From: Enterobacter oligotrophicus
Lineage (GTDB): Bacteria > Pseudomonadota > Gammaproteobacteria > Enterobacterales > Enterobacteriaceae
Reading direction: 5' to 3'
Assembly (NCBI RefSeq): GCF_009176645.1
Contig: NZ_AP019007.1
Span: 3,782,001 to 3,846,000, forward strand
DNA: 64,000 bases
A program made the translations under genes and the position numbers. The notes beneath the pieces are model-generated. The model was given only the letters and a program-made list of their open reading frames with translations. It searched no databases and had not been told where the DNA came from. Positions 1 through 64,000 of the stretch are shown here, piece by piece. The stretch's first letter is position 1. Each line of letters opens with the position of its first letter.

Positions 1-396
1 TATGACTTCAGCGCGCTGTTTCTGGGCCCGATGGCACCCCTGGCTGCACCTTATGCCTCGGTTTACCTTGACGATGAGCCGCTGTTGATGGGGGCCACAA
101 CCCTTGGCGTCCGTGAGTTTTTGCACAGTGTTGGGCTTTTCGTCAGCGAAGAAAACCGTATTCCGGATGACCATATCAGTTTTGAGCTGGAACTGGTCGT
201 GATGCTCTCCGCCTGTGCCCGGAAATCACCGCAGTACCACGATGCGCTTAACCGATTTGTATGTGGCCATCTTGAATTATGGCTGCCCGCATTTATCGAG
301 AAAATAAACAATAACGCGAAAACATCTGCAATTAAACATATCGCATTGCTATTGACTAATTGGTTTGATGAATTAAAAGCGAGAGTAATATTATGA
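1..396 (+). CDS. TorD/DmsD-family maturation chaperone, C-terminal part (5' end outside window)
   Basis: The reading frame is open from base 1, before the first ATG at 31, so the gene begins left of the window and only about 131 C-terminal residues are seen. The family is cytoplasmic chaperones that bind the Tat signal of molybdoenzymes and hold the apoprotein for cofactor insertion. Visible support is an all-helical composition, a loop with several prolines near the left edge (LGPMAPLAAPYASVY) and a CGHLELWLPAF segment resembling the conserved H-x3-W-x3-F stretch of TorD proteins. Its stop overlaps the start of the catalytic-subunit gene (ATGA), which implies translational coupling and a dedicated client. 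Family assignment rests on motif resemblance and context; the exact subfamily is not decided. Confidence 0.75.
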   Translation, partial: YDFSALFLGPMAPLAAPYASVYLDDEPLLMGATTLGVREFLHSVGLFVSEENRIPDDHISFELELVVMLSACARKSPQYHDALNRFVCGHLELWLPAFIEKINNNAKTSAIKHIALLLTNWFDELKARVIL

Positions 397-2669
397 GCAA
401 TGATACTGGACAACTGAACAGACGCTCCTTTTTAAAAGGTCTGATTGCGTTGGGTGCAGTTGCCGCGTTACCGGGTGGATTACTCTCCTCCCGCTGCGCG
501 CTGGCGCAACCGCCCATTCCGTTTAACCCAAAAACCTACAAAATTTTCCGTAACGCCTGTCCGCGTAACTGCTACGACACCTGCAGCTTAAAGACCTGGG
601 TGAAAGATGACGTTATCACCTTCGTTGACGGGGCTAGCGAATCGACCTACACCCACGGCGCGCCTTGCGTGAAAGGGCTGACCTATCCGCGTCGCGTTTA
701 CTCCCCGGATCGTATCAAGTACCCGATGATTCAGGATGGACGTGGCAGCGGCAAATGGCGTCGCGTCTCGTGGGATGAAGCCATGCAGAAGATAGCCAGC
801 AAGATGCTGGAGATCAAAAAGAAAGACGGTTCCATGCTTGGTCTCGCGCTGTCGAAATACTCCGGTAACCTCGGCGTAATGAGTTATGCCGTTGAGGGGA
901 TGATGTCCTCTCTGGGCTACACCACGCGCTTTGCGGGTACGCCATGCTGGCCTGCGGGGATCGACGCACAGCATTACGACATGGGTGACATGTGGTGTAA
1001 CGACCCGGAAGACATGGTGAAAGCCAAATACATCATTCTCTGGGGGGCGAACCCGGCGTGGTGCTCCATGCACTCCATGAAGTACATCTACCAGGCGCGT
1101 GAGAAAGGGGCGAAGGTGGTGGTGATTGACCCACTGTTCTCGCAAACTGCCGCAAAAGCCGATCTCTATCTGCGCGTTCGCCCAGGTTCTGACGGTGCGC
1201 TGGCGCTGGGCATGGCGCGCCATTTGCTGGATATTGGCCGCGTCGATCAGGATTTTGTAAACAACTTTGCTCACGGTTACCCGGAGTTTGAGCAATATCT
1301 GCGTAATAACATTACGGTGGAGTGGGCGTCTGAGATCTGTGGTCTTTCCGCCGATGTGATTCGTCAACTGGCAGAAGAATTTACCGCCGTGAAGCCTGCC
1401 ACCGTCTGGATTGGTTATGGCATGCAGCGCCACGTTAACGGTGGCGCGAATGTGCGCGCAATTGATGCATTTGTCGCCATGACCGGCAACATCGGTGTGG
1501 AAGGGGGCGGCGCTCGCTACGGTCACTTGCAGACCTGGGGCTACAACTATCACGCGATGACGCAGAAGCCACCTGAGGGATCTGTGGGCATGGAGGGGGC
1601 GGGTGGCCCGGTGGGCGAGTTCGTCAGCGACAGCGGCGAAAAGCGCCAGTACGCCGACCGTGCGCTGAACCTGAACCAGACCGCGCAGAGCATTCTGGAC
1701 GCTAACGATCCGCCAATCCGTATGCTGTGGGTCGCCTGTAAGAACCCGTTCGCACAGGACTTCGACCGTAACAAAATGGAAAAGGCCTTCAGCAAGCTGG
1801 AGATGGTGGTGTGTGTCGATCAGTTCTTTAACGAGACGGTACAACACGCGGACATCGTACTGCCGGTGACCACCACCTTTGAGCACTGGGATCTCTCATC
1901 GTCGTACTGGCACTACTGGCTCTCGATAAACGAACCGGCGATCAAGCCAATGTACGAGTGCAAGAGCGATCTCGATATTGCCGTACTGCTCTCCCGCACC
2001 ATCAACAAACTGGAACCGGGTTCCTGTACTTTCCCGCAAGAGATTGACCAGAAAAAATGGCTGGATCTTGAGTTCAACGACGGTATGGCGAAGCAGTTTG
2101 GTATCCGCTCATGGGACGAACTGCTCGACGGCCCGGCGAAAGCCAAAATGGTCAGCACCGCAGCCTGGCACGATCGCAAATTCAAAACGCCGTCAGGTAA
2201 GTACGAATTCCTCTCCTCACGGTGTGAAGAGAACGGCCACAAAGCGTTGCCGGAATATAAACCCGCCGCCGAGGGAGAACTGCCGTTCCATCTCTTTACG
2301 CCGCACCTTCAGTATGGTCTTCACTCCCAGTTCGTGAACCTCGACTGGATGCAGGTGTTCTGGCCAGAACCATTTGTTTATATCCACCCGGTGGCGGCGG
2401 CGAAGAAGGGCATTCGCGAGCTGGCGAAAGTGCGGGTATTTAACGATGCCGGTGACGTGGAGCTGCGCGCAAAAATCACCACCAACGTGCCGGAAGATTT
2501 CCTGGTGATGTATGAATCCTGGTTTAACAAGCTGAAGTACAACGTGCAGAACGTGGTGAAAGATACGCCAGCGGATATGGGCAAAATGGCGACCGGTGCG
2601 CCGGGTGCTGCAATCCACAGTCAGTTTGTCGACATTGTCCTCATTGCGAATGAAGGAGTTGAAGCATGA
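393..2669 (+). CDS. Tat-exported molybdopterin oxidoreductase, DMSO reductase family, catalytic subunit
   Basis: 758 residues. The N-terminus carries a twin-arginine signal (NRRSFLKG, residues 9-16, then a hydrophobic stretch), so the enzyme should be folded in the cytoplasm and exported to the periplasmic face. Cys56, Cys60, Cys64 and Cys92 form the C-x3-C-x3-C-x27-C pattern of the N-terminal 4Fe-4S cluster. The rest matches the bis-MGD family (ILWGANPAW, VVVIDPLFSQTAAKADLYLRVRPGSD region, HADIVLPVTTTFEHWD, C-terminal molydopterin-dinucleotide-binding domain). The residue aligned with the Mo ligand seems to be Cys185 in TPCWPAG, whereas DmsA uses Ser. Substrate is therefore open: DMSO-like, thiosulfate or other S/N/Se oxyanion. 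Its length equals that I recall for PhsA, but the anchor subunit is DmsC-like. The operon order (chaperone, A, B, C) supports a quinol-linked anaerobic reductase. Confidence 0.85.
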   Translation: MSNDTGQLNRRSFLKGLIALGAVAALPGGLLSSRCALAQPPIPFNPKTYKIFRNACPRNCYDTCSLKTWVKDDVITFVDGASESTYTHGAPCVKGLTYPRRVYSPDRIKYPMIQDGRGSGKWRRVSWDEAMQKIASKMLEIKKKDGSMLGLALSKYSGNLGVMSYAVEGMMSSLGYTTRFAGTPCWPAGIDAQHYDMGDMWCNDPEDMVKAKYIILWGANPAWCSMHSMKYIYQAREKGAKVVVIDPLFSQTAAKADLYLRVRPGSDGALALGMARHLLDIGRVDQDFVNNFAHGYPEFEQYLRNNITVEWASEICGLSADVIRQLAEEFTAVKPATVWIGYGMQRHVNGGANVRAIDAFVAMTGNIGVEGGGARYGHLQTWGYNYHAMTQKPPEGSVGMEGAGGPVGEFVSDSGEKRQYADRALNLNQTAQSILDANDPPIRMLWVACKNPFAQDFDRNKMEKAFSKLEMVVCVDQFFNETVQHADIVLPVTTTFEHWDLSSSYWHYWLSINEPAIKPMYECKSDLDIAVLLSRTINKLEPGSCTFPQEIDQKKWLDLEFNDGMAKQFGIRSWDELLDGPAKAKMVSTAAWHDRKFKTPSGKYEFLSSRCEENGHKALPEYKPAAEGELPFHLFTPHLQYGLHSQFVNLDWMQVFWPEPFVYIHPVAAAKKGIRELAKVRVFNDAGDVELRAKITTNVPEDFLVMYESWFNKLKYNVQNVVKDTPADMGKMATGAPGAAIHSQFVDIVLIANEGVEA

Positions 2670-3223
2670 GACGCGCATTTTTAGTGAACAGTGATAAGTG
2701 CATCGGCTGCCGTGGATGCGCAATGGCCTGTAAGAGCTTTAACCAGCTGGAGCCGGATCGTTTCTGGCGTTATGTCTATCCGCTGGATAAAGAGATTTAC
2801 CCGCATGAGGAGCGTGCGTTCTTCTCGCTGGCCTGTAACCACTGCGAAAATCCGGCTTGTCTGGCGGCCTGTCCGGTGGAAGCCTACACCAAACGCGATG
2901 ATGGTGTGGTGGTACATAACCCGGAACGCTGCATTGGCTGTAAAAACTGTATCCGTAACTGCCCGTATGGCGCACCGCGCTTTAACGAAGAGACGCAAAA
3001 GGCTGAAAAATGCAGCATGTGTTATGAGCGTCTGGATGTGGGGATGGCACCTGCCTGCGTCAACGCCTGTCCGGTAGGTGCGCTGACGATTATCGACCTG
3101 GATGCCGATCCGCTGCCAAACAATGCGGTGCAATATCCGCCGGGCTTCCCGAAAATGCCGCAGTTGAATCCGGGCACTCGCTTTATTCTTGCGCGTCAGC
3201 CAAAACAGCCGGGGGATAAATAA
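2666..3223 (+). CDS. 4Fe-4S electron-transfer subunit (DmsB/PhsB-like)
   Basis: 185 residues with four cysteine groups typical of the four-cluster ferredoxin subunits: CIGCRGCAMAC near residue 12, CNHCENPACLAACP, CIGCKNCIRNCP, and CSMCYERLDV with CVNACP towards the end. It would pass electrons from the membrane subunit to the molybdenum subunit on the periplasmic side, travelling with the Tat-exported partner since it has no signal of its own. The start overlaps the stop of the catalytic gene (ATGA) and the next gene follows at once, so the three are one transcript. DmsB and PhsB share this pattern and cannot be told apart by eye. Confidence 0.88.
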   Translation: MRRAFLVNSDKCIGCRGCAMACKSFNQLEPDRFWRYVYPLDKEIYPHEERAFFSLACNHCENPACLAACPVEAYTKRDDGVVVHNPERCIGCKNCIRNCPYGAPRFNEETQKAEKCSMCYERLDVGMAPACVNACPVGALTIIDLDADPLPNNAVQYPPGFPKMPQLNPGTRFILARQPKQPGDK

Positions 3224-3990
3224 TGGAAAAGTACGAACTGCCACTCGTTATTTTTACCGTGCTGAGCCAGATGTCCGTCGGCATGACGCTGCTGCTGACC
3301 TGGCGCACGCTGCGCGGTGAGATTCAGGGAAATCGTCTCTACTGGCTGATTACGGGCCTGATCCTGGGCGTGGCGTCTGTTGCGGCGATACTGCATCTGG
3401 CGCACCCGGAGCACGCCTACAATGCGCTGATCAACCTGAAGCACGCCTGGCTGAGCCGTGAAATCCTGGGCGCGACGCTTTATGGCGGCACGATTGGGCT
3501 GGCCTTCCTGACCAAAGGGAATAAAGGCGCTGCGCTGCTGGCCTCCTTGTTTGGGGTTCTGCTGGTGGTGGTGCAGGGGATGACCTATGCAGCCCCTGCG
3601 ATGCAGGCTATAGCGAATGGCATCACCATGATTCTGTTCTTCGCCACCGTCTGGGTTATGGGCTGTGCAGCCACGCCGCTGCTTGGGCTGAAATCCTCCG
3701 GCGCTGCGCTGCGTTCAGGTGTTGTGGTTTTGATGGCGCTACTGATTGCCGCTCCACTTATCTGGCTGAGCGGTGGCACGATCATGAAAATGACCGCTCA
3801 GGCATGGCTAAGTTCACCCCTCTACCTGGGAAGCCTGCTGTGCTGTGCCATTGGATGCGTATTAACGCTGACGCGCCAGCCGATGCAGAAGGCCGTGTTC
3901 GTGATCCTGCTGGTGGGTGTGGCGCTCAGTCGTCTGACCTTCTTCGGCGATACGATCAGCACAATCGTCAATATTGGTCATCTGTACTGA
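3223..3990 (+). CDS. Membrane anchor subunit of the molybdoenzyme, DmsC-like
   Basis: 255 residues, almost entirely hydrophobic, with about eight predicted membrane helices. A loop reading HLAHPEHAYNALINLKHAWLSRE resembles the quinol-site region of DmsC (His, conserved Asn and SW/WLSREI). The DmsC (NrfD-type) anchors oxidise menaquinol without haem, unlike PhsC, a cytochrome b. It starts at the last base of the preceding stop codon and is the last gene of the operon, followed by a strong terminator. This anchor type is the best argument for a DMSO-reductase-like rather than thiosulfate-reductase complex. Confidence 0.82.
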   Translation: MEKYELPLVIFTVLSQMSVGMTLLLTWRTLRGEIQGNRLYWLITGLILGVASVAAILHLAHPEHAYNALINLKHAWLSREILGATLYGGTIGLAFLTKGNKGAALLASLFGVLLVVVQGMTYAAPAMQAIANGITMILFFATVWVMGCAATPLLGLKSSGAALRSGVVVLMALLIAAPLIWLSGGTIMKMTAQAWLSSPLYLGSLLCCAIGCVLTLTRQPMQKAVFVILLVGVALSRLTFFGDTISTIVNIGHLY

Positions 3991-3994
3991 TAAG

Positions 3995-4021
3995 AAAAAC
4001 CCCGCTAAGGCGGGGTTTTTT
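3995..4021. terminator. Bidirectional intrinsic terminator
   Basis: Perfect 11-bp stem AAAAACCCCGC / GCGGGGTTTTT with a TAAG loop, with A and T runs on both sides. It lies between the convergent molybdoenzyme operon and uspG and can serve both. Confidence 0.9.
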
Positions 4022-4033
4022 GTGGGTGACTGA

Positions 4034-4462
4034 TTACCTGACCACCATCACCGGAATATGGGTGTGGCGGATCACACTGGATGCGTTCGATCCCAGCAGG
4101 TGTGTCGTAATGGATGGATTACGTGAACCGATCACCACCACGTCCGCTTTCAGTTCCCCCGCCAGTTCGTTAACGGCATCACGCACGCTGCCGAATCTGA
4201 CATGGGTTTTGATACGTGAAGGGTCGATGCTGAAGTGTTCAACCATGGTCTGTAAACGCGTTTCGGCTTCGTGCTGCAGATGCTCTTCGAAGCGACGCAC
4301 ATCGGCGGCAAAACGGTGGAGACTCAAACTGGCGGAGCCTGGTAAAACGTGTAAAAGATGAATAATCCCGTCCTGCTGAGCAAGGAACTCCGCGTGGCGA
4401 ACGGCCTTATCGCTCAGCGCCATCTCGAAAACATCAACCGGCATAATGATTGTCTTATACAT
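4034..4462 (-). CDS. uspG: Universal stress protein UspG
   Basis: 142 residues from the ATG at 4462, which is preceded by AAGGAG at good spacing; an upstream in-frame ATG at 4507 has no such site. The sequence matches what I know of E. coli UspG (YbdQ), starting [20 protein letters not shown], with the nucleotide-binding loop [22 protein letters not shown] near the C-terminus (G-x2-G-x9-G(S/T) type). Family role: small ATP-binding stress protein of the UspA fold, reported to be adenylylated/autophosphorylated. In E. coli it lies between ahpF and ybdR; here the molybdoenzyme operon is on its left. Confidence 0.95.
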
Positions 4463-4643
4463 ACCCGTTTCTCCTTGTTTATAAACGCTGAAATCATTCA
4501 AACACAAAATAACAGGGGTTTCTGTAACCGCTGCGGCACTTTTTTATTTCGCCAGGATAAATCTCAAAACGCCCCTATTTCAGGGCAGACCTTCAGAGGT
4601 AGCTACCCTTTTATAAACGTATCCACATCCCTTCGGAGGTCGT

Positions 4644-5882
4644 ATGAAAGCACTTACGTACCACGGTCCGCACCATGTTCGTGTCGATAATGTCCCTGAT
4701 CCTGTCATTGAACAGCCTGACGATATCATCCTGCGGGTGACGGCAACGGCGATCTGCGGCTCCGATTTGCATCTCTATCGCGGAAAGATCCCTAAGGTTC
4801 AGCATGGCGATATTTTTGGTCATGAATTCATGGGCGAAGTGGTGGAGAGCGGAAAGGAGGTGAAGGATTTGCAGAAAGGGGACCGCGTGGTGATCCCTTT
4901 TGTCATTGCCTGCGGTGACTGCTTCTTTTGCCGACTGCAACAATATGCCGCTTGTGAAAAAACCAACGCCGGGCAGGGCGCGGCGCTGAACAAAAAGCAG
5001 ATCCCGGCTCCGGCTGCGTTGTTTGGTTACAGCCATCTTTACGGCGGGGTGCCCGGCGGGCAGGCGGAATATGTCCGCGTGCCAAAAGGCAACGTCGGGC
5101 CTTTCAAAGTGCCGCAACTGCTATCAGATGATAAGGCGCTTTTCCTGTCTGATATTTTACCTACCGCCTGGCAGGCGGCCAAAAATGCGCAGATCGAAAA
5201 AGGCTCAAGCGTGGCCGTGTTTGGGGCGGGACCAGTAGGCTTACTGACCATCGCCTGCGCACGCCTGTTAGGGGCAGAACAGATCTTTGTCATTGACCAT
5301 CATCCATACCGGCTGCGGTTTGCGCAGGAGCGATATGGCGCGATCCCCATTAACTTTGATGATGATAACGATGCGGCAGAAAAAATCATTGAGCAGACAG
5401 CCGGACAGCGTGGCGTGGATGCGGTTATTGATGCCGTCGGGTTTGAGGCAAAAGGCAGCACCACGGAAACCATTCTGAGCAATCTTAAAATTGAGGGCAG
5501 CAGCGGTAAAGCGCTGCGCCAGTGTATTGCTGCCGTCAGACGTGGCGGTGTTGTAAGCGTGCCGGGCGTCTATGCCGGGTTTATTCATGGCTTCCTGTTT
5601 GGCGATGCATTCGATAAAGGACTGAGCTTTAAGATGGGGCAGACCCACGTTCATGCATGGCTGGGGGAACTGTTGCCGCTGATTGAACAAGGTCTGCTTA
5701 CGCCGGAAGAGATCGTTACGCATTACCTGCCGCTTGAGGACGCAGAGCGCGCCTACGCGATCTTTGAAAAGCGGGAAGAGGAGTGCCGCAAGGTGATCCT
5801 TGTGCCCGGCGCGGACACGCCCGAAGCGGCACAGCAGAAGGTAAAAGGCCTGGTGAATGCGTTTCCGGGTGGCGTTGTGTGA
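4644..5882 (+). CDS. ybdR: Zinc-dependent alcohol dehydrogenase-like oxidoreductase YbdR
   Basis: 412 residues, same length as E. coli YbdR. Medium-chain dehydrogenase signs are clear: catalytic zinc ligands in [11 protein letters not shown] and GHEFMGEV (Cys, His, Glu), the structural zinc loop [15 protein letters not shown], and a Rossmann GAGPVGLLT segment followed by an acidic residue (DHHPYR), consistent with NAD(H). An inserted stretch rich in Gly/Ala and a long interdomain segment place it with the formaldehyde-dismutase/glutathione-independent formaldehyde dehydrogenase branch. The physiological substrate is unknown to me. A ribosome site CGGAGG lies just before the ATG. Conserved position between uspG and rnk. 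Confidence 0.93.
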
Positions 5883-5890
5883 GGGGGCGC

Positions 5891-5980
5891 TTACCAGTGG
5901 CGTTCAAGATAAAGGACTGCCGTGACGAGGATCGCCATAAAGATGAGAAAAAACAGCGTGATATACACTATATCACTCAT
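5891..5980 (-). CDS. Possible 29-residue single-span membrane protein
   Basis: Reads MSDIVYITLFFLIFMAIL then VTAVLYLERHW and a TAA stop: one uninterrupted hydrophobic helix of about 20 residues with a short acidic N-end and a charged aromatic C-end, the typical shape of a small enteric inner-membrane protein. The upstream sequence has only a weak ribosome site (GTGGGA about 8 bases before the ATG). It lies between convergent ybdR and rnk, on the rnk strand, separated from rnk by a hairpin. I do not recognise it. It could be chance, but hydrophobic composition, stop position and space between genes argue for a real gene. Confidence 0.4.
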   Translation of the reverse strand: MSDIVYITLFFLIFMAILVTAVLYLERHW

Positions 5981-6064
5981 GAGGGTTCCCACGGCATTAA
6001 AACAGATTAAGCGTGGATGACGCCGATTTTTCGCGATATAGGAAAATCAGGTGAAATCGCGGAA

Positions 6065-6086
6065 AGAGGATGCATCAGCATCCTCT
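6065..6086 (-). terminator. Hairpin downstream of rnk, probable terminator
   Basis: Perfect 9-bp stem AGAGGATGC / GCATCCTCT with an ATCA loop just past the rnk stop codon; followed on the minus strand only by TTTCC, so the T tract is weak. Confidence 0.5.
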
Positions 6087-6119
6087 GTGCAAAGCGAACA
6101 GGCGCTTGTTCAGATGGGA

Positions 6120-6530
6120 TTAACGCAGGTAATCACCGGCCGCTTCTGGCTGGTAGAGAAGCGCCAGCACTTCAAGATGGGCAGAGGCCCCGCCGGGTAA
6201 TTCCCAGTGGATGGTGTCGCCGGTACGCAATCCAAGCAGTGCAGCGCCGACAGGTGCCAGAACGGAAAGCTGGCTGCTGCTGTCGGTCATCTGCGCCGGG
6301 TAGACCAGCGTCCGGGTCAACTCTTCGCCCGTTGTCAGGTTGCGGAATTTGACCTGGCTGTTCATGGTTACCACATCATGTGGCATTGACTCAGGCGTAC
6401 ACATCTGCGCCCGGTCAAGCTCCTCATTCAGCGCGTCGGCCACCGGAAGTGAGGCGAATTCTGGCTTTTCCAGAAGTCTGTCGATACGTTCTGCGTCGAG
6501 TTCATTAATGATAATTGTGGGTCTGGACAT
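6120..6530 (-). CDS. rnk: Regulator of nucleoside diphosphate kinase, Rnk
   Basis: 136 residues starting [20 protein letters not shown]. Rnk has a short N-terminal coiled coil and a C-terminal FKBP-like domain related to GreA/GreB; here the C-terminal half ([25 protein letters not shown]) shows that fold's GLxxGDxI signature. It binds RNA polymerase in the secondary channel region like Gre factors and was found through its effect on Ndk levels. Length equals the E. coli protein. In E. coli rna lies next upstream; here an 8-kb block intervenes. Confidence 0.95.
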
Positions 6531-6583
6531 TTATTACTCCATGTCGTTAATGCTGCGTGTAACGCAGAAACCAATCCAAAAGA

Positions 6584-6612
6584 AAACCCTCGCCGTCTGG
6601 CAGCGAGGGTTT
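6584..6612 (-). terminator. Intrinsic terminator reading leftward, upstream of rnk
   Basis: Stem AAACCCTCGC / GCGAGGGTTT with a 9-base loop; the T-rich side (TTTTCTTTT) is on the minus strand. It would stop leftward transcripts entering rnk. In the ancestral order rna lay upstream of rnk on this strand, so the hairpin may be a relic of that junction. It sits in the 303-bp gap before the flavin reductase gene. Confidence 0.6.
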
Positions 6613-6650
6613 AACTCTCCCGATGATACTGGCTGAGCACACAAGTTTGA

Positions 6651-6666
6651 AGTGATGAACGTCACA
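6651..6666. promoter_or_regulatory. Candidate CRP-binding site
   Basis: AGTGA-N6-TCACA matches 9 of 10 positions of the CRP core TGTGA-N6-TCACA. It lies in the divergent region, 121 bp from rnk and 167 bp upstream of the flavin reductase-ypdC pair. Sequence match only. Confidence 0.4.
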
Positions 6667-6832
6667 TTCACAGGTCATATGAATTTTTGGCTAAAAACGT
6701 GATCCTTCGCCAATCTGCATTATCCTTTTTTATTCGTTCCTGATTTCTGACGGATTGCGTTACGCTGATCGTCCTGAACCAGGGCGATGAGCGAAGCGTC
6801 ATTCGTATCTGCCCCACCAGTGAGAGAGCAAC

Positions 6833-7453
6833 ATGTACTTTTATCAACCATCTCAGGGGCACGGCCTGCCGCATGACCCGCTGAATGCCATTATTGGCCC
6901 ACGTCCTATCGGCTGGATCGCTTCTTGCGATAAGGCCGGTCAGCTGAATCTCGCGCCGTATAGCTTCTTTAACTGCTTCAACTACCGTCCGCCGATTATC
7001 GGTTTTTCCAGTAATGGCTGGAAAGACAGCGTGCGTAACATTGTCGAGACGGGGGAGTTTGTCTGGAACCTGGCGACGCGCGATTTGGCAGAGGCGATGA
7101 ATGAGACCTCTGCCACGCTTCCCCACGGTGAAGATGAATTTGCCTTTGCAGGGCTGACCCCTGCTGCGAGCCAGCTTGTGAAAGCGCCTCGGGTGGCGGA
7201 AAGTCCGGTGAACTTTGAATGCCGCCTGTCGCAATGTATTCAACTGACGGGGGCAGATGGAACGCCGGTTGACACCTGGCTGGTACTCGGAGAGGTTGTT
7301 GGCATTCATATCGCTGAACGGCTACTGGAAGAGGGCATTTACCAGACCGCGAAAGCACAGCCTGTACTGCGTGCAGGCGGGCCAACGGCCTACTATTCCA
7401 TCAGCGATACACATCGCTTTGATCTGGTACGGCCGGATGCGCGCAGGGGGTAA
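6833..7453 (+). CDS. Flavin reductase family protein (FMN-binding split barrel)
   Basis: 206 residues. N-terminal half contains the flavin reductase-like pattern: NAIIGPRPIGWIAS, LNLAPYSFFNCFNYRPPIIGFSSN and DSVRNIVETGEFVWNLA, as in the DIM6/NTAB family that binds FMN as a dimer. Members serve as flavin reductases or as small oxidoreductases of unknown substrate; this one cannot be specified further. The stop lies one base before the start of the ypdC-like regulator, so the two are co-transcribed. I do not recall a flavin reductase beside ypdC in E. coli, so the pairing is a local feature. Confidence 0.85.
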   Translation: MYFYQPSQGHGLPHDPLNAIIGPRPIGWIASCDKAGQLNLAPYSFFNCFNYRPPIIGFSSNGWKDSVRNIVETGEFVWNLATRDLAEAMNETSATLPHGEDEFAFAGLTPAASQLVKAPRVAESPVNFECRLSQCIQLTGADGTPVDTWLVLGEVVGIHIAERLLEEGIYQTAKAQPVLRAGGPTAYYSISDTHRFDLVRPDARRG

Positions 7454-7454
7454 T

Positions 7455-8309
7455 ATGCTCGACAACACCTTGCCTGCCGATCAACAGTTTTTTGCCGACC
7501 TGTTCAGCGGGCTGGTGCTTAATCAACAGCAACTGGGGCGGGTCTGGTTTGCCCATTCTCCGGCCTCAATCCCCACGGGAAGCGTGAAGGTTGAATGGCC
7601 GCGGCTCGACGTGGTGTTGCGCGGTGAGTATGGCAACTCGCTTATCCCGGAACAAAAGGCGATCCGCCAGGGCGAAATGGTGTTTATTCCTGCCCATGCG
7701 GCCAATGTGCCGATGTTTGAAAAGCCGGTGATGCTGCTCAGTATCACCTTTGCTCCGTCCTGGCTTGGGCTGGTGTTTCAGGATGCCCGTAGCGGGAAGC
7801 CCGTTGCTCCGCAGCGCAAAGTGGAACTGCCACATCCGGAAAGAGGGGAATGCGCAGCAATGTTGATGGCGCTCACGTATCTGAGCGCGTCGCCACAGGA
7901 TCAGGCTATCATTCAGCCACTGGTGCTCAGCCTGTTGCACTGGTGTCGAAAGGTGGCCTCGATGCTGCCTGAACCGGGGCTGTCGAGAGGGGATTTTCTC
8001 TATCAAAGCGTCTGTCAGTGGGTGCAAATGCATTACGCGTCACCCGTCTCGCGTGAGAGCGTTGCTGCGCTGTTTAATATTTCCCCGAACCATCTGTCGC
8101 GCCTGTTTTCGCAGCAGGGCACCATGAGCTTTGTGGATTATGTTCGCTGGGTGCGAATGGGAAAAGCGCGTACTATTCTGCAGAAATACCACCTGCCGGT
8201 GGGGGAAGTGGCGAAGCGTTGTGGTTATCCTGACAGCGACTATTTCAGCCGACTGTTTCGGCGTCAGTTTGGCCTGACGCCGGGGGAGTATCGCGCGCGT
8301 TTTCAGTAG
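7455..8309 (+). CDS. ypdC: AraC-family transcriptional regulator, YpdC-like
   Basis: 284 residues from the ATG at 7455, which has a GGGGG ribosome site; longer readings would overlap the flavin reductase gene. The N-terminal part is a cupin-like sensor (PSWLGLVF, EKPVMLLSITFAP), the C-terminal ~100 residues hold two helix-turn-helix motifs, the second with the AraC signature (VGEVAKRCGYPDSDYFSRLFRRQFGLTPGEYR region, residues about 250-283). E. coli YpdC is 285 residues and lies beside the same fry-ypd operon in convergent orientation, so the name is by length, family and context. It ends 3 bp from the end of fryA. Likely regulator of the facing operon, not shown. Confidence 0.82.
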   Translation: MLDNTLPADQQFFADLFSGLVLNQQQLGRVWFAHSPASIPTGSVKVEWPRLDVVLRGEYGNSLIPEQKAIRQGEMVFIPAHAANVPMFEKPVMLLSITFAPSWLGLVFQDARSGKPVAPQRKVELPHPERGECAAMLMALTYLSASPQDQAIIQPLVLSLLHWCRKVASMLPEPGLSRGDFLYQSVCQWVQMHYASPVSRESVAALFNISPNHLSRLFSQQGTMSFVDYVRWVRMGKARTILQKYHLPVGEVAKRCGYPDSDYFSRLFRRQFGLTPGEYRARFQ

Positions 8310-8312
8310 CGA

Positions 8313-10808
8313 TCAGAAGGTGATCTCGGCATTTAGCAGATCAAGAAGTTGTTGTGGCGAATCTGCGGCAAACAGCGATTCACGGAACGCTTTGTTGACC
8401 AGCTTTCGCGCCAGCTGGGAGAAGACTTTCACGTGATTGTTCCCCTCCTGCGCGCCGAGCGTCAGCATGATCACCAGCTCCACCTCTCCCATGTCCGACT
8501 CCCAGTCGATCGGCGTTTCCAGACGCGCAATGCTGATGCTGGAGTGGCGTATCCACTGAGATTTAGTATGTGGAATGGCGACGCCGAACCCGACAGCAGT
8601 GGTGACAATCTCTTCGCGTTGCCATAAATCCTCTTCCAGTTCGAGCGGGTTCTCAGTCCGCCCCTGAATCGCCAGGTTGCCGCACAGGAACTGAAGCACC
8701 TGCTCTTTTGAGGAGAGCGGTTCATTGAAAACGATGGTTTCCAGCGCCAGCAGCGGGCGCGCAGGCTCTTCGGGTGTGAAATCAGTTAACAGCGTTTCTA
8801 TCTCCTCCGCGCTACGGCAGTTGCAGGCTTTGTCAGCCAGCGCCTGACAAGCATCGCTTTCAAGCTGGCGGAGCTGGGTTTTTACAGCCGGTATGCGCGG
8901 CCCGCTCATGCTGAACTCATCAATGCCCAGCCCTAACAACAGGGGCAGATATCGATGTTCGCCACCGAGTTCGCCGCAAATGCCTACCCATTTACCGTGG
9001 CGATGCGCCGTTGCCGTTATCTGGCGCACCATGCGTAAAAACGACGGAGTGATCGGATTGTAAAGCGGAGAAACCCGTGGGTTATTACGGTCGACCGCGT
9101 AAAGGTACTGGGTCATATCATTTGAACCAATACTGAAAAAATCCACCTCATCACAGAAATGGTCGATGATAAAGCAGACCGAAGGTACTTCAACCATAAT
9201 GCCCAGCGGCAGGTGCCCGGTATGGCGTAACCCTTGTGACGTCAGCTCGGCACGAACGCTTTGCAGCTCCTGTTTCACCCACAGAATTTGATCGAGACTG
9301 TGGACCATCGGGATCATCAGCAGTGCATTACCGTTGGCACCGGCTCGTAAAATGGCGCGTAGCTGCGTGCGGAAGAGGGGGGCAAATTCAGGGTAAATAC
9401 GTACCGCCCGATACCCGAGGAAAGGGTTCTCTTCCTGCGGAATGTTGAGCCAGGGGATCTGTTTATCGCCGCCAATGTCCATCGTGCGGAAGATCACCGG
9501 TTTGCCTTCGGCAGAGAGCAATACCTGCTGGTAGGCTTCAAACTGTTCCTGCTCATCCGGCGCGCTATCGCGATCCATGTAGAGCATTTCGGTACGAAAC
9601 AGGCCAATGCCCTGAGCCCCACAGGCAAATGCACCTGGTGCTTCCAGCGCGCTGCCGATGTTGGCGGCGATATCCACCGGAACGTTATCTCGGGTCAGCG
9701 CCGGTAACGCTGCGTCTTTAATCTGCTGCTGGTGGCGTTTGTCAGCAAGGCGCTGTGCCACGCTGTAATAGTGATTGACTGCTTCATCAGGCTCCATAAC
9801 CAGTACGCTGCAGACACCGTCCAGAATCACCTCTTTACCCGCAAACGGCGTCAGCGAGTTGACTGTTAAACCACTCAGCACCGGAATCGACGCGGCACGG
9901 GCCAGGATCAACGTGTGAGACGTGCGGCCTGTTTTCTCCAGAACCATCCCTTTCAGGTGGCGGGTATCAAGGCTTAAAAACTGGCTTGGGGTTAAATCTT
10001 CTGCCACAAGAATGGTGGGGGCGTCCAGAGTGAATGCCGAGGTCTGCTGAAGCTCAGGCCAGGTGATGCTCAACAACTGCTCGCTAATATCGCGGATATC
10101 GCTGACCCGCTCGCGCAGGTAGTCGCTGGCGGAAAGCGAAAGTTTGTCGCAGATCTGCGCCATATTGCGAATGATGGCTTCTGCAAGGCTGAGCCGCTCC
10201 TCGACGATCAGCCGACGGATGTTGCCGCCAAATTCGTCGTCCTGAATCAGTGACAAATGGGCGCTGATAATGGTTTTGCTTTCCCCGTCCAGTCCGCGCA
10301 GACGCTGGTTAAGCTGCTCCGCCAGCGTGGCAAGGCTGTGTTCCAGCCGGGTGATATCTTCCGGCGTGGCCGGATTCTGGCAATAACGCTGGAGGTTATC
10401 GCTCTGCCAGCCCCGCAACGTGCCGGTGCCGATGCCACTGGACAGAGTGATGGCGTGCTGTAACTGCGGATTAAGCCGCAGAAGCGACCGGGGGAGGGGA
10501 TGCGCGATGTGCGGCGCATCGCCGGACGGAATGCTGTCACTGTCGATGAACGTCGTGTTGAGATACTGCTCCAGGACGCGTCTGGCCTGCTCTTCATCAC
10601 TGCCGCTAATTTCAAGCGTACAGCTGTCGTTAAACAGCGTGCCTGTGCTGATCAGCGCCAGCGAGCTTTTGGCATCTGCCAGGGTATTCAGCCGGTTATT
10701 GATAAAACGAATGTCGCTACGCCATGCGCTGCACTGCTCTTTGAGCGCCCAGGCCGGACGAGCGTGAAGCCCGTTAGGGAGCGGGCAGAAAAATTCAATC
10801 GAAAGCAT
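8313..10808 (-). CDS. fryA: Multiphosphoryl transfer protein FryA (HPr-EI-EIIA fusion)
   Basis: 831 residues, the size I recall for E. coli FryA. Three PTS modules in order: HPr-like (residues 1-85, phospho-His15 in GLHARPA), enzyme I (about 120-680, active His298 in GRTSHT, PEP-binding region with FRTEMLYMDR and GICGELGGE), and an EIIA of the fructose/nitrogen type (about 690-831, His747 in AIPHTKS). It can thus carry phosphate from PEP to the separate FryB EIIB without the general PTS proteins. Last gene of the leftward fryB-fryC-ypdF-ypdE-fryA operon. All key histidines are present, so the protein appears functional. The sugar is unknown. Confidence 0.93.
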   Translation of the reverse strand: MLSIEFFCPLPNGLHARPAWALKEQCSAWRSDIRFINNRLNTLADAKSSLALISTGTLFNDSCTLEISGSDEEQARRVLEQYLNTTFIDSDSIPSGDAPHIAHPLPRSLLRLNPQLQHAITLSSGIGTGTLRGWQSDNLQRYCQNPATPEDITRLEHSLATLAEQLNQRLRGLDGESKTIISAHLSLIQDDEFGGNIRRLIVEERLSLAEAIIRNMAQICDKLSLSASDYLRERVSDIRDISEQLLSITWPELQQTSAFTLDAPTILVAEDLTPSQFLSLDTRHLKGMVLEKTGRTSHTLILARAASIPVLSGLTVNSLTPFAGKEVILDGVCSVLVMEPDEAVNHYYSVAQRLADKRHQQQIKDAALPALTRDNVPVDIAANIGSALEAPGAFACGAQGIGLFRTEMLYMDRDSAPDEQEQFEAYQQVLLSAEGKPVIFRTMDIGGDKQIPWLNIPQEENPFLGYRAVRIYPEFAPLFRTQLRAILRAGANGNALLMIPMVHSLDQILWVKQELQSVRAELTSQGLRHTGHLPLGIMVEVPSVCFIIDHFCDEVDFFSIGSNDMTQYLYAVDRNNPRVSPLYNPITPSFLRMVRQITATAHRHGKWVGICGELGGEHRYLPLLLGLGIDEFSMSGPRIPAVKTQLRQLESDACQALADKACNCRSAEEIETLLTDFTPEEPARPLLALETIVFNEPLSSKEQVLQFLCGNLAIQGRTENPLELEEDLWQREEIVTTAVGFGVAIPHTKSQWIRHSSISIARLETPIDWESDMGEVELVIMLTLGAQEGNNHVKVFSQLARKLVNKAFRESLFAADSPQQLLDLLNAEITF

Positions 10809-10829
10809 ACTTTCTCCTTACGCGTGAGA

Positions 10830-11870
10830 TCAGCACCTGAAGTCCGTCAGATGAGCCACGGTCTCACGATTCAAACACGCCGCCAGGGCGACAAGCAGTT
10901 GGTGGGTCTGGTCGATATCCTTCTCATCGGCAATCGACGCCGCACAATGTCCGTGTCGGGTGGGAGGACCAAGCACCACCGTGGGGACACCTGTGCCGGA
11001 GAGGTGGATCGCCCCCCCATCGGTGCCGCCATTGCTGAACATGTCTTTTTGCAGCGGAATACCCAGCGGGCGGGCCACTTTTTCAATGAACGCGGTCAGT
11101 TTCGGCGGGGCGATAAGCGTTTTGTCACAGAGCACCAGCATCGGCCCCGCGCCGATCTGCCGATGATTCGCGCTGCCATAATCAAAGTTTTTTGACCAGC
11201 AGGCGGTATCAAGCACCAGCGCGATGTCGGGATTGATGGTTCGGGCGGTAGTCTGTCCACCGCGCAGGCCCACTTCTTCGCTGGAGCTGGCGACCAGCCA
11301 CAACTCGCATTCGAGCGGAGCTTTATGCAGTTCACGCAGCAGGGTGAGCAGCAGATAACAGCCAAGACGATCGTCAAAGGCCTTGCCCATCACGCGGTTG
11401 TGGGGAAGGGAGTGAAAGGGCGTATCGAACGTCACGCGGTCGCCCGCGTCGATGCCCGCCGCGAGCACCTCTTCCGCCGAGGCAGCACCGATGTCGACGC
11501 GCAGGTTTTCAACGGCGTCGCCTTTTACCTCGCCATCCAGCAGACCGGGGATTTTTTGCCCGTCACGTGTGGTAATGCGCACCGGCTGCAACGTGCGAGC
11601 CATCATGCGCACGTTGCCAATCGGCAGGACGTCAATCGCCCCTTCACGCGAGATGCTGCGCACCATAAATCCGACTTCGTCCATATGGGCACAGACCATC
11701 ACCCTGGGGCCATTATGCTGATTGACGCGGATGAGCACGGAGCCGAGGCCATCAAATTGCACGTCTTTATTGTACTTGTGCGCTTCGTTGATCAGGATGT
11801 TACGCACCTCCTGCTCCGACGCCGCAATGGCGTCGGCCTCGCTCAGCGCGCGGAGTAATTCTCTGTCCAT
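10830..11870 (-). CDS. ypdE: M42-family metallo-aminopeptidase YpdE
   Basis: 346 residues. Peptidase M42 (glutamyl aminopeptidase/endoglucanase-like) signs: zinc-binding His in [11 protein letters not shown] (about residue 62), bridging Asp in DDRLGCYLL, catalytic Glu pair in [10 protein letters not shown], Asp in LVLDTACWS and the last His in RHGHCAAS. E. coli YpdE is a broad aminopeptidase that stops before proline. The start ATG shares one base with the stop of ypdF (TGATG), so the two peptidases are translationally coupled. Cytoplasmic; why a PTS operon carries two peptidases is not known, but the association is conserved. Confidence 0.92.
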
Positions 11871-12955
11871 CAGTTTTCTCCCGTCGTCAGCAGCGTTTTG
11901 TCCATGGTGTAAAGCACCTCAGCCCCCGTTTCTGTCACCAGTATTACGTCCTCGATTCGCACGCCGCCCAGCCCTTCAAGGTAGATCCCCGGCTCAACGG
12001 TCAGCAGCATACCGGGCTGCAGCAGAGTCGTATCGGTGGGGGAAAAGCGTGGATTTTCATGGACATCAATACCAATAGCATGGCCGGTATTGTGACCGAA
12101 CTGCGGGCCGTAGCCCGCGCGGGCAATCACCGTCCGGGCGGCGGCATCCACCTGATTGCAGGGAATGCCAGGACGTATGGCACCGATCGCCGCCCGTTGT
12201 GCTTCCAGTACAATCTGGTAAACCGGATATAAAGGATGGTCTTCTGGCTTTTGGTCGTGCCCGGCGACAAGGAAGGTCCTCGTCATGTCCGAGCAAAATC
12301 CCTGGTGTTGAGCGCCAAAATCAAGCGTGACCATCTCTCCCGGCATGATGACCTTGTCAGAGGCTTTTCCATGCGGCAGTGCGCCGCGTGGTCCGCTGGC
12401 GACGATAGTATCGAATGAGGGTTTTTCCGCCCCCTGTTGTTTCATAAACCATTCCAGCTCGGCGGCGACCTCGCGCTCACGCAGGCCAGGCCGAATAAAA
12501 TGGCGGATATGCTGCGCGGCTCTGTCGGCAATCTGGCAGGCCGCGCGGATGCGGGCGATGTCGTCCGCGGTTTTTATCTGACGCAATGGATCAAGGGAGA
12601 TACTGCGCAGCGTCGTGTTCAGCGTTTCGCGCCACTGCGTGCCGGTTTGCCAGCTCACATGTTCGCCCTCAAAGCCCAGCGTGGCGAGCTGCTCGTCGGC
12701 AATCAGTCGGTTTACCGTTTGAGTAAACGGGTTTTCAGCACTGAGCAGATGCATCTGGTAGTTGGTAGCACGTGCTGCAATATCGTTGTAATAACGAAAA
12801 TCCACCAGAATATGCGCGGACGTCCGCGTCACCAGCACGTAGCCCGAACCGGTGGAAATGCCCAGATGCGGCTGTTTGTTCTGACGTGACGCGATCAGTA
12901 CGCCATCCAGGTTTTCATCTGCCAGCCAGCCACGAAGCGTTGTCAGTAAATCCAT
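11870..12955 (-). CDS. ypdF: Xaa-Pro aminopeptidase YpdF (M24 family)
   Basis: 361 residues, same as E. coli YpdF. The creatinase/prolidase N-terminal domain (1-125) is followed by a pita-bread catalytic domain whose five metal ligands are all visible: two Asp in [18 protein letters not shown], His in [13 protein letters not shown], Glu in TVEPGIYL and Glu in GVRIEDVI. The family cleaves N-terminal residues followed by proline; E. coli YpdF also removes Met. It lies 12 bp downstream of fryC and overlaps ypdE by one base. Confidence 0.93.
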
Positions 12956-12967
12956 TTTGTTACTCCG

Positions 12968-14218
12968 TTACAGCGTATCGACGGCGAGTTTTCCGCGTTT
13001 ATGCATGCTGTTGCGAATCATCACCACCAGCAAGGCCGTAATCACTGCGCCGACCAGAATGCTGAGCATATAGGCACCCAGGTTGGTGACCAGCGGCCAT
13101 GCCCAGATGGCGGATTCAGGGAACCACTGGACGGCACCCAGCGCGGTGGCGGTCATCGCCCCTGCAATGGCACCGATCATGTACGCGGGCAGCGTGGCGA
13201 CCGGATTTTCCAGCAGGAACGGAATGGCCCCTTCGCTGATCCCCATAAATGCCAGGAACATGGCGGTTTTACCCTGCGGATAAAGCTGCGGGCTGAACAG
13301 GCGTTTACCGGTCAGGCGGCGGTCGATAAGCGTTGCCAGGCCCAGGCCAATTGGTGGAATGACAATCGCCACAGCGCGCGAGGTAATCGGCAACACGTGA
13401 TCGGTGGTCAGCCCCAGGCCGACAAAACCGGCCGCTTTGTTGATTGGGCCGCCAAGATCAATCGCGGTGGCGGCAGCCATGCCGATGGCATACATCATCG
13501 AACCGGCTTCGCCTGCCGCCAGCAGTAACGCGCGCATACCGGCGTTCAGCCAGCCGCCAATTGGTGTGATGATGTAATACATCGCCAGCATCACGAACAG
13601 CGCGGACAGGATCGGGATCAGGAAGGTGCTTTTAAACGCCAGCAGATACTGTGGCACATTAATGCGGGTGTTTAGCCATTTAACCAGGTAGCCTGCGGCA
13701 ATCGCGATAATCAGCGCGCCGATAAAGGTGGACGGTACGGGTTTGGTTGCAAGCCAGGTCAGCTTTTCCGCATCGAAATTCAGTACCAGCGTCGGTTGCG
13801 TGGCGACCAGACCGCCGATAAACCCGGCCGGGAAGGCCAGCTTGCCGCCGATAGAGTTCGCGACAAACGCGGAGAACATCGGGATGGCGAAGCTGAACAG
13901 CAGTCCACCAAAGGATTCGGTCAGGTAACCGAATTTCAGAACGGAAAGGTTAAACCCGGTGAACTTGCCTGAGTTCAGTGCATCCATAATGCCGGTATCC
14001 GGTGGAATTTCCAGCCAGACATACGCGATAAGCTGTGAAATGGCGAGGATCACCCCGCCCATAATGAGCGTCGGCACCATGCGGGAGATACCTGACATAA
14101 TGTGCTGAGGCAGCTCTTTCCAGAATGTATTACCTGTTGCGACCGGTGCGGGTTTGATTGCGAGCGTGTCGCCCTCGTGACTTTCCGGGCGAACCGCACT
14201 GCGTTTTTTAATTGCCAT
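12968..14218 (-). CDS. fryC: Fructose-like PTS permease, EIIC component FryC
   Basis: 416 residues, polytopic (about 8-10 membrane segments). Fructose-family EIIC signs include GGVILAISQLIAYV near the N-terminus, the MGISEGAIPF motif (GI-x-E-G-AIPF) and DLGGPINKAAGFVGL. It would transport and couple phosphorylation of an unidentified sugar with FryB and FryA. Second gene of the operon, 27 bp after fryB. The soluble N-tail of about 30 residues (MAIKKRSAVRPESHEG) is charged. Confidence 0.92.
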   Translation of the reverse strand: MAIKKRSAVRPESHEGDTLAIKPAPVATGNTFWKELPQHIMSGISRMVPTLIMGGVILAISQLIAYVWLEIPPDTGIMDALNSGKFTGFNLSVLKFGYLTESFGGLLFSFAIPMFSAFVANSIGGKLAFPAGFIGGLVATQPTLVLNFDAEKLTWLATKPVPSTFIGALIIAIAAGYLVKWLNTRINVPQYLLAFKSTFLIPILSALFVMLAMYYIITPIGGWLNAGMRALLLAAGEAGSMMYAIGMAAATAIDLGGPINKAAGFVGLGLTTDHVLPITSRAVAIVIPPIGLGLATLIDRRLTGKRLFSPQLYPQGKTAMFLAFMGISEGAIPFLLENPVATLPAYMIGAIAGAMTATALGAVQWFPESAIWAWPLVTNLGAYMLSILVGAVITALLVVMIRNSMHKRGKLAVDTL

Positions 14219-14245
14219 GACGAAAACCCCTGAGGTGGAAAATTA

Positions 14246-14569
14246 TTATTGTTCTGCAGCAATCATCTCTTCGATCTCTTTCAGGGTGCCTGCCGCATTT
14301 TTAATCGCATCCTGAAGGGTGATTTCATAGACGTCGCGCGTTTCAAAGCGCTCGTTATCTTCCGGGGTGATGGCAATGGCGTGGATAATAATGTCTGCTT
14401 CGGCGATATCCTGTGCCGTTAAGCGGTTCTGAATACCATCCGCGCCCTGTGTCTCAATTTTGACCTCATAACCCGCTTCCTTTGCGGCATCTTCCAGTGC
14501 CTGAGCAGCCATAAAGGTGTGTGCCAGTCCCATCGGACAAGCGCAAAGCGCAATCAGTTTTTTAGCCAT
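14246..14569 (-). CDS. fryB: Fructose-like PTS EIIB component FryB
   Basis: 107 residues from the ATG at 14569, which has a strong AGGAGG site; the longer reading to 14644 lacks one. EIIB-fructose signature CPMGLAHTFMAAQAL holds the phosphocysteine at residue 10. First gene of the leftward operon; the 5' region up to 14715 should hold the promoter, though I could not identify it with confidence. Partner of FryC (membrane) and FryA (phosphoryl donor). Confidence 0.93.
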   Translation of the reverse strand: MAKKLIALCACPMGLAHTFMAAQALEDAAKEAGYEVKIETQGADGIQNRLTAQDIAEADIIIHAIAITPEDNERFETRDVYEITLQDAIKNAAGTLKEIEEMIAAEQ

Positions 14570-14714
14570 TGTGAATCCTCCTGTAGATGACACCGTGATT
14601 ATGGCGGGGAGGTTTCCTGTGTGTTTACCGGATAAATAATGCAATAGCCGGAGGAATGATGCTTGTGATCGGAAGTGTGACGCTTATCGTCATATAACGG
14701 AAATGAATGAAATA

Positions 14715-14734
14715 CCGGGCAAAATGTTGCCCGG
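14715..14734 (-). terminator. Terminator hairpin after rna
   Basis: Stem CCGGGCAA / TTGCCCGG with a 4-base loop, 8 bp beyond the rna stop codon; minus-strand continuation TATTTCATTCATTT is T-rich but broken. Confidence 0.6.
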
Positions 14735-14742
14735 CCGGGGGA

Positions 14743-15552
14743 TCAGTAACCGACTTTATCGATCACAAATTGCTTGCCGCAGTTACCCGGATGCGGTTGC
14801 GGGGCAAAGGAACCGGAAGAGAGAGGATTGTTAATGGTGTCCGCTTTTAATGAGATCTGTATTTCTGTCAGGTAGGCAGGGTTGCCATTGCAGGTGAGCT
14901 TGACGGCTTTGACATTCTGCTTACCCCAGCTTTCAGCAACGGCTCTGTCAAAGTCGCGGCGGCTCACGGTTTTACCGTAATTTTCTGCGAGGAATTTCCC
15001 CACGGCACTGCTTTTGACTTCCTGATTCATGCGCACCATCGTGCCGAAATACGCATCAGGATCGAAACCAAAGCAAACCCCGTGTTTGGCATATTCGTAA
15101 CGCTCCAGGCATGAATTCCCGCCTGCGCCGGGCATGACGCTGTTTAGTTTTGCTGCCCCCGACAGGGAAAGCCCGGTTTCAGCGGCGGCGCATTTGCGGC
15201 TGGCTTTCGCTTCCGGCATGTTCGGGATCGGGCGGGTGGCACAACCAAAACGCATCCAGCGGCGTTCATCCACCCCACGTGCGGCAATTGATTTCGGCAG
15301 ACCAGGCCACAATCCGTGAACGGTCAGGAAATCTGTTTTTGCCTTACTCTCTTTTTGCAGACGACACTCGTCAGGCTCGTTGCGGTTGCGATCGACCATG
15401 CTCTGGCAGAATCCCGTCTGCCACGAAAGGGCTAGAACGTAGCGATCGAAATCACCATATTGCGTTGCCCTGAGGGGTTCTGCTTGTGCGGAGAGTACAC
15501 AGAGTGCAAGCGCTATAGCGCCAGAGGGGATAACGACATCCTTCCTGAACAT
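14743..15552 (-). CDS. rna: Ribonuclease I (periplasmic, T2 family)
   Basis: 269 residues from the ATG at 15552 (E. coli RNase I: 268). A Sec signal peptide ends at about residue 24 (SAQA/EPLRA). Both T2 active-site motifs are present: CAS I in LTVHGLWPG (catalytic His) and CAS II in RYEYAKHGVC (catalytic Glu-like/Lys-His). Several cysteines fit disulfides of the exported enzyme. It degrades RNA non-specifically in the periplasm. In E. coli the citrate genes lie between rna and dcuC; here dcuC ends only 95 bp away. Confidence 0.95.
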   Translation of the reverse strand: MFRKDVVIPSGAIALALCVLSAQAEPLRATQYGDFDRYVLALSWQTGFCQSMVDRNRNEPDECRLQKESKAKTDFLTVHGLWPGLPKSIAARGVDERRWMRFGCATRPIPNMPEAKASRKCAAAETGLSLSGAAKLNSVMPGAGGNSCLERYEYAKHGVCFGFDPDAYFGTMVRMNQEVKSSAVGKFLAENYGKTVSRRDFDRAVAESWGKQNVKAVKLTCNGNPAYLTEIQISLKADTINNPLSSGSFAPQPHPGNCGKQFVIDKVGY

Positions 15553-15604
15553 TTGATTTCCTGATCGATTGAGCACGATTAATTTCTGGAAATTATTAAA
15601 GCAC

Positions 15605-15628
15605 AAAAAGCGCCCGCAGGCGCTTTTT
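15605..15628. terminator. Intrinsic terminator after dcuC
   Basis: Perfect 10-bp stem AAAAAGCGCC / GGCGCTTTTT with loop CGCA. T run on both strands; its position right after the dcuC stop suggests it ends the dcuC transcript before rna. Confidence 0.85.
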
Positions 15629-15646
15629 GGCTATGCAGAATTTCGC

Positions 15647-17014
15647 TCAGGCAGCGCCGGGAACCAGCACTTCCGTGGCGATAATCACAATGATCAGGCC
15701 AACCAGCACCGGGACTGAGGTGCGTTTAACCACTTCAAACGGAGAGATTTTTGCCATACCTGCGACAGCCACTACCACGCCTGACACCGGGGAAATGGTA
15801 CGACCCAGGTTTGAAGCCTGCAGCATAGGAATGGAGAGGTATGCCGGGTTAATACCGGAAGAGTGAGCCAGTTTCGGGATCATCTCGACGAATGCGTAGA
15901 ACGGCGCATTACCGGAGCCGGTGGTCATCGCCGCCAGCATGGTCAGCACCACCAGCACCAGCATCAGGATAATGCTGGCTGAGCCAAACGACGTGGCGAT
16001 AGAGATCAGGCTCTGGATAAAGCCAATCGTGCTCAGCCCCTGGGCAAATACGCCTGCGGCTACTAACAGCATCACTACGCCTGCGAACGCATCCGCCATG
16101 CCGCGGTATGCGACTTCCAGACCAGAAAATACTTTCTGAGTGTTAAAGCCACGTACAAACTCCAGCAGGGCAGCCAGCAGCATACAGATCACCAGAATGG
16201 TGATGATATGCAGTTGCGGACCCCATTTGCCGTCAAAAATGAGGACGCCAATAATTGGCGTGAACGGCAATATGGAATAGAACGCCGGGGCGGTGGTGGT
16301 GATTTCACTCACGTCCATCATTTCGTGGCTGATATTCTCTTTATTATCGAGATAGCGCTGCCAGAAGAAGTGTGCAATGCCCATGCCGATAATGGCGATA
16401 ATGGAGATCGGCAGCGTGGTTTTAAAGGCGAAGTCGATGAGAGACATTTCAGCCGCTTTCGCTGCCAGAACCACGTCACCAGAGGTGGGTGAAAGAATAA
16501 TTGCTGCCGGTGAAGCACAGATAGCGGCTGCCGCACCCCGGCTGATGCCAACGTTGACCATGACCGGGAACAGGGTAGCCATTAACAGCACGCCAAGACC
16601 AGTTGCCGACGAAACGGCGAGGGACATAAGGCAGGCAAGAAAATAGGCTGCGACCATAAGCAGATACGGGGAGTTGATATACTGCAATGGCTTAGAGGCC
16701 AGCTTAACGACCATATCGTTAGCGCCGATATGGGTCATATACGCGGCAAAACCACACAGCATCATAATCATCATGCCCAGATCGCCGCCGCGGCTCATGA
16801 GCAGAATTTTAATATATTCAACAATGTCAGTGGCGGTATAACCGGTGCTGGTTTCGCTGGCGGGTAAAACCTGATGACCCATTAGCGCACTAATAATCAG
16901 CAGCGTCAGACCACCGACAAATAACACGCCCGTGGCCGAATAGCCTTTAATGATGTAGCGTGCTACACCGACAATAACGACGACTCCGATAAGGAGTTCG
17001 ATAAACGTAAACAT
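15647..17014 (-). CDS. dcuC: Anaerobic C4-dicarboxylate transporter DcuC
   Basis: 455 residues from the ATG at 17014, preceded by AGGGGAA; E. coli DcuC is 461, the difference being at the C-terminus. A strongly hydrophobic protein with about 12-14 membrane segments and conserved stretches such as MSRGGDLGMMIMMLCGFAAY, AVSSATGLGVLLMATLFPVM and TTGSGNAPFYAFVEM. Family role: succinate efflux during fumarate respiration and glucose fermentation. A near-perfect FNR box lies about 94 bp upstream of the start, consistent with anaerobic induction. Confidence 0.96.
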   Translation of the reverse strand: MFTFIELLIGVVVIVGVARYIIKGYSATGVLFVGGLTLLIISALMGHQVLPASETSTGYTATDIVEYIKILLMSRGGDLGMMIMMLCGFAAYMTHIGANDMVVKLASKPLQYINSPYLLMVAAYFLACLMSLAVSSATGLGVLLMATLFPVMVNVGISRGAAAAICASPAAIILSPTSGDVVLAAKAAEMSLIDFAFKTTLPISIIAIIGMGIAHFFWQRYLDNKENISHEMMDVSEITTTAPAFYSILPFTPIIGVLIFDGKWGPQLHIITILVICMLLAALLEFVRGFNTQKVFSGLEVAYRGMADAFAGVVMLLVAAGVFAQGLSTIGFIQSLISIATSFGSASIILMLVLVVLTMLAAMTTGSGNAPFYAFVEMIPKLAHSSGINPAYLSIPMLQASNLGRTISPVSGVVVAVAGMAKISPFEVVKRTSVPVLVGLIIVIIATEVLVPGAA

Positions 17015-17101
17015 GATTTCCCCTGTATCCTTGCTGCCCGAGAGCACAAATAATCAATAAAAAAGAAGCATGAAATGTGCCGAATTAATGGCCTGCCATT
17101 G

Positions 17102-17115
17102 CTGATTAAAATCAA
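17102..17115. promoter_or_regulatory. FNR-binding site upstream of dcuC
   Basis: CTGAT-TAAA-ATCAA matches the FNR consensus TTGAT-N4-ATCAA at 9 of 10 positions. It is centred about 94 bp before the dcuC start codon, a plausible -41.5 position for a promoter with a leader of about 50 nt. It lies in the 342-bp divergent gap between dcuC and the copper operon; apart from this box I see nothing else I can name there. Confidence 0.65.
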
Positions 17116-17356
17116 GAAATAGACTACTAAAGGAGATATCGACGATATTTTTGCCACCGCTACGTCATTTATGCCATATGAATATTGACCGGCTGAATAC
17201 TCATTATATGTCATTAAAATGATAGTGAAGTGTTAATATCATGAGTGTAGTTTTTCGGATGGTTGATAATGAACGTAAAACTCATTAAAAGCGCTTTTCT
17301 TTCATTGTCTCGCCTGCCTATACTCGCACCACTTTTTTCAACCTGATGACGCCGAT

Positions 17357-17758
17357 ATGCACGCCAGCTGGACCTATCGCCTGCGCTTCCTTAAAAAACA
17401 TCTGCTGATGTTTTTGGTGGCCTTTGGCTGGCTGTTAATTCAGAGTCAGGTTGCGATTGCGTCGCATGATTGCTCTATCGATCTGCGGGGGGATGTCGCC
17501 GCTATCCAGCATATGGATATGATGGCTAAACCCGGACCGCATAATACAGTGGATGCTTCACCGTTATGTGAAAAACACTGCATGCCGGATCAGGGGCAAA
17601 AAGATCCCGCACAGCCTCAGCTTGTGGCGCTTCCTGCCGCCATAACGCTTACCCTAAACACGCCAGATTGCGACGCAGTTAGCCATTCCGCGTGGACAGT
17701 AACCCCTCCTGCAGCAGGGCCGCCGGCAACGATTCGTTATTGCCGGTTCAGAGAATAA
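17357..17758 (+). CDS. Exported Cys/His/Met-containing protein of unknown function, first gene of the copper efflux operon
   Basis: 133 residues. The N-terminus is basic then hydrophobic (residues about 14-35), ending AIAS, so a signal peptide or anchor is likely. The mature part is rich in potential soft-metal ligands: SHDC, QHMDMM, and a CEKHCMPDQ motif near residue 71-79, then Pro/Ala/Thr-rich sequence with two further Cys. I do not recognise a family. Its position 55 bp before cusF and the ligands suggest a periplasmic copper or silver binding or sensing role; this is inference. The ribosome site is weak (TGATGACG region). An alternative is a DUF2946-like short copper-locus protein. Confidence 0.65.
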   Translation: MHASWTYRLRFLKKHLLMFLVAFGWLLIQSQVAIASHDCSIDLRGDVAAIQHMDMMAKPGPHNTVDASPLCEKHCMPDQGQKDPAQPQLVALPAAITLTLNTPDCDAVSHSAWTVTPPAAGPPATIRYCRFRE

Positions 17759-17813
17759 GAAACCTGTTAATTCGTTAATTTTATTTTCATTTACGTTTAA
17801 CAGGAGTTTTATC

Positions 17814-18107
17814 ATGCGTGCTTTATTCCTTTCCGCGCTGCTTGGCGCGTCCGTCTCTCTTGCTTCCTTTACCGTTCAGGCGGACCAACGCTGGCAAGGC
17901 CACGGTGTGGTTCAGTCTGTTTCTGAAAATTCCGTCATGCTCCAGCACGACGCCATTCCCGAACTGAAATGGCCAGCCATGACGATGCCGTTTACGTTGT
18001 CTCCTGGCGCGGCGCTGAACGGTGCAAAACCCGGCGATGAAGTGACCTTCACGCTTGAGCGTGCGGGTGACGGCTTCCGGATTGTCTCGCTGACGCCACA
18101 GCGCTAA
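17814..18107 (+). CDS. cusF: Periplasmic Cu(I)/Ag(I) metallochaperone CusF
   Basis: 97 residues: signal peptide (about 1-23, TVQA/DQRW) and one small OB-like domain. The metal site of CusF (His, Trp, two Met) is visible as QHD and WPAMTMPFT (W-x2-M-x-M). In E. coli CusF hands Cu(I) or Ag(I) to CusB. An AGGAG site precedes the ATG. It precedes the outer membrane factor gene here, whereas in E. coli the order is cusC-F-B-A. The N-terminal His/Met-rich extension of E. coli CusF is absent. Confidence 0.88.
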   Translation: MRALFLSALLGASVSLASFTVQADQRWQGHGVVQSVSENSVMLQHDAIPELKWPAMTMPFTLSPGAALNGAKPGDEVTFTLERAGDGFRIVSLTPQR

Positions 18108-18118
18108 GCGAGGTCATC

Positions 18119-19375
18119 ATGAAACAACACACACTGAGCCTGTGGCTCGGTGGGGTGCTGTTCGGCCTGTTGAGCTCCGCCGTCCAGGCGGAGCCGTGGA
18201 CGCTCGAACAAACCCTGACCGAAGCCCAGCGCTATTCCGCAGAACTGTCAGCCAGCCGTAACGAGGCGCAGGCGCTGGATGCGATGGCCGATTCTGCTAC
18301 CCAGTTACCGGACCCAAAACTGAAGTTTGGTCTTGAAAACGTGCCAGTGCAGGGCAGTAACGACAGGCGACTGACGCGTGAAGGTATGACCATGCAGAAG
18401 ATTGGCATCATGCAACGCTACGTTAGCGCAGAAAAGCGGGAGCGCAAAGCGCAAACATTTCAGGCGCAGGCGCGCAGCGTGCTGGCGAAATCCGGGGCTA
18501 TTCGCGCTGCACTTCAGCGTGATACCGCCCAGGCCTGGCTGGATCTGGCGCTTGCGCAGCAGGCGCTGAAAACGGCCAGAACGCTGGTCAGCGAAACGGA
18601 ACGTCAGCGCGGCGTACAGACGGCAAGCGTGGGGGCCGGAGGCTCAGCACCGGACAGCGTACTGGCACTGCGGATGACCTTAAGCGCCATGCGCGACAAA
18701 GCAACGCTCGCGCAGCGGGATGTTCAGCTGGCGCAAAGCCGCCTGTTACAGCTGACGGGGCAAGCCATTACGGATGTGCGCGGGCCGTTACCGCGCTATC
18801 AGCGTCTGCCTGCCGATGAAAAAACGCTGGAAGCCGGAATTATTCAACATCCGGAAGTGGAGGCCGCCCGCAGCGAAGCCGAGACCGCGAAAGCCCGTTC
18901 TGCGCAATCAGCCGTGGCGGCCATTCCTGACGTGGATGTGGAGGTCTTTTACGCGCATCGTGCTGAAGGGTATGACGATATGGCCGGTGTGATGTTCAGC
19001 GTGGATCTGCCTCTTTTTCAGTCAAAACGACAGGACAAAGATTATGCCGCCGATGTTTCTCGCTCGATGCAGGCGGTAGACCAGCTGACGCTGATTAAAC
19101 GTGAGCATATTGCCCAGGTACAAACCCTGGTGGCGCAGTATCAGGCCGCGCAGACCTTATGGCAGCGTCAGCGGGATGAAGTGCTGCCTTTACAGCGTCA
19201 GCGGCTGACGGTGCTGACGGCACAGTATCGTTCCGGGCAGTCTGAACTACCGGCGTTACTGGATGCCCGTCGTGGCGTACTGGATACGGAACTGGCAGTT
19301 AATCAGGCCGAGCGTGAGATGGCGCGGACCTGGGCTGCCGTAAACTGGCTGATCCCGCAGGAGCTGGCGCAATGA
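18119..19375 (+). CDS. TolC-family outer membrane factor of the copper/silver efflux system
   Basis: 418 residues: signal peptide (to about 25, SAVQA/EPW), then the two long helical repeats of the OEP/TolC fold with heptad-like Ala/Gln/Arg-rich segments (residues about 95-165 and 330-415). There is no lipobox cysteine, unlike E. coli CusC, a lipoprotein of about 457 residues. It resembles CzcC-type factors of other bacteria. It begins 11 bp after cusF, and its stop overlaps cusB (ATGA). Role: the outer membrane channel of a tripartite RND pump with CusB and CusA. Confidence 0.85.
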   Translation: MKQHTLSLWLGGVLFGLLSSAVQAEPWTLEQTLTEAQRYSAELSASRNEAQALDAMADSATQLPDPKLKFGLENVPVQGSNDRRLTREGMTMQKIGIMQRYVSAEKRERKAQTFQAQARSVLAKSGAIRAALQRDTAQAWLDLALAQQALKTARTLVSETERQRGVQTASVGAGGSAPDSVLALRMTLSAMRDKATLAQRDVQLAQSRLLQLTGQAITDVRGPLPRYQRLPADEKTLEAGIIQHPEVEAARSEAETAKARSAQSAVAAIPDVDVEVFYAHRAEGYDDMAGVMFSVDLPLFQSKRQDKDYAADVSRSMQAVDQLTLIKREHIAQVQTLVAQYQAAQTLWQRQRDEVLPLQRQRLTVLTAQYRSGQSELPALLDARRGVLDTELAVNQAEREMARTWAAVNWLIPQELAQ

Positions 19376-20577
19376 AAACAACAACCTTAACCGCGGTCGC
19401 GGCTGTCGTCATTGTGGCGGCTGGCAGTGGCTATTGGGTGGGGAAAAAACAGTCCCATCAACCAATTGCAGCTTCGCAGCCCTCTGAACGCAATGTGCTG
19501 TACTGGTACGATCCAATGATGCCGGGCCAGCGCTTTGATAAGCCGGGAAAATCGCCTTTTATGGATATGGACCTGGTGCCGCGCTACGCCGATGAAGAGA
19601 AAGCGGCGGCAGGCGTCGGGATTAGCTCTCAGCAGCAGCAAAACCTGGGGATGAAAACAGCTAAAGCGGAAATGCGACAGCTGGTAACACCGTTCACGGC
19701 TTTTGCTTCGGTATCGACGGATGAACGCAGCGTGTCGGTGGTTTCGGCACCGGCCAACGGTGTGGTCTCGAAATTGTTTGTTAAAGCGCCACAGCAGCAG
19801 GTGAAAAAAGGTGAGCCGCTGGCGCAACTGTGGATACCGCAGTGGACGACGGCCCAGCAGGAGTATCTGGCTGTCCGCCAGCTTGGCGATGCCGGGCTGA
19901 CCCGCGCGGCACGTGAGCGGCTGGCTCTGCAGTTTATGCCAGAGGAGGTGATACGTATGCTGGAACGTAGCGGTAAGCCGCAGACCACGCTCACGCTTCG
20001 GGCCGCGCAGGCCGGATATGTGGTGAAACTGGATGTGCGGGAAGGGGCGCAAATTACGGCAACGGCACCGCTCTTTGAAATAGCCACGCTCGATCCCGTC
20101 TGGCTGGTTATCGACTATCCGCAATCCCAGGCGCAGTCTCTGGCGGTGGGGAGCAAAATGGTGGCAACGACCGAAAGCTGGCCCGGAGAGCAATTCCACG
20201 GCACGGTCAGCGAACTGCTGCCACAGATGGAGACGACGACGCGAACGTTGAAAGCGCGCATTGTGCTGGATAATACCGCGCAGAAGCTGAAACCGGGTAT
20301 GTATCTCACCGTCTCCCGAAGCAAAGAACCCACACGTCAACCCGTTCTGGCGGTGCCGGAAGAGGCGGTCATCAATACCGGGGAGTCATCACGCCTGCTA
20401 TTAGCAACAGGAGATGGCTATTTCCGTCCGGTAAACGTGGAAACCGGGCTGACGGCGAAAGGGTGGACGGAGATCCGCTCGGGGCTCAACGCGGGCGATA
20501 ATGTGGTGACTTCCGGCCAGTTCCTGATTGACTCTGAAGCCAGCCTGCGCAGCGTAATGCCGGAGGTGACGCCATGA
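19372..20577 (+). CDS. cusB: Periplasmic adaptor CusB
   Basis: 401 residues with an N-terminal membrane anchor or signal (about 6-22). The N-terminal metal-binding segment of CusB is conserved: [20 protein letters not shown] contains the Met equivalent to E. coli M49 and the FMDM pair (M64, M66). Then come the lipoyl/barrel-sandwich halves ([27 protein letters not shown]) flanking a helical hairpin, and a beta-barrel domain. It links CusA to the outer membrane factor and receives metal from CusF. Overlaps both neighbouring genes by four bases. Confidence 0.92.
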
Positions 20578-23500
20578 TTGCGGCAGTGATTCGGGCTTCA
20601 TTACGCAACCGGCTGCTGGTGATCCTTGCGGCGCTGGTCATGGCGGGCTGGGGCGTGTGGGCGGTACAGCGTGCGCCACTGGACGCGCTTCCTGATTTGT
20701 CGGACGTGCAGGTGATCGTCAAGGCGAGCTATCCCGGTAAAGCGCCACAGGTGATTGAAGATCAGGTGACCTGGCCGCTGACAACGTCGATGTTGTCCGT
20801 GCCGGGAGCAAAAACCGTGCGTGGTTTTTCTATGTTTGGCGATGCGTATATCTACGTACTTTTTGAAGATGGCACCGATCTCTACTGGGCGCGCTCAAGG
20901 GTACTGGAATATTTAAGCCAGGTGCAGGCGCAGTTTCCGGCAGGAGTGAAGGTGTCGCTCGGGCCAGACGCCACGGGCGTAGGCTGGATCTATGAATACG
21001 CCCTGATCGACCGCAGCGGCAAACATAGCCTGGCGGATCTGCGCGCCATTCAGGACTGGACGCTGAAGTTTGAGCTTAAGACGGTCCCTAATGTCTCAGA
21101 AGTGGCGAGCATCGGCGGGATGGTGCGTCAGTATCAGATCGTGGCCGATCCGGCGAAGATGCGGGCGTTAAATATTACCCATAGCCAGCTCGCCAGTGCT
21201 GTTCAGGCCGCAAATAAGGAGAGCGGCGGCGCATTGCTGGAGAGAGGGGAGGCGGAGTATATCGTGCGCACCACGGGCTATTTACGCTCGCTGGATGATT
21301 TTCGCAACGTGGTCATCGCCAGCCGCAATGGCATACCTGTTCTGCTCAACGATGTCGCGACCATCGGCTTCGGTCCGGAGATCCGCCGTGGTGTGGCAGA
21401 ACTGAACGGAGAAGGCGAGGTGGCCGGTGGCGTGGTGGTGATGCGCTACGGACAGAACGCACTGGAGACGATTCATGCGGTGAAAGAGAAGCTGCATGCG
21501 CTGCAGAAAACATTGCCACAGGGCGTTGAGATTGTTCCGGTGTATGACCGCTCAACCCTGATCGAGGAGTCGGTTAAAACGCTTTCCCATAAACTCCTTG
21601 AAGAGTTTGCCGTTGTGGTGGTGGTTTGCGCGCTGTTCCTGTTTCATTTTCGTTCCGCGCTGGTGGCGATAGTCTCTCTGCCGCTGGGTATCCTGGGTGC
21701 CTTCGTCGTGATGCATTATCAGGGTATCAACGCAAACATCATGTCACTCGGCGGAATTGCAATCGCCATCGGGGCGATGGTGGATGCGGCGATCGTGATG
21801 ATTGAAAACATGCACAAAGTGCTGGAGCAGTGGCGGCATGATAACCCAGGTAAAAATCCGTCTTCCGGTGAATACTGGCAGCTGGCCGAGCGTGCGGCGG
21901 TGGAAGTAGGGCCTGCGCTCTTCTGCAGCCTGTTAATCATTACCTTGTCGTTTATTCCTGTGTTCTCGCTTGAAGCGCAGGAAGGGCGAATGTTCTCGCC
22001 GCTGGCGTTTACCAAAACCTGGTCGATGGCCGTTGCCGCAGGGCTTGGGATCACGCTGGTTCCCGTTTTGATGGGTTATTTTATTCGCGGGAAAATCCCG
22101 GATGAGAAGGCTAACCCGATCAACCGCGTGCTGATCCGCCTGTATGAGCCGCTGCTGGATAAAGTGCTCACTTTTCCGAAAACCACGCTCGTGCTGGCGT
22201 TTGCGCTTTTACTCGCGACGTTCTGGCCGTTGAGCCGCCTGGGAAGTGAATTTATGCCCCCGCTGGACGAAGGCGATTTGCTGTATATGCCGTCAACGTT
22301 GCCGGGCATTTCTGCCAGGGAGGCATCACGGCTGCTGCAGCAAACCGACAGGCTTATCAAAAGCGTACCGGAAGTCGCCAGCGTGTTTGGTAAAGCCGGA
22401 CGGGCGGAGTCGGCCACCGATCCTGCGCCATTAACCATGCTGGAAACCACCATTCACTTTAAGCCACGCGACCAGTGGCGGCCGGGAATGACACCCCAAA
22501 AACTGGTGGAGGAGCTGGATAAAACGGTCTCAGTGCCAGGAATTGCGAATGTGTGGGTGCCGCCGATCCGTAACCGTCTGGATATGCTGGCAACCGGGAT
22601 AAAGAGCCCGGTCGGTATTAAGGTGAACGGCAATAATATTGCCGATATTGAGCGGGTAGCTCAGCAGATAGAGCATGTCGTGAAGCAGGTTCCAGGCGTG
22701 ACGTCGGCGCTGGCAGAGCGCCTGACGGGCGGTCGCTATGTGGATATTCGCATCGACAGACAAAAAGCGGCGCGCTATGGCGTATCTGTCGACGAACTGC
22801 AAAGCATGGTCGCCACACTCGTGGGAGGAGATAACATTGGTGAGGTGATCCAGGGGCGCGAACGTTATCCCATCAATCTGCGTTATCCCCGCGATCTGCG
22901 CGATAACGTCGACAAGCTGCGGATCTTACCGGTTATTACCGCGAACGGTAGCCAGGTGGCACTGGGTGAACTGGCCGATATCGTCGTGACTGAAGGCCCG
23001 CCGATGCTTAAAAGTGAAAACGCGCGACTATCCAACTGGATCTATGTGGATTTGCGCGGACGCGATCTGAAATCTGCCGTGGATGAGATGCAGAAGCGGG
23101 TGGCTGAGAACGTGGTTTTACCGCAAGGCGTTTCGCTCTCCTGGTCAGGGCAATTTGAATATCTGGAGCGGGCAACCGCGAAGCTAAAAATAGTGTTGCC
23201 GGTGACGTTAATGATTATATTTATACTGCTCTGGCTGACCTTCAAACGGATTGCTGACGTCTTAATAATAATGGGGACATTACCGTTCGCACTTATTGGC
23301 GGGGTGTGGTTATTGTGGCTTCTTGAATATAACCTCTCCGTGGCGGGGGCGGTAGGATTTATAGCCCTGTCAGGTGTTGCTGCTGAATTCGGTGTAATTA
23401 TGGTTCTCTATCTGAATCATGCGCTGGATAAATATCGTGATCGTGAACCTGAGGGCGGAAATGCCATGCTGATGCGCGCAATCCACGAAGGTGCAGTGCT

Positions 23501-23690
23501 GCGCGTGCGGCCCAAAGTGATGACCGTTGCCACCATTATGGCCGGGTTGCTGCCTGTTATGTGGGGCGGCGGTAGCGGCTCAGAGGTGATGCAGCGCATT
23601 GCTGCCCCAATGATTGGTGGAATGATCACCGCCCCGTTATTGTCGATGTTGGTTATTCCGGCACTCTATAAATTGTTACATCAACGTTAA
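20574..23690 (+). CDS. cusA: Cu(I)/Ag(I) efflux RND transporter CusA
   Basis: 1038 residues (E. coli 1047), HME-RND family, 12 membrane helices in two halves with large periplasmic loops. The three-methionine metal site is complete: Met572 in LLYMPST, Met622 in PLTMLE and Met671 in RLDMLATG, matching E. coli M573, M623 and M672; the neighbouring Glu624 and Lys677 are also kept. This argues for monovalent copper or silver rather than Zn/Co/Ni. Proton-relay segments in TM4 ([16 protein letters not shown]) are intact. Last gene of the operon. No cusRS pair or metal-responsive regulator lies within the window beside it. Confidence 0.94.
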
Positions 23691-23698
23691 ATTTGTAT

Positions 23699-23726
23699 CC
23701 TGCATGCGCTTATTACGGCGTGCAGG
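23699..23726 (+). terminator. Possible terminator of the copper operon
   Basis: Stem CCTGCATGC / GCGTGCAGG (one G-T pair) with a 10-base loop, 9 bp after the cusA stop; followed by ATTGTCTTTA, so the T run is poor. Confidence 0.5.
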
Positions 23727-23852
23727 ATTGTCTTTATCAGAATATTCCCATGATTTCCGTTGTTAACCAGGAATTGCACTGATGTTGTTAAGACTTCATT
23801 CAACTATTCTGTGGTAAGCTCTGCTCCGAATACAAAGAATGGTAATTGCATT

Positions 23853-24428
23853 GTGATTGTACGTAATAAATTTTTCCTGATTTTAGTGTTTATTTCTGGG
23901 CTGTTAACGTTCTCTTCTGTGGCAAATGCAGAGGGCAGCGCGACAGGGAAAGGCTGGTTCTCCACGTTTACGGATAACGTCGCGGAAACCTGGAAGGAAC
24001 CAGAACATTACGATCTCTATATCCCGGCGATAACGTGGCACGCACGTTTTGCGTATGACAAAGAAAAAACAGACCGCTACAACGAGCGCCCCTGGGGGGC
24101 GGGTTTTGGTCAGTCCCGCTGGGATGAACAGGGAAACTGGCACGGCCTGTACCTGATGGCGTTTAAAGATTCCTACAACAAATGGGAACCGATTGGCGGC
24201 TACGGCTGGGAGAAAACCTGGCGTCCGTTAACGGACGACAACTTCCGTCTTGGCCTGGGGTATACGGCCGGGTTCACCGCCCGTGATAACTGGAAGTACA
24301 TCCCTGTGCCGGTATTACTTCCTCTGGCGTCGATTGGCTATGGTCCTGCTACGTTCCAGATGACCTATATCCCTGGTACTTATAACAACGGTAACGTTTA
24401 CTTCGCCTGGATGCGTTTTCAGTTTTGA
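23853..24428 (+). CDS. pagP: Lipid A palmitoyltransferase PagP
   Basis: 191 residues from a GTG at 23853; there is no in-frame ATG, and this start leaves a normal signal peptide (VANA/EGSA). The rest is the eight-stranded beta-barrel enzyme: an N-terminal amphipathic helix ([21 protein letters not shown]), then alternating strands ending in the aromatic FAWMRFQF outer membrane signature. Catalytic His (PEHYDLY), Asp and Ser residues of the extracellular loops appear kept (KDSYNKWEP). It moves palmitate from phospholipid to lipid A in the outer membrane; PhoP control is known in Salmonella, and no clear PhoP box was identified here. Confidence 0.93.
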
Positions 24429-24618
24429 CTGAATTAACTTTACATTCTGGCGAAAAAACGCACTGCCGTTGAATCATAAAGGATAAAAATCGGCCTCTGA
24501 AAATTAACGCGACTTTTGTCACTTTTTATCAAAGATCCGCTGGACAAAACGGCCGACAATTGTTGTACTGATACCCGACACAGCATTTGTGTCGTTTTTT
24601 AATGTAAAGGTAATTTTG

Positions 24619-24828
24619 ATGTCTAAGATTAAAGGTAACGTTAAGTGGTTTAATGAGTCCAAAGGATTCGGTTTCATTACTCCTGAAGATGGCAGCAAAG
24701 ATGTGTTCGTACACTTCTCTGCAATCCAGTCTAATGGTTTCAAAACCCTGGCTGAAGGTCAGCGTGTTGAGTTTGAAATCACTAACGGTGCCAAAGGCCC
24801 TTCTGCTGCTAACGTAATCGCTCTGTAA
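24619..24828 (+). CDS. cspE: Cold-shock-family RNA chaperone CspE
   Basis: 69 residues from the ATG at 24619 (AAGGTAAT ribosome site). One cold-shock domain with RNP1 KGFGFI and RNP2 VFVHF. Sequence [19 protein letters not shown] matches CspE as I know it, and the pagP-cspE-crcB order fixes the paralogue. CspE binds RNA and ssDNA and acts as a transcription antiterminator; it is made at 37 degrees, unlike CspA. Confidence 0.96.
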
Positions 24829-24852
24829 TTCAGACGCGTCAGCAAGAATTTC

Positions 24853-24880
24853 AAAACCCGCTCATTGAGCGGGTTTTTTT
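24853..24880 (+). terminator. Intrinsic terminator of cspE
   Basis: Perfect 11-bp stem AAAACCCGCTC / GAGCGGGTTTT with loop ATT and a T7 run. Confidence 0.92.
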
Positions 24881-24889
24881 CGTTTTGAA

Positions 24890-24976
24890 TCAATTAAGCA
24901 GATAAATTTTCAGGAAGCTGGCAATAATTAATACGCTCAGCAAAACCATCCCTGTGCTCATCAAACGCTCTTTCAT
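24890..24976 (-). CDS. Putative 28-residue membrane protein between cspE and crcB
   Basis: Reads MKERLMSTGMVLLSVLII then ASFLKIYLLN and a TGA stop. A basic N-end (KER) is followed by a single hydrophobic helix. The ATG has a good ribosome site on its strand (GAGGGTG, about 5 bases upstream), which distinguishes it from chance. It follows crcB on the same strand, 71 bp beyond the crcB stop, and abuts the cspE terminator. I do not recognise it; the features are those of small enteric inner-membrane proteins. Confidence 0.55.
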   Translation of the reverse strand: MKERLMSTGMVLLSVLIIASFLKIYLLN

Positions 24977-25047
24977 GCTGTCACCCTCGTTCAGTATTGC
25001 GCCCAGAGTGACAGAGAAAAATTAAGCCAACATTAACGTCGCGATTG

Positions 25048-25431
25048 TTATTGCGGGCTGGCTGAGGAAAAGAGCCAAAATGCGATCCCTGTCATCGCAA
25101 ATGAGCCGAGCATGTTGACGGCAATGTTGGTCAGTGCCCAGCCAGGACGGCCTTCCTGGAAGAGAAACACCACCTCTGCAGAAAAGGTGGAAAACGTTGT
25201 TAAGCCACCGCAGAAGCCGGTTGTGATCAATACCTTCCATACAGGATCGATATGGGTCATACGATTAAACCAGGCCAGCCCCATTCCAATGATAAATGCG
25301 CCAATCAGGTTCGCGGCCAGGGTTCCCATCGGAATGGCCTGATGCAGGGGATTAAACCGCATACTCAAGAACCACCGCGCAACGCTACCCGTTCCGCCAC
25401 CAATAAAAACGGCTAAAAGGAGTTGTAACAC
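25048..25431 (-). CDS. crcB: Fluoride exporter CrcB (Fluc)
   Basis: 127 residues from GTG at 25431, with AGGT upstream, matching the E. coli length; a TTG two codons earlier is possible. Four membrane helices, with the family motifs [19 protein letters not shown] and [13 protein letters not shown], where the central break binds the structural sodium and Phe box residues line the fluoride pore. The dimer is a F- channel in the inner membrane that lowers cytoplasmic fluoride. No fluoride riboswitch was recognised in the 63-bp gap before ybeM. Confidence 0.95.
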
Positions 25432-25500
25432 TGTCAATACCTGCTATTTGATGTGTAAGAACATCGAGTGTAACGCTGTTTATGATGAGGGGACAAATCT

Positions 25501-26289
25501 ATGTATGTTGCGGTAGGGCAGTTTGCAGTGACGCCAGACTGGAAAGAAAACGCGCAAAAATGTGTCTCCCTGATGGCACAGGCGCAGCAAAAGGGGGCAT
25601 CGTTACTGGTGCTTCCTGAGGCGTTACTGGCACGCGATGACAACGACCCTGATCTGTCGGTAAAGTCTGCGCAGGCGCTTGAGGGGGAGTTTTTACGATT
25701 GCTGCTGGCCGAAAGCGCTGGCAATCAACTGACAACCATTTTAACCGTGCATGTCCCTTCTACACCGGGCCGGGCGGTGAATACGCTGGTGGCGATACGT
25801 GAAGGCGCTATTATTGCAAGCTATGCCAAACTCCATCTCTACGATGCGTTTAGCATTCAGGAGTCGCGGCTTGTTGATCCGGGGGAGTGTGTTCCGCCGC
25901 TGCTCAACATTGAGGGTTTCAACATTGGTCTGATGACGTGCTATGACATCCGATTTCCTGAGCTGGCATTACACCTGGCGCTGCAAGGGGCTGATATTCT
26001 GGTTTTGCCCGCTGCATGGGTAAAGGGACCGTTAAAAGAGCATCACTGGAGTACGCTACTGGCAGCGCGTGCGCTGGATACCACCTGTTACCTGGTGGCT
26101 GCCGGGGAGTGTGGAAACAAGAACATCGGGCAGAGCAGAGTGGTCGACCCGCTGGGCGTAACAATCGCAGCGGCGGCGGAAACGCCCGCGCTTCTGCTGA
26201 CGGAGATAATTTCAGAGCGGATTGCGCTTGCGCGTCGGCAGTTACCTGTTCTTCGTAACCGTCGGTTTGCGCCACCGCAATTATTGTGA
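25501..26289 (+). CDS. ybeM: Deaminated glutathione amidase, nitrilase family (YbeM)
   Basis: 262 residues. The nitrilase catalytic triad is visible: Glu in [10 protein letters not shown] (about residue 40), Lys in [10 protein letters not shown] (about 110) and Cys in [12 protein letters not shown] (about 146). Nit1-type enzymes hydrolyse the useless deaminated glutathione formed by transaminases. In E. coli K-12 ybeM is, as I recall, disrupted; here the gene is intact and full length. Cytoplasmic. It lies divergent from crcB and upstream of tatE. Confidence 0.92.
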
Positions 26290-26415
26290 TGTTTTTTTAA
26301 ACAGTGCTTGATTCACCTTGTTACAGATTGCTATTGTGTGCGCGCGTCAAATGACCGTTAATACGATCGGGTTTTTGGCGCTGAATGCAGCCTGTTTTAA
26401 GTAAAGAAGGTATCT

Positions 26416-26619
26416 ATGGGTGAGATTAGTATTACCAAACTGCTGGTGGTTGCCGCACTGGTCGTCCTGTTGTTTGGTACAAAGAAGTTACGCACGCTGG
26501 GTGGCGACCTGGGTGCTGCCATTAAAGGCTTTAAGAAAGCGATGAACGACGATGACGCGGCCGCGAAGAAAAGCGCCGAAGATGATGTCCCGGCAGAGAA
26601 ACTTTCGCACAAAGAGTAA
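26416..26619 (+). CDS. tatE: Twin-arginine translocase component TatE
   Basis: 67 residues beginning [21 protein letters not shown]: short N-terminal membrane helix, the FGTKKL hinge, an amphipathic helix ([19 protein letters not shown]) and an acidic tail. TatE is a minor TatA paralogue that supports Tat export, relevant to the Tat-dependent molybdoenzyme at the left of the window. Conserved next to lipA. Confidence 0.96.
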
Positions 26620-26643
26620 TGGCAAGGCTGTAAGGCTTGCAAA

Positions 26644-26671
26644 AAAAACCGGCTCACGAGGCCGGTTTTTT
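26644..26671. terminator. Bidirectional terminator between tatE and lipA
   Basis: Perfect 10-bp stem AAAAACCGGC / GCCGGTTTTT with a 7-base loop and runs on both sides, between convergent tatE and lipA. Confidence 0.9.
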
Positions 26672-26698
26672 GCTTTTCTGTAAATAAATATTACAGGT

Positions 26699-27664
26699 TT
26701 ATTTCACTTCTTCGCCTTTCGCCTGCATATCGGCGTGATAAGAAGAACGAACAAATGGACCGCAAGCCGCGTGGGTAAAGCCCATCGCCATCGCTTCCGC
26801 TTTCATCTCGTCGAACTCATCCGGGCTAACGTAGCGTTGAACCGGCAGGTGATGGCGGCTTGGCTGCAGATACTGGCCCAGCGTCAGCATGGTCACGCCG
26901 TGGCGACGCAGGTCGCGCATTACTTCAATGATCTCAGCGTTGGTTTCCCCGAGGCCAACCATCAGGCCAGACTTGGTCGGGATATGTGGATGTGCTTCTT
27001 TAAAGCGCTCCAGCAGCTTCAGGGACCAGTTATAGTCGGCACCCGGACGCACCTGGCGATAAATGCGCGGCACGTTCTCCAGGTTGTGGTTGAACACGTC
27101 TGGCGGGGTCGCGGTGAGAATATCCAGCGCGCGATCCATACGTCCGCGGAAGTCCGGGACCAGCGTCTCGATCTTGATGCTTGGGCTTTTTTCACGGATA
27201 GCGGTAATGCAGTCAGCAAAGTGCTGTGCACCGCCATCGCGCAGGTCGTCACGGTCGACGGAGGTAATCACCACATAGCGCAGCGCCATATCGGCGATAG
27301 TCTGCGCCAGTTTTTGCGGTTCGTTGGCGTCAGGCGCAACCGGGCGACCATGAGCAACGTCGCAGAATGGGCAGCGACGGGTACAGATTGCACCCAGAAT
27401 CATAAATGTCGCGGTGCCGTGATTGAAACATTCAGCAAGGTTGGGGCAGGAGGCCTCTTCACAGACAGAGTGGAGGCCATTTTTGCGCATCGCCGCTTTG
27501 ATCCCCTGGATACGCGAAGAGTCGGCCGGAAGTTTGATTTTCATCCATTCCGGTTTTCTTAACAGCGCCTCGCGCTCTGTAGCCACGTTTTTAACCGGGA
27601 TAAGGGCCATTTTATCGGCATCGCGGTATTTAACACCGCGTTCCATCACAATGGGTTTACTCAT
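26699..27664 (-). CDS. lipA: Lipoyl synthase LipA
   Basis: 321 residues, E. coli length. Radical SAM cluster [10 protein letters not shown] (C-x3-C-x2-C), auxiliary cluster [12 protein letters not shown] (C-x4-C-x5-C) and the C-terminal RSSYHA serine that ligates the auxiliary cluster. It inserts two sulfur atoms into octanoyl groups on E2/GcvH proteins, completing the pathway begun by LipB, which is two genes upstream. The 207 bp between lipA and the ybeF end contain no gene that I can see. Confidence 0.97.
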
Positions 27665-27871
27665 AGCGTGCGTGTTCCAGTTGCGAATATCGAAGGAAAG
27701 CGTTTCAATTCAAGGGAATGTTGTATTTATCAACTATTTTTGAACGAACGACAGGCAGTATATCATTGAAACGGTCGATAAAGCAGCCTGCCAGGTCGCC
27801 AATTTGTAAAATAGTTGTTGTTTTGTGCCTTTTGCCCCGCGTGTGGCAGGGGCTTGTGCTGAATGCACCTG

Positions 27872-28825
27872 TCAGAAGGCCTGACGGATGACGTTGATCA
27901 CGTTTTCCAGAACCGGATCGCGCAGGCTTAGCTTGTTGTAATGTAGCGAAATTTCAACTGATTCGACATTCAACTGGCTCAATGAAATGCTCTCCAGCGG
28001 CCAGCATTTTCGCAGCAAATTATAGAGGCGTGAAGGCATGACACAAAGCATGTCGCTGCTGCCAATCAGGGCTGCTACGGTAAACATATTGTAACTGCTG
28101 AAGCTGATCTGACGCTCAGGGAAGAGTTCATCAAGACGCGGGCTTAATGGGTTTGCTCCTTGCCCTTCGGTAATAAATGACGCGTGTTCATAGCTGCGCA
28201 GATTCTCTAAAGTCACTGGCTGGCTAAGAGCCGGATGCTGTTGACGACAAACAAGCGTCAGGCTGTCGACATAGAGGACATTTTGCCCCAGCGCTCTGGC
28301 GCTAAAATTGTTGCTGTCGATAATTAAATCGGTCTGGAATTGCGCCAGCTGCGTTTCGGCTTCGCTGACGGGCACGTTGCGTATCAGCAGGTGTGGTACA
28401 TGCTGTTTTACGGCCTGGTAGATGGCGGGCATCACCAGTACACCAAGCGAAGGAGAAGTACCAATGGTAATGGTTCTTTGCTTGTCGTAGCTGCCGGTTA
28501 AATCCAGTGCGCCCAGAATCGATTCCAGCCCCTGACTGATGTACTCATGAAGATGCGTAGCGTAGGCGGTCGGCGTGACACCCTGGCCTTTACGAATAAA
28601 TAAAGGATCGGGAAATATAGCGCGCAGCTTTTGAATTGACTGGCTAATTGCTGAGGGTGTGAGATTAAGAATTTTCGCAGCATTAACGATACCCTTGTGG
28701 ACATATACTGCCTCAAAAATAGTCAGCAAATTGAGATCAATATTACGTAAAGTCCGAAAAATTTGCGGCTTATCTTCTCCGCCGGGTTCATTAAGTCGTT
28801 TAGCTGGTAAATTATTATACTCCAC
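27872..28825 (-). CDS. ybeF: LysR-family transcriptional regulator YbeF
   Basis: 317 residues, as in E. coli. A 30-residue N-terminal extension precedes the winged helix-turn-helix (NLLTIFEAVYVHKGIVNAAKILNLTPSAISQSI region, residues about 31-70), then the periplasmic-binding-like effector domain (about 115-310). The branch resembles LeuO/YbeF. Its effector and targets are unknown to me. Conserved between lipB and lipA. The 291 bp upstream are AT-rich and hold no gene; a self-regulated promoter is likely but not located. Confidence 0.92.
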   Translation of the reverse strand: MEYNNLPAKRLNEPGGEDKPQIFRTLRNIDLNLLTIFEAVYVHKGIVNAAKILNLTPSAISQSIQKLRAIFPDPLFIRKGQGVTPTAYATHLHEYISQGLESILGALDLTGSYDKQRTITIGTSPSLGVLVMPAIYQAVKQHVPHLLIRNVPVSEAETQLAQFQTDLIIDSNNFSARALGQNVLYVDSLTLVCRQQHPALSQPVTLENLRSYEHASFITEGQGANPLSPRLDELFPERQISFSSYNMFTVAALIGSSDMLCVMPSRLYNLLRKCWPLESISLSQLNVESVEISLHYNKLSLRDPVLENVINVIRQAF

Positions 28826-29116
28826 GCTTTCACTCCGTATTCATTCATAACATGAATGATAGTTGAATTTATTTATTATGCTTGTAGAGATTCGTAAAGT
28901 GTTTCGTGTGTGTCACTTGTCTATCAAAAACAAACAGTTGTGTGGTTATCACACAAGGTACATGAAACCCGCAGGCGGTACTCTCTGGGGACTTAATAAT
29001 ATGTAGCGCTAATATGCGGGCGCTTCGAAAATATAGAATATGCGGTTTATTGTAAAGCGTAAATGCGGGAAATAAGCAGTGGCTCGTCAAATAATCGAGC
29101 CATGATGTATGATGTA

Positions 29117-29758
29117 TTAAGCGGGGATATATTCGTATGGAGGATTGTTAAGTAGTGCTAACAAGTTGTTCAGCAGTACAGGACGAATATTATCAGGCGT
29201 GGCGGTTTCAACCCACTGACGCATTTGCGTCATTTCCATTCCGGCGTAGCCGCACGGATTGATTCGCAGGAATGGCGTGAGATCCATATTAATGTTAAGT
29301 GCCAGCCCGTGGAATGAACAGCCTTTACGAATACGCAGACCCAGCGAACAAATTTTCATTTCCCCGACATATACGCCCGGAGCATCAGCACGTGGATGGG
29401 CATCTATGCCATATTCAGCAAGGGTATTAACGACAGTCTGTTCCAGCAGGGTAACCAGTTCACGCACACCCAGCTTTCTGCGTTTAAGGTTTAGCAGTAC
29501 ATACATCACCTGCTGGCCGGGGCCATGATAGGTCACTTGCCCACCGCGATCGCTCTGAATAACCGGAATATCACCCGTCATTAACAGATGCTCAGCTTTT
29601 CCCGCCTGGCCCTGGGTAAAAACAGGGTAGTGTTCCACCAGCCAGATCTCATCAGGTGTAGTGTCATCGCGTGAATCGGTGAAGTCATGCATAGCCTGGG
29701 AGACAGGCTCATAAGGTTGCAGCCCGAGATGGCGGACAAGAATTTTATCCTGGTACAA
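29117..29758 (-). CDS. lipB: Octanoyltransferase LipB
   Basis: 213 residues with a TTG start at 29758, giving [12 protein letters not shown] as in E. coli, where the start is also non-ATG. Motifs: [13 protein letters not shown] (substrate cavity), catalytic Lys in [10 protein letters not shown] and catalytic Cys in RINPCGYAG. It transfers octanoate from acyl carrier protein to lipoyl domains. Follows ybeD on the same strand. Confidence 0.96.
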
Positions 29759-29851
29759 AACTACGTCTCCGAAGACGAGGGAGAAAAAGGTAAGGGGAGT
29801 ATATCACAGCGGGGGAAGAGGTTACCCGGCAAAGCGGGTAACCGCAGAGGA

Positions 29852-30115
29852 CTACAGCACCATACGAACGATTTCGATATTGCCGAGCTCTTCGTACAGC
29901 GTCTCGACCTGCTCAATGTGGGTCGCAGTGATGGTAATAGAAACCGAGTGGTAGTTGCCTTTGCTGCTTGGTTTTACCGACGGAGAGTAGTCGCCCGGCG
30001 CATGGCGCTGTACCACTTCAACCACCTGATCAACCAGCTCAGGTTTCGCCAGACCCATTACTTTGTAGGTAAATGGGGTCGGGAATTCAAGCAGTTCGTT
30101 AAGTTTGGTTTTCAT
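29852..30115 (-). CDS. ybeD: DUF493 family protein YbeD
   Basis: 87 residues from the ATG at 30115 ([20 protein letters not shown]). A small ferredoxin-like alpha/beta ACT-like fold, conserved between dacA and lipB. No firm biochemical role is known to me; a link to lipoate synthesis is suggested by position. Cytoplasmic, no catalytic motif seen. Confidence 0.94.
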
Positions 30116-30145
30116 GTCAGCTCCGGCGTGTGTGTAAAAAATAAT

Positions 30146-30169
30146 AACTCCCGCCACAGGGCGGGAGTT
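30146..30169 (-). terminator. Intrinsic terminator of dacA
   Basis: Perfect 10-bp stem AACTCCCGCC / GGCGGGAGTT, loop ACAG, followed on the minus strand by ATTATTTTTT. Confidence 0.85.
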
Positions 30170-30222
30170 TTACTGATACGTAGTATATGGGGATCAAAAT
30201 CACACTTTCAAGTGTTCAATTT

Positions 30223-31434
30223 TTAGCCAAACCAGTGATGGAACATCAATTTAATGTAATCAATGATTTTGCCGAAGAAATTGCCTTCCGGAATTTCTTC
30301 CAGCACCACGAGTGGACGCTGATCGATCGTTTTACCATCGAGCTGGAAGTTAATGGTGCCGACAACCTGATTTTTCTGCAGCGGTGCATGCAGTTCAGTG
30401 GTATTCAGCACATAGCTCGCTTTCAGATCTTTCATGCGGCCACGAGGAATGGTCAGATACAGATCTTTATCCACGCCCAGCGAAGCACGGTCGTTGTCAC
30501 CAAACCAGACTGGCTCAGAGGCAAACTCTTTACCTGCTTTCAGCGGGTTCACGGTTTCGAAGAAACGGAAGCCCCAGGTCAGCAGTTTTTTACTTTCTGT
30601 TTCACGGCCTTTAAAGGTGCGACCGCCCATTACCGCAGAGATCAGACGCATCTGGCCTTCTGTCGCGGAAGCCACCAGGTTATAACCGGCTTTGTCAGTG
30701 TGTCCGGTCTTGATGCCGTCTACGTTCAGGCTGTTATCCCACAGCAGGCCGTTACGGTTGGTCTGACGAATGCCGTTGAAGGTGAACTCTTTCTCTTTAT
30801 AAATAGAGTATTCGTTCGGCACGTCACGGATCAGCGCCTGGCCAATCAGTGCCATGTCACGTGCGGAGCTGTATTGACCTTCCGCATCCAGGCCGTGGAC
30901 GGTCTGGAAGTGGCTGTTTTTCAGACCCAGCGCAGATACATAGCTGTTCATCAGGCCCACGAAGGCATCCTGGCTGCCAGCCGCGAAATCGGCCATCGCC
31001 ACGCAGGCATCGTTACCGGATTGCAGGTTGATACCGCGAATCAGCTGGGAAACAGGAACCTGCATGCCAGGCTTCAGGAACATCAGGGATGAACCTTTAA
31101 ACACCGGGTTACCGGTTGCCCACGCATCGTTGCCGATGGTCACCAGATCGGTCTCTTTGAATTTACCTGCCTTCATGGCCTGGCCGATAACGTAGCTGGT
31201 CATCATTTTGGTCAGGCTGGCCGGATCGCGACGGGCATCGGCATTCTGTTCTGCCAGAACCTTGCCAGAGTTGTAGTCGATCAGGATGTAGGATTCCGCG
31301 TCGATCTGCGGAACGCCAGGGATCATGGTCTTGATGTTCAGGTCATCCGCGTGAGCTGCAGAAAAAGCCGCTGCGCAAAGGGCCGTGGTCAGCGCCATGC
31401 GCTGCACAAAACGAGCAGAAAAAGTGGTCTTCAT
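30223..31434 (-). CDS. dacA: D-alanyl-D-alanine carboxypeptidase PBP5 (DacA)
   Basis: 403 residues (E. coli 403). Signal peptide to SAAHA/DDLN (about residue 29). Active-site motifs: S-x-x-K in [11 protein letters not shown] in LQSGNDAC and KTG in GIKTGHTD. The C-terminal beta domain ends in an amphipathic membrane-anchoring helix ([18 protein letters not shown]). It trims the terminal D-Ala from peptidoglycan pentapeptides in the periplasm and sets cell shape. Own terminator downstream; rlpA lies 139 bp upstream. Confidence 0.97.
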
Positions 31435-31573
31435 GGTCAGAACTACGACATCCGTGATGGAATTAAAAAAAGTGCCTTACTATAGCAAAAGCTATACAGG
31501 CAGGCATCCGACTTTAAGCATGAGTTTGTGAATGTGTTTTACACAAATTGACATTTCGGATACCGCCGATTAA

Positions 31574-32680
31574 TTACTTTGCAACGGTTATGAACGACTG
31601 CAGTTGTGCTTCGCTTTGCAGACGCTGCTGCAGGGACGCCGCCTGAGATTTGCTGGCAAACGGCCCCATCTGAATACGCCAGACTGCACCATTTTGCTCA
31701 ACGCGTCCAGGCACGCCGAACTGCTGGCTCAAACGCTGCTGATACTGCTGCGCACGAGCCTGATCGCTTACGGCTCCTACCTGTACCACAAAGCCACCGC
31801 TGGTTGCTGCCGGGGCTGACACCGCCGCACTTTGCGTGGTGGCTGGAGCCGTTACGGGCGCGGGCTGTGTTACAGGTGCGGCCACGGGGGCTGGCGCAGG
31901 CTCACTGCTTTCCAGCACGCCTGAGGCTAAGGTCGTTGGGGCACCGAGGAAGCCGCTGCTTTTCACCGGCGCACCCGTGCTGTCATCGCTATGCAACGTG
32001 TCATTGCTGATAGCCCGCACTTCGCCCTGCGGTTGAACAGGCTCTGCCGGAGAGGAGGCTCCACCCATGCCACCGCTTAAATCCGGACGTGCGGGCAGGG
32101 CGTAGGTTTGTTTCGCCACGGTCGTACAGGCTGTACCCGGACCGGAGAGCGTGCCATCCTGCGCCACGATAATCGGGTCAATACGAACTTTGGTGTTATT
32201 TGACGTGTTCAGGCGGTCAGCAGCAGCGCGTGACAGTGAAATCACCCGGTCATTTCCGTAGGGACCGCGATCGTTAATGCGTACCACGATCATACGGCCG
32301 TTCGCCAGGTTTGTAACACGCGCGTAGCTAGGGATCGGCAGCGTTGGGTGTGCTGCCGTGATTTGCATCGGATCGAACGTTTCGCCGGACGCAGTGAGGT
32401 TACTCCCTGGCTCAGCATCGTAAATGGCGGCAAAGCCTGCCTGACTGAACCGGGAAGGGTCCTGGACAATCTTGTAGCTTTTGCCGTCGCGCTGATAATC
32501 CTGGTTCGCGCTGGCATTCAGCGGTTCATAAATGGGATCGGCACCACTGATTTCAACAATCGGGCCATTGCAGACCGCAGGCTGCGGCGGCGCGACGGTT
32601 GCCTGTTGCTGACCATCATCACTTGTACAGGCTGCAAGTAAACTTGCAGCGATGCAGATCCCCAGCCACTGCTTACGCAT
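31574..32680 (-). CDS. rlpA: Septal lytic transglycosylase-like lipoprotein RlpA
   Basis: 368 residues from the ATG at 32680 (E. coli 362); the longer reading runs into mrdB. Lipobox LLAAC with Cys at about residue 19. A double-psi beta-barrel domain (about 75-170; catalytic-type VRINDRGPYGNDRVISLSRAAA), a Pro/Ala/Thr-rich linker, and a C-terminal SPOR domain (about 290-368, FVVQVGAVSDQARAQQ) that binds denuded glycan at the septum. Outer membrane. It follows mrdB by 17 bp, so is part of the mrdAB transcript. Confidence 0.95.
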   Translation of the reverse strand: MRKQWLGICIAASLLAACTSDDGQQQATVAPPQPAVCNGPIVEISGADPIYEPLNASANQDYQRDGKSYKIVQDPSRFSQAGFAAIYDAEPGSNLTASGETFDPMQITAAHPTLPIPSYARVTNLANGRMIVVRINDRGPYGNDRVISLSRAAADRLNTSNNTKVRIDPIIVAQDGTLSGPGTACTTVAKQTYALPARPDLSGGMGGASSPAEPVQPQGEVRAISNDTLHSDDSTGAPVKSSGFLGAPTTLASGVLESSEPAPAPVAAPVTQPAPVTAPATTQSAAVSAPAATSGGFVVQVGAVSDQARAQQYQQRLSQQFGVPGRVEQNGAVWRIQMGPFASKSQAASLQQRLQSEAQLQSFITVAK

Positions 32681-32697
32681 TGCGATCCCCCTTGTTT

Positions 32698-33810
32698 TTA
32701 TACGCTTTTTGACAACATTTTCCTGTGGGTATGGATCGACATCACGATACCAAACCCGGCCATCAACACGATCAGTGCCGAGCCCCCGTAACTGACCAGC
32801 GGCAGCGGTACACCCACAACCGGCAGGATACCACTCACCATACCAATATTTACGAAGACATAAACGAATAAAATCAGCATCAACCCGCCCGCCATCACGC
32901 GGCCAAAGGTGGTTTGAGCCCGCGCGGCAATCCACAGCCCACGCATGATCAGCAGCACGTAGAGCGCCAGCAGGATTAAAATACCAACCAGTCCTAACTC
33001 TTCCGCCAGGACCGCAAAGATAAAGTCGGTGTGGCGTTCAGGTAAGAATTCGAGCTGTGACTGCGTACCGTGCAGCCAGCCTTTACCGCGCAGGCCGCCG
33101 GAGCCAATGGCAATCTTCGACTGAATAATATGATAGCCCGCGCCCAGCGGATCGGTTTCCGGGTCGAGCAGCATCATTACGCGCTGGCGCTGGTAATCAT
33201 GCATCAGGAAGAACCAAAGAATGGGGATAAAAGCCGCAACCAGCACGACTGCAATACCAATCAGACGCCAGCTCAGGCCAGACAGGAACAGTACGAACAG
33301 GCCAGAAAGTGCGATCAGGATCGAGGTGCCGAGGTCAGGCTGCGCCGCGACCAGCAGCGTTGGCAGAAAAATCAGCACCAGCGCAATGGCGGTATTTTTC
33401 AGCGAAGGTGGGCAGACATCGCGGTTGATAAAGCGCGCTACCATCAGTGGAACCGCTATTTTAGCAATTTCGGAGGGCTGGAAGCGGACAATCCCCAGAT
33501 CCAGCCAGCGCTGTGCGCCTTTGGAAATGGCACCAAACGCATCAACCGCAACCAGCAGGATAATACAGAATATATACAGGTAGGGGGCCCAGCCTTCGTA
33601 GACGCGCGGCGGGATCTGCGCCATGACCACCATAATGACCAGACCCATCGCGATCTGGCCGATTTTGCGCTCCATCATGCCAATGTCCTGGCCGCTGGCG
33701 CTCCAGATGACCAGAGCGCTGTAGACCAGCAGCGCCAGCAGAATCAGCAGCATGGCTGGGTCGATGTGGATTTTGTCCCACAGCGATTTTTTATTTGGAT
33801 TATCGGTCAT
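32698..33810 (-). CDS. mrdB: Peptidoglycan glycosyltransferase RodA (MrdB)
   Basis: 370 residues, SEDS family, ten membrane helices. Conserved signs: [14 protein letters not shown] (loop with the key Asp), [13 protein letters not shown] near the C-terminus and [14 protein letters not shown]. It polymerises glycan strands for cell elongation with PBP2, encoded 2 bp upstream, inside the Rod complex. Confidence 0.97.
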
Positions 33811-33812
33811 GA

Positions 33813-35714
33813 TTATTGGTCCTCCGCCGCAGCGGCTGCCGGGTTTTCAGTTGGCAGTTCGGTGTTGTTATCACCCAGCATAATGTGGTCGAGGATCTGG
33901 CGCATGATCGTACCCACAGCCGGGCCAGCACCGCCGTTTTCCAGAATCATCGCCACCGCAACCTGCGGGTTATCATAAGGGGCGAACGCCGTCATGAGTT
34001 TGTGGTCACGCAGACGCTCAGCAATTTTATGCGCGTTATAGGTTTCATTCGCTTTCAGGCCGAAGACCTGTGCCGTCCCCGATTTGGCCGCGACTTTATA
34101 CGGTGCACCGGCAAAGTATTTGTGTGCTGTACCGTTCGGGCGGTTTGCCACGCCGTACATGCCGTCTTTTGCGATTTCCCAGAAACCGGAATGAATGTCA
34201 CCCACCGGCGGTTCATGCGGCTGAACCCACGGCACTTTTTTACCGTCTTCAACCGTGCTTTGCAGCAGATGCGGAACTTTCACGACGCCATCGTTGATGA
34301 GGATCATCATCGCTTTGTTCATTTGCAGCGGCGTTGCCGTCCAGTAACCCTGACCAATTCCTACCGGAATGGTATCGCCCTGATACCACGGCTTTTTAAA
34401 GCGCTTCAGCTTCCATTCACGGGTAGGCATGTTGCCTGAACGTTCTTCTGCGAGATCAACGCCGGTGTAATGTCCGTAGCCGAATTTACTCATCCACTCC
34501 GACAGACGGTCAATGCCCATGTCGTAGGCCACCTGATAGAAGAAGGTGTCCGCAGACTCCTCCAGCGATTTAGTGACATTCAGATGGCCGTGGCCCCATT
34601 TTTTCCAGTCGCGGTAACGCTTCTCTGAGCCAGGCAGTTGCCACCAGCCAGGGTCAAACAGGCTGGTATTGCGATTGATCACGCCTGCGCTCAGCGCGGA
34701 GACGGCGACGTATGGTTTTACCGTTGATGCAGGTGGGTAGACACCCTGCGTGGCGCGGTTCACCAGCGGGGTATTTGGGTCCTTGAGCAGGCCGGAATAA
34801 TCTTTGCTGGAGATGCCGTCCACGAAGAGGTTAGGGTCGTAGCTTGGCATGGAGACCATTGCCAGAATACCGCCAGTGCGCGGGTCGGTAACGATAACCG
34901 CGGCGCGGCTACCGGCCAGCAGGGTTTCGATATACTGTTGCAGCTTAAGGTCAAGCGTCAAATAGACGTCATGCCCTGCCTGCGGTGGCACCTCTTTCAA
35001 CTGGCGGATCACGCGGCCACGGTTGTTCACTTCAACCTCTTCATAGCCGGTCTGGCCGTGCAGGACATCTTCGTAATAGCGCTCAATGCCCAGCTTACCG
35101 ATATCGTGCGTTGCGGCGTAGTTAGCCAGCTTACCGTCTTTATCGAGGCGGTCGACGTCTTTATCGTTAATTTTGGAAACGTAGCCAATGACGTGGGTGA
35201 GTGCAGAGCCATACGGGTAGTAACGGCGCTTGTAGCCTTTCACTTCTACACCGGGGAAGCGGTACTGATTAACGGCAAAACGAGCGACCTGCACTTCCGT
35301 CAGGTTTGTTTTAACCGGAATAGAGGTGAAGCGGTGCGAACGGGCACGCTCCTTTTTAAAGGCGGCGATGTCGTCATCGTTGAGATCGACAACGTTTTTT
35401 AGCGCTTCCAGCGTATCCTGAACATTATCCACCTTCTCCGGCATCATCTCGATTTGATAGATGGTGCGGTTTAACGCCAGCGGCGTGCCGTTACGGTCAT
35501 AAATAATGCCGCGGCTGGGGGCGATAGGCACCAGCTTGATACGGTTTTCGTTGGAACGCGTCTGGTAATCGGTATAGCGGACGATTTGCAGATTATAAAG
35601 GTTGGCGATCAGCACGCCGGTAAGCAGCAAAATCCCCGTAAAGGCGACCAGTGCCCGGCGCACAAACAGCGCGGACTCAGCCGTATAGTCGCGAAAAGAA
35701 TTCTGTAGTTTCAT
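33813..35714 (-). CDS. mrdA: Peptidoglycan transpeptidase PBP2 (MrdA)
   Basis: 633 residues, as in E. coli. One N-terminal membrane helix (about 22-42), a pedestal domain, then the transpeptidase domain with SxxK ([10 protein letters not shown], about residue 330), SxN-type SAD ([10 protein letters not shown]) and KSGT ([11 protein letters not shown]). Cross-links peptidoglycan during elongation; the target of mecillinam. No truncation seen. Lies between rlmH and mrdB in the usual order. Confidence 0.97.
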
Positions 35715-35742
35715 CCGCTGCTTAATCTACCCTGGTCAGTCA

Positions 35743-36210
35743 TTACTCGCGGTGATAGGGGTGGTTGGTAGTAATGCTCCACGCGCGATACAGACTCTCT
35801 GCCACCAGAACCCGAACGAGCGGGTGGGGCAACGTCAGCGCGGAGAGGGACCAACTTTGTTCTGCTGCCGCTTTACAGGCGGGAGATAACCCTTCAGGCC
35901 CGCCAATCAACAGACTGACGTCACGGCCATCCTGCTTCCAGCGCTCCAGTTCGTGCGCCAGCTGCGGCGTATCCCAGGGCTTGCCTGGAATATCGAGGGT
36001 AACGATGCGGTTTTTGCCTGCGGCAGCCAGCATCAGCTCACCCTCTTTATCGAGAATACGTTTGATATCGGCGTTCTTGCCGCGCTTTCCTGCTGGGATC
36101 TCCACCAGTTCGAACGGCATATCTTTTGGAAAGCGACGCAGATACTCAGTAAAACCGGTTTGTACCCAGTCCGGCATTTTGGTGCCGACGGCGACCAGCT
36201 GCAACTTCAC
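35743..36210 (-). CDS. rlmH: 23S rRNA pseudouridine-1915 N3-methyltransferase RlmH
   Basis: 155 residues, SPOUT-class knot methyltransferase: SAM loop [11 protein letters not shown] and a C-terminal [20 protein letters not shown]. It methylates pseudouridine 1915 in helix 69 of assembled 70S ribosomes. Three bp after rsfS, so co-transcribed. Confidence 0.97.
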
Positions 36211-36213
36211 GCA

Positions 36214-36618
<405 letters not shown>

Positions 36619-36800
36619 TCACCGGCCGGGCTTTTGAAGGCGGGTATCATCCCACCCTCCGCCTGAGATTGCATCGCCATTTTTGTAAAACAATTTCTGT
36701 AAAGCAATGATCGGCGGGAAAGTCTGGCAGCGGAGGATATCAGTATGGCTTAACCTGTCAAGGCAGGATAATCAATAAGGCGCGATTTCCTGCGTCAGTG

Positions 36801-37457
36801 CTATGCCTCTGCACTTTTCTGATACAACCCATGCTGGCGGATATATTCCAGCACCGATGCTGGCAGCAGATCGTCACAGGTTAAACCCTGTTGCAGGCGG
36901 TCACGAATAATGGTCGCTGAAATATCAAACCATGGTGTTTCGGCAAGATAGATTTTCCCGGCGGGCAGAGTATGCAGATCTTCTATATTGTCGGTGAGGT
37001 GTGTGTCGAGCCACTGCTGGTGCTGTTCTTCGCGCATGGTCAACGGGTAGCCCGGACGGCGGCAAACCAGCAAATGGCTGTTATCCAGAATGGTTTCGTA
37101 CTGATGCCAGGTGGGGAAGTTAAGCAGAGAATCCTGGCCGATAATAAACGCCAGCGGTTTCTTCGGGCCTTGTTCGGCGCGCCACTCCTGCAGTGTCTGC
37201 GAAGTCCAGGAAGGGGTATCGCGGCGCAGCTCGCGTTCATCAAGAGTAAAAAGGGGCTTATCCGCAATGGCCAGGGACAGCATCTCTTTACGCTGTTCAC
37301 TGGTGGCCTCTGGTTGAGGGCGGTGCGGCGGGACGTTATTCGGCATGATGATCACGCGCTGCAGGCCAATCAGATTCGCCAGGATTTCAACCGGCTTCAG
37401 GTGCCCATAATGTACCGGATCGAACGTACCGCCATACAGTGCCTGTAAAGAGTGCAT
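36801..37457 (-). CDS. nadD: Nicotinate-mononucleotide adenylyltransferase NadD
   Basis: 218 residues from the ATG at 37457, one base after the holA stop; upstream ATGs lie inside holA. Nucleotidyltransferase motifs [14 protein letters not shown] (HxGH) and [10 protein letters not shown] (ISSTxxR type). It makes deamido-NAD from NaMN and ATP, the common step of NAD synthesis. Residues 195-218 are slightly longer than in E. coli (213). Confidence 0.96.
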
Positions 37458-37458
37458 A

Positions 37459-38490
37459 TTATCCATCGATAAAAACGTCTGCCAGCGCCTTGTGGCACAG
37501 CAGCAGGGAAAGACTTTCCAGCTCAGCCCAGATCGACTGACCATAGTCCTGTTTCAGCGTCAGTTCGGCACGCAACAGAAGCTGTATTGCCTGGCGCAGT
37601 TGTTCATGGCTCAGGCGGTTTATCGCCTCGGTGGTCATTGCCCGGCGGTTTTGCCATACGCGATGTTTATCAAACAGCGCGCGCAGCGGGGTATGGGCGG
37701 ACTGGCGCTTGAGATTAATCAGCAGCAGCAGTTCGCGCTGAAGCGTGCGCAGCAGAATGACGGGTTCACTGCCTTCAAGCCGCAGCTGCTGCAAAATATG
37801 CAGGGCGCGTTTACTCTTCGCTGACAACAGTGCATCCACCCAGTGGAATGGCGTGAAGTGAGCGGCATCGTTAACCGCCTGCTCCACGCGCGGTAGCGTC
37901 AGCTTGCCGTCCGGCCACAGCAGAGAAAGACGGTCCAGCGCCTGGGCCAGTGCCAGCAGGTTGCCTTCATAGCAGTAGCAAAGCAGCTGGTTCGCGGCAT
38001 CATCCAACTGGAGATTATGCTGTTTAGCTCGCGCCGCCACCCATTTGGGCAGATGCGCCTGTTCTGGCGTCTGGCAGGTGACCAGCACCGCGTTGGCCGC
38101 AAGCCGGGTAAACCAGGCCGCATTTTCCTGTGCTTTGGTGAGTTTATTGCCGCGAACAATTAACAGAAGATCGCTGTGTAACAAGCTGACCAGCGTGGCG
38201 AGTTGTTCATTGATAGCGGCGTTGGGGCCATTTTCCGGCAGCAGGAGTTGAATGGTCTGGCGTGATGCAAACAAACTCATCGCCTGACAAAGCGAAAAGA
38301 GGGCATTCCAGTCGGTGTTGTTATCGATCTGAAACGTGTGATGCTCATCAAAGCCCTGAGTCGCCGCGGCCTGGCGAACGGCATCAAGACTTTCCTGAAG
38401 TAACAGTGGGTCGTTTCCGAGTAGCAGATACGCCGCGCGCAGCCCTTCATTGAGCTGCGCGCGGAGTTGTTCAGGATACAACCTGATCAT
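37459..38490 (-). CDS. holA: DNA polymerase III delta subunit HolA
   Basis: 343 residues (E. coli 343), starting [20 protein letters not shown]-like fold without a Walker A, as expected for delta, which opens the beta clamp within the clamp loader. The N-terminal beta-binding element and [13 protein letters not shown] segment are as in the family. Its ATG overlaps the lptE stop and nadD follows at once: one lptE-holA-nadD transcript. Confidence 0.96.
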
Positions 38491-39059
38491 CAGTTACCCA
38501 TTGAGGTAGAAACAGGGGACGTACTGGCATCCGGTTGTTCGGTGATGTCAGAGCCTTGTTTCGTCGACGCGGCAATGCCTGGCAGTTTACGGATCAGCTG
38601 TTCCGCCGCCTTGTCATACATTTCGTTAATGATAATTTGCTGCTCGGCATCTTTTGCCAGTGCAGTTTGCGGGTTATCGAAGAACGAACGGTAGACTTTG
38701 GTACTGATCGGGTAAATGTCTTTGCCCGGAATCAGCACTGAAGCGCTGACCGACATCACCATCTGGTACTCAGCGGTACGGCCATCCTGGAAGATAGACG
38801 CCGTATCTTTGCTCAGGCTCATACCCCGAACGCGAAGAGACGGTACATCCTGGCGCAGCGTTCCTTTCTCGATAAGCTCAACGCCATTCAGGCGCAGCTG
38901 GTTACGAATTGCCCGGCTGAGCGGTCCATTCGGATCGGATGAGTCGAAGATCATCGTTTTCATCTGAGCAGGCACTGCCGTGGTATTGCGCAGATGCCAG
39001 CCACAACCAGCGGTGACAAGCACCGCCAGAGATAAGAGTATTGTTGCCAGTTGTCGCAC
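38490..39059 (-). CDS. lptE: LPS-assembly lipoprotein LptE
   Basis: 189 residues (E. coli 193). Lipoprotein signal with lipobox VTAGC (Cys at 19), then the alpha/beta domain that plugs the LptD barrel in the outer membrane. GWHLRNTT follows the lipidated Cys as in E. coli. It assists LPS insertion. 14 bp after leuS, the usual order. Confidence 0.95.
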
Positions 39060-39073
39060 GTTTCCTCCCGCGC

Positions 39074-41656
39074 TTAGCCAACGACCAGATTCAGCAGTTT
39101 ACCCGGTACGTAGATCACTTTACGTACGGTAACGCCCTCAAGATATTTCGCAACCAGATGTTCCTGACCTGCGCGCTCGCGAACCTGCTCTTCGGTTGCA
39201 TCGACAGCCACGGTGATTTTACCGCGCACTTTGCCGTTAACCTGCACCACGACCAGGGTGGTGTTTTCCACCATGGCGGATTCGTCAGCCACAGGCCACG
39301 GTGCGTTGTCGATATCACCTTCGCCTTTCAGCTCCTGCCACAGGGTGAAGCTGACATGTGGCGTGAACGGGTTCAGCATACGAACCACGGCCAGCAGCGC
39401 TTCACGCATTAAGGCACGATCCTGCTCGCCATCCTGCGGGGCTTTCGCCAGCTTGTTCATCAGTTCCATAATAGCCGCAATTGCGGTATTGAAGGTCTGA
39501 CGACGACCAATATCATCGGTCACTTTCGCGATGGTTTTATGAACATCACGACGCAGCGCCTGCTGATCTTCGCTCAGTGCGGCAACGTTCAGTGCTGGCG
39601 CATCACCCTGAGAGGTGTGCTCGTAAACCAGTTTCCAGACACGCTTCAGGAAGCGGTTAGCGCCTTCAACGCCGGATTCCTGCCACTCCAGGGTCATGTC
39701 CGCCGGAGAGGCAAACATCATGAACAGACGCACGGTATCCGCGCCATAACGCTCAACCATCACCTGCGGGTCGATGCCGTTGTTTTTGGACTTGGACATC
39801 TTGCTCATGCCGGTGTAAACGAGCTCATGACCTTCGGCGTCTTTCGCTTTCACGATACGGCCTTTCTCGTCGCGCTCAACGATCGCATCAACCGGAGAAA
39901 CCCAGTTACGCTCGCCGTTCGCGCCAACGTAGTAGAATGCGTCTGCGAGAACCATACCCTGACACAGCAGCTGCTTAGCTGGTTCATCAGAGTTCACCAG
40001 GCCCGCATCACGCATCAGCTTATGGAAGAAGCGGAAGTAGAGCAGGTGCATGATGGCATGTTCGATACCGCCGATGTAGATATCCACTGGCAGCCAGTAG
40101 TTTGCGGCTTTGGAGTCCAGCATCCCTTCCTGATACTGCGGGCAGGTGTAGCGCGCGTAATACCAGGAAGATTCCATAAAGGTGTCAAAGGTGTCCGTTT
40201 CACGCAGCGCAGGCTGGCCGTTGACGGTGGTTTTCGCCCATTCAGGATCGGCTTTGATCGGGCTGGTGATGCCGTCCATGACCACGTCTTCCGGCAGGAT
40301 CACCGGCAGTTGATCTTCCGGCGTTGGCATTACGGTGCCATCTTCCAGGGTCACCATTGGAATTGGCGCACCCCAGTAACGCTGACGGGACACACCCCAG
40401 TCGCGCAGACGGTAGTTCACTTTACGCTCGCCCACGCCCTGGGACGCCAGTTTATCGGCGATGGCGTTGAAGCCCTCTTCGAAGCTCAGTCCGCTGAATT
40501 CGCCGGAGTTGAACAGGGTGCCTTTTTCGGTCAGCGCTTGTTCGGACAGGTCTGGTTCAGATCCATCGGCGGCCAGAATAACGGCTTTAATCGGCAGGCC
40601 GTATTTGGTGGCAAATTCGTAGTCGCGCTGATCGTGGCCCGGAACCGCCATCACTGCGCCCGTGCCGTACTCCATCAGCACAAAGTTCGCTGCCCAGACA
40701 GGGATGGCTTCGCCCGTCAGAGGGTGCTTAGCATAGAAGCCTGTCGCAACGCCTTTTTTCTCCATCGTTGCCATGTCGGCTTCGGCCACTTTGGTGTTGC
40801 GGCATTCGTCGATGAAGGTGGCCAGTTCCGGATTGTTTTCCGCCGCTTTCTGCGCCAGTGGGTGACCTGCGGCAACGGCCAGGTAGGTCGCGCCCATGAA
40901 AGTGTCCGGACGGGTGGTGTAAACGGTCAGGGTCTGATCGTAGTTCTCAACGTTGAAGGTGATTTCCACGCCTTCAGAACGGCCGATCCAGTTACGCTGC
41001 ATGGTCTTAACGGTGTCAGGCCAGTGATCCAGATTATCCAGATCGTTCAGCAGCTCGTCAGCGTAAGCGGTGATTTTGATAAACCACTGTGGGATCTCTT
41101 TACGCTCAACTTTGGTGTCACAGCGCCAGCAGCAGCCGTCGATAACCTGTTCGTTCGCGAGAACGGTCTGGTCATTCGGGCACCAGTTAACGGCAGAGGT
41201 TTTCTTGTACACCAGCCCTTTTTTATACAGCTCGGTGAAGAATTTCTGTTCCCAGCGGTAGTATTCCGGGGTGCAGGTCGCCAGCTCACGGCTCCAGTCA
41301 TAGCCGAAGCCCAGCATTTTCAGCTGGTTTTTCATGTACGCGATGTTGTCGTACGTCCACGGTGCCGGGGCGGTATTGTTTTTGACCGCTGCGCCTTCCG
41401 CAGGCAGACCGAACGCATCCCAGCCGATTGGCTGCAGAACATTTTTACCCAGCATACGCTGGTAGCGCGCAATCACGTCACCGATGGTGTAGTTACGCAC
41501 GTGGCCCATGTGTAGTCGACCAGAAGGATAGGGAAGCATCGACAGGCAGTAATACTTCTCTTTGCTCTCGTCTTCGGTTACTTCAAAGGTACGCTTCTCG
41601 TCCCAGTGTTGCTGGACTTTTGATTCTATCTCTTCCGGGCGGTATTGCTCTTGCAT
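39074..41656 (-). CDS. leuS: Leucyl-tRNA synthetase
   Basis: 860 residues from the ATG at 41656, exactly the E. coli length. Class I motifs HIGH as [13 protein letters not shown] (about residue 42-54) and KMSKS in [11 protein letters not shown] (about 618), an editing CP1 domain with [18 protein letters not shown], and a C-terminal tRNA-binding part. A 658-codon open frame on the opposite strand is a shadow. The cognate tRNA-Leu(UAG) is encoded in this window at 54658. Confidence 0.98.
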
Positions 41657-41867
41657 GGCAGCCAGTGGTCCTGTTTTCAATACAGCTACAAATGTAGCCA
41701 ATGGATGTGGTAATTCAGATCCGCATAGCATAGCCCAAACGCCCGTGCCAAAACAGCCTTTCGCACAAATGCGCTTTGCTGGAATTTACCGGGTCTGTGC
41801 TTCATCTGGCAAAGCGGCGATGAAATAAGGTCTATTATTAGAAATAGTTACTTACCCAGGAGGCAAA

Positions 41868-42353
41868 ATGATGAACAAGGTTGCTCAATTTTACCGCGAA
41901 CTGGTAGCAACACTGACGGAACGACTGCGTAACGGCGAGCGTGATATCGACGCACTGGTTGAACAGGCTCGTGCGCGGGTGACGCAAACGGGTGAGTTAA
42001 CACGAACGGAAATCGAAGAGGTGACGCGCGCCGTACGCCGCGACCTGGAAGAGTTTGCGCGTAGCTATGAAGAGAGCCAGGACGAGGTCGTCGACAGCGT
42101 GTTTATGCGAGTGATCAAAGAGAGCCTGTGGCAGGAGCTGGCGGATATCACCGATAAAACGCAGCTGGAGTGGCGCGAGGTATTTCAGGATTTGAACCAT
42201 CACGGTGTCTATCACAGCGGCGAAGTAGTGGGGTTGGGGAACCTGGTGTGTGAGAAGTGCCACCACCATATAGCCGTTTATACGCCGGAGGTGTTGTCGC
42301 TGTGTCCGAAGTGCGGGCACGACCAGTTCCAGCGACGCCCGTTTGAGCCATAG
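41868..42353 (+). CDS. ybeL: DUF1451 zinc-ribbon protein YbeL
   Basis: 161 residues with an AGGAGG site before ATGATG. The N-terminal two thirds are charged and helical, probably coiled coil; the C-terminus has a zinc ribbon, CEKCHHH and CPKCGHD. Function unknown to me. Divergent from leuS. In E. coli K-12 the hscC/djlC group lies between ybeL and rihA; here rihA follows after 79 bp. Confidence 0.93.
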   Translation: MMNKVAQFYRELVATLTERLRNGERDIDALVEQARARVTQTGELTRTEIEEVTRAVRRDLEEFARSYEESQDEVVDSVFMRVIKESLWQELADITDKTQLEWREVFQDLNHHGVYHSGEVVGLGNLVCEKCHHHIAVYTPEVLSLCPKCGHDQFQRRPFEP

Positions 42354-42361
42354 GTAAAAGC

Positions 42362-42387
42362 AAAACGGCAACCACGTTGCCGTTTTT
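42362..42387 (+). terminator. Intrinsic terminator of ybeL
   Basis: Perfect 11-bp stem AAAACGGCAAC / GTTGCCGTTTT with a 3-base loop and TTTTT. Confidence 0.88.
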
Positions 42388-42397
42388 AGTGTTTGCT

Positions 42398-42442
42398 CCC
42401 TCTCCCTGTGGGAGAGGGCCGGGGTGAGGGCATCAGGCCGCA
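42398..42442. repeat. 45-bp REP-like element, copy 1
   Basis: Begins with a perfect hairpin CCCTCTCCC-TGT-GGGAGAGGG and continues GGGTGAGGGCATCAGGCCGCA at its end. 42 of 45 bases match copy 2 at 54026-54070, in the same orientation. Its last 10 bases overlap the 3' end of rihA and include the stop codon. Such elements are common between enteric genes. Confidence 0.85.
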
Positions 42443-43374
42443 GAATAATAAGCCAGCCGCTCCGCCAGCAAATCCACAAATGCCTGCCGATCGATATCCA
42501 CCATCAGCGTGGTATTCGGCGCATTTCCCGTCAGCGAGTAATAGTCCACTACCGTCATGCCCTGGGTGTATTTTCCCTGCGTTTCCACGCCGACCCAGCG
42601 TTCAACCGTGGTGAACATCTCCGGTTTCAGCAGCCAGGCGATGGTGCAAGGGTCATGCAGCGGTGCGCCGTGGAAGCCCCATTTCTCCGCTTTGTGATAC
42701 TCCATAAAGAAATCGAGCAGCTCTGCCACCGTCGTCGCAAGCGGGTTACCCACAGCACGAAAACGTTCAATGTCATCTGCCATAATCTGCGCGCGGTGCG
42801 TAACATCCAGCCCCGCCATCACAACCGGCAGACCCGACTGGAAGACAATCTCTGCGGCTTCCGGGTCGACAAAGATGTTGAACTCCGCTGCGGGCGTCCA
42901 GTTACCTAACCCCATTGCGCCGCCCATGATGACAATACGGGCAATTTTGCTGTGCAGTTCAGGATGGCTGTTAAGCAGCAATGCGACGTTGGTTTGCGGG
43001 CCGGTAGCCACCAGCGTGACAGGCTCGTGGCTTTCGCGCAGAACCTTCGCCATCAACTCCACGGCAGTACAATTTTGCGGCGCGAAATCCGGCTCCGGCA
43101 GGGCCGGGCCGTCCAGCCCACTTTCACCATGCACGTTGTCGGCAATGATCAGCTCACGCATCAGCGGCTTCACGGCACCGCCTGCGACGGGAATATCCGT
43201 GCGTTTGAGCAGCGTCAGCATACGCAGTACGTTACGCAGGGTTTTGTCAGGCGTCTGGTTTCCGGCGGATGACGTGACCGCTTTCACTTCAAGCTCAGGG
43301 GAGGCAAGTGCAAGGACGAGAGCGATCGCGTCATCATGACCTGGATCGCAATCGATAATGATAGGTTGTGCCAT
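42433..43374 (-). CDS. rihA: Pyrimidine-specific ribonucleoside hydrolase RihA
   Basis: 313 residues from the ATG at 43374 with a GGAGAA site. Calcium-binding signature [12 protein letters not shown] at the N-terminus; [15 protein letters not shown] and the late His in LHDPCTIAW complete the active site of inosine-uridine hydrolases. It splits cytidine and uridine to base and ribose. The C-terminus ends YYSAA, the last two Ala and stop being supplied by a REP-like repeat; E. coli RihA, as I recall, is two residues shorter with a different end. Confidence 0.94.
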
Positions 43375-43462
43375 AGCGTTCTCCATACGTAGCGTTATTT
43401 TGTGACAAGGTTAACGCTGTAATGTGACGCCGACGAGAAGAAGAACGTTAAAGCGTGAAGCA

Positions 43463-43486
43463 GTGCGCAATCCGCAGATTGCGCAC
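43463..43486 (-). terminator. Hairpin after gltL
   Basis: Perfect 10-bp stem GTGCGCAATC / GATTGCGCAC, loop CGCA, 8 bp after the gltL stop; little T tract, so possibly a 3'-end stabiliser rather than an intrinsic terminator. Confidence 0.5.
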
Positions 43487-43494
43487 CGGGAAGA

Positions 43495-44220
43495 TTAGTG
43501 CAGGATTTTGGCGAGGAAGTCTTTTGCGCGTTCCGATTTCGGGTTAGCGAAAAACTCTTCTTTCGGCGAGTCTTCAACGATTTTCCCTTCGTCCATGAAG
43601 ATCACGCGGTTGGCCACTTTACGGGCGAAGCCCATCTCGTGGGTCACCACCATCATGGTCATCCCTTCATGTGCCAGCTCGACCATCACGTCCAGCACTT
43701 CGTTGATCATCTCTGGATCGAGTGCAGAAGTGGGCTCATCAAACAGCATCGCCACCGGGTCCATGCACAGCGCACGGGCGATCGCCACACGCTGCTGCTG
43801 GCCGCCTGAGAGCTGTGCCGGGAACTTATCCGCATGAGCCGAAAGCCCCACACGCTCCAGCAATTTCAACCCTTTCTCGCGCGCCGCTTTTTTATCGCGC
43901 TTAAGCACTTTCACCTGCGCCAGCGTCAGGTTTTCGATAATGGAGAGGTGCGGGAACAGCTCAAAATGCTGGAATACCATTCCGACGTGGGAACGAAGCT
44001 GCGCAAGGTTGGTTTTCTTGTCGTTAACTTTGGTGCCGTTGACGAGAATTTCACCCTGCTGCACCGGCTCCAGGCCGTTGACGGTTTTGATCAGCGTGGA
44101 TTTACCGGAGCCGGACGGCCCACACACTACCACCACATCGCCTTTTTTCACTTCGGTAGAGCAGTCGGTCAGCACCTGAAAGTGCCCATACCATTTAGAA
44201 ACATTTTTCAGGGAAATCAT
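43495..44220 (-). CDS. gltL: Glutamate/aspartate ABC transporter ATPase GltL
   Basis: 241 residues. Walker [11 protein letters not shown] (about 34-43), signature [15 protein letters not shown], Walker [16 protein letters not shown], switch His in VVTHEMGFA. Energises the GltJK permease. Start overlaps the gltK stop by one base. Confidence 0.97.
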
Positions 44221-44894
44221 TACACAGTCCTTTTCTTCAGCCAGCTGACCAACAGCGACGCGCTTAAACTAATCACGAAATAGACCCCACCCGCGAAGAG
44301 GATCATCTCGACCTGCGTACCATCACGTTCACCGATGGTGGATGCGGTACGGAAGAAGTCTGCCAGGCTCAACACGTAGACCAGCGAGGTATCCTGGAAC
44401 AGCACGATGCCCTGAGTCAGCAGGAGCGGTACCATGGCGCGAAACGCCTGCGGCAGAATAATGAGCTGCATTGACTGCCAGTGCGTCATCCCCAGCGCCA
44501 GCGCAGCGCTGGACTGCCCACGGGAGATACTCTGGATGCCCGCGCGGATAATCTCTGAGTAGTAAGCGGCCTCGAACATCGAGAATGCCACCATCGCGGA
44601 GATCAGACGGATATCAGTTTTGGGTGACAGGCCCAGTACATTCTGTAAGAAGCCTGGAACAATCAGGTAAAACCACAGCAGCACCATCACCAGCGGAATG
44701 GAACGGAAGACGTTAACGTAAGCGGTGGCAAACCAGGCGAGCGGTTTAAAGCTCGACAGGCGCATCACCGCCAGCAGGGTGCCCCAGACGATACCCACGA
44801 TGATGGCGATAACGGTGATCTTTAAGGTGATCACCAGGCCATCCAGCAGATACGGCATGGAAGGAACGATAGAACTCCAGTCAAACTCGTACAT
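44220..44894 (-). CDS. gltK: Glutamate/aspartate ABC permease GltK
   Basis: 224 residues, HisMQ-family permease with about five membrane helices and the EAA-like loop ([26 protein letters not shown] region) contacting GltL. Inner membrane. Overlaps gltJ by one base. Confidence 0.96.
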
Positions 44895-45634
44895 TATTTG
44901 CCCCCCAGATTGCCCGGCAGGCGAACTTTGCGTTCAACCAGGTTCATCACCAGCATGATGAATGCGTTTATCAGAACATACGCGAGCGTGATCGCCGTGA
45001 AGGATTCCCACGCATGGGCGGAATAATCCAGCAATTTACCGGCCTGAGCCGCCATATCCACCAGACCGATAGTGGAGGCGATGGCCGAGTTTTTCACCAG
45101 GTTCATCATCTCTGAGGTCATGGGCGGCACGATAACGCGATAAGCGTTTGGCAGCAGCACGTAGCGGTAGGTTTGTGGCAGCGTGAGCCCCATCGCCAGA
45201 CCGGCATTTTTTTGCCCGCGCGGCAGTGACTGAATGGCGGCACGCACCTGCTCGCAAACGCGCGCAGCGGTAAACAGCCCCAGACAGAGCATGGAGGAGA
45301 CAAAGAACTGCACGTTAGGGTCCAGTTCTGCCTTAAACCACATGCCAAGATTTTCCGGCAGCAGTTCCGGCACAACCAGATACCACGTAAAGAATTGCAC
45401 GATCAGCGGAACGTTACGGAACAGTTCCACATACAGCGTGCCAACAGAAGAGAGTAAACGGTTAGGAACGGTGCGCAGAATACCGAACAGCGAACCGACA
45501 AGAAACGCGATGATCCACGCCGTTATCGATAACGCAACGGTGACCTGAAAGCCGCTCCACAGCCAGCCAAGATAGGTGGTGTTGCCGAACGGGGCTTGTT
45601 GCAGAAAAATGCCCCAGTTCCAGTCGATTGACAT
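44894..45634 (-). CDS. gltJ: Glutamate/aspartate ABC permease GltJ
   Basis: 246 residues from the ATG at 45634 (E. coli 246), with a GGAG site that directly abuts the T run of an upstream hairpin terminator. About five membrane helices; EAA loop with [25 protein letters not shown]. Forms the heteromeric channel with GltK. Expression depends on read-through of the SroC terminator. Confidence 0.96.
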
Positions 45635-45645
45635 AATAAACTCCG

Positions 45646-45671
45646 GAAAAAAAAGGGTAGCAGCGCTACCC
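45646..45671 (-). terminator. Internal terminator between gltI and gltJ (3' end of SroC)
   Basis: Minus strand reads GGGTAGC-GCT-GCTACCC followed by eight T. It ends just before the gltJ ribosome site, so partial termination would lower gltJKL relative to gltI. Confidence 0.85.
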
Positions 45672-45800
45672 TCGAAGATTGGTGAGAAGCTCATTTTCGC
45701 GCTGAGTGGGGAACGACCACTCAACGTATAGTCTGTCCATGCTTCCCGACAATCGAGAGGGCAGGAGATCCCGCCCCTGTTGTTCTAATTAGTTAAGAGC
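45646..45800 (-). ncRNA. sroC: Probable SroC small RNA (approximate 5' end)
   Basis: In E. coli and Salmonella SroC is cut by RNase E from the gltIJKL mRNA at the gltI-gltJ junction, ends at an intrinsic terminator there, and acts as a sponge that removes GcvB. Here the junction of 154 bp has the same layout with a strong terminator at its end. The right boundary given here is set by analogy only; I did not align the sequence. Confidence 0.6.
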
Positions 45801-46694
45801 TTTGTCATTAGGTGATTTGAACAGCGCTTTCATGTCGTCAGACAGTTCGAAGTTCATATTGAGGTTTTTTGGTGGAATTGGGTTTTTGAACCACTTATCG
45901 AACCATTTTTCCGCTTCGCCGGATGTCTGAACCTGAGCGATGGTGTCATCGATCAGCTTTTTGAAGTCGGCGTCGCCTTTACGCAGCATACAGCCGTACG
46001 CTTCTTTTGATTGCGGAGTGCCGACGATTTCCCAGTTGTCTGGTTTCTTCGCTTTCGCACGTTCACCCGCCAGCAGGGCATCGTCCATCATAAACGCGAC
46101 GGCGCGACCGCTTTCCAGGGTACGGAAGGAGTCGCCGTGGTCTTTCGCGCTGATGATGCGCATGTCCATTTTCTTCTCGTCATTCAGTTTGTGCAGGAGC
46201 ACTTCTGAGGTCGTACCGGAGGTGACAACAACGGCTTTACCTTTCAGGTCAGCAAAATCTTTGATCTCACCGCCTTTTTTCGTCAGCAGACGCGTACCTA
46301 CCACGAAAATGGTGTCGGAGAAGGCGGCCTGCTTCTGGCGCTCAAGGTTGTTGGTGGTGGAGCCACACTCAAAATCGAAGGTGCCGTTTTGCAGCAGAGG
46401 AATACGGTTTTGTGAAGTGATAGGGATCAGCTTCACCTGCAGGTCAGGTTTGTTCAGCTTTTTCTTCACAGCTTCAACGATGGCGTTGGAGTAATCCTGT
46501 GAATAGCCCACGACTTTTTGCGTGTTGTCGTAGTAAGAGAACGGGACAGAAGATTCACGGTGGCCGACCACGATCACGCCATTTTTGGCAATCTTGTCGA
46601 GAGTGCTTCCTGCTGCCGGAGCGTCTGCAGCGTGTACCGCGCCCGCGGACATTCCCATAACCAGCATTGCTGTGGCCAGTTTACGTAATTGCAT
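45789..46694 (-). CDS. gltI: Periplasmic glutamate/aspartate-binding protein GltI
   Basis: 301 residues from the ATG at 46694 with AAGGAG upstream; the longer reading to 46739 lacks a site. Signal peptide to AVHA/ADAP (about 22). Solute-binding family 3 fold: LDKIAKNGVIVVGHRESSVPFSYYD, an internal Cys pair (FECGS and YGCML) and GSTTNNLERQKQAAFSDTIF. First gene of gltIJKL. The leader contains a CA-rich stretch where GcvB is known to pair. Confidence 0.96.
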   Translation of the reverse strand: MQLRKLATAMLVMGMSAGAVHAADAPAAGSTLDKIAKNGVIVVGHRESSVPFSYYDNTQKVVGYSQDYSNAIVEAVKKKLNKPDLQVKLIPITSQNRIPLLQNGTFDFECGSTTNNLERQKQAAFSDTIFVVGTRLLTKKGGEIKDFADLKGKAVVVTSGTTSEVLLHKLNDEKKMDMRIISAKDHGDSFRTLESGRAVAFMMDDALLAGERAKAKKPDNWEIVGTPQSKEAYGCMLRKGDADFKKLIDDTIAQVQTSGEAEKWFDKWFKNPIPPKNLNMNFELSDDMKALFKSPNDKALN

Positions 46695-46737
46695 ACCCAA
46701 CTCCTTTCTTATCAGCGCCAGTGACGCATTGATACCC

Positions 46738-46751
46738 ATTGTGATGTTGTT
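46738..46751 (-). promoter_or_regulatory. CA-rich leader element, likely GcvB sRNA target
   Basis: Minus strand reads AACAACATCACAAT, 44 to 57 nt before the gltI start codon, the position and type of the C/A-rich enhancer that GcvB occupies in Salmonella gltI. Matches remembered data; not tested. Confidence 0.5.
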
Positions 46752-47003
46752 ATATCTCGCGCTATGCGAGTGCAGTGTTATGCATGCTTGTTAACATTTA
46801 GTCTGGCTTAATGTAAAGATTTTGCTGCGTTATTGTTTATTTTTGCGAAGCGCGCCGCACCATTCAGAGGCAAAAATCTCTCGTTGCACCGTTTCGGTGC
46901 TACCGATGATCTACGCTGGTGCGACAAGGTTGCACGTTAAGCCAAACTGCGTTTGCGTGAATAAACAAAGCAATAGGCGTGCCAGATTGAGTATTAGGGG
47001 GAA

Positions 47004-47083
47004 TTGTCGGGTGGCGGCTGCGCCTTACCCGACCTACGGGAATGGAAATGTAGGCCGGGTAAGGCGCAGCCGCCACCCGGCAA
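47004..47083. repeat. BIME: inverted pair of REP units
   Basis: Two about 35-bp units in inverted orientation around a short AT-rich spacer: TTGTCGGGTGGCGGCTGCGCC at left and GGCGCAGCCGCCACCCGGCAA at right, with TTACCCGACCTAC / GTAGGCCGGGTAA between. It can fold into one long cruciform. It lies in the 402-bp gap between lnt and gltI, which otherwise holds only the gltI leader; no gene was seen. Confidence 0.9.
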
Positions 47084-47095
47084 CAGAAGGTAAGG

Positions 47096-48634
47096 CTATT
47101 TACGACGCTGACGCAGACTCATTAACACCGCGCCAAAGCCGAACAGCGTGGTCAAAATCCACAGCGGCCAGTTGCCGGTACGGGCGTACGGTGTCAGACC
47201 GGTGGTTGGCGTAACGCTGGTGGTCAGCACCTCGCGGGTGAACTGCGGGATCATCGCCTGAATTTCCCCCTGCGGCCCAATCACGGCGGTGATACCGTTG
47301 TTGGTGCTGCGCAGCAGCGGACGCGCCAGCTCCAGAGAACGCATACGCGCCATCTGGAAGTGCTGCCACGGGCCAATCGACTTACCAAACCAGGCATCAT
47401 TAGAGATAGTCAGCAGGTAATCGGTATCCGGGCGGAAGTTATCGCGCACCTGCTCGCCGAGGATAATTTCGTAGCAGATGGCTGCCGTCAGGGCAAAGCC
47501 GTGCGCGTGCAGCTGCGGCTGAACATACGGACCGCGGCTGAAGGAGGACATCGGCAGATCAAAGAACGGTGCCAGCGGGCGCAAAATCGACTCCAGTGGA
47601 ACAAACTCGCCAAACGGAACCAGATGGTTTTTGTTATAGCGATTAGTGGAGTTATAGCTGTACCTACTGTCTTTGCCGAGCGTAATGATCGTGTTGTACG
47701 TGTCATAGCGGTTCTGCTGGTTCAGGCGTGCATCAACGATCCCGGTGATCAGCGTGCTGCCGCGCGCGCGAAGCAGATCGTCCATCATCTTCAGGAACGG
47801 CTGCTGGTTGATTTCCAGGTCAGGGATCGCCGACTCCGGCCAGATAATTAACTGCGATTTGCCCATCACGGCTTCGGTGGCATTGGCATAGATTTTCAGC
47901 GTGTTAATCAGCTGATTTTCATCCCACTTCAACGACTGGGGAATATTACCCTGCACCATAGAAACCTGGGTTGCGCGCTCTGGCTCCAGGGTGAACCACT
48001 GGATATAACGCAGCGGGAAGGGCAGGGCAAATAGCACCAGCGCCGTAACCAGCGGTTTCCAGTTGCGCGTGACCAGCGCCAGCACCAGCAGGCCGCTGAC
48101 CATCATCAGCAGGAAGTTAATCGCCTCAACGCCCATCACGGGTGCCAGCCCTTTCAGCGGGCCGTCAATCTGGCTGTAGCCGAACTGCAGCCACGGGAAG
48201 CCGGTCAGTACCCAGCCACGCAGGAATTCTGTGATTTGCCAGACGACCGGTGCCGCAATGGCGACGCGCAGCCAGGTGGTTTTCGGCCACAGGCGAGACA
48301 GGATACCGGCGAACAGGCCGGTATAGAGCGAGAGATAGGCGGCGAGCAGCACCACCAGGAAGACGTTCACCGGACCCGGCATACCGCCAAACTGCGCGAT
48401 ACTGACGTAGACCCAGTTGATGCCGGAACCAAACAGCCCCAGCCCCCAGAAGTAGCCAATGGCGGCTGCCTGAACCGGACGGCGATTCAGGGTTAACCCC
48501 TGTAGCCCCATCAGAGAGAAGATGGCGGCGGGCCAGATATCGTAAGGAGAAAAAGCCAGCGTACCGCTGGCTCCGAGTAACAACGCCAGCAGCAAACGGA
48601 CGCGCTGGCGTTCAAAGAGTGGGGCAAATGCCAT
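47096..48634 (-). CDS. lnt: Apolipoprotein N-acyltransferase Lnt
   Basis: 512 residues, as in E. coli. N-terminal half with about seven membrane helices; periplasmic nitrilase-like domain with the catalytic Glu in [12 protein letters not shown] (about 267), Lys in [12 protein letters not shown] (about 335) and Cys in ICYEIILGE (about 387). Adds the third acyl chain to lipoproteins, needed for those in this window (RlpA, LptE). Five bp after corC; co-transcribed with ybeXYZ. Confidence 0.97.
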
Positions 48635-48639
48635 TTACA

Positions 48640-49518
48640 TTAATCTTCCAGTTTTGGCACCGGTGAGTCGTCCGGCATTCTGACGTGAACCTGTATAATA
48701 CGTCGGCTGTCGGCCATGGCGACCTTAAACTGGTAACCGTCGATGTCAACGGTCTCGCCACGAGCCGGAAGATGACCAAAGGCCTGCATCACCAGTCCGC
48801 CAATGGTATCCACCTCTTCATCGCTGAAGTGGGTGCCGAAGGTGTCGTTGAAATCCTCAATCGAGGCCAGCGCGCGTACGGTCCAGGTGTGGCGGCTGAG
48901 CTGACGGAAGTCGATATCCTCTTCTTCGTCATACTCGTCTTCGATTTCGCCCACGATCAGCTCAAGGATATCCTCGATGGTGACCAGACCGGACACGCCA
49001 CCGAATTCATCAATAACAATCGCCATGTGGTAGCGCTGAGAGCGAAACTCTTTCAGCATCCGATCCACACGTTTACTTTCCGGCACAACCACGGCCTGGC
49101 GTAACACTTTTTCCATGCTGAAGGCTTCGGCATCGCTGCGCATAAACGGCAGCAGATCTTTAGCCATCAAAATCCCTTCGATGTGATCTTTGTCTTCGCT
49201 AATGACCGGGAAACGCGAGTGGGCGGATTCGATGATCACATCGAGGCACTCGTCCAGGGTCTGGTTACGTTTCAGGGTGATCATCTGCGAGCGGGGGATC
49301 ATGATATCGCGGACGCGCTGGTCGGCGATGTCCATAACCCCTTCGAGCATTTCGCGCGTATCTTCGTCGATAAGGTCGTTTTGCCCGGAATCACGAATCA
49401 GCTCCAGCAGTTCATCACGGTTTTTCGGTTCGCCGTGGAAAAGCTGGTTCAGAATGAGGGAGAAAAATCCCTTTTTACTGGTTGTCGTGTCGCTACTGTG
49501 TGAATTGTCGTCGCTCAT
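48640..49518 (-). CDS. corC: CBS-domain protein CorC (YbeX)
   Basis: 292 residues: two CBS domains (about 65-195, [21 protein letters not shown]) and a C-terminal CorC/HlyC domain (about 205-285). No DUF21 membrane part, so cytoplasmic. Linked to Mg/Co efflux with CorA and more recently to ribosome metabolism, in keeping with ybeY as neighbour. Confidence 0.95.
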
Positions 49519-49607
49519 GGCGTTTGTTAAGGGTTCTCTTGTTAGTTCAACGTTTACCGCCGCGCTATGTCCTTACGCGGCGGCATGTTAGCCAGCCGGT
49601 TGACTGA

Positions 49608-50075
49608 CTATTCTTTCTCGGCAATGTACGGGTCCTCATAGCCCAGAGCAAGCATTATCTCTGTCTCAAGGGACTCCATCTCTTCCGCTTCATCATCTTC
49701 AATGTGATCGTAGCCCAGCAGGTGCAGGCTACCGTGTACCACCATATGCGCCCAGTGCGCGTCGAGCGGCTTTTGCTGCTCTTTGGCTTCCTGCTCAACC
49801 ACCTGACGGCAGATGATCAGGTCGCCCAGCAGCGGCATTTCAATCCCCGGAGGCGCTTCGAACGGGAAAGAGAGCACATTGGTCGGCTTATCTTTCCCGC
49901 GGTAGGTCAGGTTAAGCTCGTGGCTTTCCGCTTCATCCACCAGGCGAATCGTCACTTCTGATTCTTCCTGAAACTGGGGGATAACCGCATCCAGCCATTT
50001 CTGAAACTGTGCCTCATCTGGCATGCCGGAATTATCTTCACAGGCCAGCTGTAAATCGAGGATCACCTGACTCAT
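49608..50075 (-). CDS. ybeY: Endoribonuclease YbeY
   Basis: 155 residues (E. coli 155). Zinc site [11 protein letters not shown] (H-x3-H-x5-H), conserved R in [19 protein letters not shown] single-strand endoribonuclease active in 16S rRNA 3'-end maturation and quality control. Overlaps ybeZ by four bases. Confidence 0.97.
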
Positions 50076-51118
50076 TTCTGTTCTTGCTCCTGCGCATCGC
50101 GCTTACGTTCTGCGGCCAGTTCGGCCTTACGTTTTTGTTCCGCCTCTTCCCAGGCTTCATAGGCGTTAACGATGCGCGCGACCACCGGATGGCGGACGAC
50201 GTCTTCGCTGTGGAAGAAGTTAAAGCTGATTTCATCGACTTCGGACAGCACTTCAATCGCGTGGCGCAGGCCAGATTTGGTGCTGCGCGGCAGGTCAATC
50301 TGGGTGATGTCGCCGGTGATGACCGCTTTCGAGTTAAAGCCGATACGCGTCAGGAACATCTTCATCTGTTCGATGGTGGTGTTCTGGCTCTCATCAAGAA
50401 TGATGAACGCATCGTTGAGCGTGCGGCCGCGCATGTAGGCGAGCGGGGCGACTTCAATCACGTTACGCTCAATGAGCTTCTCTACTTTCTCAAAGCCTAA
50501 CATCTCGAACAGGGCGTCATAAAGCGGGCGCAGATACGGGTCCACTTTCTGACTTAAATCACCCGGCAGGAAGCCGAGTTTTTCACCCGCTTCGACGGCA
50601 GGGCGAGTCAGCAGAATTCGACGGATTTCCTGGCGCTCCAGCGCATCAACCGCAGCGGCAACCGCCAGATAGGTTTTCCCCGTACCCGCCGGACCCACGC
50701 CGAAGGTGATGTCATGGTCGAGGATGTTGGCAATGTACTGCGCCTGGTTCGGCGTGCGTGGTTTAATCACGCCGCGTTTGGTCTTGATGTTGATCGCTTT
50801 GCCGTAGTCCGGCACGCTTTCCGCGCTCTGCTCAAGCACGCGCGCCTCTTTAATGGCGAGGTGGATCTGTTCCGGTTCGATATCCTGCGTTTCGCCACGC
50901 ATCGGGGCGGTATCAACATACAGACTGCGAAGAATATCTGCAGCGGCATTGACGCAGATGCTGCGTCCGGTGAGTTTGAAATGGTTATCGCGACGATTGA
51001 TTTCGATACCCAGACGTCGCTCAAGTTGTTTGATGTTGTCATCAAACGGCCCGCACAGGCTCAGCAGGCGAGCGTTGTCTGCGGGCGTTAGGCTAATTTC
51101 ACGCGTATCTATGTTCAA
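50072..51118 (-). CDS. ybeZ: PhoH-like ATPase YbeZ (PhoL)
   Basis: 348 residues (E. coli 346). Walker [12 protein letters not shown] (about 140-150) and Walker [14 protein letters not shown]-like N-terminal region. Reported to interact with YbeY and act in RNA metabolism. The C-terminus is a charged Lys/Arg/Glu tail ([23 protein letters not shown] region). Confidence 0.95.
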
Positions 51119-51253
51119 ACTGTTCCTCTTTGAGTAGTTAACTTACCCGGTGGCACCTGGCGTAATAAAACGGTCATTACCGAAATTATTCACGCCACAG
51201 AATAAAGGCGCAAGCGTTGCGGATGATATTGGGGGCAATGAGAGGAAATACAA

Positions 51254-51274
51254 GGCCTGCCGGAAGGGCAGGCC
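51254..51274 (-). terminator. Intrinsic terminator of miaB
   Basis: Perfect 8-bp stem GGCCTGCC / GGCAGGCC, followed on the minus strand by TTGTATTTCC; 8 bp after the miaB stop. Confidence 0.75.
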
Positions 51275-51281
51275 ATAAGGA

Positions 51282-52706
51282 CTATGGCTGGTAAATCCCC
51301 ACGCCAGAATCGTCTACTTTGCGGGTGCGAGAGATCACCGATTCGGGTGATTCTGCAATACGCAGGCCCATTTCGGCTTCGGTCCGTACCAGCTTCGCGC
51401 GCAGTGAATTGGTCAGGACTTCGACAATTTCGACGTCCACAAATTTACCGATCAGATCCGGGGTGCCTTCAAAGTTCACCACGCGGTTGTTTTCGGTACG
51501 ACCGGACAGTTCCATAATGCTCTTGCGGGAAGTGCCTTCCACCAGAATACGCTGGACGGTGCCGAGCATACGGCGGCTCCAGGCGTTGGCCTGCTGGTTG
51601 ATACGCTCCTGCAGAATATACAGACGCTGCTTTTTCTCTTCTTCCGGCACATCGTCAACCATATCGGCCGCAGGTGTTCCAGGACGCGCTGAGAAGATGA
51701 AGCTGTAGCTGACATCGAAGTTTATTTCGCCAATGAGCTTCATGGTGCGCTCGAAGTCATCAGCGGTTTCGCCAGGGAAGCCGACGATAAAGTCGGAGCT
51801 GATCTGGATATCGGGACGCGCTTCACGCAGCTTACGGATGGTGGACTTATACTCCAGCACCGTATGTGGACGGCCCATCAGGTTCAGCACCCGGTCAGAG
51901 CCACACTGAACCGGCAGGTGCAGGAAGCTCACCAGCTCTGGCGTATCGCGATAAACGTCAATGATGTCGTCGGTAAATTCCATTGGATGGCTGGTGGTAA
52001 AGCGAATACGGTCGATGCCGTCAATCGCGGCCACCAGGCGCAGCAGTTCGGCAAAGCTGCCGGTGGTGCCATCGTAGTTCTCACCGCGCCAGGCGTTAAC
52101 GTTCTGACCCAGCAGGTTCACTTCGCGTACGCCCTGCGCGGCCAATTGCGCGATTTCAAACAGAATATCGTCTGCTGGACGGCTGACTTCTTCACCACGG
52201 GTGTAAGGCACCACGCAGTAAGTACAGTATTTGTTGCAGCCTTCCATGATGGAGACGAAAGCGGTCGGGCCATCAGCGCGCGGCTCTGGCAGACGGTCAA
52301 ATTTTTCGATCTCCGGGAAGCTCACATCCACGACCGGGCTACGATCGCCGCGAACCTTATTTATCATCTCAGGCAGGCGGTGCAGGGTCTGAGGGCCAAA
52401 GACAATATCCACATACGGGGCTCTCTGGCGGATCAGCTTACCTTCCTGCGACGCGACGCAGCCGCCCACACCGATGATCAGGTCCGGATTTTTTCGCTTA
52501 AGAAGTTTCCAGCGGCCTAATACGTGAAAGACTTTTTCCTGCGCTTTTTCACGAATTGAACAGGTGTTCAGCAGCAGCACATCGGCTTCTTTCGCATTTT
52601 CAGTCAGCTGGTATCCGTGGGTGGTATCCAGCAGATCGGCCATCTTGGATGAATCGTATTCGTTCATCTGACAGCCCCAGGTTTTTATATGGAGTTTTTT
52701 AGTCAT
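51282..52706 (-). CDS. miaB: tRNA-2-methylthio-N6-isopentenyladenosine synthase MiaB
   Basis: 474 residues from the ATG at 52706 (E. coli 474); a reading open to 53480 is antisense to ubiF. N-terminal methylthiotransferase domain with three cluster cysteines ([21 protein letters not shown]), radical SAM motif [15 protein letters not shown] (C-x3-C-x2-C) at about 157, and a C-terminal TRAM domain. Modifies A37 of tRNAs reading UNN codons, including the tRNA-Leu in this window. Confidence 0.97.
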
Positions 52707-52835
52707 CGACTTGCTCAGCTCAGGATTGCAAGCCGCGTATTGTAATGCTTTGGTGGGGTTGTGACCAGTATGAAGGTTATGACTCTCAAGAGCGCAAAAA
52801 TCCGGTAAACTTAAGGGATTCTCCAATAAGGAAAA

Positions 52836-54017
52836 ATGACCATGACACTCCAACACACCGAAGTTGCCGTTGTCGGCGGCGGTATGGTCGGCGGCGCGCT
52901 GGCGCTGGGGCTGGCGCAGCAGGGATTTGCGGTAACGGTAATTGAGCAGTCGGCACCGCCGGCATTCGATCCCGCCAGTAAACCGGACGTGCGCATTTCC
53001 GCAATCAGCGCGGCGTCCGTCGATCTGCTGCGCGGGCTGGGCGTTTGGGAAGCGGTACAGGCGATGCGCGCCCATCCTTACAGTCGTCTTGAAACCTGGG
53101 AGTGGGAAAATGCCCATGTCGCGTTTGATGCCGCTGAACTGAAGCTGCCGCGCCTGGGGTATATGGTGGAAAACAATGTTCTGCAACTCGCCCTGTGGCA
53201 GGCGCTGGAGGCGCATCCGAACGTTACGCTGCGTGTACCTGCTTCCCTGAAAGCGCTGCATCGCCACGAAAGTGGCTATCTTCTGACGCTGGATAGTGGC
53301 GATGGGCTGGCCGTGAAACTGGTAGTGGGGGCAGATGGTGCGAACTCGCAGGTCCGGCAGATGGCGGGAATTAGTGTACATGCCTGGCAATATCAGCAGT
53401 CCTGTATGCTGATCACCGTCCAGTGCGAGAATGCACCGGGCGAAAGCACCTGGCAGCACTTTACGCCAAACGGCCCACACGCCTTTTTACCGCTGTTCGA
53501 TAACTGGGCATCGCTGGTGTGGTACGACAAACCGGTGCGCATTCGCCAGTTGCAGGGGCTCTCTATGGAACAGTTGCAGCGCGAAATTCTGCAGCATTTC
53601 CCGAGCCGTTTAGGTTCTGTCACGCCGGTCGCTGCGGGCGCATTCCCACTCACACGACGTCATGCTTTGCAGTATGCCCGTGAAGGGCTGGCGCTGGTGG
53701 GCGATGCGGCACACACTATTCATCCGCTGGCCGGGCAGGGGGTGAATCTGGGCTATCGAGATGTCGATGCGTTACTGGACGTTTTGAGCAATGCGCGTGG
53801 CCATGCGGAAGCCTGGTCCAGCCATCAGGTTCTGAAACGCTACCAGACGCGGCGTATGGCGGATAACTTTATCATGCAGTCAGGGATGGATCTGTTCTAT
53901 GCCGGGTTCAGCAATGACTTAGCCCCGGTGCGCATTCTGCGTAATATCGGCTTAATGGCGGCGGAACGCGCCGGTGGTCTGAAACGTCAGGCCCTGAAAT
54001 ACGCCTTAGGACTTTAA
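52836..54017 (+). CDS. ubiF: 3-demethoxyubiquinol 3-hydroxylase UbiF
   Basis: 393 residues. FAD-binding [17 protein letters not shown] at the N-terminus, DG motif [11 protein letters not shown] (about 165) and [21 protein letters not shown] (about 288). UbiH/F/I family; the miaB-ubiF-tRNA context fixes the paralogue. Catalyses the C6 hydroxylation of ubiquinone synthesis. Start at the first ATG with AAGGA 5 bases ahead; the ATG two codons later is possible. Confidence 0.95.
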
Positions 54018-54025
54018 TCCTTTTT

Positions 54026-54070
54026 CCCTCTCCCCGTGGGAGAGGGTCAGGGTGAGGGCATCAGGCCGCA
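54026..54070. repeat. 45-bp REP-like element, copy 2
   Basis: Hairpin CCCTCTCCC-CGT-GGGAGAGGG then GGGTGAGGGCATCAGGCCGCA, starting 8 bp after the ubiF stop. Three differences from copy 1 at 42398-42442. Confidence 0.85.
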
Positions 54071-54090
54071 CAATGCTGAACAACAAAAAC

Positions 54091-54118
54091 AAAAAAACCC
54101 GCAGAGCGGGCTTTTTTG
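54091..54118 (-). terminator. Terminator of the tRNA operon
   Basis: Minus strand: stem GCCCGC-TCT-GCGGG then TTTTTTTGTTTTTG, 9 bp after the last tRNA gene. Confidence 0.88.
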
Positions 54119-54126
54119 TTACTAAG

Positions 54127-54201
54127 TGGCTGGGGTGCAGGGATTCGAACCCCGGAATGCTGGTATCAGAAACCAGAGCCTTACCGCTTGGCGACACCCC
54201 A
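54127..54201 (-). tRNA. glnX: tRNA-Gln (anticodon CTG)
   Basis: 75 nt with encoded CCA, cloverleaf complete, anticodon loop TTCTGAT. Last gene of the seven-tRNA operon. It differs from its neighbour glnV at five positions: acceptor pair 7-66 is G-C instead of A-T, and the T stem is CGGGG/CCCTG with one G-U pair. Folding is kept. Confidence 0.96.
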
Positions 54202-54238
54202 ATTGCGTTAAACAAACTGCTTAACGACTTTTTTAAAT

Positions 54239-54313
54239 TGGCTGGGGTACGAGGATTCGAACCTCGGAATGCTGGTATCAGAAACCAGAGCCTTACCGCT
54301 TGGCGATACCCCA
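54239..54313 (-). tRNA. glnV: tRNA-Gln (anticodon CTG)
   Basis: 75 nt with CCA, anticodon CTG, fully paired T stem CGAGG/CCTCG. Sixth gene of the metT-leuW-glnU-glnW-metU-glnV-glnX operon. Confidence 0.97.
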
Positions 54314-54357
54314 ACAATTTTTTCTAGCTTACCGAAAAAATCGGTAAATGACTAATT

Positions 54358-54434
54358 TGGTGGCTACGACGGGATTCGAACCTGTGACCCCATCATTATG
54401 AGTGATGTGCTCTAACCAACTGAGCTACGTAGCC
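54358..54434 (-). tRNA. metU: tRNA-Met elongator (anticodon CAT)
   Basis: 77 nt, GGCTACG acceptor start, anticodon loop CTCATAA, CCA encoded. Identical to the copy at 54751. The G1-C72 acceptor pair marks the elongator, not initiator, type. Confidence 0.96.
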
Positions 54435-54451
54435 AGCACTGCAATCTTCGA

Positions 54452-54526
54452 TGGCTGGGGTACCTGGATTCGAACCAGGGAATGCCGGTATCAAAAACCG
54501 GTGCCTTACCGCTTGGCGATACCCCA
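54452..54526 (-). tRNA. glnW: tRNA-Gln (anticodon TTG)
   Basis: 75 nt with CCA, anticodon loop TTTTGAT. Identical to the next copy at 54560. Confidence 0.97.
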
Positions 54527-54559
54527 ATAACCGCGGAGAACCGCTAAATCGAAGAAATA

Positions 54560-54634
54560 TGGCTGGGGTACCTGGATTCGAACCAGGGAATGCCGGTATC
54601 AAAAACCGGTGCCTTACCGCTTGGCGATACCCCA
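54560..54634 (-). tRNA. glnU: tRNA-Gln (anticodon TTG)
   Basis: 75 nt with CCA, identical to glnW; third gene of the operon. Confidence 0.97.
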
Positions 54635-54657
54635 TCCGTGCAACGCTTACCTGGGAA

Positions 54658-54742
54658 TGGTGCGGGAGGCGAGACTTGAACTCGCACACCTTGCGGCGCC
54701 AGAACCTAAATCTGGTGCGTCTACCAATTTCGCCACTCCCGC
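54658..54742 (-). tRNA. leuW: tRNA-Leu (anticodon TAG)
   Basis: 85 nt class II tRNA with a long variable arm (GGCGCCGCAAGGTG region), anticodon TAG, CCA encoded. Substrate of LeuS in this window. A37 lies next to a G-starting context as usual for tRNA-Leu3. Confidence 0.96.
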
Positions 54743-54750
54743 AAAAAAGA

Positions 54751-54827
54751 TGGTGGCTACGACGGGATTCGAACCTGTGACCCCATCATTATGAGTGATG
54801 TGCTCTAACCAACTGAGCTACGTAGCC
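54751..54827 (-). tRNA. metT: tRNA-Met elongator (anticodon CAT)
   Basis: 77 nt, first gene of the operon, identical to metU. Confidence 0.96.
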
Positions 54828-54866
54828 ATCTTTTTTTCGCGTTACCTTATCGGCGTTGCGGGGCGC

Positions 54867-54895
54867 ATTATGCGTATAGACCCTTGCAGCGTCAA
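54867..54895 (-). promoter_or_regulatory. Promoter of the tRNA operon with GC-rich discriminator
   Basis: Minus strand: TTGACG, 17-bp spacer, CATAAT, then GCGCCCC before the likely start, about 35 nt upstream of metT. Two near-consensus boxes at ideal spacing plus a GC-rich discriminator, the mark of stringently controlled stable-RNA promoters. Confidence 0.8.
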
Positions 54896-55011
54896 CACCT
54901 TTTTCAACGAAAATAGCCGGAATGTGACTGTTTGGTTAGGTTGCGAACAGCGTGGCCGAATATTCGGCAATTATTGGTTATTAATCGATTTTGTGCGGTG
55001 AAAAGTAAGGC

Positions 55012-55034
55012 AAAAAAAAGGCCCCGAAGGGCCT
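55012..55034 (-). terminator. Intrinsic terminator of asnB
   Basis: Stem AGGCCC-CGAA (TTCG on the transcript)-GGGCCT followed by T8 on the minus strand. Confidence 0.9.
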
Positions 55035-55051
55035 GTGTACAGTTTAAGCGA

Positions 55052-56716
55052 TTACTTATAGGCGGACTGGTGAACGCCTACCGCACGTCCTGAAGGATCG
55101 TTCATCGCTTTGAAAGATTCATCCCATTCAATGGCTTTCGCAGAAGAACAGGCGACGGACGGGCCACCCGGCACACATTCGGCGGCGCTCGGAACCGGGA
55201 ACAGTTCTTCAAAGATCTCACGGTACAAATACGCTTCTTTAGAGCCTGGCGTGTTGTACGGGAAGCGGAAGCTCGCGGTTTCCAACTGTTGGTCGGAAAC
55301 CTGTTTTGCCGCCACCTCTTTCAAAGTGTCGATCCAGCTGTAGCCAACGCCGTCAGAGAACTGCTCTTTCTGACGCCATGCAACGCTTGCTGGCAGGTAG
55401 GATTCGAAACATTCACGCAGGATATGTTTCTCCATTTTACCGTTGCCGCACATTTTGTCCTGCGGGTTGATGCGCATCGCCACATCGAGGAATTTCTTAT
55501 CCAGGAACGGCACGCGCGCTTCCACGCCCCAGGCGGACATCGCTTTGTTGGCACGCGCACAGTCAAACATATGCAGCGCCTGCAGTTTACGCACGGTTTC
55601 TTCATGCAGCTCTTTGGCGTTTGGCGCTTTGTGGAAATAGAGATAGCCGCCAAACACTTCGTCCGAGCCTTCACCGGACAGCACCATCTTAATGCCCATC
55701 GCTTTGATCTTACGGGACATTAAATACATCGGCGTGGAGGCGCGGATGGTGGTAACGTCATAGGTTTCAATGTGATAGATCACATCGCGGATCGCATCCA
55801 GACCTTCCTGCACGGTGAAATGAATTTCATGGTGCACGGTGCCGAGGTGGTTAGCCACTTCCTGCGCGGCTTTCAGATCCGGTGCACCTTCCAGGCCCAC
55901 GGCGAAGGAGTGCAGCTGCGGCCACCAGGCTTCAGAGCGTTCCTGATCTTCAACGCGACGGGCAGCGTATTTCTTGGTGATCGCGGAGATCACAGAGGAG
56001 TCCAGGCCGCCGGAGAGCAGCACACCGTAAGGCACGTCTGACATCAGGTGGCTTTTCACGGAATCTTCCAGCGCCTGACGCAGCTCGGCTTTGTCCGTGA
56101 CGTTGTCTTTTACCGCGTCATAATCGAACCAGTCGCGCTGGTAGTACGGGCGGATCTCGCCGTCTTTGCTCCACAGATAGCTGCCTGCCGGGAACTCTTT
56201 AATGGTGCGGCAAACCGGCACCAGGGCTTTCATTTCAGACGCGACATAGAAGTTGCCATGCTCGTCGTGGCCCATGTACAGCGGGATGATACCAATATGA
56301 TCGCGGCCAATCAGGTAGGCGTCTTTTTCGCTGTCGTACAGCGCGAAGGCAAACATGCCCTGCAGGTCGTCCAGGAATTCCGGACCTTTCTCCTGATACA
56401 GCGCCAGGATCACTTCACAGTCAGATCCGGTCTGGAACGCGTAGCGATCGCCGTACTCGGCGCGCAGTGCCTGATGGTTATAGATTTCACCGTTCACAGC
56501 CAGCGCGTGTGTTTTTTTCTCGTTATACAGCGGCTGTGCACCGGCGTTGACGTCAACAATCGACAGACGTTCATGAGCCAGAATCGCTTTATCGCTGGCG
56601 TAAACGCCGGACCAGTCCGGACCGCGGTGGCGCATCAGGCGGGACAGTTCGAGAGCCTTTTTACGCAGTTCACCCGCGTCAGTTTTAATATCCAGTACGC
56701 CAAAAATTGAACACAT
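55052..56716 (-). CDS. asnB: Asparagine synthetase B (glutamine-hydrolysing)
   Basis: 554 residues (E. coli 554). Cys2 of MCSIFG is the glutaminase nucleophile; the synthetase domain has the PP-loop LLSGGLDSSVISA (about 232-244) and GEGSDEVFGGY. Makes asparagine from aspartate, glutamine and ATP. Monocistronic; the 250 bp between it and nagD hold no gene. Confidence 0.98.
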   Translation of the reverse strand: MCSIFGVLDIKTDAGELRKKALELSRLMRHRGPDWSGVYASDKAILAHERLSIVDVNAGAQPLYNEKKTHALAVNGEIYNHQALRAEYGDRYAFQTGSDCEVILALYQEKGPEFLDDLQGMFAFALYDSEKDAYLIGRDHIGIIPLYMGHDEHGNFYVASEMKALVPVCRTIKEFPAGSYLWSKDGEIRPYYQRDWFDYDAVKDNVTDKAELRQALEDSVKSHLMSDVPYGVLLSGGLDSSVISAITKKYAARRVEDQERSEAWWPQLHSFAVGLEGAPDLKAAQEVANHLGTVHHEIHFTVQEGLDAIRDVIYHIETYDVTTIRASTPMYLMSRKIKAMGIKMVLSGEGSDEVFGGYLYFHKAPNAKELHEETVRKLQALHMFDCARANKAMSAWGVEARVPFLDKKFLDVAMRINPQDKMCGNGKMEKHILRECFESYLPASVAWRQKEQFSDGVGYSWIDTLKEVAAKQVSDQQLETASFRFPYNTPGSKEAYLYREIFEELFPVPSAAECVPGGPSVACSSAKAIEWDESFKAMNDPSGRAVGVHQSAYK

Positions 56717-56940
56717 AACCTTCTCCGTTAACCCTGTTGCTTTGTAATGTTGCTTGCTTATGAAAATGCCGCAAAAGGGGGAGGGGGCGCAAGCGTTTTA
56801 CGGGGAGAAACGAAAATAGTGCAATGGTGATTGCTGAATGTTGAAAAAAGAGTATGACCTGAGTGCTTTTATTGATGATTATGCAATGAATGCTGGTTTC
56901 TGTTAGATGGCGTGATGTTTGTTTAGGGCTGAAATGAAGA

Positions 56941-56960
56941 ACCACGCCCTGAGGCGTGGC
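56941..56960 (-). terminator. Terminator of the nag operon after nagD
   Basis: Minus strand: CCACGCC-TCAG-GGCGTGG then TTCTTCATTT, 6 bp beyond the nagD stop. Confidence 0.7.
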
Positions 56961-56966
56961 TCTGAA

Positions 56967-57719
56967 TCAGATCACATCGATTTCGTCGACGGAAGGGTAA
57001 ATCCAGCTTGGCCGGAACGGCATGGAGTCGATATCGTCGAGCGTCGATACGCCAGAGAGGACCAGTATTGTCTCAAGACCCGCCTGGAATCCGGCCAGAA
57101 TATCGGTGCGCAGGTTGTCGCCGACAATCACGGTTTCCTCTGAATGGGCCTGCATTTTGTTCAGTGCAGCGCGAATGATCCACGGACTCGGCTTACCAAC
57201 AAAAAACGGCTTACGACCGGATATTTTTTCGATACCCGCGCAGAGTGCACCGCACGCCGGGTAAAAACCACGGCCATGGGTATCCGGGTTGGTGGCGATG
57301 AAACGCGCGCCGTTGGCGACGAAGTACGATGCTTTATGCATCATCTCCCAGTTATAGGAACGCGTTTCGCCCACAATCACAAAGTCCGGGTTCACATCGG
57401 TGATGGTAAAACCTGCTTTATACAGCTCGTGGATCAGCGCACCTTCACCGACCACGTAGGCTTTTTTGCCTTCCTGACGCTTCAGGAAATCTGCAGTCGC
57501 CATTGCAGAGGTATAAAACACGCTGTCCGGCACGTCGACGCCTGCGGTGGCGAAGCGGTTTGCCAGATCCTGACCAGTCTGGGAAGGGTAGTTCGTGAGC
57601 AGAACCAGTGGCATTCCTTTGTCGATGATGCGGTGAAGAAACTCCGCAGCACCCGGCACGGCAACGTTATCGTGCATCAGCACGCCGTCGATATCACAAA
57701 TTACATTCTTAATGGTCAT
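56967..57719 (-). CDS. nagD: HAD-family nucleotide phosphatase NagD (UmpH)
   Basis: 250 residues, HAD subfamily IIA: motif I DIDGVLMHD, motif II LLTNYPSQT, motif III/IV with K in GKPSPW and VGDNLRTDI. Known to dephosphorylate UMP and other nucleotides despite its name. Last gene of nagBACD, 45 bp after nagC. Confidence 0.96.
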   Translation of the reverse strand: MTIKNVICDIDGVLMHDNVAVPGAAEFLHRIIDKGMPLVLLTNYPSQTGQDLANRFATAGVDVPDSVFYTSAMATADFLKRQEGKKAYVVGEGALIHELYKAGFTITDVNPDFVIVGETRSYNWEMMHKASYFVANGARFIATNPDTHGRGFYPACGALCAGIEKISGRKPFFVGKPSPWIIRAALNKMQAHSEETVIVGDNLRTDILAGFQAGLETILVLSGVSTLDDIDSMPFRPSWIYPSVDEIDVI

Positions 57720-57764
57720 GGACTTTCCGACATCAAAAAAAGAAGGCGTTACTATAAGACCCGA

Positions 57765-58985
57765 TCAACTTTCCAGCAAATGTTGCAGCAGAATACCGTT
57801 GAGCATGGCGCGTTTCACCAGGGCAAAGGCACCAATGGCTGAGCGATGATCCAGCGTTGAGCGCACCACCGGTAAATTCTGACGAAACGCTTTCAGCGCC
57901 TGGGTGTTAATGCAGCCTTCAATCGCGGGCAATAGCACTTTTTCGGCTTCGACTATTTCGCCAGCAATCACCACTTTTTGCGGGTTAAACAGGTTGATGG
58001 CAATGGCAATGGTTTTACCCAGATGCCGTCCTACCTGCTCGATCACTTCGCAGGCCAGCGCGTCACCTTTGTTGGCGGCCTTGCAGATGGCACCGATCTT
58101 ACAGTCATCCAGCGTCACGCGGCTTTGGTAGCCCTGTTCCAGCAGATGTCGGACCCGATGTTCAATCGCCGCGTTAGCGGCAACGGTTTCGAGGCAGCCA
58201 AAGTTTCCGCAGTGACAACGTTCGCCAAGCGGCTCGACCTGAATGTGGCCGATCTCGCCCACGTTGCCGTTGCGACCGATAAAAATCCGCCCGTTAGAAA
58301 TAATCCCTGCGCCCGTACCACGGTGAACGCGCACCAGAATAGAGTCTTCACAGTCCTGGCTCGCACCAAAGTAGTGCTCTGCCAGCGCCAGCGAGCGGAT
58401 ATCGTGACCGACAAAGCAGGTCACCTTAAAGCGCTTTTCCAGCGCGTCGACCAGCCCCCAGTTCTCCACCTGAATATGCGGCATGTAGCGAATGACGCCG
58501 CTTTCAGGGTCGACCAGGCCCGGCAGGATCACCGAGATGGCAATGAGTTCGCGGATCTTGCGCTGACAGCTTTCGATAAACAGCGCAATGGTATTCAGCA
58601 GCGCGTGTTCCAGCGTCTCCTGGGTACGCTCCGGAAGCGGGTAGTGCTCTTCAGCGATGGCTTTGCTGCTCAGATCGTAAAGCGTAAGCGTGGTGTCATG
58701 GCGACCAAGACGGACGCCAATGGCCTGAAAATTGCGGGTTTCGGTGATAATGGAGATCGCGCGGCGACCCCCGGTGGAGGCCTGCTGATCGACTTCTTTG
58801 ATCAGGCCGCGCTCAATAAGCTGACGTGTAATTTTTGTCACGCTGGCGGGAGCAAGCTGGCTTTGTTCGGCTATCTGAATGCGCGAGATTGGCCCGTGTT
58901 GGTCAATCAGGCGATAAACTGCCGCGCTGTTAAGTTGTTTAACGAGATCGACATTACCGATTTGAGCTTGTCCGCCTGGTGTCAT
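57765..58985 (-). CDS. nagC: N-acetylglucosamine repressor NagC
   Basis: 406 residues, ROK family. N-terminal winged helix (residues about 15-80, ISRIQIAEQSQLAPASVTKITRQL), sugar-binding/kinase-like domain with the zinc motif CHCGNFGCLE (about 252). Binds GlcNAc-6-P and then leaves its operators, two of which are seen between nagB and nagE. Eight bp after nagA. Confidence 0.97.
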   Translation of the reverse strand: MTPGGQAQIGNVDLVKQLNSAAVYRLIDQHGPISRIQIAEQSQLAPASVTKITRQLIERGLIKEVDQQASTGGRRAISIITETRNFQAIGVRLGRHDTTLTLYDLSSKAIAEEHYPLPERTQETLEHALLNTIALFIESCQRKIRELIAISVILPGLVDPESGVIRYMPHIQVENWGLVDALEKRFKVTCFVGHDIRSLALAEHYFGASQDCEDSILVRVHRGTGAGIISNGRIFIGRNGNVGEIGHIQVEPLGERCHCGNFGCLETVAANAAIEHRVRHLLEQGYQSRVTLDDCKIGAICKAANKGDALACEVIEQVGRHLGKTIAIAINLFNPQKVVIAGEIVEAEKVLLPAIEGCINTQALKAFRQNLPVVRSTLDHRSAIGAFALVKRAMLNGILLQHLLES

Positions 58986-58993
58986 ACTTTTAC

Positions 58994-60142
58994 TTACTCA
59001 GTGACGACCTCGTTACCATTAACGATGGTCTTAATAATTTTATAATCGTGTGTGAATGCCGTCAGGTTTGCAACCATACCCGGTGCAATGCCGCCCAGCT
59101 GTTTATCTACGCCCATTGCGCGCGCCGGATAAAGCGTTGCCATACGCAGCACTTCATCAAGTGCGATGCCGCAATGCTCAACCAGGTTACGCACCCCTTC
59201 GATCATCGTCAGGGCAGAACCGCTCAGCGTGCCATTCTCATCCACACACAGTCCATTACGGTAGTATATTGTTTTACCAGCAAAAATGAACTGGTCAATA
59301 TTTGCCCCTGCCGGTGCGGTTGCATCCGTCACCAGGCACAGCTTGTCACCTTTCAGACGTTTAGCGTTGCGGATGTTGGTGTAATCGACGTGCAAGCCAT
59401 CAGCAATAATGCCGCAATAGACGTCTGGCTCATCCAGAATAGCCCCAACCAGCCCCGGTTCACGGCCGGTGATATACGGCATGGCGTTGTACAGGTGGGT
59501 CGCAAACGTAATGCCTGCGCGGAAACCGGCTTTCGCTTCTTTCAGCGTGGCGTTTGAGTGGCCCGCTGAAACCACAATCCCGGCGGCAGCCAGTTTGCTG
59601 ATGACGTCAGTGCCGGTCATCTCAGGTGCCAGCGTCACTTTGGTGATCACGTCGGCGTTGGCGCACAGGTAATCAACCAGCCCGGTATCCGGCTTACGCA
59701 CGTAGTTCGGGTTGTGGGTGCCTTTCTTGACCATGTTCAGCCATGGTCCTTCAAGGTGCAGGCCCAGCGCCTGATTCGGATGTTTTGCCAGGTATTCACG
59801 CATTACGCGGATACCCTGTTTCATCAGGTCATCGCTGCTGGTAATCAGGGTTGGCAGATAGCTGGTACAGCCCGATTTTTCGTTGGCTTTCTGCATGATT
59901 TCCAGCGTTTCGACCGTCACCGCTTCAGCAGTATCGTTAAACTGCACACCGCCGCAACCGTTAAGCTGAACGTCGATAAAACCGGGGGAGATCGTTGCTC
60001 CATTGAGTGAGCGCTGTTCTATCTCCGGCGGCAGTTCGGCCAGCGGGCAAACACGTTCAATCAGGCCATTCGCGATCACAATCGCATGGTCATCCAGAAT
60101 TTCATGGCCGGTATAAATCCGACCGTGGGTTAAAGCGTACAT
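58994..60142 (-). CDS. nagA: N-acetylglucosamine-6-phosphate deacetylase NagA
   Basis: 382 residues (E. coli 382), amidohydrolase TIM barrel: HLEGPWL (metal Glu), SAGHSNA (His), [10 protein letters not shown] (His) and LVTDATAP (catalytic Asp). Produces GlcN-6-P, the substrate of NagB. The 57 bp after nagB contain a hairpin that may tune expression. Confidence 0.97.
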
Positions 60143-60167
60143 AACGACCCCCGGTTTAAAAAATGCG

Positions 60168-60191
60168 ACCGCCTCTGCATAAAGAGGCGGT
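60168..60191 (-). terminator. Intercistronic hairpin between nagB and nagA
   Basis: Perfect 9-bp stem ACCGCCTCT / AGAGGCGGT with a 6-base loop, then CGCATTTTTT on the minus strand. Looks like a partial terminator that lets nagB be made in excess of nagACD, or a stabiliser of the nagB 3' end. Confidence 0.7.
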
Positions 60192-60198
60192 AATTCAA

Positions 60199-60999
60199 TT
60201 ACAGACCTTTGATGCTCTCAGCTTCTAACTCGTTGAAGTATTTCAGCGTTTTCACTTTCAGTTCCATCGTGGACGGTTCGTCACACACGATGACTGATTT
60301 CGGATGCAGCTGCAGGCAACTGATGGTCCACATGTGATTAACGTTGCCTTCAACGGCTGCCTGGAGCGCCTGCGCTTTCACGCCGCCCAGCACCAGAATC
60401 ATCACCTCTTCGGCATCCAGCAGGGTGCCCACGCCAACGGTCAGGGCGTATTTTGGAACCTGATTTACGTCGCCGTCAAAGAAACGGGAGTTTGCCACGC
60501 GGGTGTCATGGGTCAGCGTTTTAATACGGGTACGGGAAGCCAGAGAGGATGCAGGCTCGTTAAACGCGATATGACCATCGTTACCCACGCCACCCATGAA
60601 GAGATGGATTTTGCCGTAAGAGCGGATTTTTTCTTCATACTGACGGCATTCTGCGTCAATATCAGGCGCATTACCATTCAGCAGGTTAATGTTTTCCGCC
60701 GGGATATCAACGTGATCAAAGAAATTGCGGTGCATAAAGCTGTGGTAGCTTTCAGGATGTTCCTTTGGCAGGCCAACATATTCGTCCATGTTGAACGTCA
60801 CAACATGTTTGAAGCTAACCTGGCCCGCTTTGTGCATTTCAACCAGAGCTTTGTAAGCTGTCAGTGGCGTACCACCGGTTGGAAGACCCAGTACGAAAGG
60901 GCGATCTGCAGTCGGTTTGAACGCATTAATGCGGTTAACGATATGGCGAGCGGCCCATTTACCGACTTGTTCAGCAGTTGCCAGGGGAATCAGTCTCAT
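60199..60999 (-). CDS. nagB: Glucosamine-6-phosphate deaminase NagB
   Basis: 266 residues (E. coli 266). Signature [20 protein letters not shown] with catalytic Asp72, and [17 protein letters not shown] with His143 and Glu148; allosteric-site residues near TLTHDTR. Converts GlcN-6-P to fructose-6-P and ammonia. First gene of nagBACD, divergent from nagE. Confidence 0.98.
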
Positions 61000-61099
61000 T
61001 GTTCACCTCAAGAGTTAAAGTAAAAGTGTGGGCGGATGACAGCGGAACCTGATACTTAAGCGTAACCTGGAAACTTTCAGGCCGGATCAATCCGTCTTG

Positions 61100-61125
61100 A
61101 TTTTTTGAATGATAAAATAAGTTTT
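61100..61125. promoter_or_regulatory. Candidate NagC operator, nagB side
   Basis: ATTTTTTGAATGATAAAATAAG resembles the nagB-proximal NagC site of E. coli as I remember it (AT-rich arms around a TGAATGAT-like core). Boundaries approximate. Confidence 0.5.
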
Positions 61126-61165
61126 CGCTGTTAGCCAGTGAAAGGGAGGGTTATTAACGATATTT

Positions 61166-61181
61166 GGTGACAAAAATCACA
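61166..61181. promoter_or_regulatory. CRP-binding site between nagB and nagE
   Basis: GGTGA-CAAAAA-TCACA, 9 of 10 core positions. Lies between the two NagC-like sites, as in E. coli, where one CRP dimer activates both divergent promoters. Confidence 0.65.
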
Positions 61182-61193
61182 AAAAGTACGCGT

Positions 61194-61214
61194 TTAATTT
61201 GCGATACGAATTAA
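61194..61214. promoter_or_regulatory. Candidate NagC operator, nagE side
   Basis: TTAATTTGCGATACGAATTAA, an imperfect 21-bp palindrome with TTAATT/AATTAA ends, the form of known NagC operators. Together with the site at 61100 (about 90 bp apart) it would allow DNA looping by NagC. Confidence 0.6.
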
Positions 61215-61326
61215 TTTTTCACACACTCACAATGCCAGTGAATCATCAACCGTATCTATAGGTTAGTGACACAATAAAAACACAGCTGAGAATGTGCCTT
61301 AAATGGGGTCTCATAGGGGGAAGAAA

Positions 61327-63348
61327 GTGAGTATTCTAGGTTATTTACAAAAGGTTGGCCGCGCGCTTATGGTGCCGGTCGCCACGCTGCCAGCGGCAGC
61401 GATATTAATGGGTGTCGGTTACTGGATTGACCCGGTTGGCTGGGGTGGGGACAATGCATTAGCGGCGTTCTTCATTAAGTCCGGTTCTGCCATCATCGAC
61501 AACATGTCTGTACTGTTTGCCATTGGTGTGGCTTATGGTATGTCCAAAGATAAAGACGGTGCTGCGGCGCTGACAGGCTTCGTGGGCTTCCTGGTGTTGA
61601 CCACGCTCTGTTCTCCGGCTGCGGTTTCCATGATCCAGAAGATCCCGGCGGACCAGGTTCCGGCCGCGTTCGGTAAGATCAGCAACCAGTTCGTGGGTAT
61701 CCTCGTCGGTATTATCTCTGCGGAATTGTACAACCGCTTCAGCAGTGTCGAGCTGCCTAAAGCGCTGTCGTTCTTCAGCGGTCGCCGTCTGGTGCCGATT
61801 CTGACCTCTTTCGTGATGATCTTCGTTGCGTTCATCCTGATGTACATCTGGCCGGTGATCTTCGACGGTCTGGTGAACTTTGGTGAACACATCCAGAAAC
61901 TGGGTTCTGTCGGTGCGGGCGTGTACGCGTTCTTCAACCGTCTGCTGATCCCGGTTGGTCTGCACCATGCGCTGAACTCCGTATTCTGGTTCGACGTTGC
62001 CGGTATTAACGATATTCCTAACTTCCTGGGTGGCGCTCAGTCCATCGAAGCCGGTAAAGCGGTTGTCGGTATCACGGGCCGTTACCAGGCGGGCTTCTTC
62101 CCAATCATGATGTTCGGCCTGCCGGGTGCAGCGCTGGCTATCTACCACTGTGCGCGTCCTGAGAACAAAGCAAAAGTGCTGGGTATCATGATGGCCGGTG
62201 CATTTGCCGCCTTCTTTACCGGGATCACCGAGCCGCTGGAATTCTCCTTCATGTTCGTTGCTCCGGTTCTGTATGTGATCCACGCCGTGCTGACCGGTAT
62301 CTCCGTGTTCATCGCCGCAAGCATGCAGTGGATTGCGGGCTTCGGCTTCAGCGCGGGTCTGGTGGATATGGTGCTTTCTTCCCGTAACCCGCTGGCAACG
62401 CACTGGTGGATGCTGATCCCACAAGGTCTGGTGTTCTTCGTTATTTACTATGTTGTGTTCCGTTTCACCATCACCAAATTCAACCTGATGACGCCGGGCC
62501 GTGAGCTGGCTGTAGCCGGTAGCGAAGCGGATGGTCAGGACGTGAATGTGAGCGTGGATAAAGACCAGGACGTAGCAGGTCTGGCGCGTCAGTACATTGC
62601 TGCGGTAGGCGGTTCTGACAACCTGACCGGTATTGATGCCTGTATCACCCGTCTGCGTCTGAACGTGAAAGACTCTTCCCTGGTGAACGAAGCACTGGCA
62701 AAACGTCTGGGCGCATCTGGTGTTATCCGTCTGAACAAAACCAGCGTGCAGATTATCGTGGGCTTTGTGGCAGAAAAAATTGCTAACGCCATGAAAACCA
62801 CCGGCCCGGTAGCCGCTGCGGAAGCGTCTGCAGCGCCTGCTGCTGCACCAACTGCGGCAAAACCACAGGCTGTGCCAAATGCAACGACCATCGCCGCGCT
62901 GGTTTCTCCAGTTACCGGTGAGGTGGTTGCCATCGAACAGGTGCCTGACGAAGCGTTTGCCAGCAAAGCGGTGGGTGACGGTGTGGCTGTGAAACCAACG
63001 GATAAAACCGTGGTGTCCCCGGCAGCCGGGACTATCGTGAAAATCTTCAACACCAACCACGCGTTCTGCCTCGAAACTGAAAAAGGCGCGGAGATCGTTG
63101 TCCACATGGGCATTGATACCGTGGCACTGAACGGTCAGGGCTTTACCCGCCTGGTGGAAGAGGGCGCGGAAGTGGTCGCAGGCCAGCCGATTCTGGAAAT
63201 GGATCTGGACTTCCTGAACGCCAACGCGCGCTCCATGATTAGCCCGGTGGTATGCAGCAACATCGACGACTTCAGCGGCCTGGTGATTCAGGCGAAAGGC
63301 GAGGTGGTTGCGGGTCAAACGCCACTGTATGAGATTAAAGGCAAGTAA
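61327..63348 (+). CDS. nagE: N-acetylglucosamine PTS permease EIICBA, NagE
   Basis: 673 residues from GTG at 61327 with an AGGGGG site, giving (V)SILGYLQKVGRALMVPV; an ATG eight codons earlier is less likely. EIIC (about 1-385) has the GITEPLEFSFMF motif; EIIB (about 415-490) carries the phosphocysteine in IDACITRLRL; a Pro/Ala linker; EIIA (about 530-665) with the phospho-His in EIVVHMGIDTV. The EIIC part is of the Klebsiella/Enterobacter type and, as I recall, unlike E. coli K-12 NagE, while EIIA is near-identical. Takes up GlcNAc as GlcNAc-6-P, also the inducer of NagC. Confidence 0.96.
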   Translation: MSILGYLQKVGRALMVPVATLPAAAILMGVGYWIDPVGWGGDNALAAFFIKSGSAIIDNMSVLFAIGVAYGMSKDKDGAAALTGFVGFLVLTTLCSPAAVSMIQKIPADQVPAAFGKISNQFVGILVGIISAELYNRFSSVELPKALSFFSGRRLVPILTSFVMIFVAFILMYIWPVIFDGLVNFGEHIQKLGSVGAGVYAFFNRLLIPVGLHHALNSVFWFDVAGINDIPNFLGGAQSIEAGKAVVGITGRYQAGFFPIMMFGLPGAALAIYHCARPENKAKVLGIMMAGAFAAFFTGITEPLEFSFMFVAPVLYVIHAVLTGISVFIAASMQWIAGFGFSAGLVDMVLSSRNPLATHWWMLIPQGLVFFVIYYVVFRFTITKFNLMTPGRELAVAGSEADGQDVNVSVDKDQDVAGLARQYIAAVGGSDNLTGIDACITRLRLNVKDSSLVNEALAKRLGASGVIRLNKTSVQIIVGFVAEKIANAMKTTGPVAAAEASAAPAAAPTAAKPQAVPNATTIAALVSPVTGEVVAIEQVPDEAFASKAVGDGVAVKPTDKTVVSPAAGTIVKIFNTNHAFCLETEKGAEIVVHMGIDTVALNGQGFTRLVEEGAEVVAGQPILEMDLDFLNANARSMISPVVCSNIDDFSGLVIQAKGEVVAGQTPLYEIKGK

Positions 63349-63373
63349 TCGCTCCTGAGTAGAGTCATGCCTT

Positions 63374-63408
63374 AAGCGGCGGGGGAGATCCTCCGCCGCT
63401 TTTTTTTG
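63374..63408 (+). terminator. Intrinsic terminator of nagE
   Basis: Stem AAGCGGCGGGGG / CCTCCGCCGCTT (G-U pairs) followed by T8. Confidence 0.88.
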
Positions 63409-63517
63409 CAGCAAATGCCCCCATTATTTTCTCAAGAGCCGTTTTAAGGGTTGTCACTACGTCCGGCTTATAAGATCATATGCCGTTATACGTTGTTTAC
63501 GCTTTGAGGAATCCACG

Positions 63518-64000
63518 ATGAGTGAGGCAGAAGCCCGCCCGAGTAACTTTATTCGTCAGATCATCGATGAAGATCTGGCCAGTGGTAAGCACACCACAGT
63601 GCATACGCGTTTCCCGCCGGAGCCGAATGGCTACCTGCATATCGGGCACGCAAAATCGATCTGCCTGAACTTTGGTATTGCGCAAGACTACCAGGGCCAG
63701 TGCAACCTGCGTTTCGATGACACCAACCCAGTAAAAGAAGACATCGAATACGTTGAGTCCATCAAGAATGACGTGCAATGGCTGGGCTTCAACTGGTCTG
63801 GTGATATCTGCTACTCCTCTGACTATTTTGATCAGCTGTATGCCTACGCGGTTGAACTGATCAACAAAGGTCTGGCGTATGTCGACGAACTCTCTGCAGA
63901 TGAGATCCGCGAATACCGTGGTTCACTGACCGCGCCGGGTAAAAACAGCCCGTACCGCGATCGCAGCGTGGAAGAGAACCTGGCGCTGTTTGAAAAAATG
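63518..64000 (+). CDS. glnS: Glutaminyl-tRNA synthetase, N-terminal part (runs off the window)
   Basis: 161 codons from the ATG at 63518 (TGAGGA site) to the last base, frame open. Starts [17 protein letters not shown] and has the class I HIGH motif in [12 protein letters not shown] (about residue 34-45) and LRFDDTNP. Charges the four tRNA-Gln encoded at 54127-54634. The gene should continue for about 390 more codons. Confidence 0.97.

Follow-up and report, generated by a model that had tools for sequence, protein, structure and literature searches.

The cusFCBA copper-efflux operon in the DNA analyzed here, a 64,000-nucleotide stretch of the Enterobacter oligotrophicus genome that we call the window, starts with a small open reading frame, and the locus raises the question of what this first gene does. 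An earlier note had presented its product as an undescribed exported protein outside any family and had offered three guesses: a copper buffer, an oxidase helper, or a sensor. The sensor is the one that we favor. The small exported protein is probably a leader that senses copper by its unfinished chain rather than a stored copper protein. Judging from the DNA and its relatives, it is likely to be a leader like CutF and SilD, one that acts in cis, senses copper, and controls the translation of cusF and, through cusF, the pump operon.

The frame has an ATG start and 133 codons on the + strand (17357–17758), and its stop lies 55 nt ahead of the cusF ATG at 17814, as the earlier note had it. The ligand clusters listed there (SHDC, QHMDMM, C71-EKH-C75-MPD, and two later cysteines, C105 and C129) are all present, and the description of an exported (by sequence), copper-ligand-rich protein placed first before the cus genes holds up. 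At E ≤ 1e-3, 109 of 138 candidates were homologues; among the loci fetched for comparison, the closest named relative is from Enterobacter soli (86%). Compared with 12 close relatives, the whole ORF had a pN/pS of 0.245; by part, the signal peptide gave 0.145 and two linkers 0.30 and 0.35, and the lowest values fell in the CxxHC box (0.089) and the C-terminal 18 codons (0.091). The leader ORF is a real gene under purifying selection. Downstream, all on the + strand, lie cusF (17814–18107; Pfam PF11604, CusF_Ec, 5.8e-23), which is the proposed direct target of translational control; the outer-membrane factor gene cusC (18119–19375; PF02321, 7.3e-25); the adaptor gene cusB (19372–20577; HlyD_D23, 2.5e-61, and PRK09783 CusB, 2.6e-92, under that model's cut-off); and the RND permease gene cusA (20574–23690; TIGR00914 CusA/CzcA, 1334 bits, over the cut-off). 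The divergent upstream neighbor we take, from its position, to be dcuC.

The protein has three conserved parts. A predicted signal peptide spans residues 1–35 (17357–17461, + strand), with a basic and hydrophobic N-terminus up to V-A-I-A-S and an A33-x-A35 cleavage motif at its end; it is supported by the alignment and by the structure model, whose confident part is a helix at residues 3–36. After residue 30 the mean pLDDT per 10-residue block is 51–67, and the mature chain has no predicted fold. The metal motif, C71-E-K-H-C75 (17567–17581, + strand), keeps both cysteines in every row of two alignments, one of 43 rows and one of 34. The third part is a terminal module, P117-P118...G-P-P-A-T-I-R-Y-C-R-F-R-E133 (17705–17755, + strand), proposed as the arrest region from its conservation and its rare arginine codons. 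In the alignment of 34 diverse rows A33, A35, C71, C75, P117, P118, C129, and R132 are invariant and the Met/His stretch is variable. The earlier note's view that the C-terminal part is unstructured fits the model, but this part is among the most conserved stretches of the mature protein.

Conservation at the terminus was followed through two sets of loci. One consists of the window and 68 fetched loci (69 in all); the fetch patterns included T[IL]R[FY]CRFRE, so the C-terminal invariance in the 68 is partly built in. A profile search gave 71 further loci with the same ending (L071–L141, 19 from a host-family genome search, whose 20th new locus was that of the own genome, and 52 stretches; L139–L141 repeat L075, L076, and L078). 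Matches in G002, G264, G028, and G051 and a second, weak match in G183 were left out of the fetched loci. P117 is proline in 69/69 loci and P118 in 66/69. Across 140 sequences (115 distinct 3′ ends), every one has Cys at −5 and Arg at −2; 138 end in [FY]CR[FY]RE, one in FCRYRL, and one in FCCFRE. CxxHC stands at a nearly fixed distance from the C-terminal end, 58 residues in 102 of 112 distinct sequences (mean 58.04, sd 0.41), and the stretch before it averages 37.1 (sd 4.4); these figures use 112 of the 115 distinct sequences, with L026, L032, and L137 outside the spacing regexes. As read from the alignments, this conserved anatomy is that of a regulatory nascent chain. Shortened or frameshifted homologues (P0072, P0024, P0032, P0037, and P0082) may reflect true variation or errors in sequencing; P0072, from Enterobacter hormaechei, lacks the CxxHC part and keeps both ends.

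Codon and stop choice at the terminus are also skewed. In the window R130 is CGG and R132 is AGA. Among the 69 loci R132 is AGA in 36 and one of AGA, AGG, CGG, or CGA in 58, and R130 is one of these four in 47. The downstream control genes use AGA for 49 of 4387 arginines and the four rare codons together for 1097 of 4387, and the other arginine codons of the leader are rare in 96 of 246. The stop codon is TAA in the window (17756–17758, + strand); among 115 distinct relatives, 114 have TAA or TAG (TAG 63, TAA 51, TGA 1), and the 69 loci have TAA in 36, TAG in 32, and TGA in 1. Elsewhere TAG ends 1/69 of the next genes, 4/69 cusC genes, 0/69 cusB genes, and 1/58 dcuC genes; cusB, with TGA in 69/69 and an overlap with cusA in the window, was left out as a stop-choice control. 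The CusC tree requires 12 stop-codon changes, about 11 of them between TAA and TAG because TGA occurs once, and such TAA/TAG-only switching has a binomial probability of 0.003 if both routes are equal, a rough figure. The Fisher values for codon and stop bias ignore relatedness. In some gaps the bases of the stop codon pair within the predicted stem described below, which is an alternative reason for the stop bias.

Four nucleotides past the leader stop lies CCTGTTAA (17763–17770, + strand), a putative anti-Shine-Dalgarno arm complementary to TTAACAGG (17797–17804, + strand); the latter, the 3′ arm of the predicted stem, includes the AGG of the cusF Shine-Dalgarno AGGAG (17802–17806). In an alignment of 37 gaps (36 distinct), 88.6% of the cells of this stem pair, compared with 20–48% for slid versions, and 19 cells are changed on both sides of the stem; for each of these two measures 0 of 500 shuffles were as high. 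The covariation includes a U-A pair at columns 13/49, replaced by A-U or G-U in 12 sequences, and a G-C pair at columns 20/43, replaced by A-U in 5. Two of the five stem measures are weaker, namely pairs changed on both sides (4; 13/500 shuffles) and further pair types (7; 298/500 shuffles), and 10, 10, and 14 of 36 sequences lack pairing at columns 9/53, 11/51, and 21/42, respectively. RNAalifold predicted zero consensus pairs on the same 37-row gap alignment. A second lineage has a different stem, CTCCAG with CTGGAG, that is 98.9% paired and almost invariant; covariation says nothing there because this stem hardly varies.

Complementarity tests covered more loci. Complementarity between the Shine-Dalgarno and the first 18 nt past the stop (P ≤ 0.05) is seen in 53/69 loci versus 11/174 control junctions, and with dinucleotide shuffles in 48/69 versus 4/174. 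Only L066 of nine Serratia/Rahnella loci reaches P 0.05 in this duplex test, and L041–L044, L050, and L051 fail it. In 89 of 105 distinct gaps, each folded alone and without a shuffle control, the first 40 nt provide partners, starting 0–5 nt past the stop, for at least three bases of the Shine-Dalgarno; the 105 exclude L111 and L118, in which the pattern found no Shine-Dalgarno, and L125, which lacks a called next gene. Support for the stem from whole-context RNA folding is weak: the Shine-Dalgarno is unpaired with a mean of 0.18 versus 0.22 on average for shuffles and is lower in 44/69 loci, and in the window itself it is less paired (0.35 unpaired versus 0.18). With a ribosome block at the stop the unpaired mean is only 0.31, and it exceeds 0.7 in 0/69 loci. 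Covariation and complementarity thus speak for the Shine-Dalgarno-shielding stem of the CutF mechanism; RNAalifold and whole-context accessibility speak against it. Some loci have long gaps between the leader and cusF (L028, 85 nt; L046 and L087, 128 nt; L130, 189 nt), and both arms are visibly kept in those of L028 and L046/L087.

We asked which family the protein belongs to. Pfam and NCBIfam at E ≤ 1 returned no family, only a chance-like TrbL_5 row (E 0.24), and PADLOC and PDB sequence searches gave no match; to this extent the claim of a protein without a family stands. It falls for the published CutF-like group, to which the literature on CutF-like and arrest peptides led us (PMC9973294, PMC8456105, PMC9426467, PMC12992588, and PMC10987492). 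In PMC9973294, CutF-like proteins were filtered for a length of <150 aa, a signal peptide, a PP among the 15 last residues, and a gene close downstream. The leader has 133 aa; a basic start, hydrophobic helix, and invariant A33-x-A35 from sequence, alignment, and model; P122-P123 within residues 119–133; and cusF at 55 nt. It also has the CxxxC metal motif of the group as C71EKHC75 (PMC8456105), and the genes downstream of CutF-like proteins are most frequently OEP/CusC and include CusF (PMC9973294). SilD of Cupriavidus metallidurans pMOL30 is a labelled node of the CutF-like network according to a figure legend (PMC9973294), and the leader aligns with it by profile (hhalign probability 95.8, E 6.8e-9). 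Because the leader passes the published CutF-like filters and aligns with SilD, "undescribed, family-less" is not supported; the leader fits, by its sequence features, the published CutF-like leader proteins, of which R. capsulatus CutF and C. metallidurans SilD are examples.

The leader shares several features with CutF of Rhodobacter capsulatus, encoded by cutFOG (PMC9973294 and PMC8456105): a small Sec-signal protein with a proline-containing C-terminus, encoded by the first gene of a copper operon, with a CxxHC of the same spacing (C69XXH72C73) and a stem shielding the Shine-Dalgarno of the next gene. The two differ at the end: in CutF, which finishes in PEPEGPPPRL, only a few codons separate PP from the stop, whereas the leader has PP and GPP about 15 and about 11 codons from the stop, followed by ATIRYCRFRE. 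The target also differs, a multicopper oxidase for CutF and, as predicted, cusF/RND efflux for the leader. SilD has CQAHC, a Pro-rich stretch, and the ending HCCFRI (C-x-F-R-x), with C-C-F-R-I in register with the leader's C-R-F-R-E, then a TAG stop. Its gene, in the silD operon at 163914–170418 of pMOL30 (sil was not found at 100000–140000), precedes TolC-family, adaptor, and RND permease genes, with a predicted stem of −32.3 kcal/mol in the gap to the next gene. SilD differs in having 62 residues (by eye) from CxxHC to the end, versus 58, and an outer-membrane factor gene next, not cusF. A literature search on SilD/CusD turned up no study of how SilD works. In another family of the host class, a leader (L144; match E 3.9e-8) ends in HHCRFLI, and the gene after it reads like a CusC-type outer-membrane factor.

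Many homologues are named "DUF2946 domain-containing protein" in source databases, and the earlier note had proposed a DUF2946 check. The leader has no match to DUF2946 (Pfam PF11162) at E ≤ 1 and does not reach the gathering cut-off of 23.7 bits. Matches at E ≤ 1 occur in 2 of 34 diverse family members, weak ones (best E 0.26), and in a comparison with 8 further homologues one was colinear (11.3 bits, E 0.59). CruR, the DUF2946 protein of Bordetella pertussis, shares with the leader an export signal, a position as upstream ORF of a copper operon, and a Cys motif about 45 residues ahead of xxPP (PMC9426467); the leader has 44 between C75 and A120. CruR differs in its CXXC and RAPP and in an import operon turned off by Rho termination (PMC9426467); the leader has CxxHC, no RAPP, and a short-gap stem. 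The leader thus has CxxxC in place of the CXXC of DUF2946/CruR and, in the window, AGPP in place of a C-terminal RAPP or RGPP, with T, A, V, or I at the Arg position of RAPP in 67/69 loci. RAPP/RGPP arrest peptides (PMC12992588) and SecM/TnaC (PMC9973294) are likewise small and secreted, have constrained C-termini, and lie upstream of regulated genes. The Arg of RAPP/RGPP is absent from the leader, and AGPP serves as a comparison motif in PMC12992588. The constraint on the leader extends to the stop codon, more like termination arrest as in TnaC (PMC9973294).

The leader is tied to the head of the operon. The cus genes directly follow it in 68/68 fetched relatives and in the window. The co-occurrence with cusF that the earlier note had proposed checking is found in that a CusF-like gene usually comes first, but it is incomplete, with cusC or a DUF411 gene there in some loci. 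The leader lies directly before cusC in L060/L074 (same gap sequence) and in L108; in L131–L133 a DUF411 gene takes the place of the cus operon (L131 tested, 2e-28; L132 and L133 called by similar sequence), and the leader keeps FCRFRE and TAG but lacks GPP. Since leaders also precede cusC or DUF411, they accompany the operon head, not CusF. We considered L044 as an operon without cusF whose stem had moved to cusC and rejected it; its stem remains opposite the beginning of a truncated cusF remnant, which leaves L060/L074 and L108 as the only leaders directly before cusC. In 18/68 loci (L018, L023, L027, L030, and others) the top CusF-like match sits between cusB and cusA; by eye, these have an additional CusF-like gene after the leader. 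Among 295 host-family genomes, 73 have a leader match, 70 a cusC match (1e-60), and 68 both; the leader matches in G028 and G051 hold stops. Matches were found in 4 of 369 host-class genomes, including the own genome and G526, the latter by 23 residues only, and in 2 of 72,556 plasmid records, from Enterobacter hormaechei and Serratia proteamaculans. The leader at CP103578.1 393343–393741 is on a 517-kb Enterobacter hormaechei plasmid record and has 82% identity. Complete E. coli genomes gave no near leader match.

These features suggest how the leader could work. The signal peptide would thread the chain co-translationally through SecYEG, as for CutF. As the ribosome comes to the last codons, the CxxHC would just be reaching the periplasm, where it could bind copper or silver. 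Metal binding would then slow the ribosome at PP...FCRFRE-stop, with the rare arginine codons and the RF1-readable stop as possible aids. A held ribosome would cover the anti-Shine-Dalgarno arm and so free the cusF Shine-Dalgarno. Without copper, by analogy with CutF, the ribosome would terminate and leave, the stem would re-form, little CusF would be made, and the exported leader would be degraded.

Distances bear on where a pause would have to be. A ribosome would cover an arm 7 nt away and not one 40 nt away. With the stop codon in the A site the anti-Shine-Dalgarno is 7 nt away; from the Pro123 codon it is 40 nt. For a pause to act by opening the stem, it must therefore sit at the last codons, where the sequence, codon, and stop constraints lie, and GPP arrest as the stem opener was rejected on this distance. 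Tunnel and membrane together take up about 47 residues (PMC9973294); the 58 residues from CxxHC exceed this, and the motif would therefore just enter the periplasm. A counterpoint is that 44 residues intervene between CxxHC and GPP, one short of CruR, which would favor arrest at GPP. The two could be reconciled if GPP and PP were to govern the pace and the terminus were to hold the ribosome. In the presence of the stem-loop, CutF depends on its CxxxC, its C-terminus, and its Sec signal (PMC9973294).

Other explanations must account for the same constraints. Plain translational coupling, in which translation of the leader to its stop always opens the stem and neither the Cys motif nor export serves as a sensor in cusF control, gains from the anti-Shine-Dalgarno arm adjoining the stop, which is what simple coupling needs. 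It leaves unexplained the conserved CxxHC, the near-fixed length, the terminal FCRFRE, the rare codons, and the signal peptidase motif, and we judge it unlikely. Nascent-chain arrest might instead act, as for CruR, on Rho-dependent transcription termination and not on the cusF Shine-Dalgarno. The near-equal spacing from the Cys motif to GPP or RAPP (44 versus 45 residues) fits this, as does a moderately C-rich stretch in the 3′ half of the leader ORF (C 0.33–0.36, G 0.23–0.28, windows starting 17585–17661). The leader, however, lacks the Arg of RAPP and has CxxxC, not CXXC, and CruR represses an import operon across a 162-nt gap (PMC9426467), whereas the leader's 55-nt gap holds the Shine-Dalgarno stem; such termination control is very unlikely here.

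A mature periplasmic copper buffer, chaperone, or pump accessory acting in trans would make sense of the signal peptide, the Cys/His/Met ligands, and the copper-efflux neighbors, including cusF. The leader has no CusF_Ec domain match of the kind expected of a CusF-type periplasmic copper protein, the model gives the mature domain no fold, and the Met/His stretch is variable. A stable buffer or an oxidase helper, two of the three guesses, is further disfavored by the near-fixed CxxHC-to-end length, by the constraint on C-terminus, codons, and stop alike, and by the adjoining anti-Shine-Dalgarno arm. CutF, for its part, was undetectable in vivo and had no action in trans (PMC9973294). We regard a role in trans as highly improbable and keep to the copper-sensing leader acting in cis.

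How the operon is transcribed may be read in part from the upstream region. A CpxR-like direct repeat, GTAAA-N5-TTAAA (17275–17289, + strand), is a putative activator site; it forms a conserved block in a 21-sequence upstream alignment, its strict regex matches 30/69 loci versus 0.5% of shuffled upstream regions, and we take it to resemble the CpxR consensus. A putative −10 element, TATACT (17319–17324, + strand), stands 38 nt ahead of the leader start codon; TATA[CA]T occurs at most 70 nt upstream in 63/69 loci, with offsets of 36–39 nt in the first 20 printed, and a sigma-70 consensus scan did not report the window's copy. From the conservation of these two elements, envelope stress may therefore set transcription of the leader operon. 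In the own genome (G000; 4.48 Mb, single contig), none of 36 matches passed the TIGR01387 cut-off (CusR/CopR/SilR response regulator), though cusFCBA is present, and none of 27 passed that of TIGR01386 (CusS/CopS/SilS kinase); in the controls 1/14 genomes passed each cut-off.

The same genome has a second copper leader, of the CruR type, at C1:1284235–1284573 (L152:1477–1881, − strand). It is a canonical DUF2946 protein (67.8 bits) with CGYC, RAPP near its end, and the C-terminus TRAPPRRSAFSL; by eye, the gene after it seems to encode a membrane protein of the PepSY type. This DUF2946 leader does not align end to end with the leader family. A weak second match to the leader itself (C1:1300754, E 0.23) lies in DNA that is phage-like by eye.

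The kind of leader described here is already known; its terminal FCRFRE-stop module, which lacks RAPP and lies about 11 codons past GPP, seems to be a new variation on it. A partial literature search found no study of the enterobacterial leader, the terminal module, or the stem. We consider it possible, though on balance doubtful, that Enterobacterales hold a distinct class of metal-controlled arrest peptides ending in PP...FCRFRE-stop, in which copper or silver bound by the chain at SecYEG would stop the ribosome at termination, with its RF1-readable stop and rare terminal Arg codons, and not at a RAPP core, and that the C-x-F-R/L-x ending shared with SilD and with the leader from another family marks a common translational switch for RND copper/silver pumps, here replacing the missing CusRS. 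The locus offers a compact case, 133 codons and a 55-nt gap, in which the arrest site, metal dependence, and stem opening can be probed one by one in vitro. If the proposal is true, the terminal FCRFRE-stop module would be set apart from the RAPP class, and the nascent chain controlling a copper/silver efflux operon would itself sense metal in the periplasm, without an intermediary, in a genome without a CusRS-type pair over the model cut-offs.
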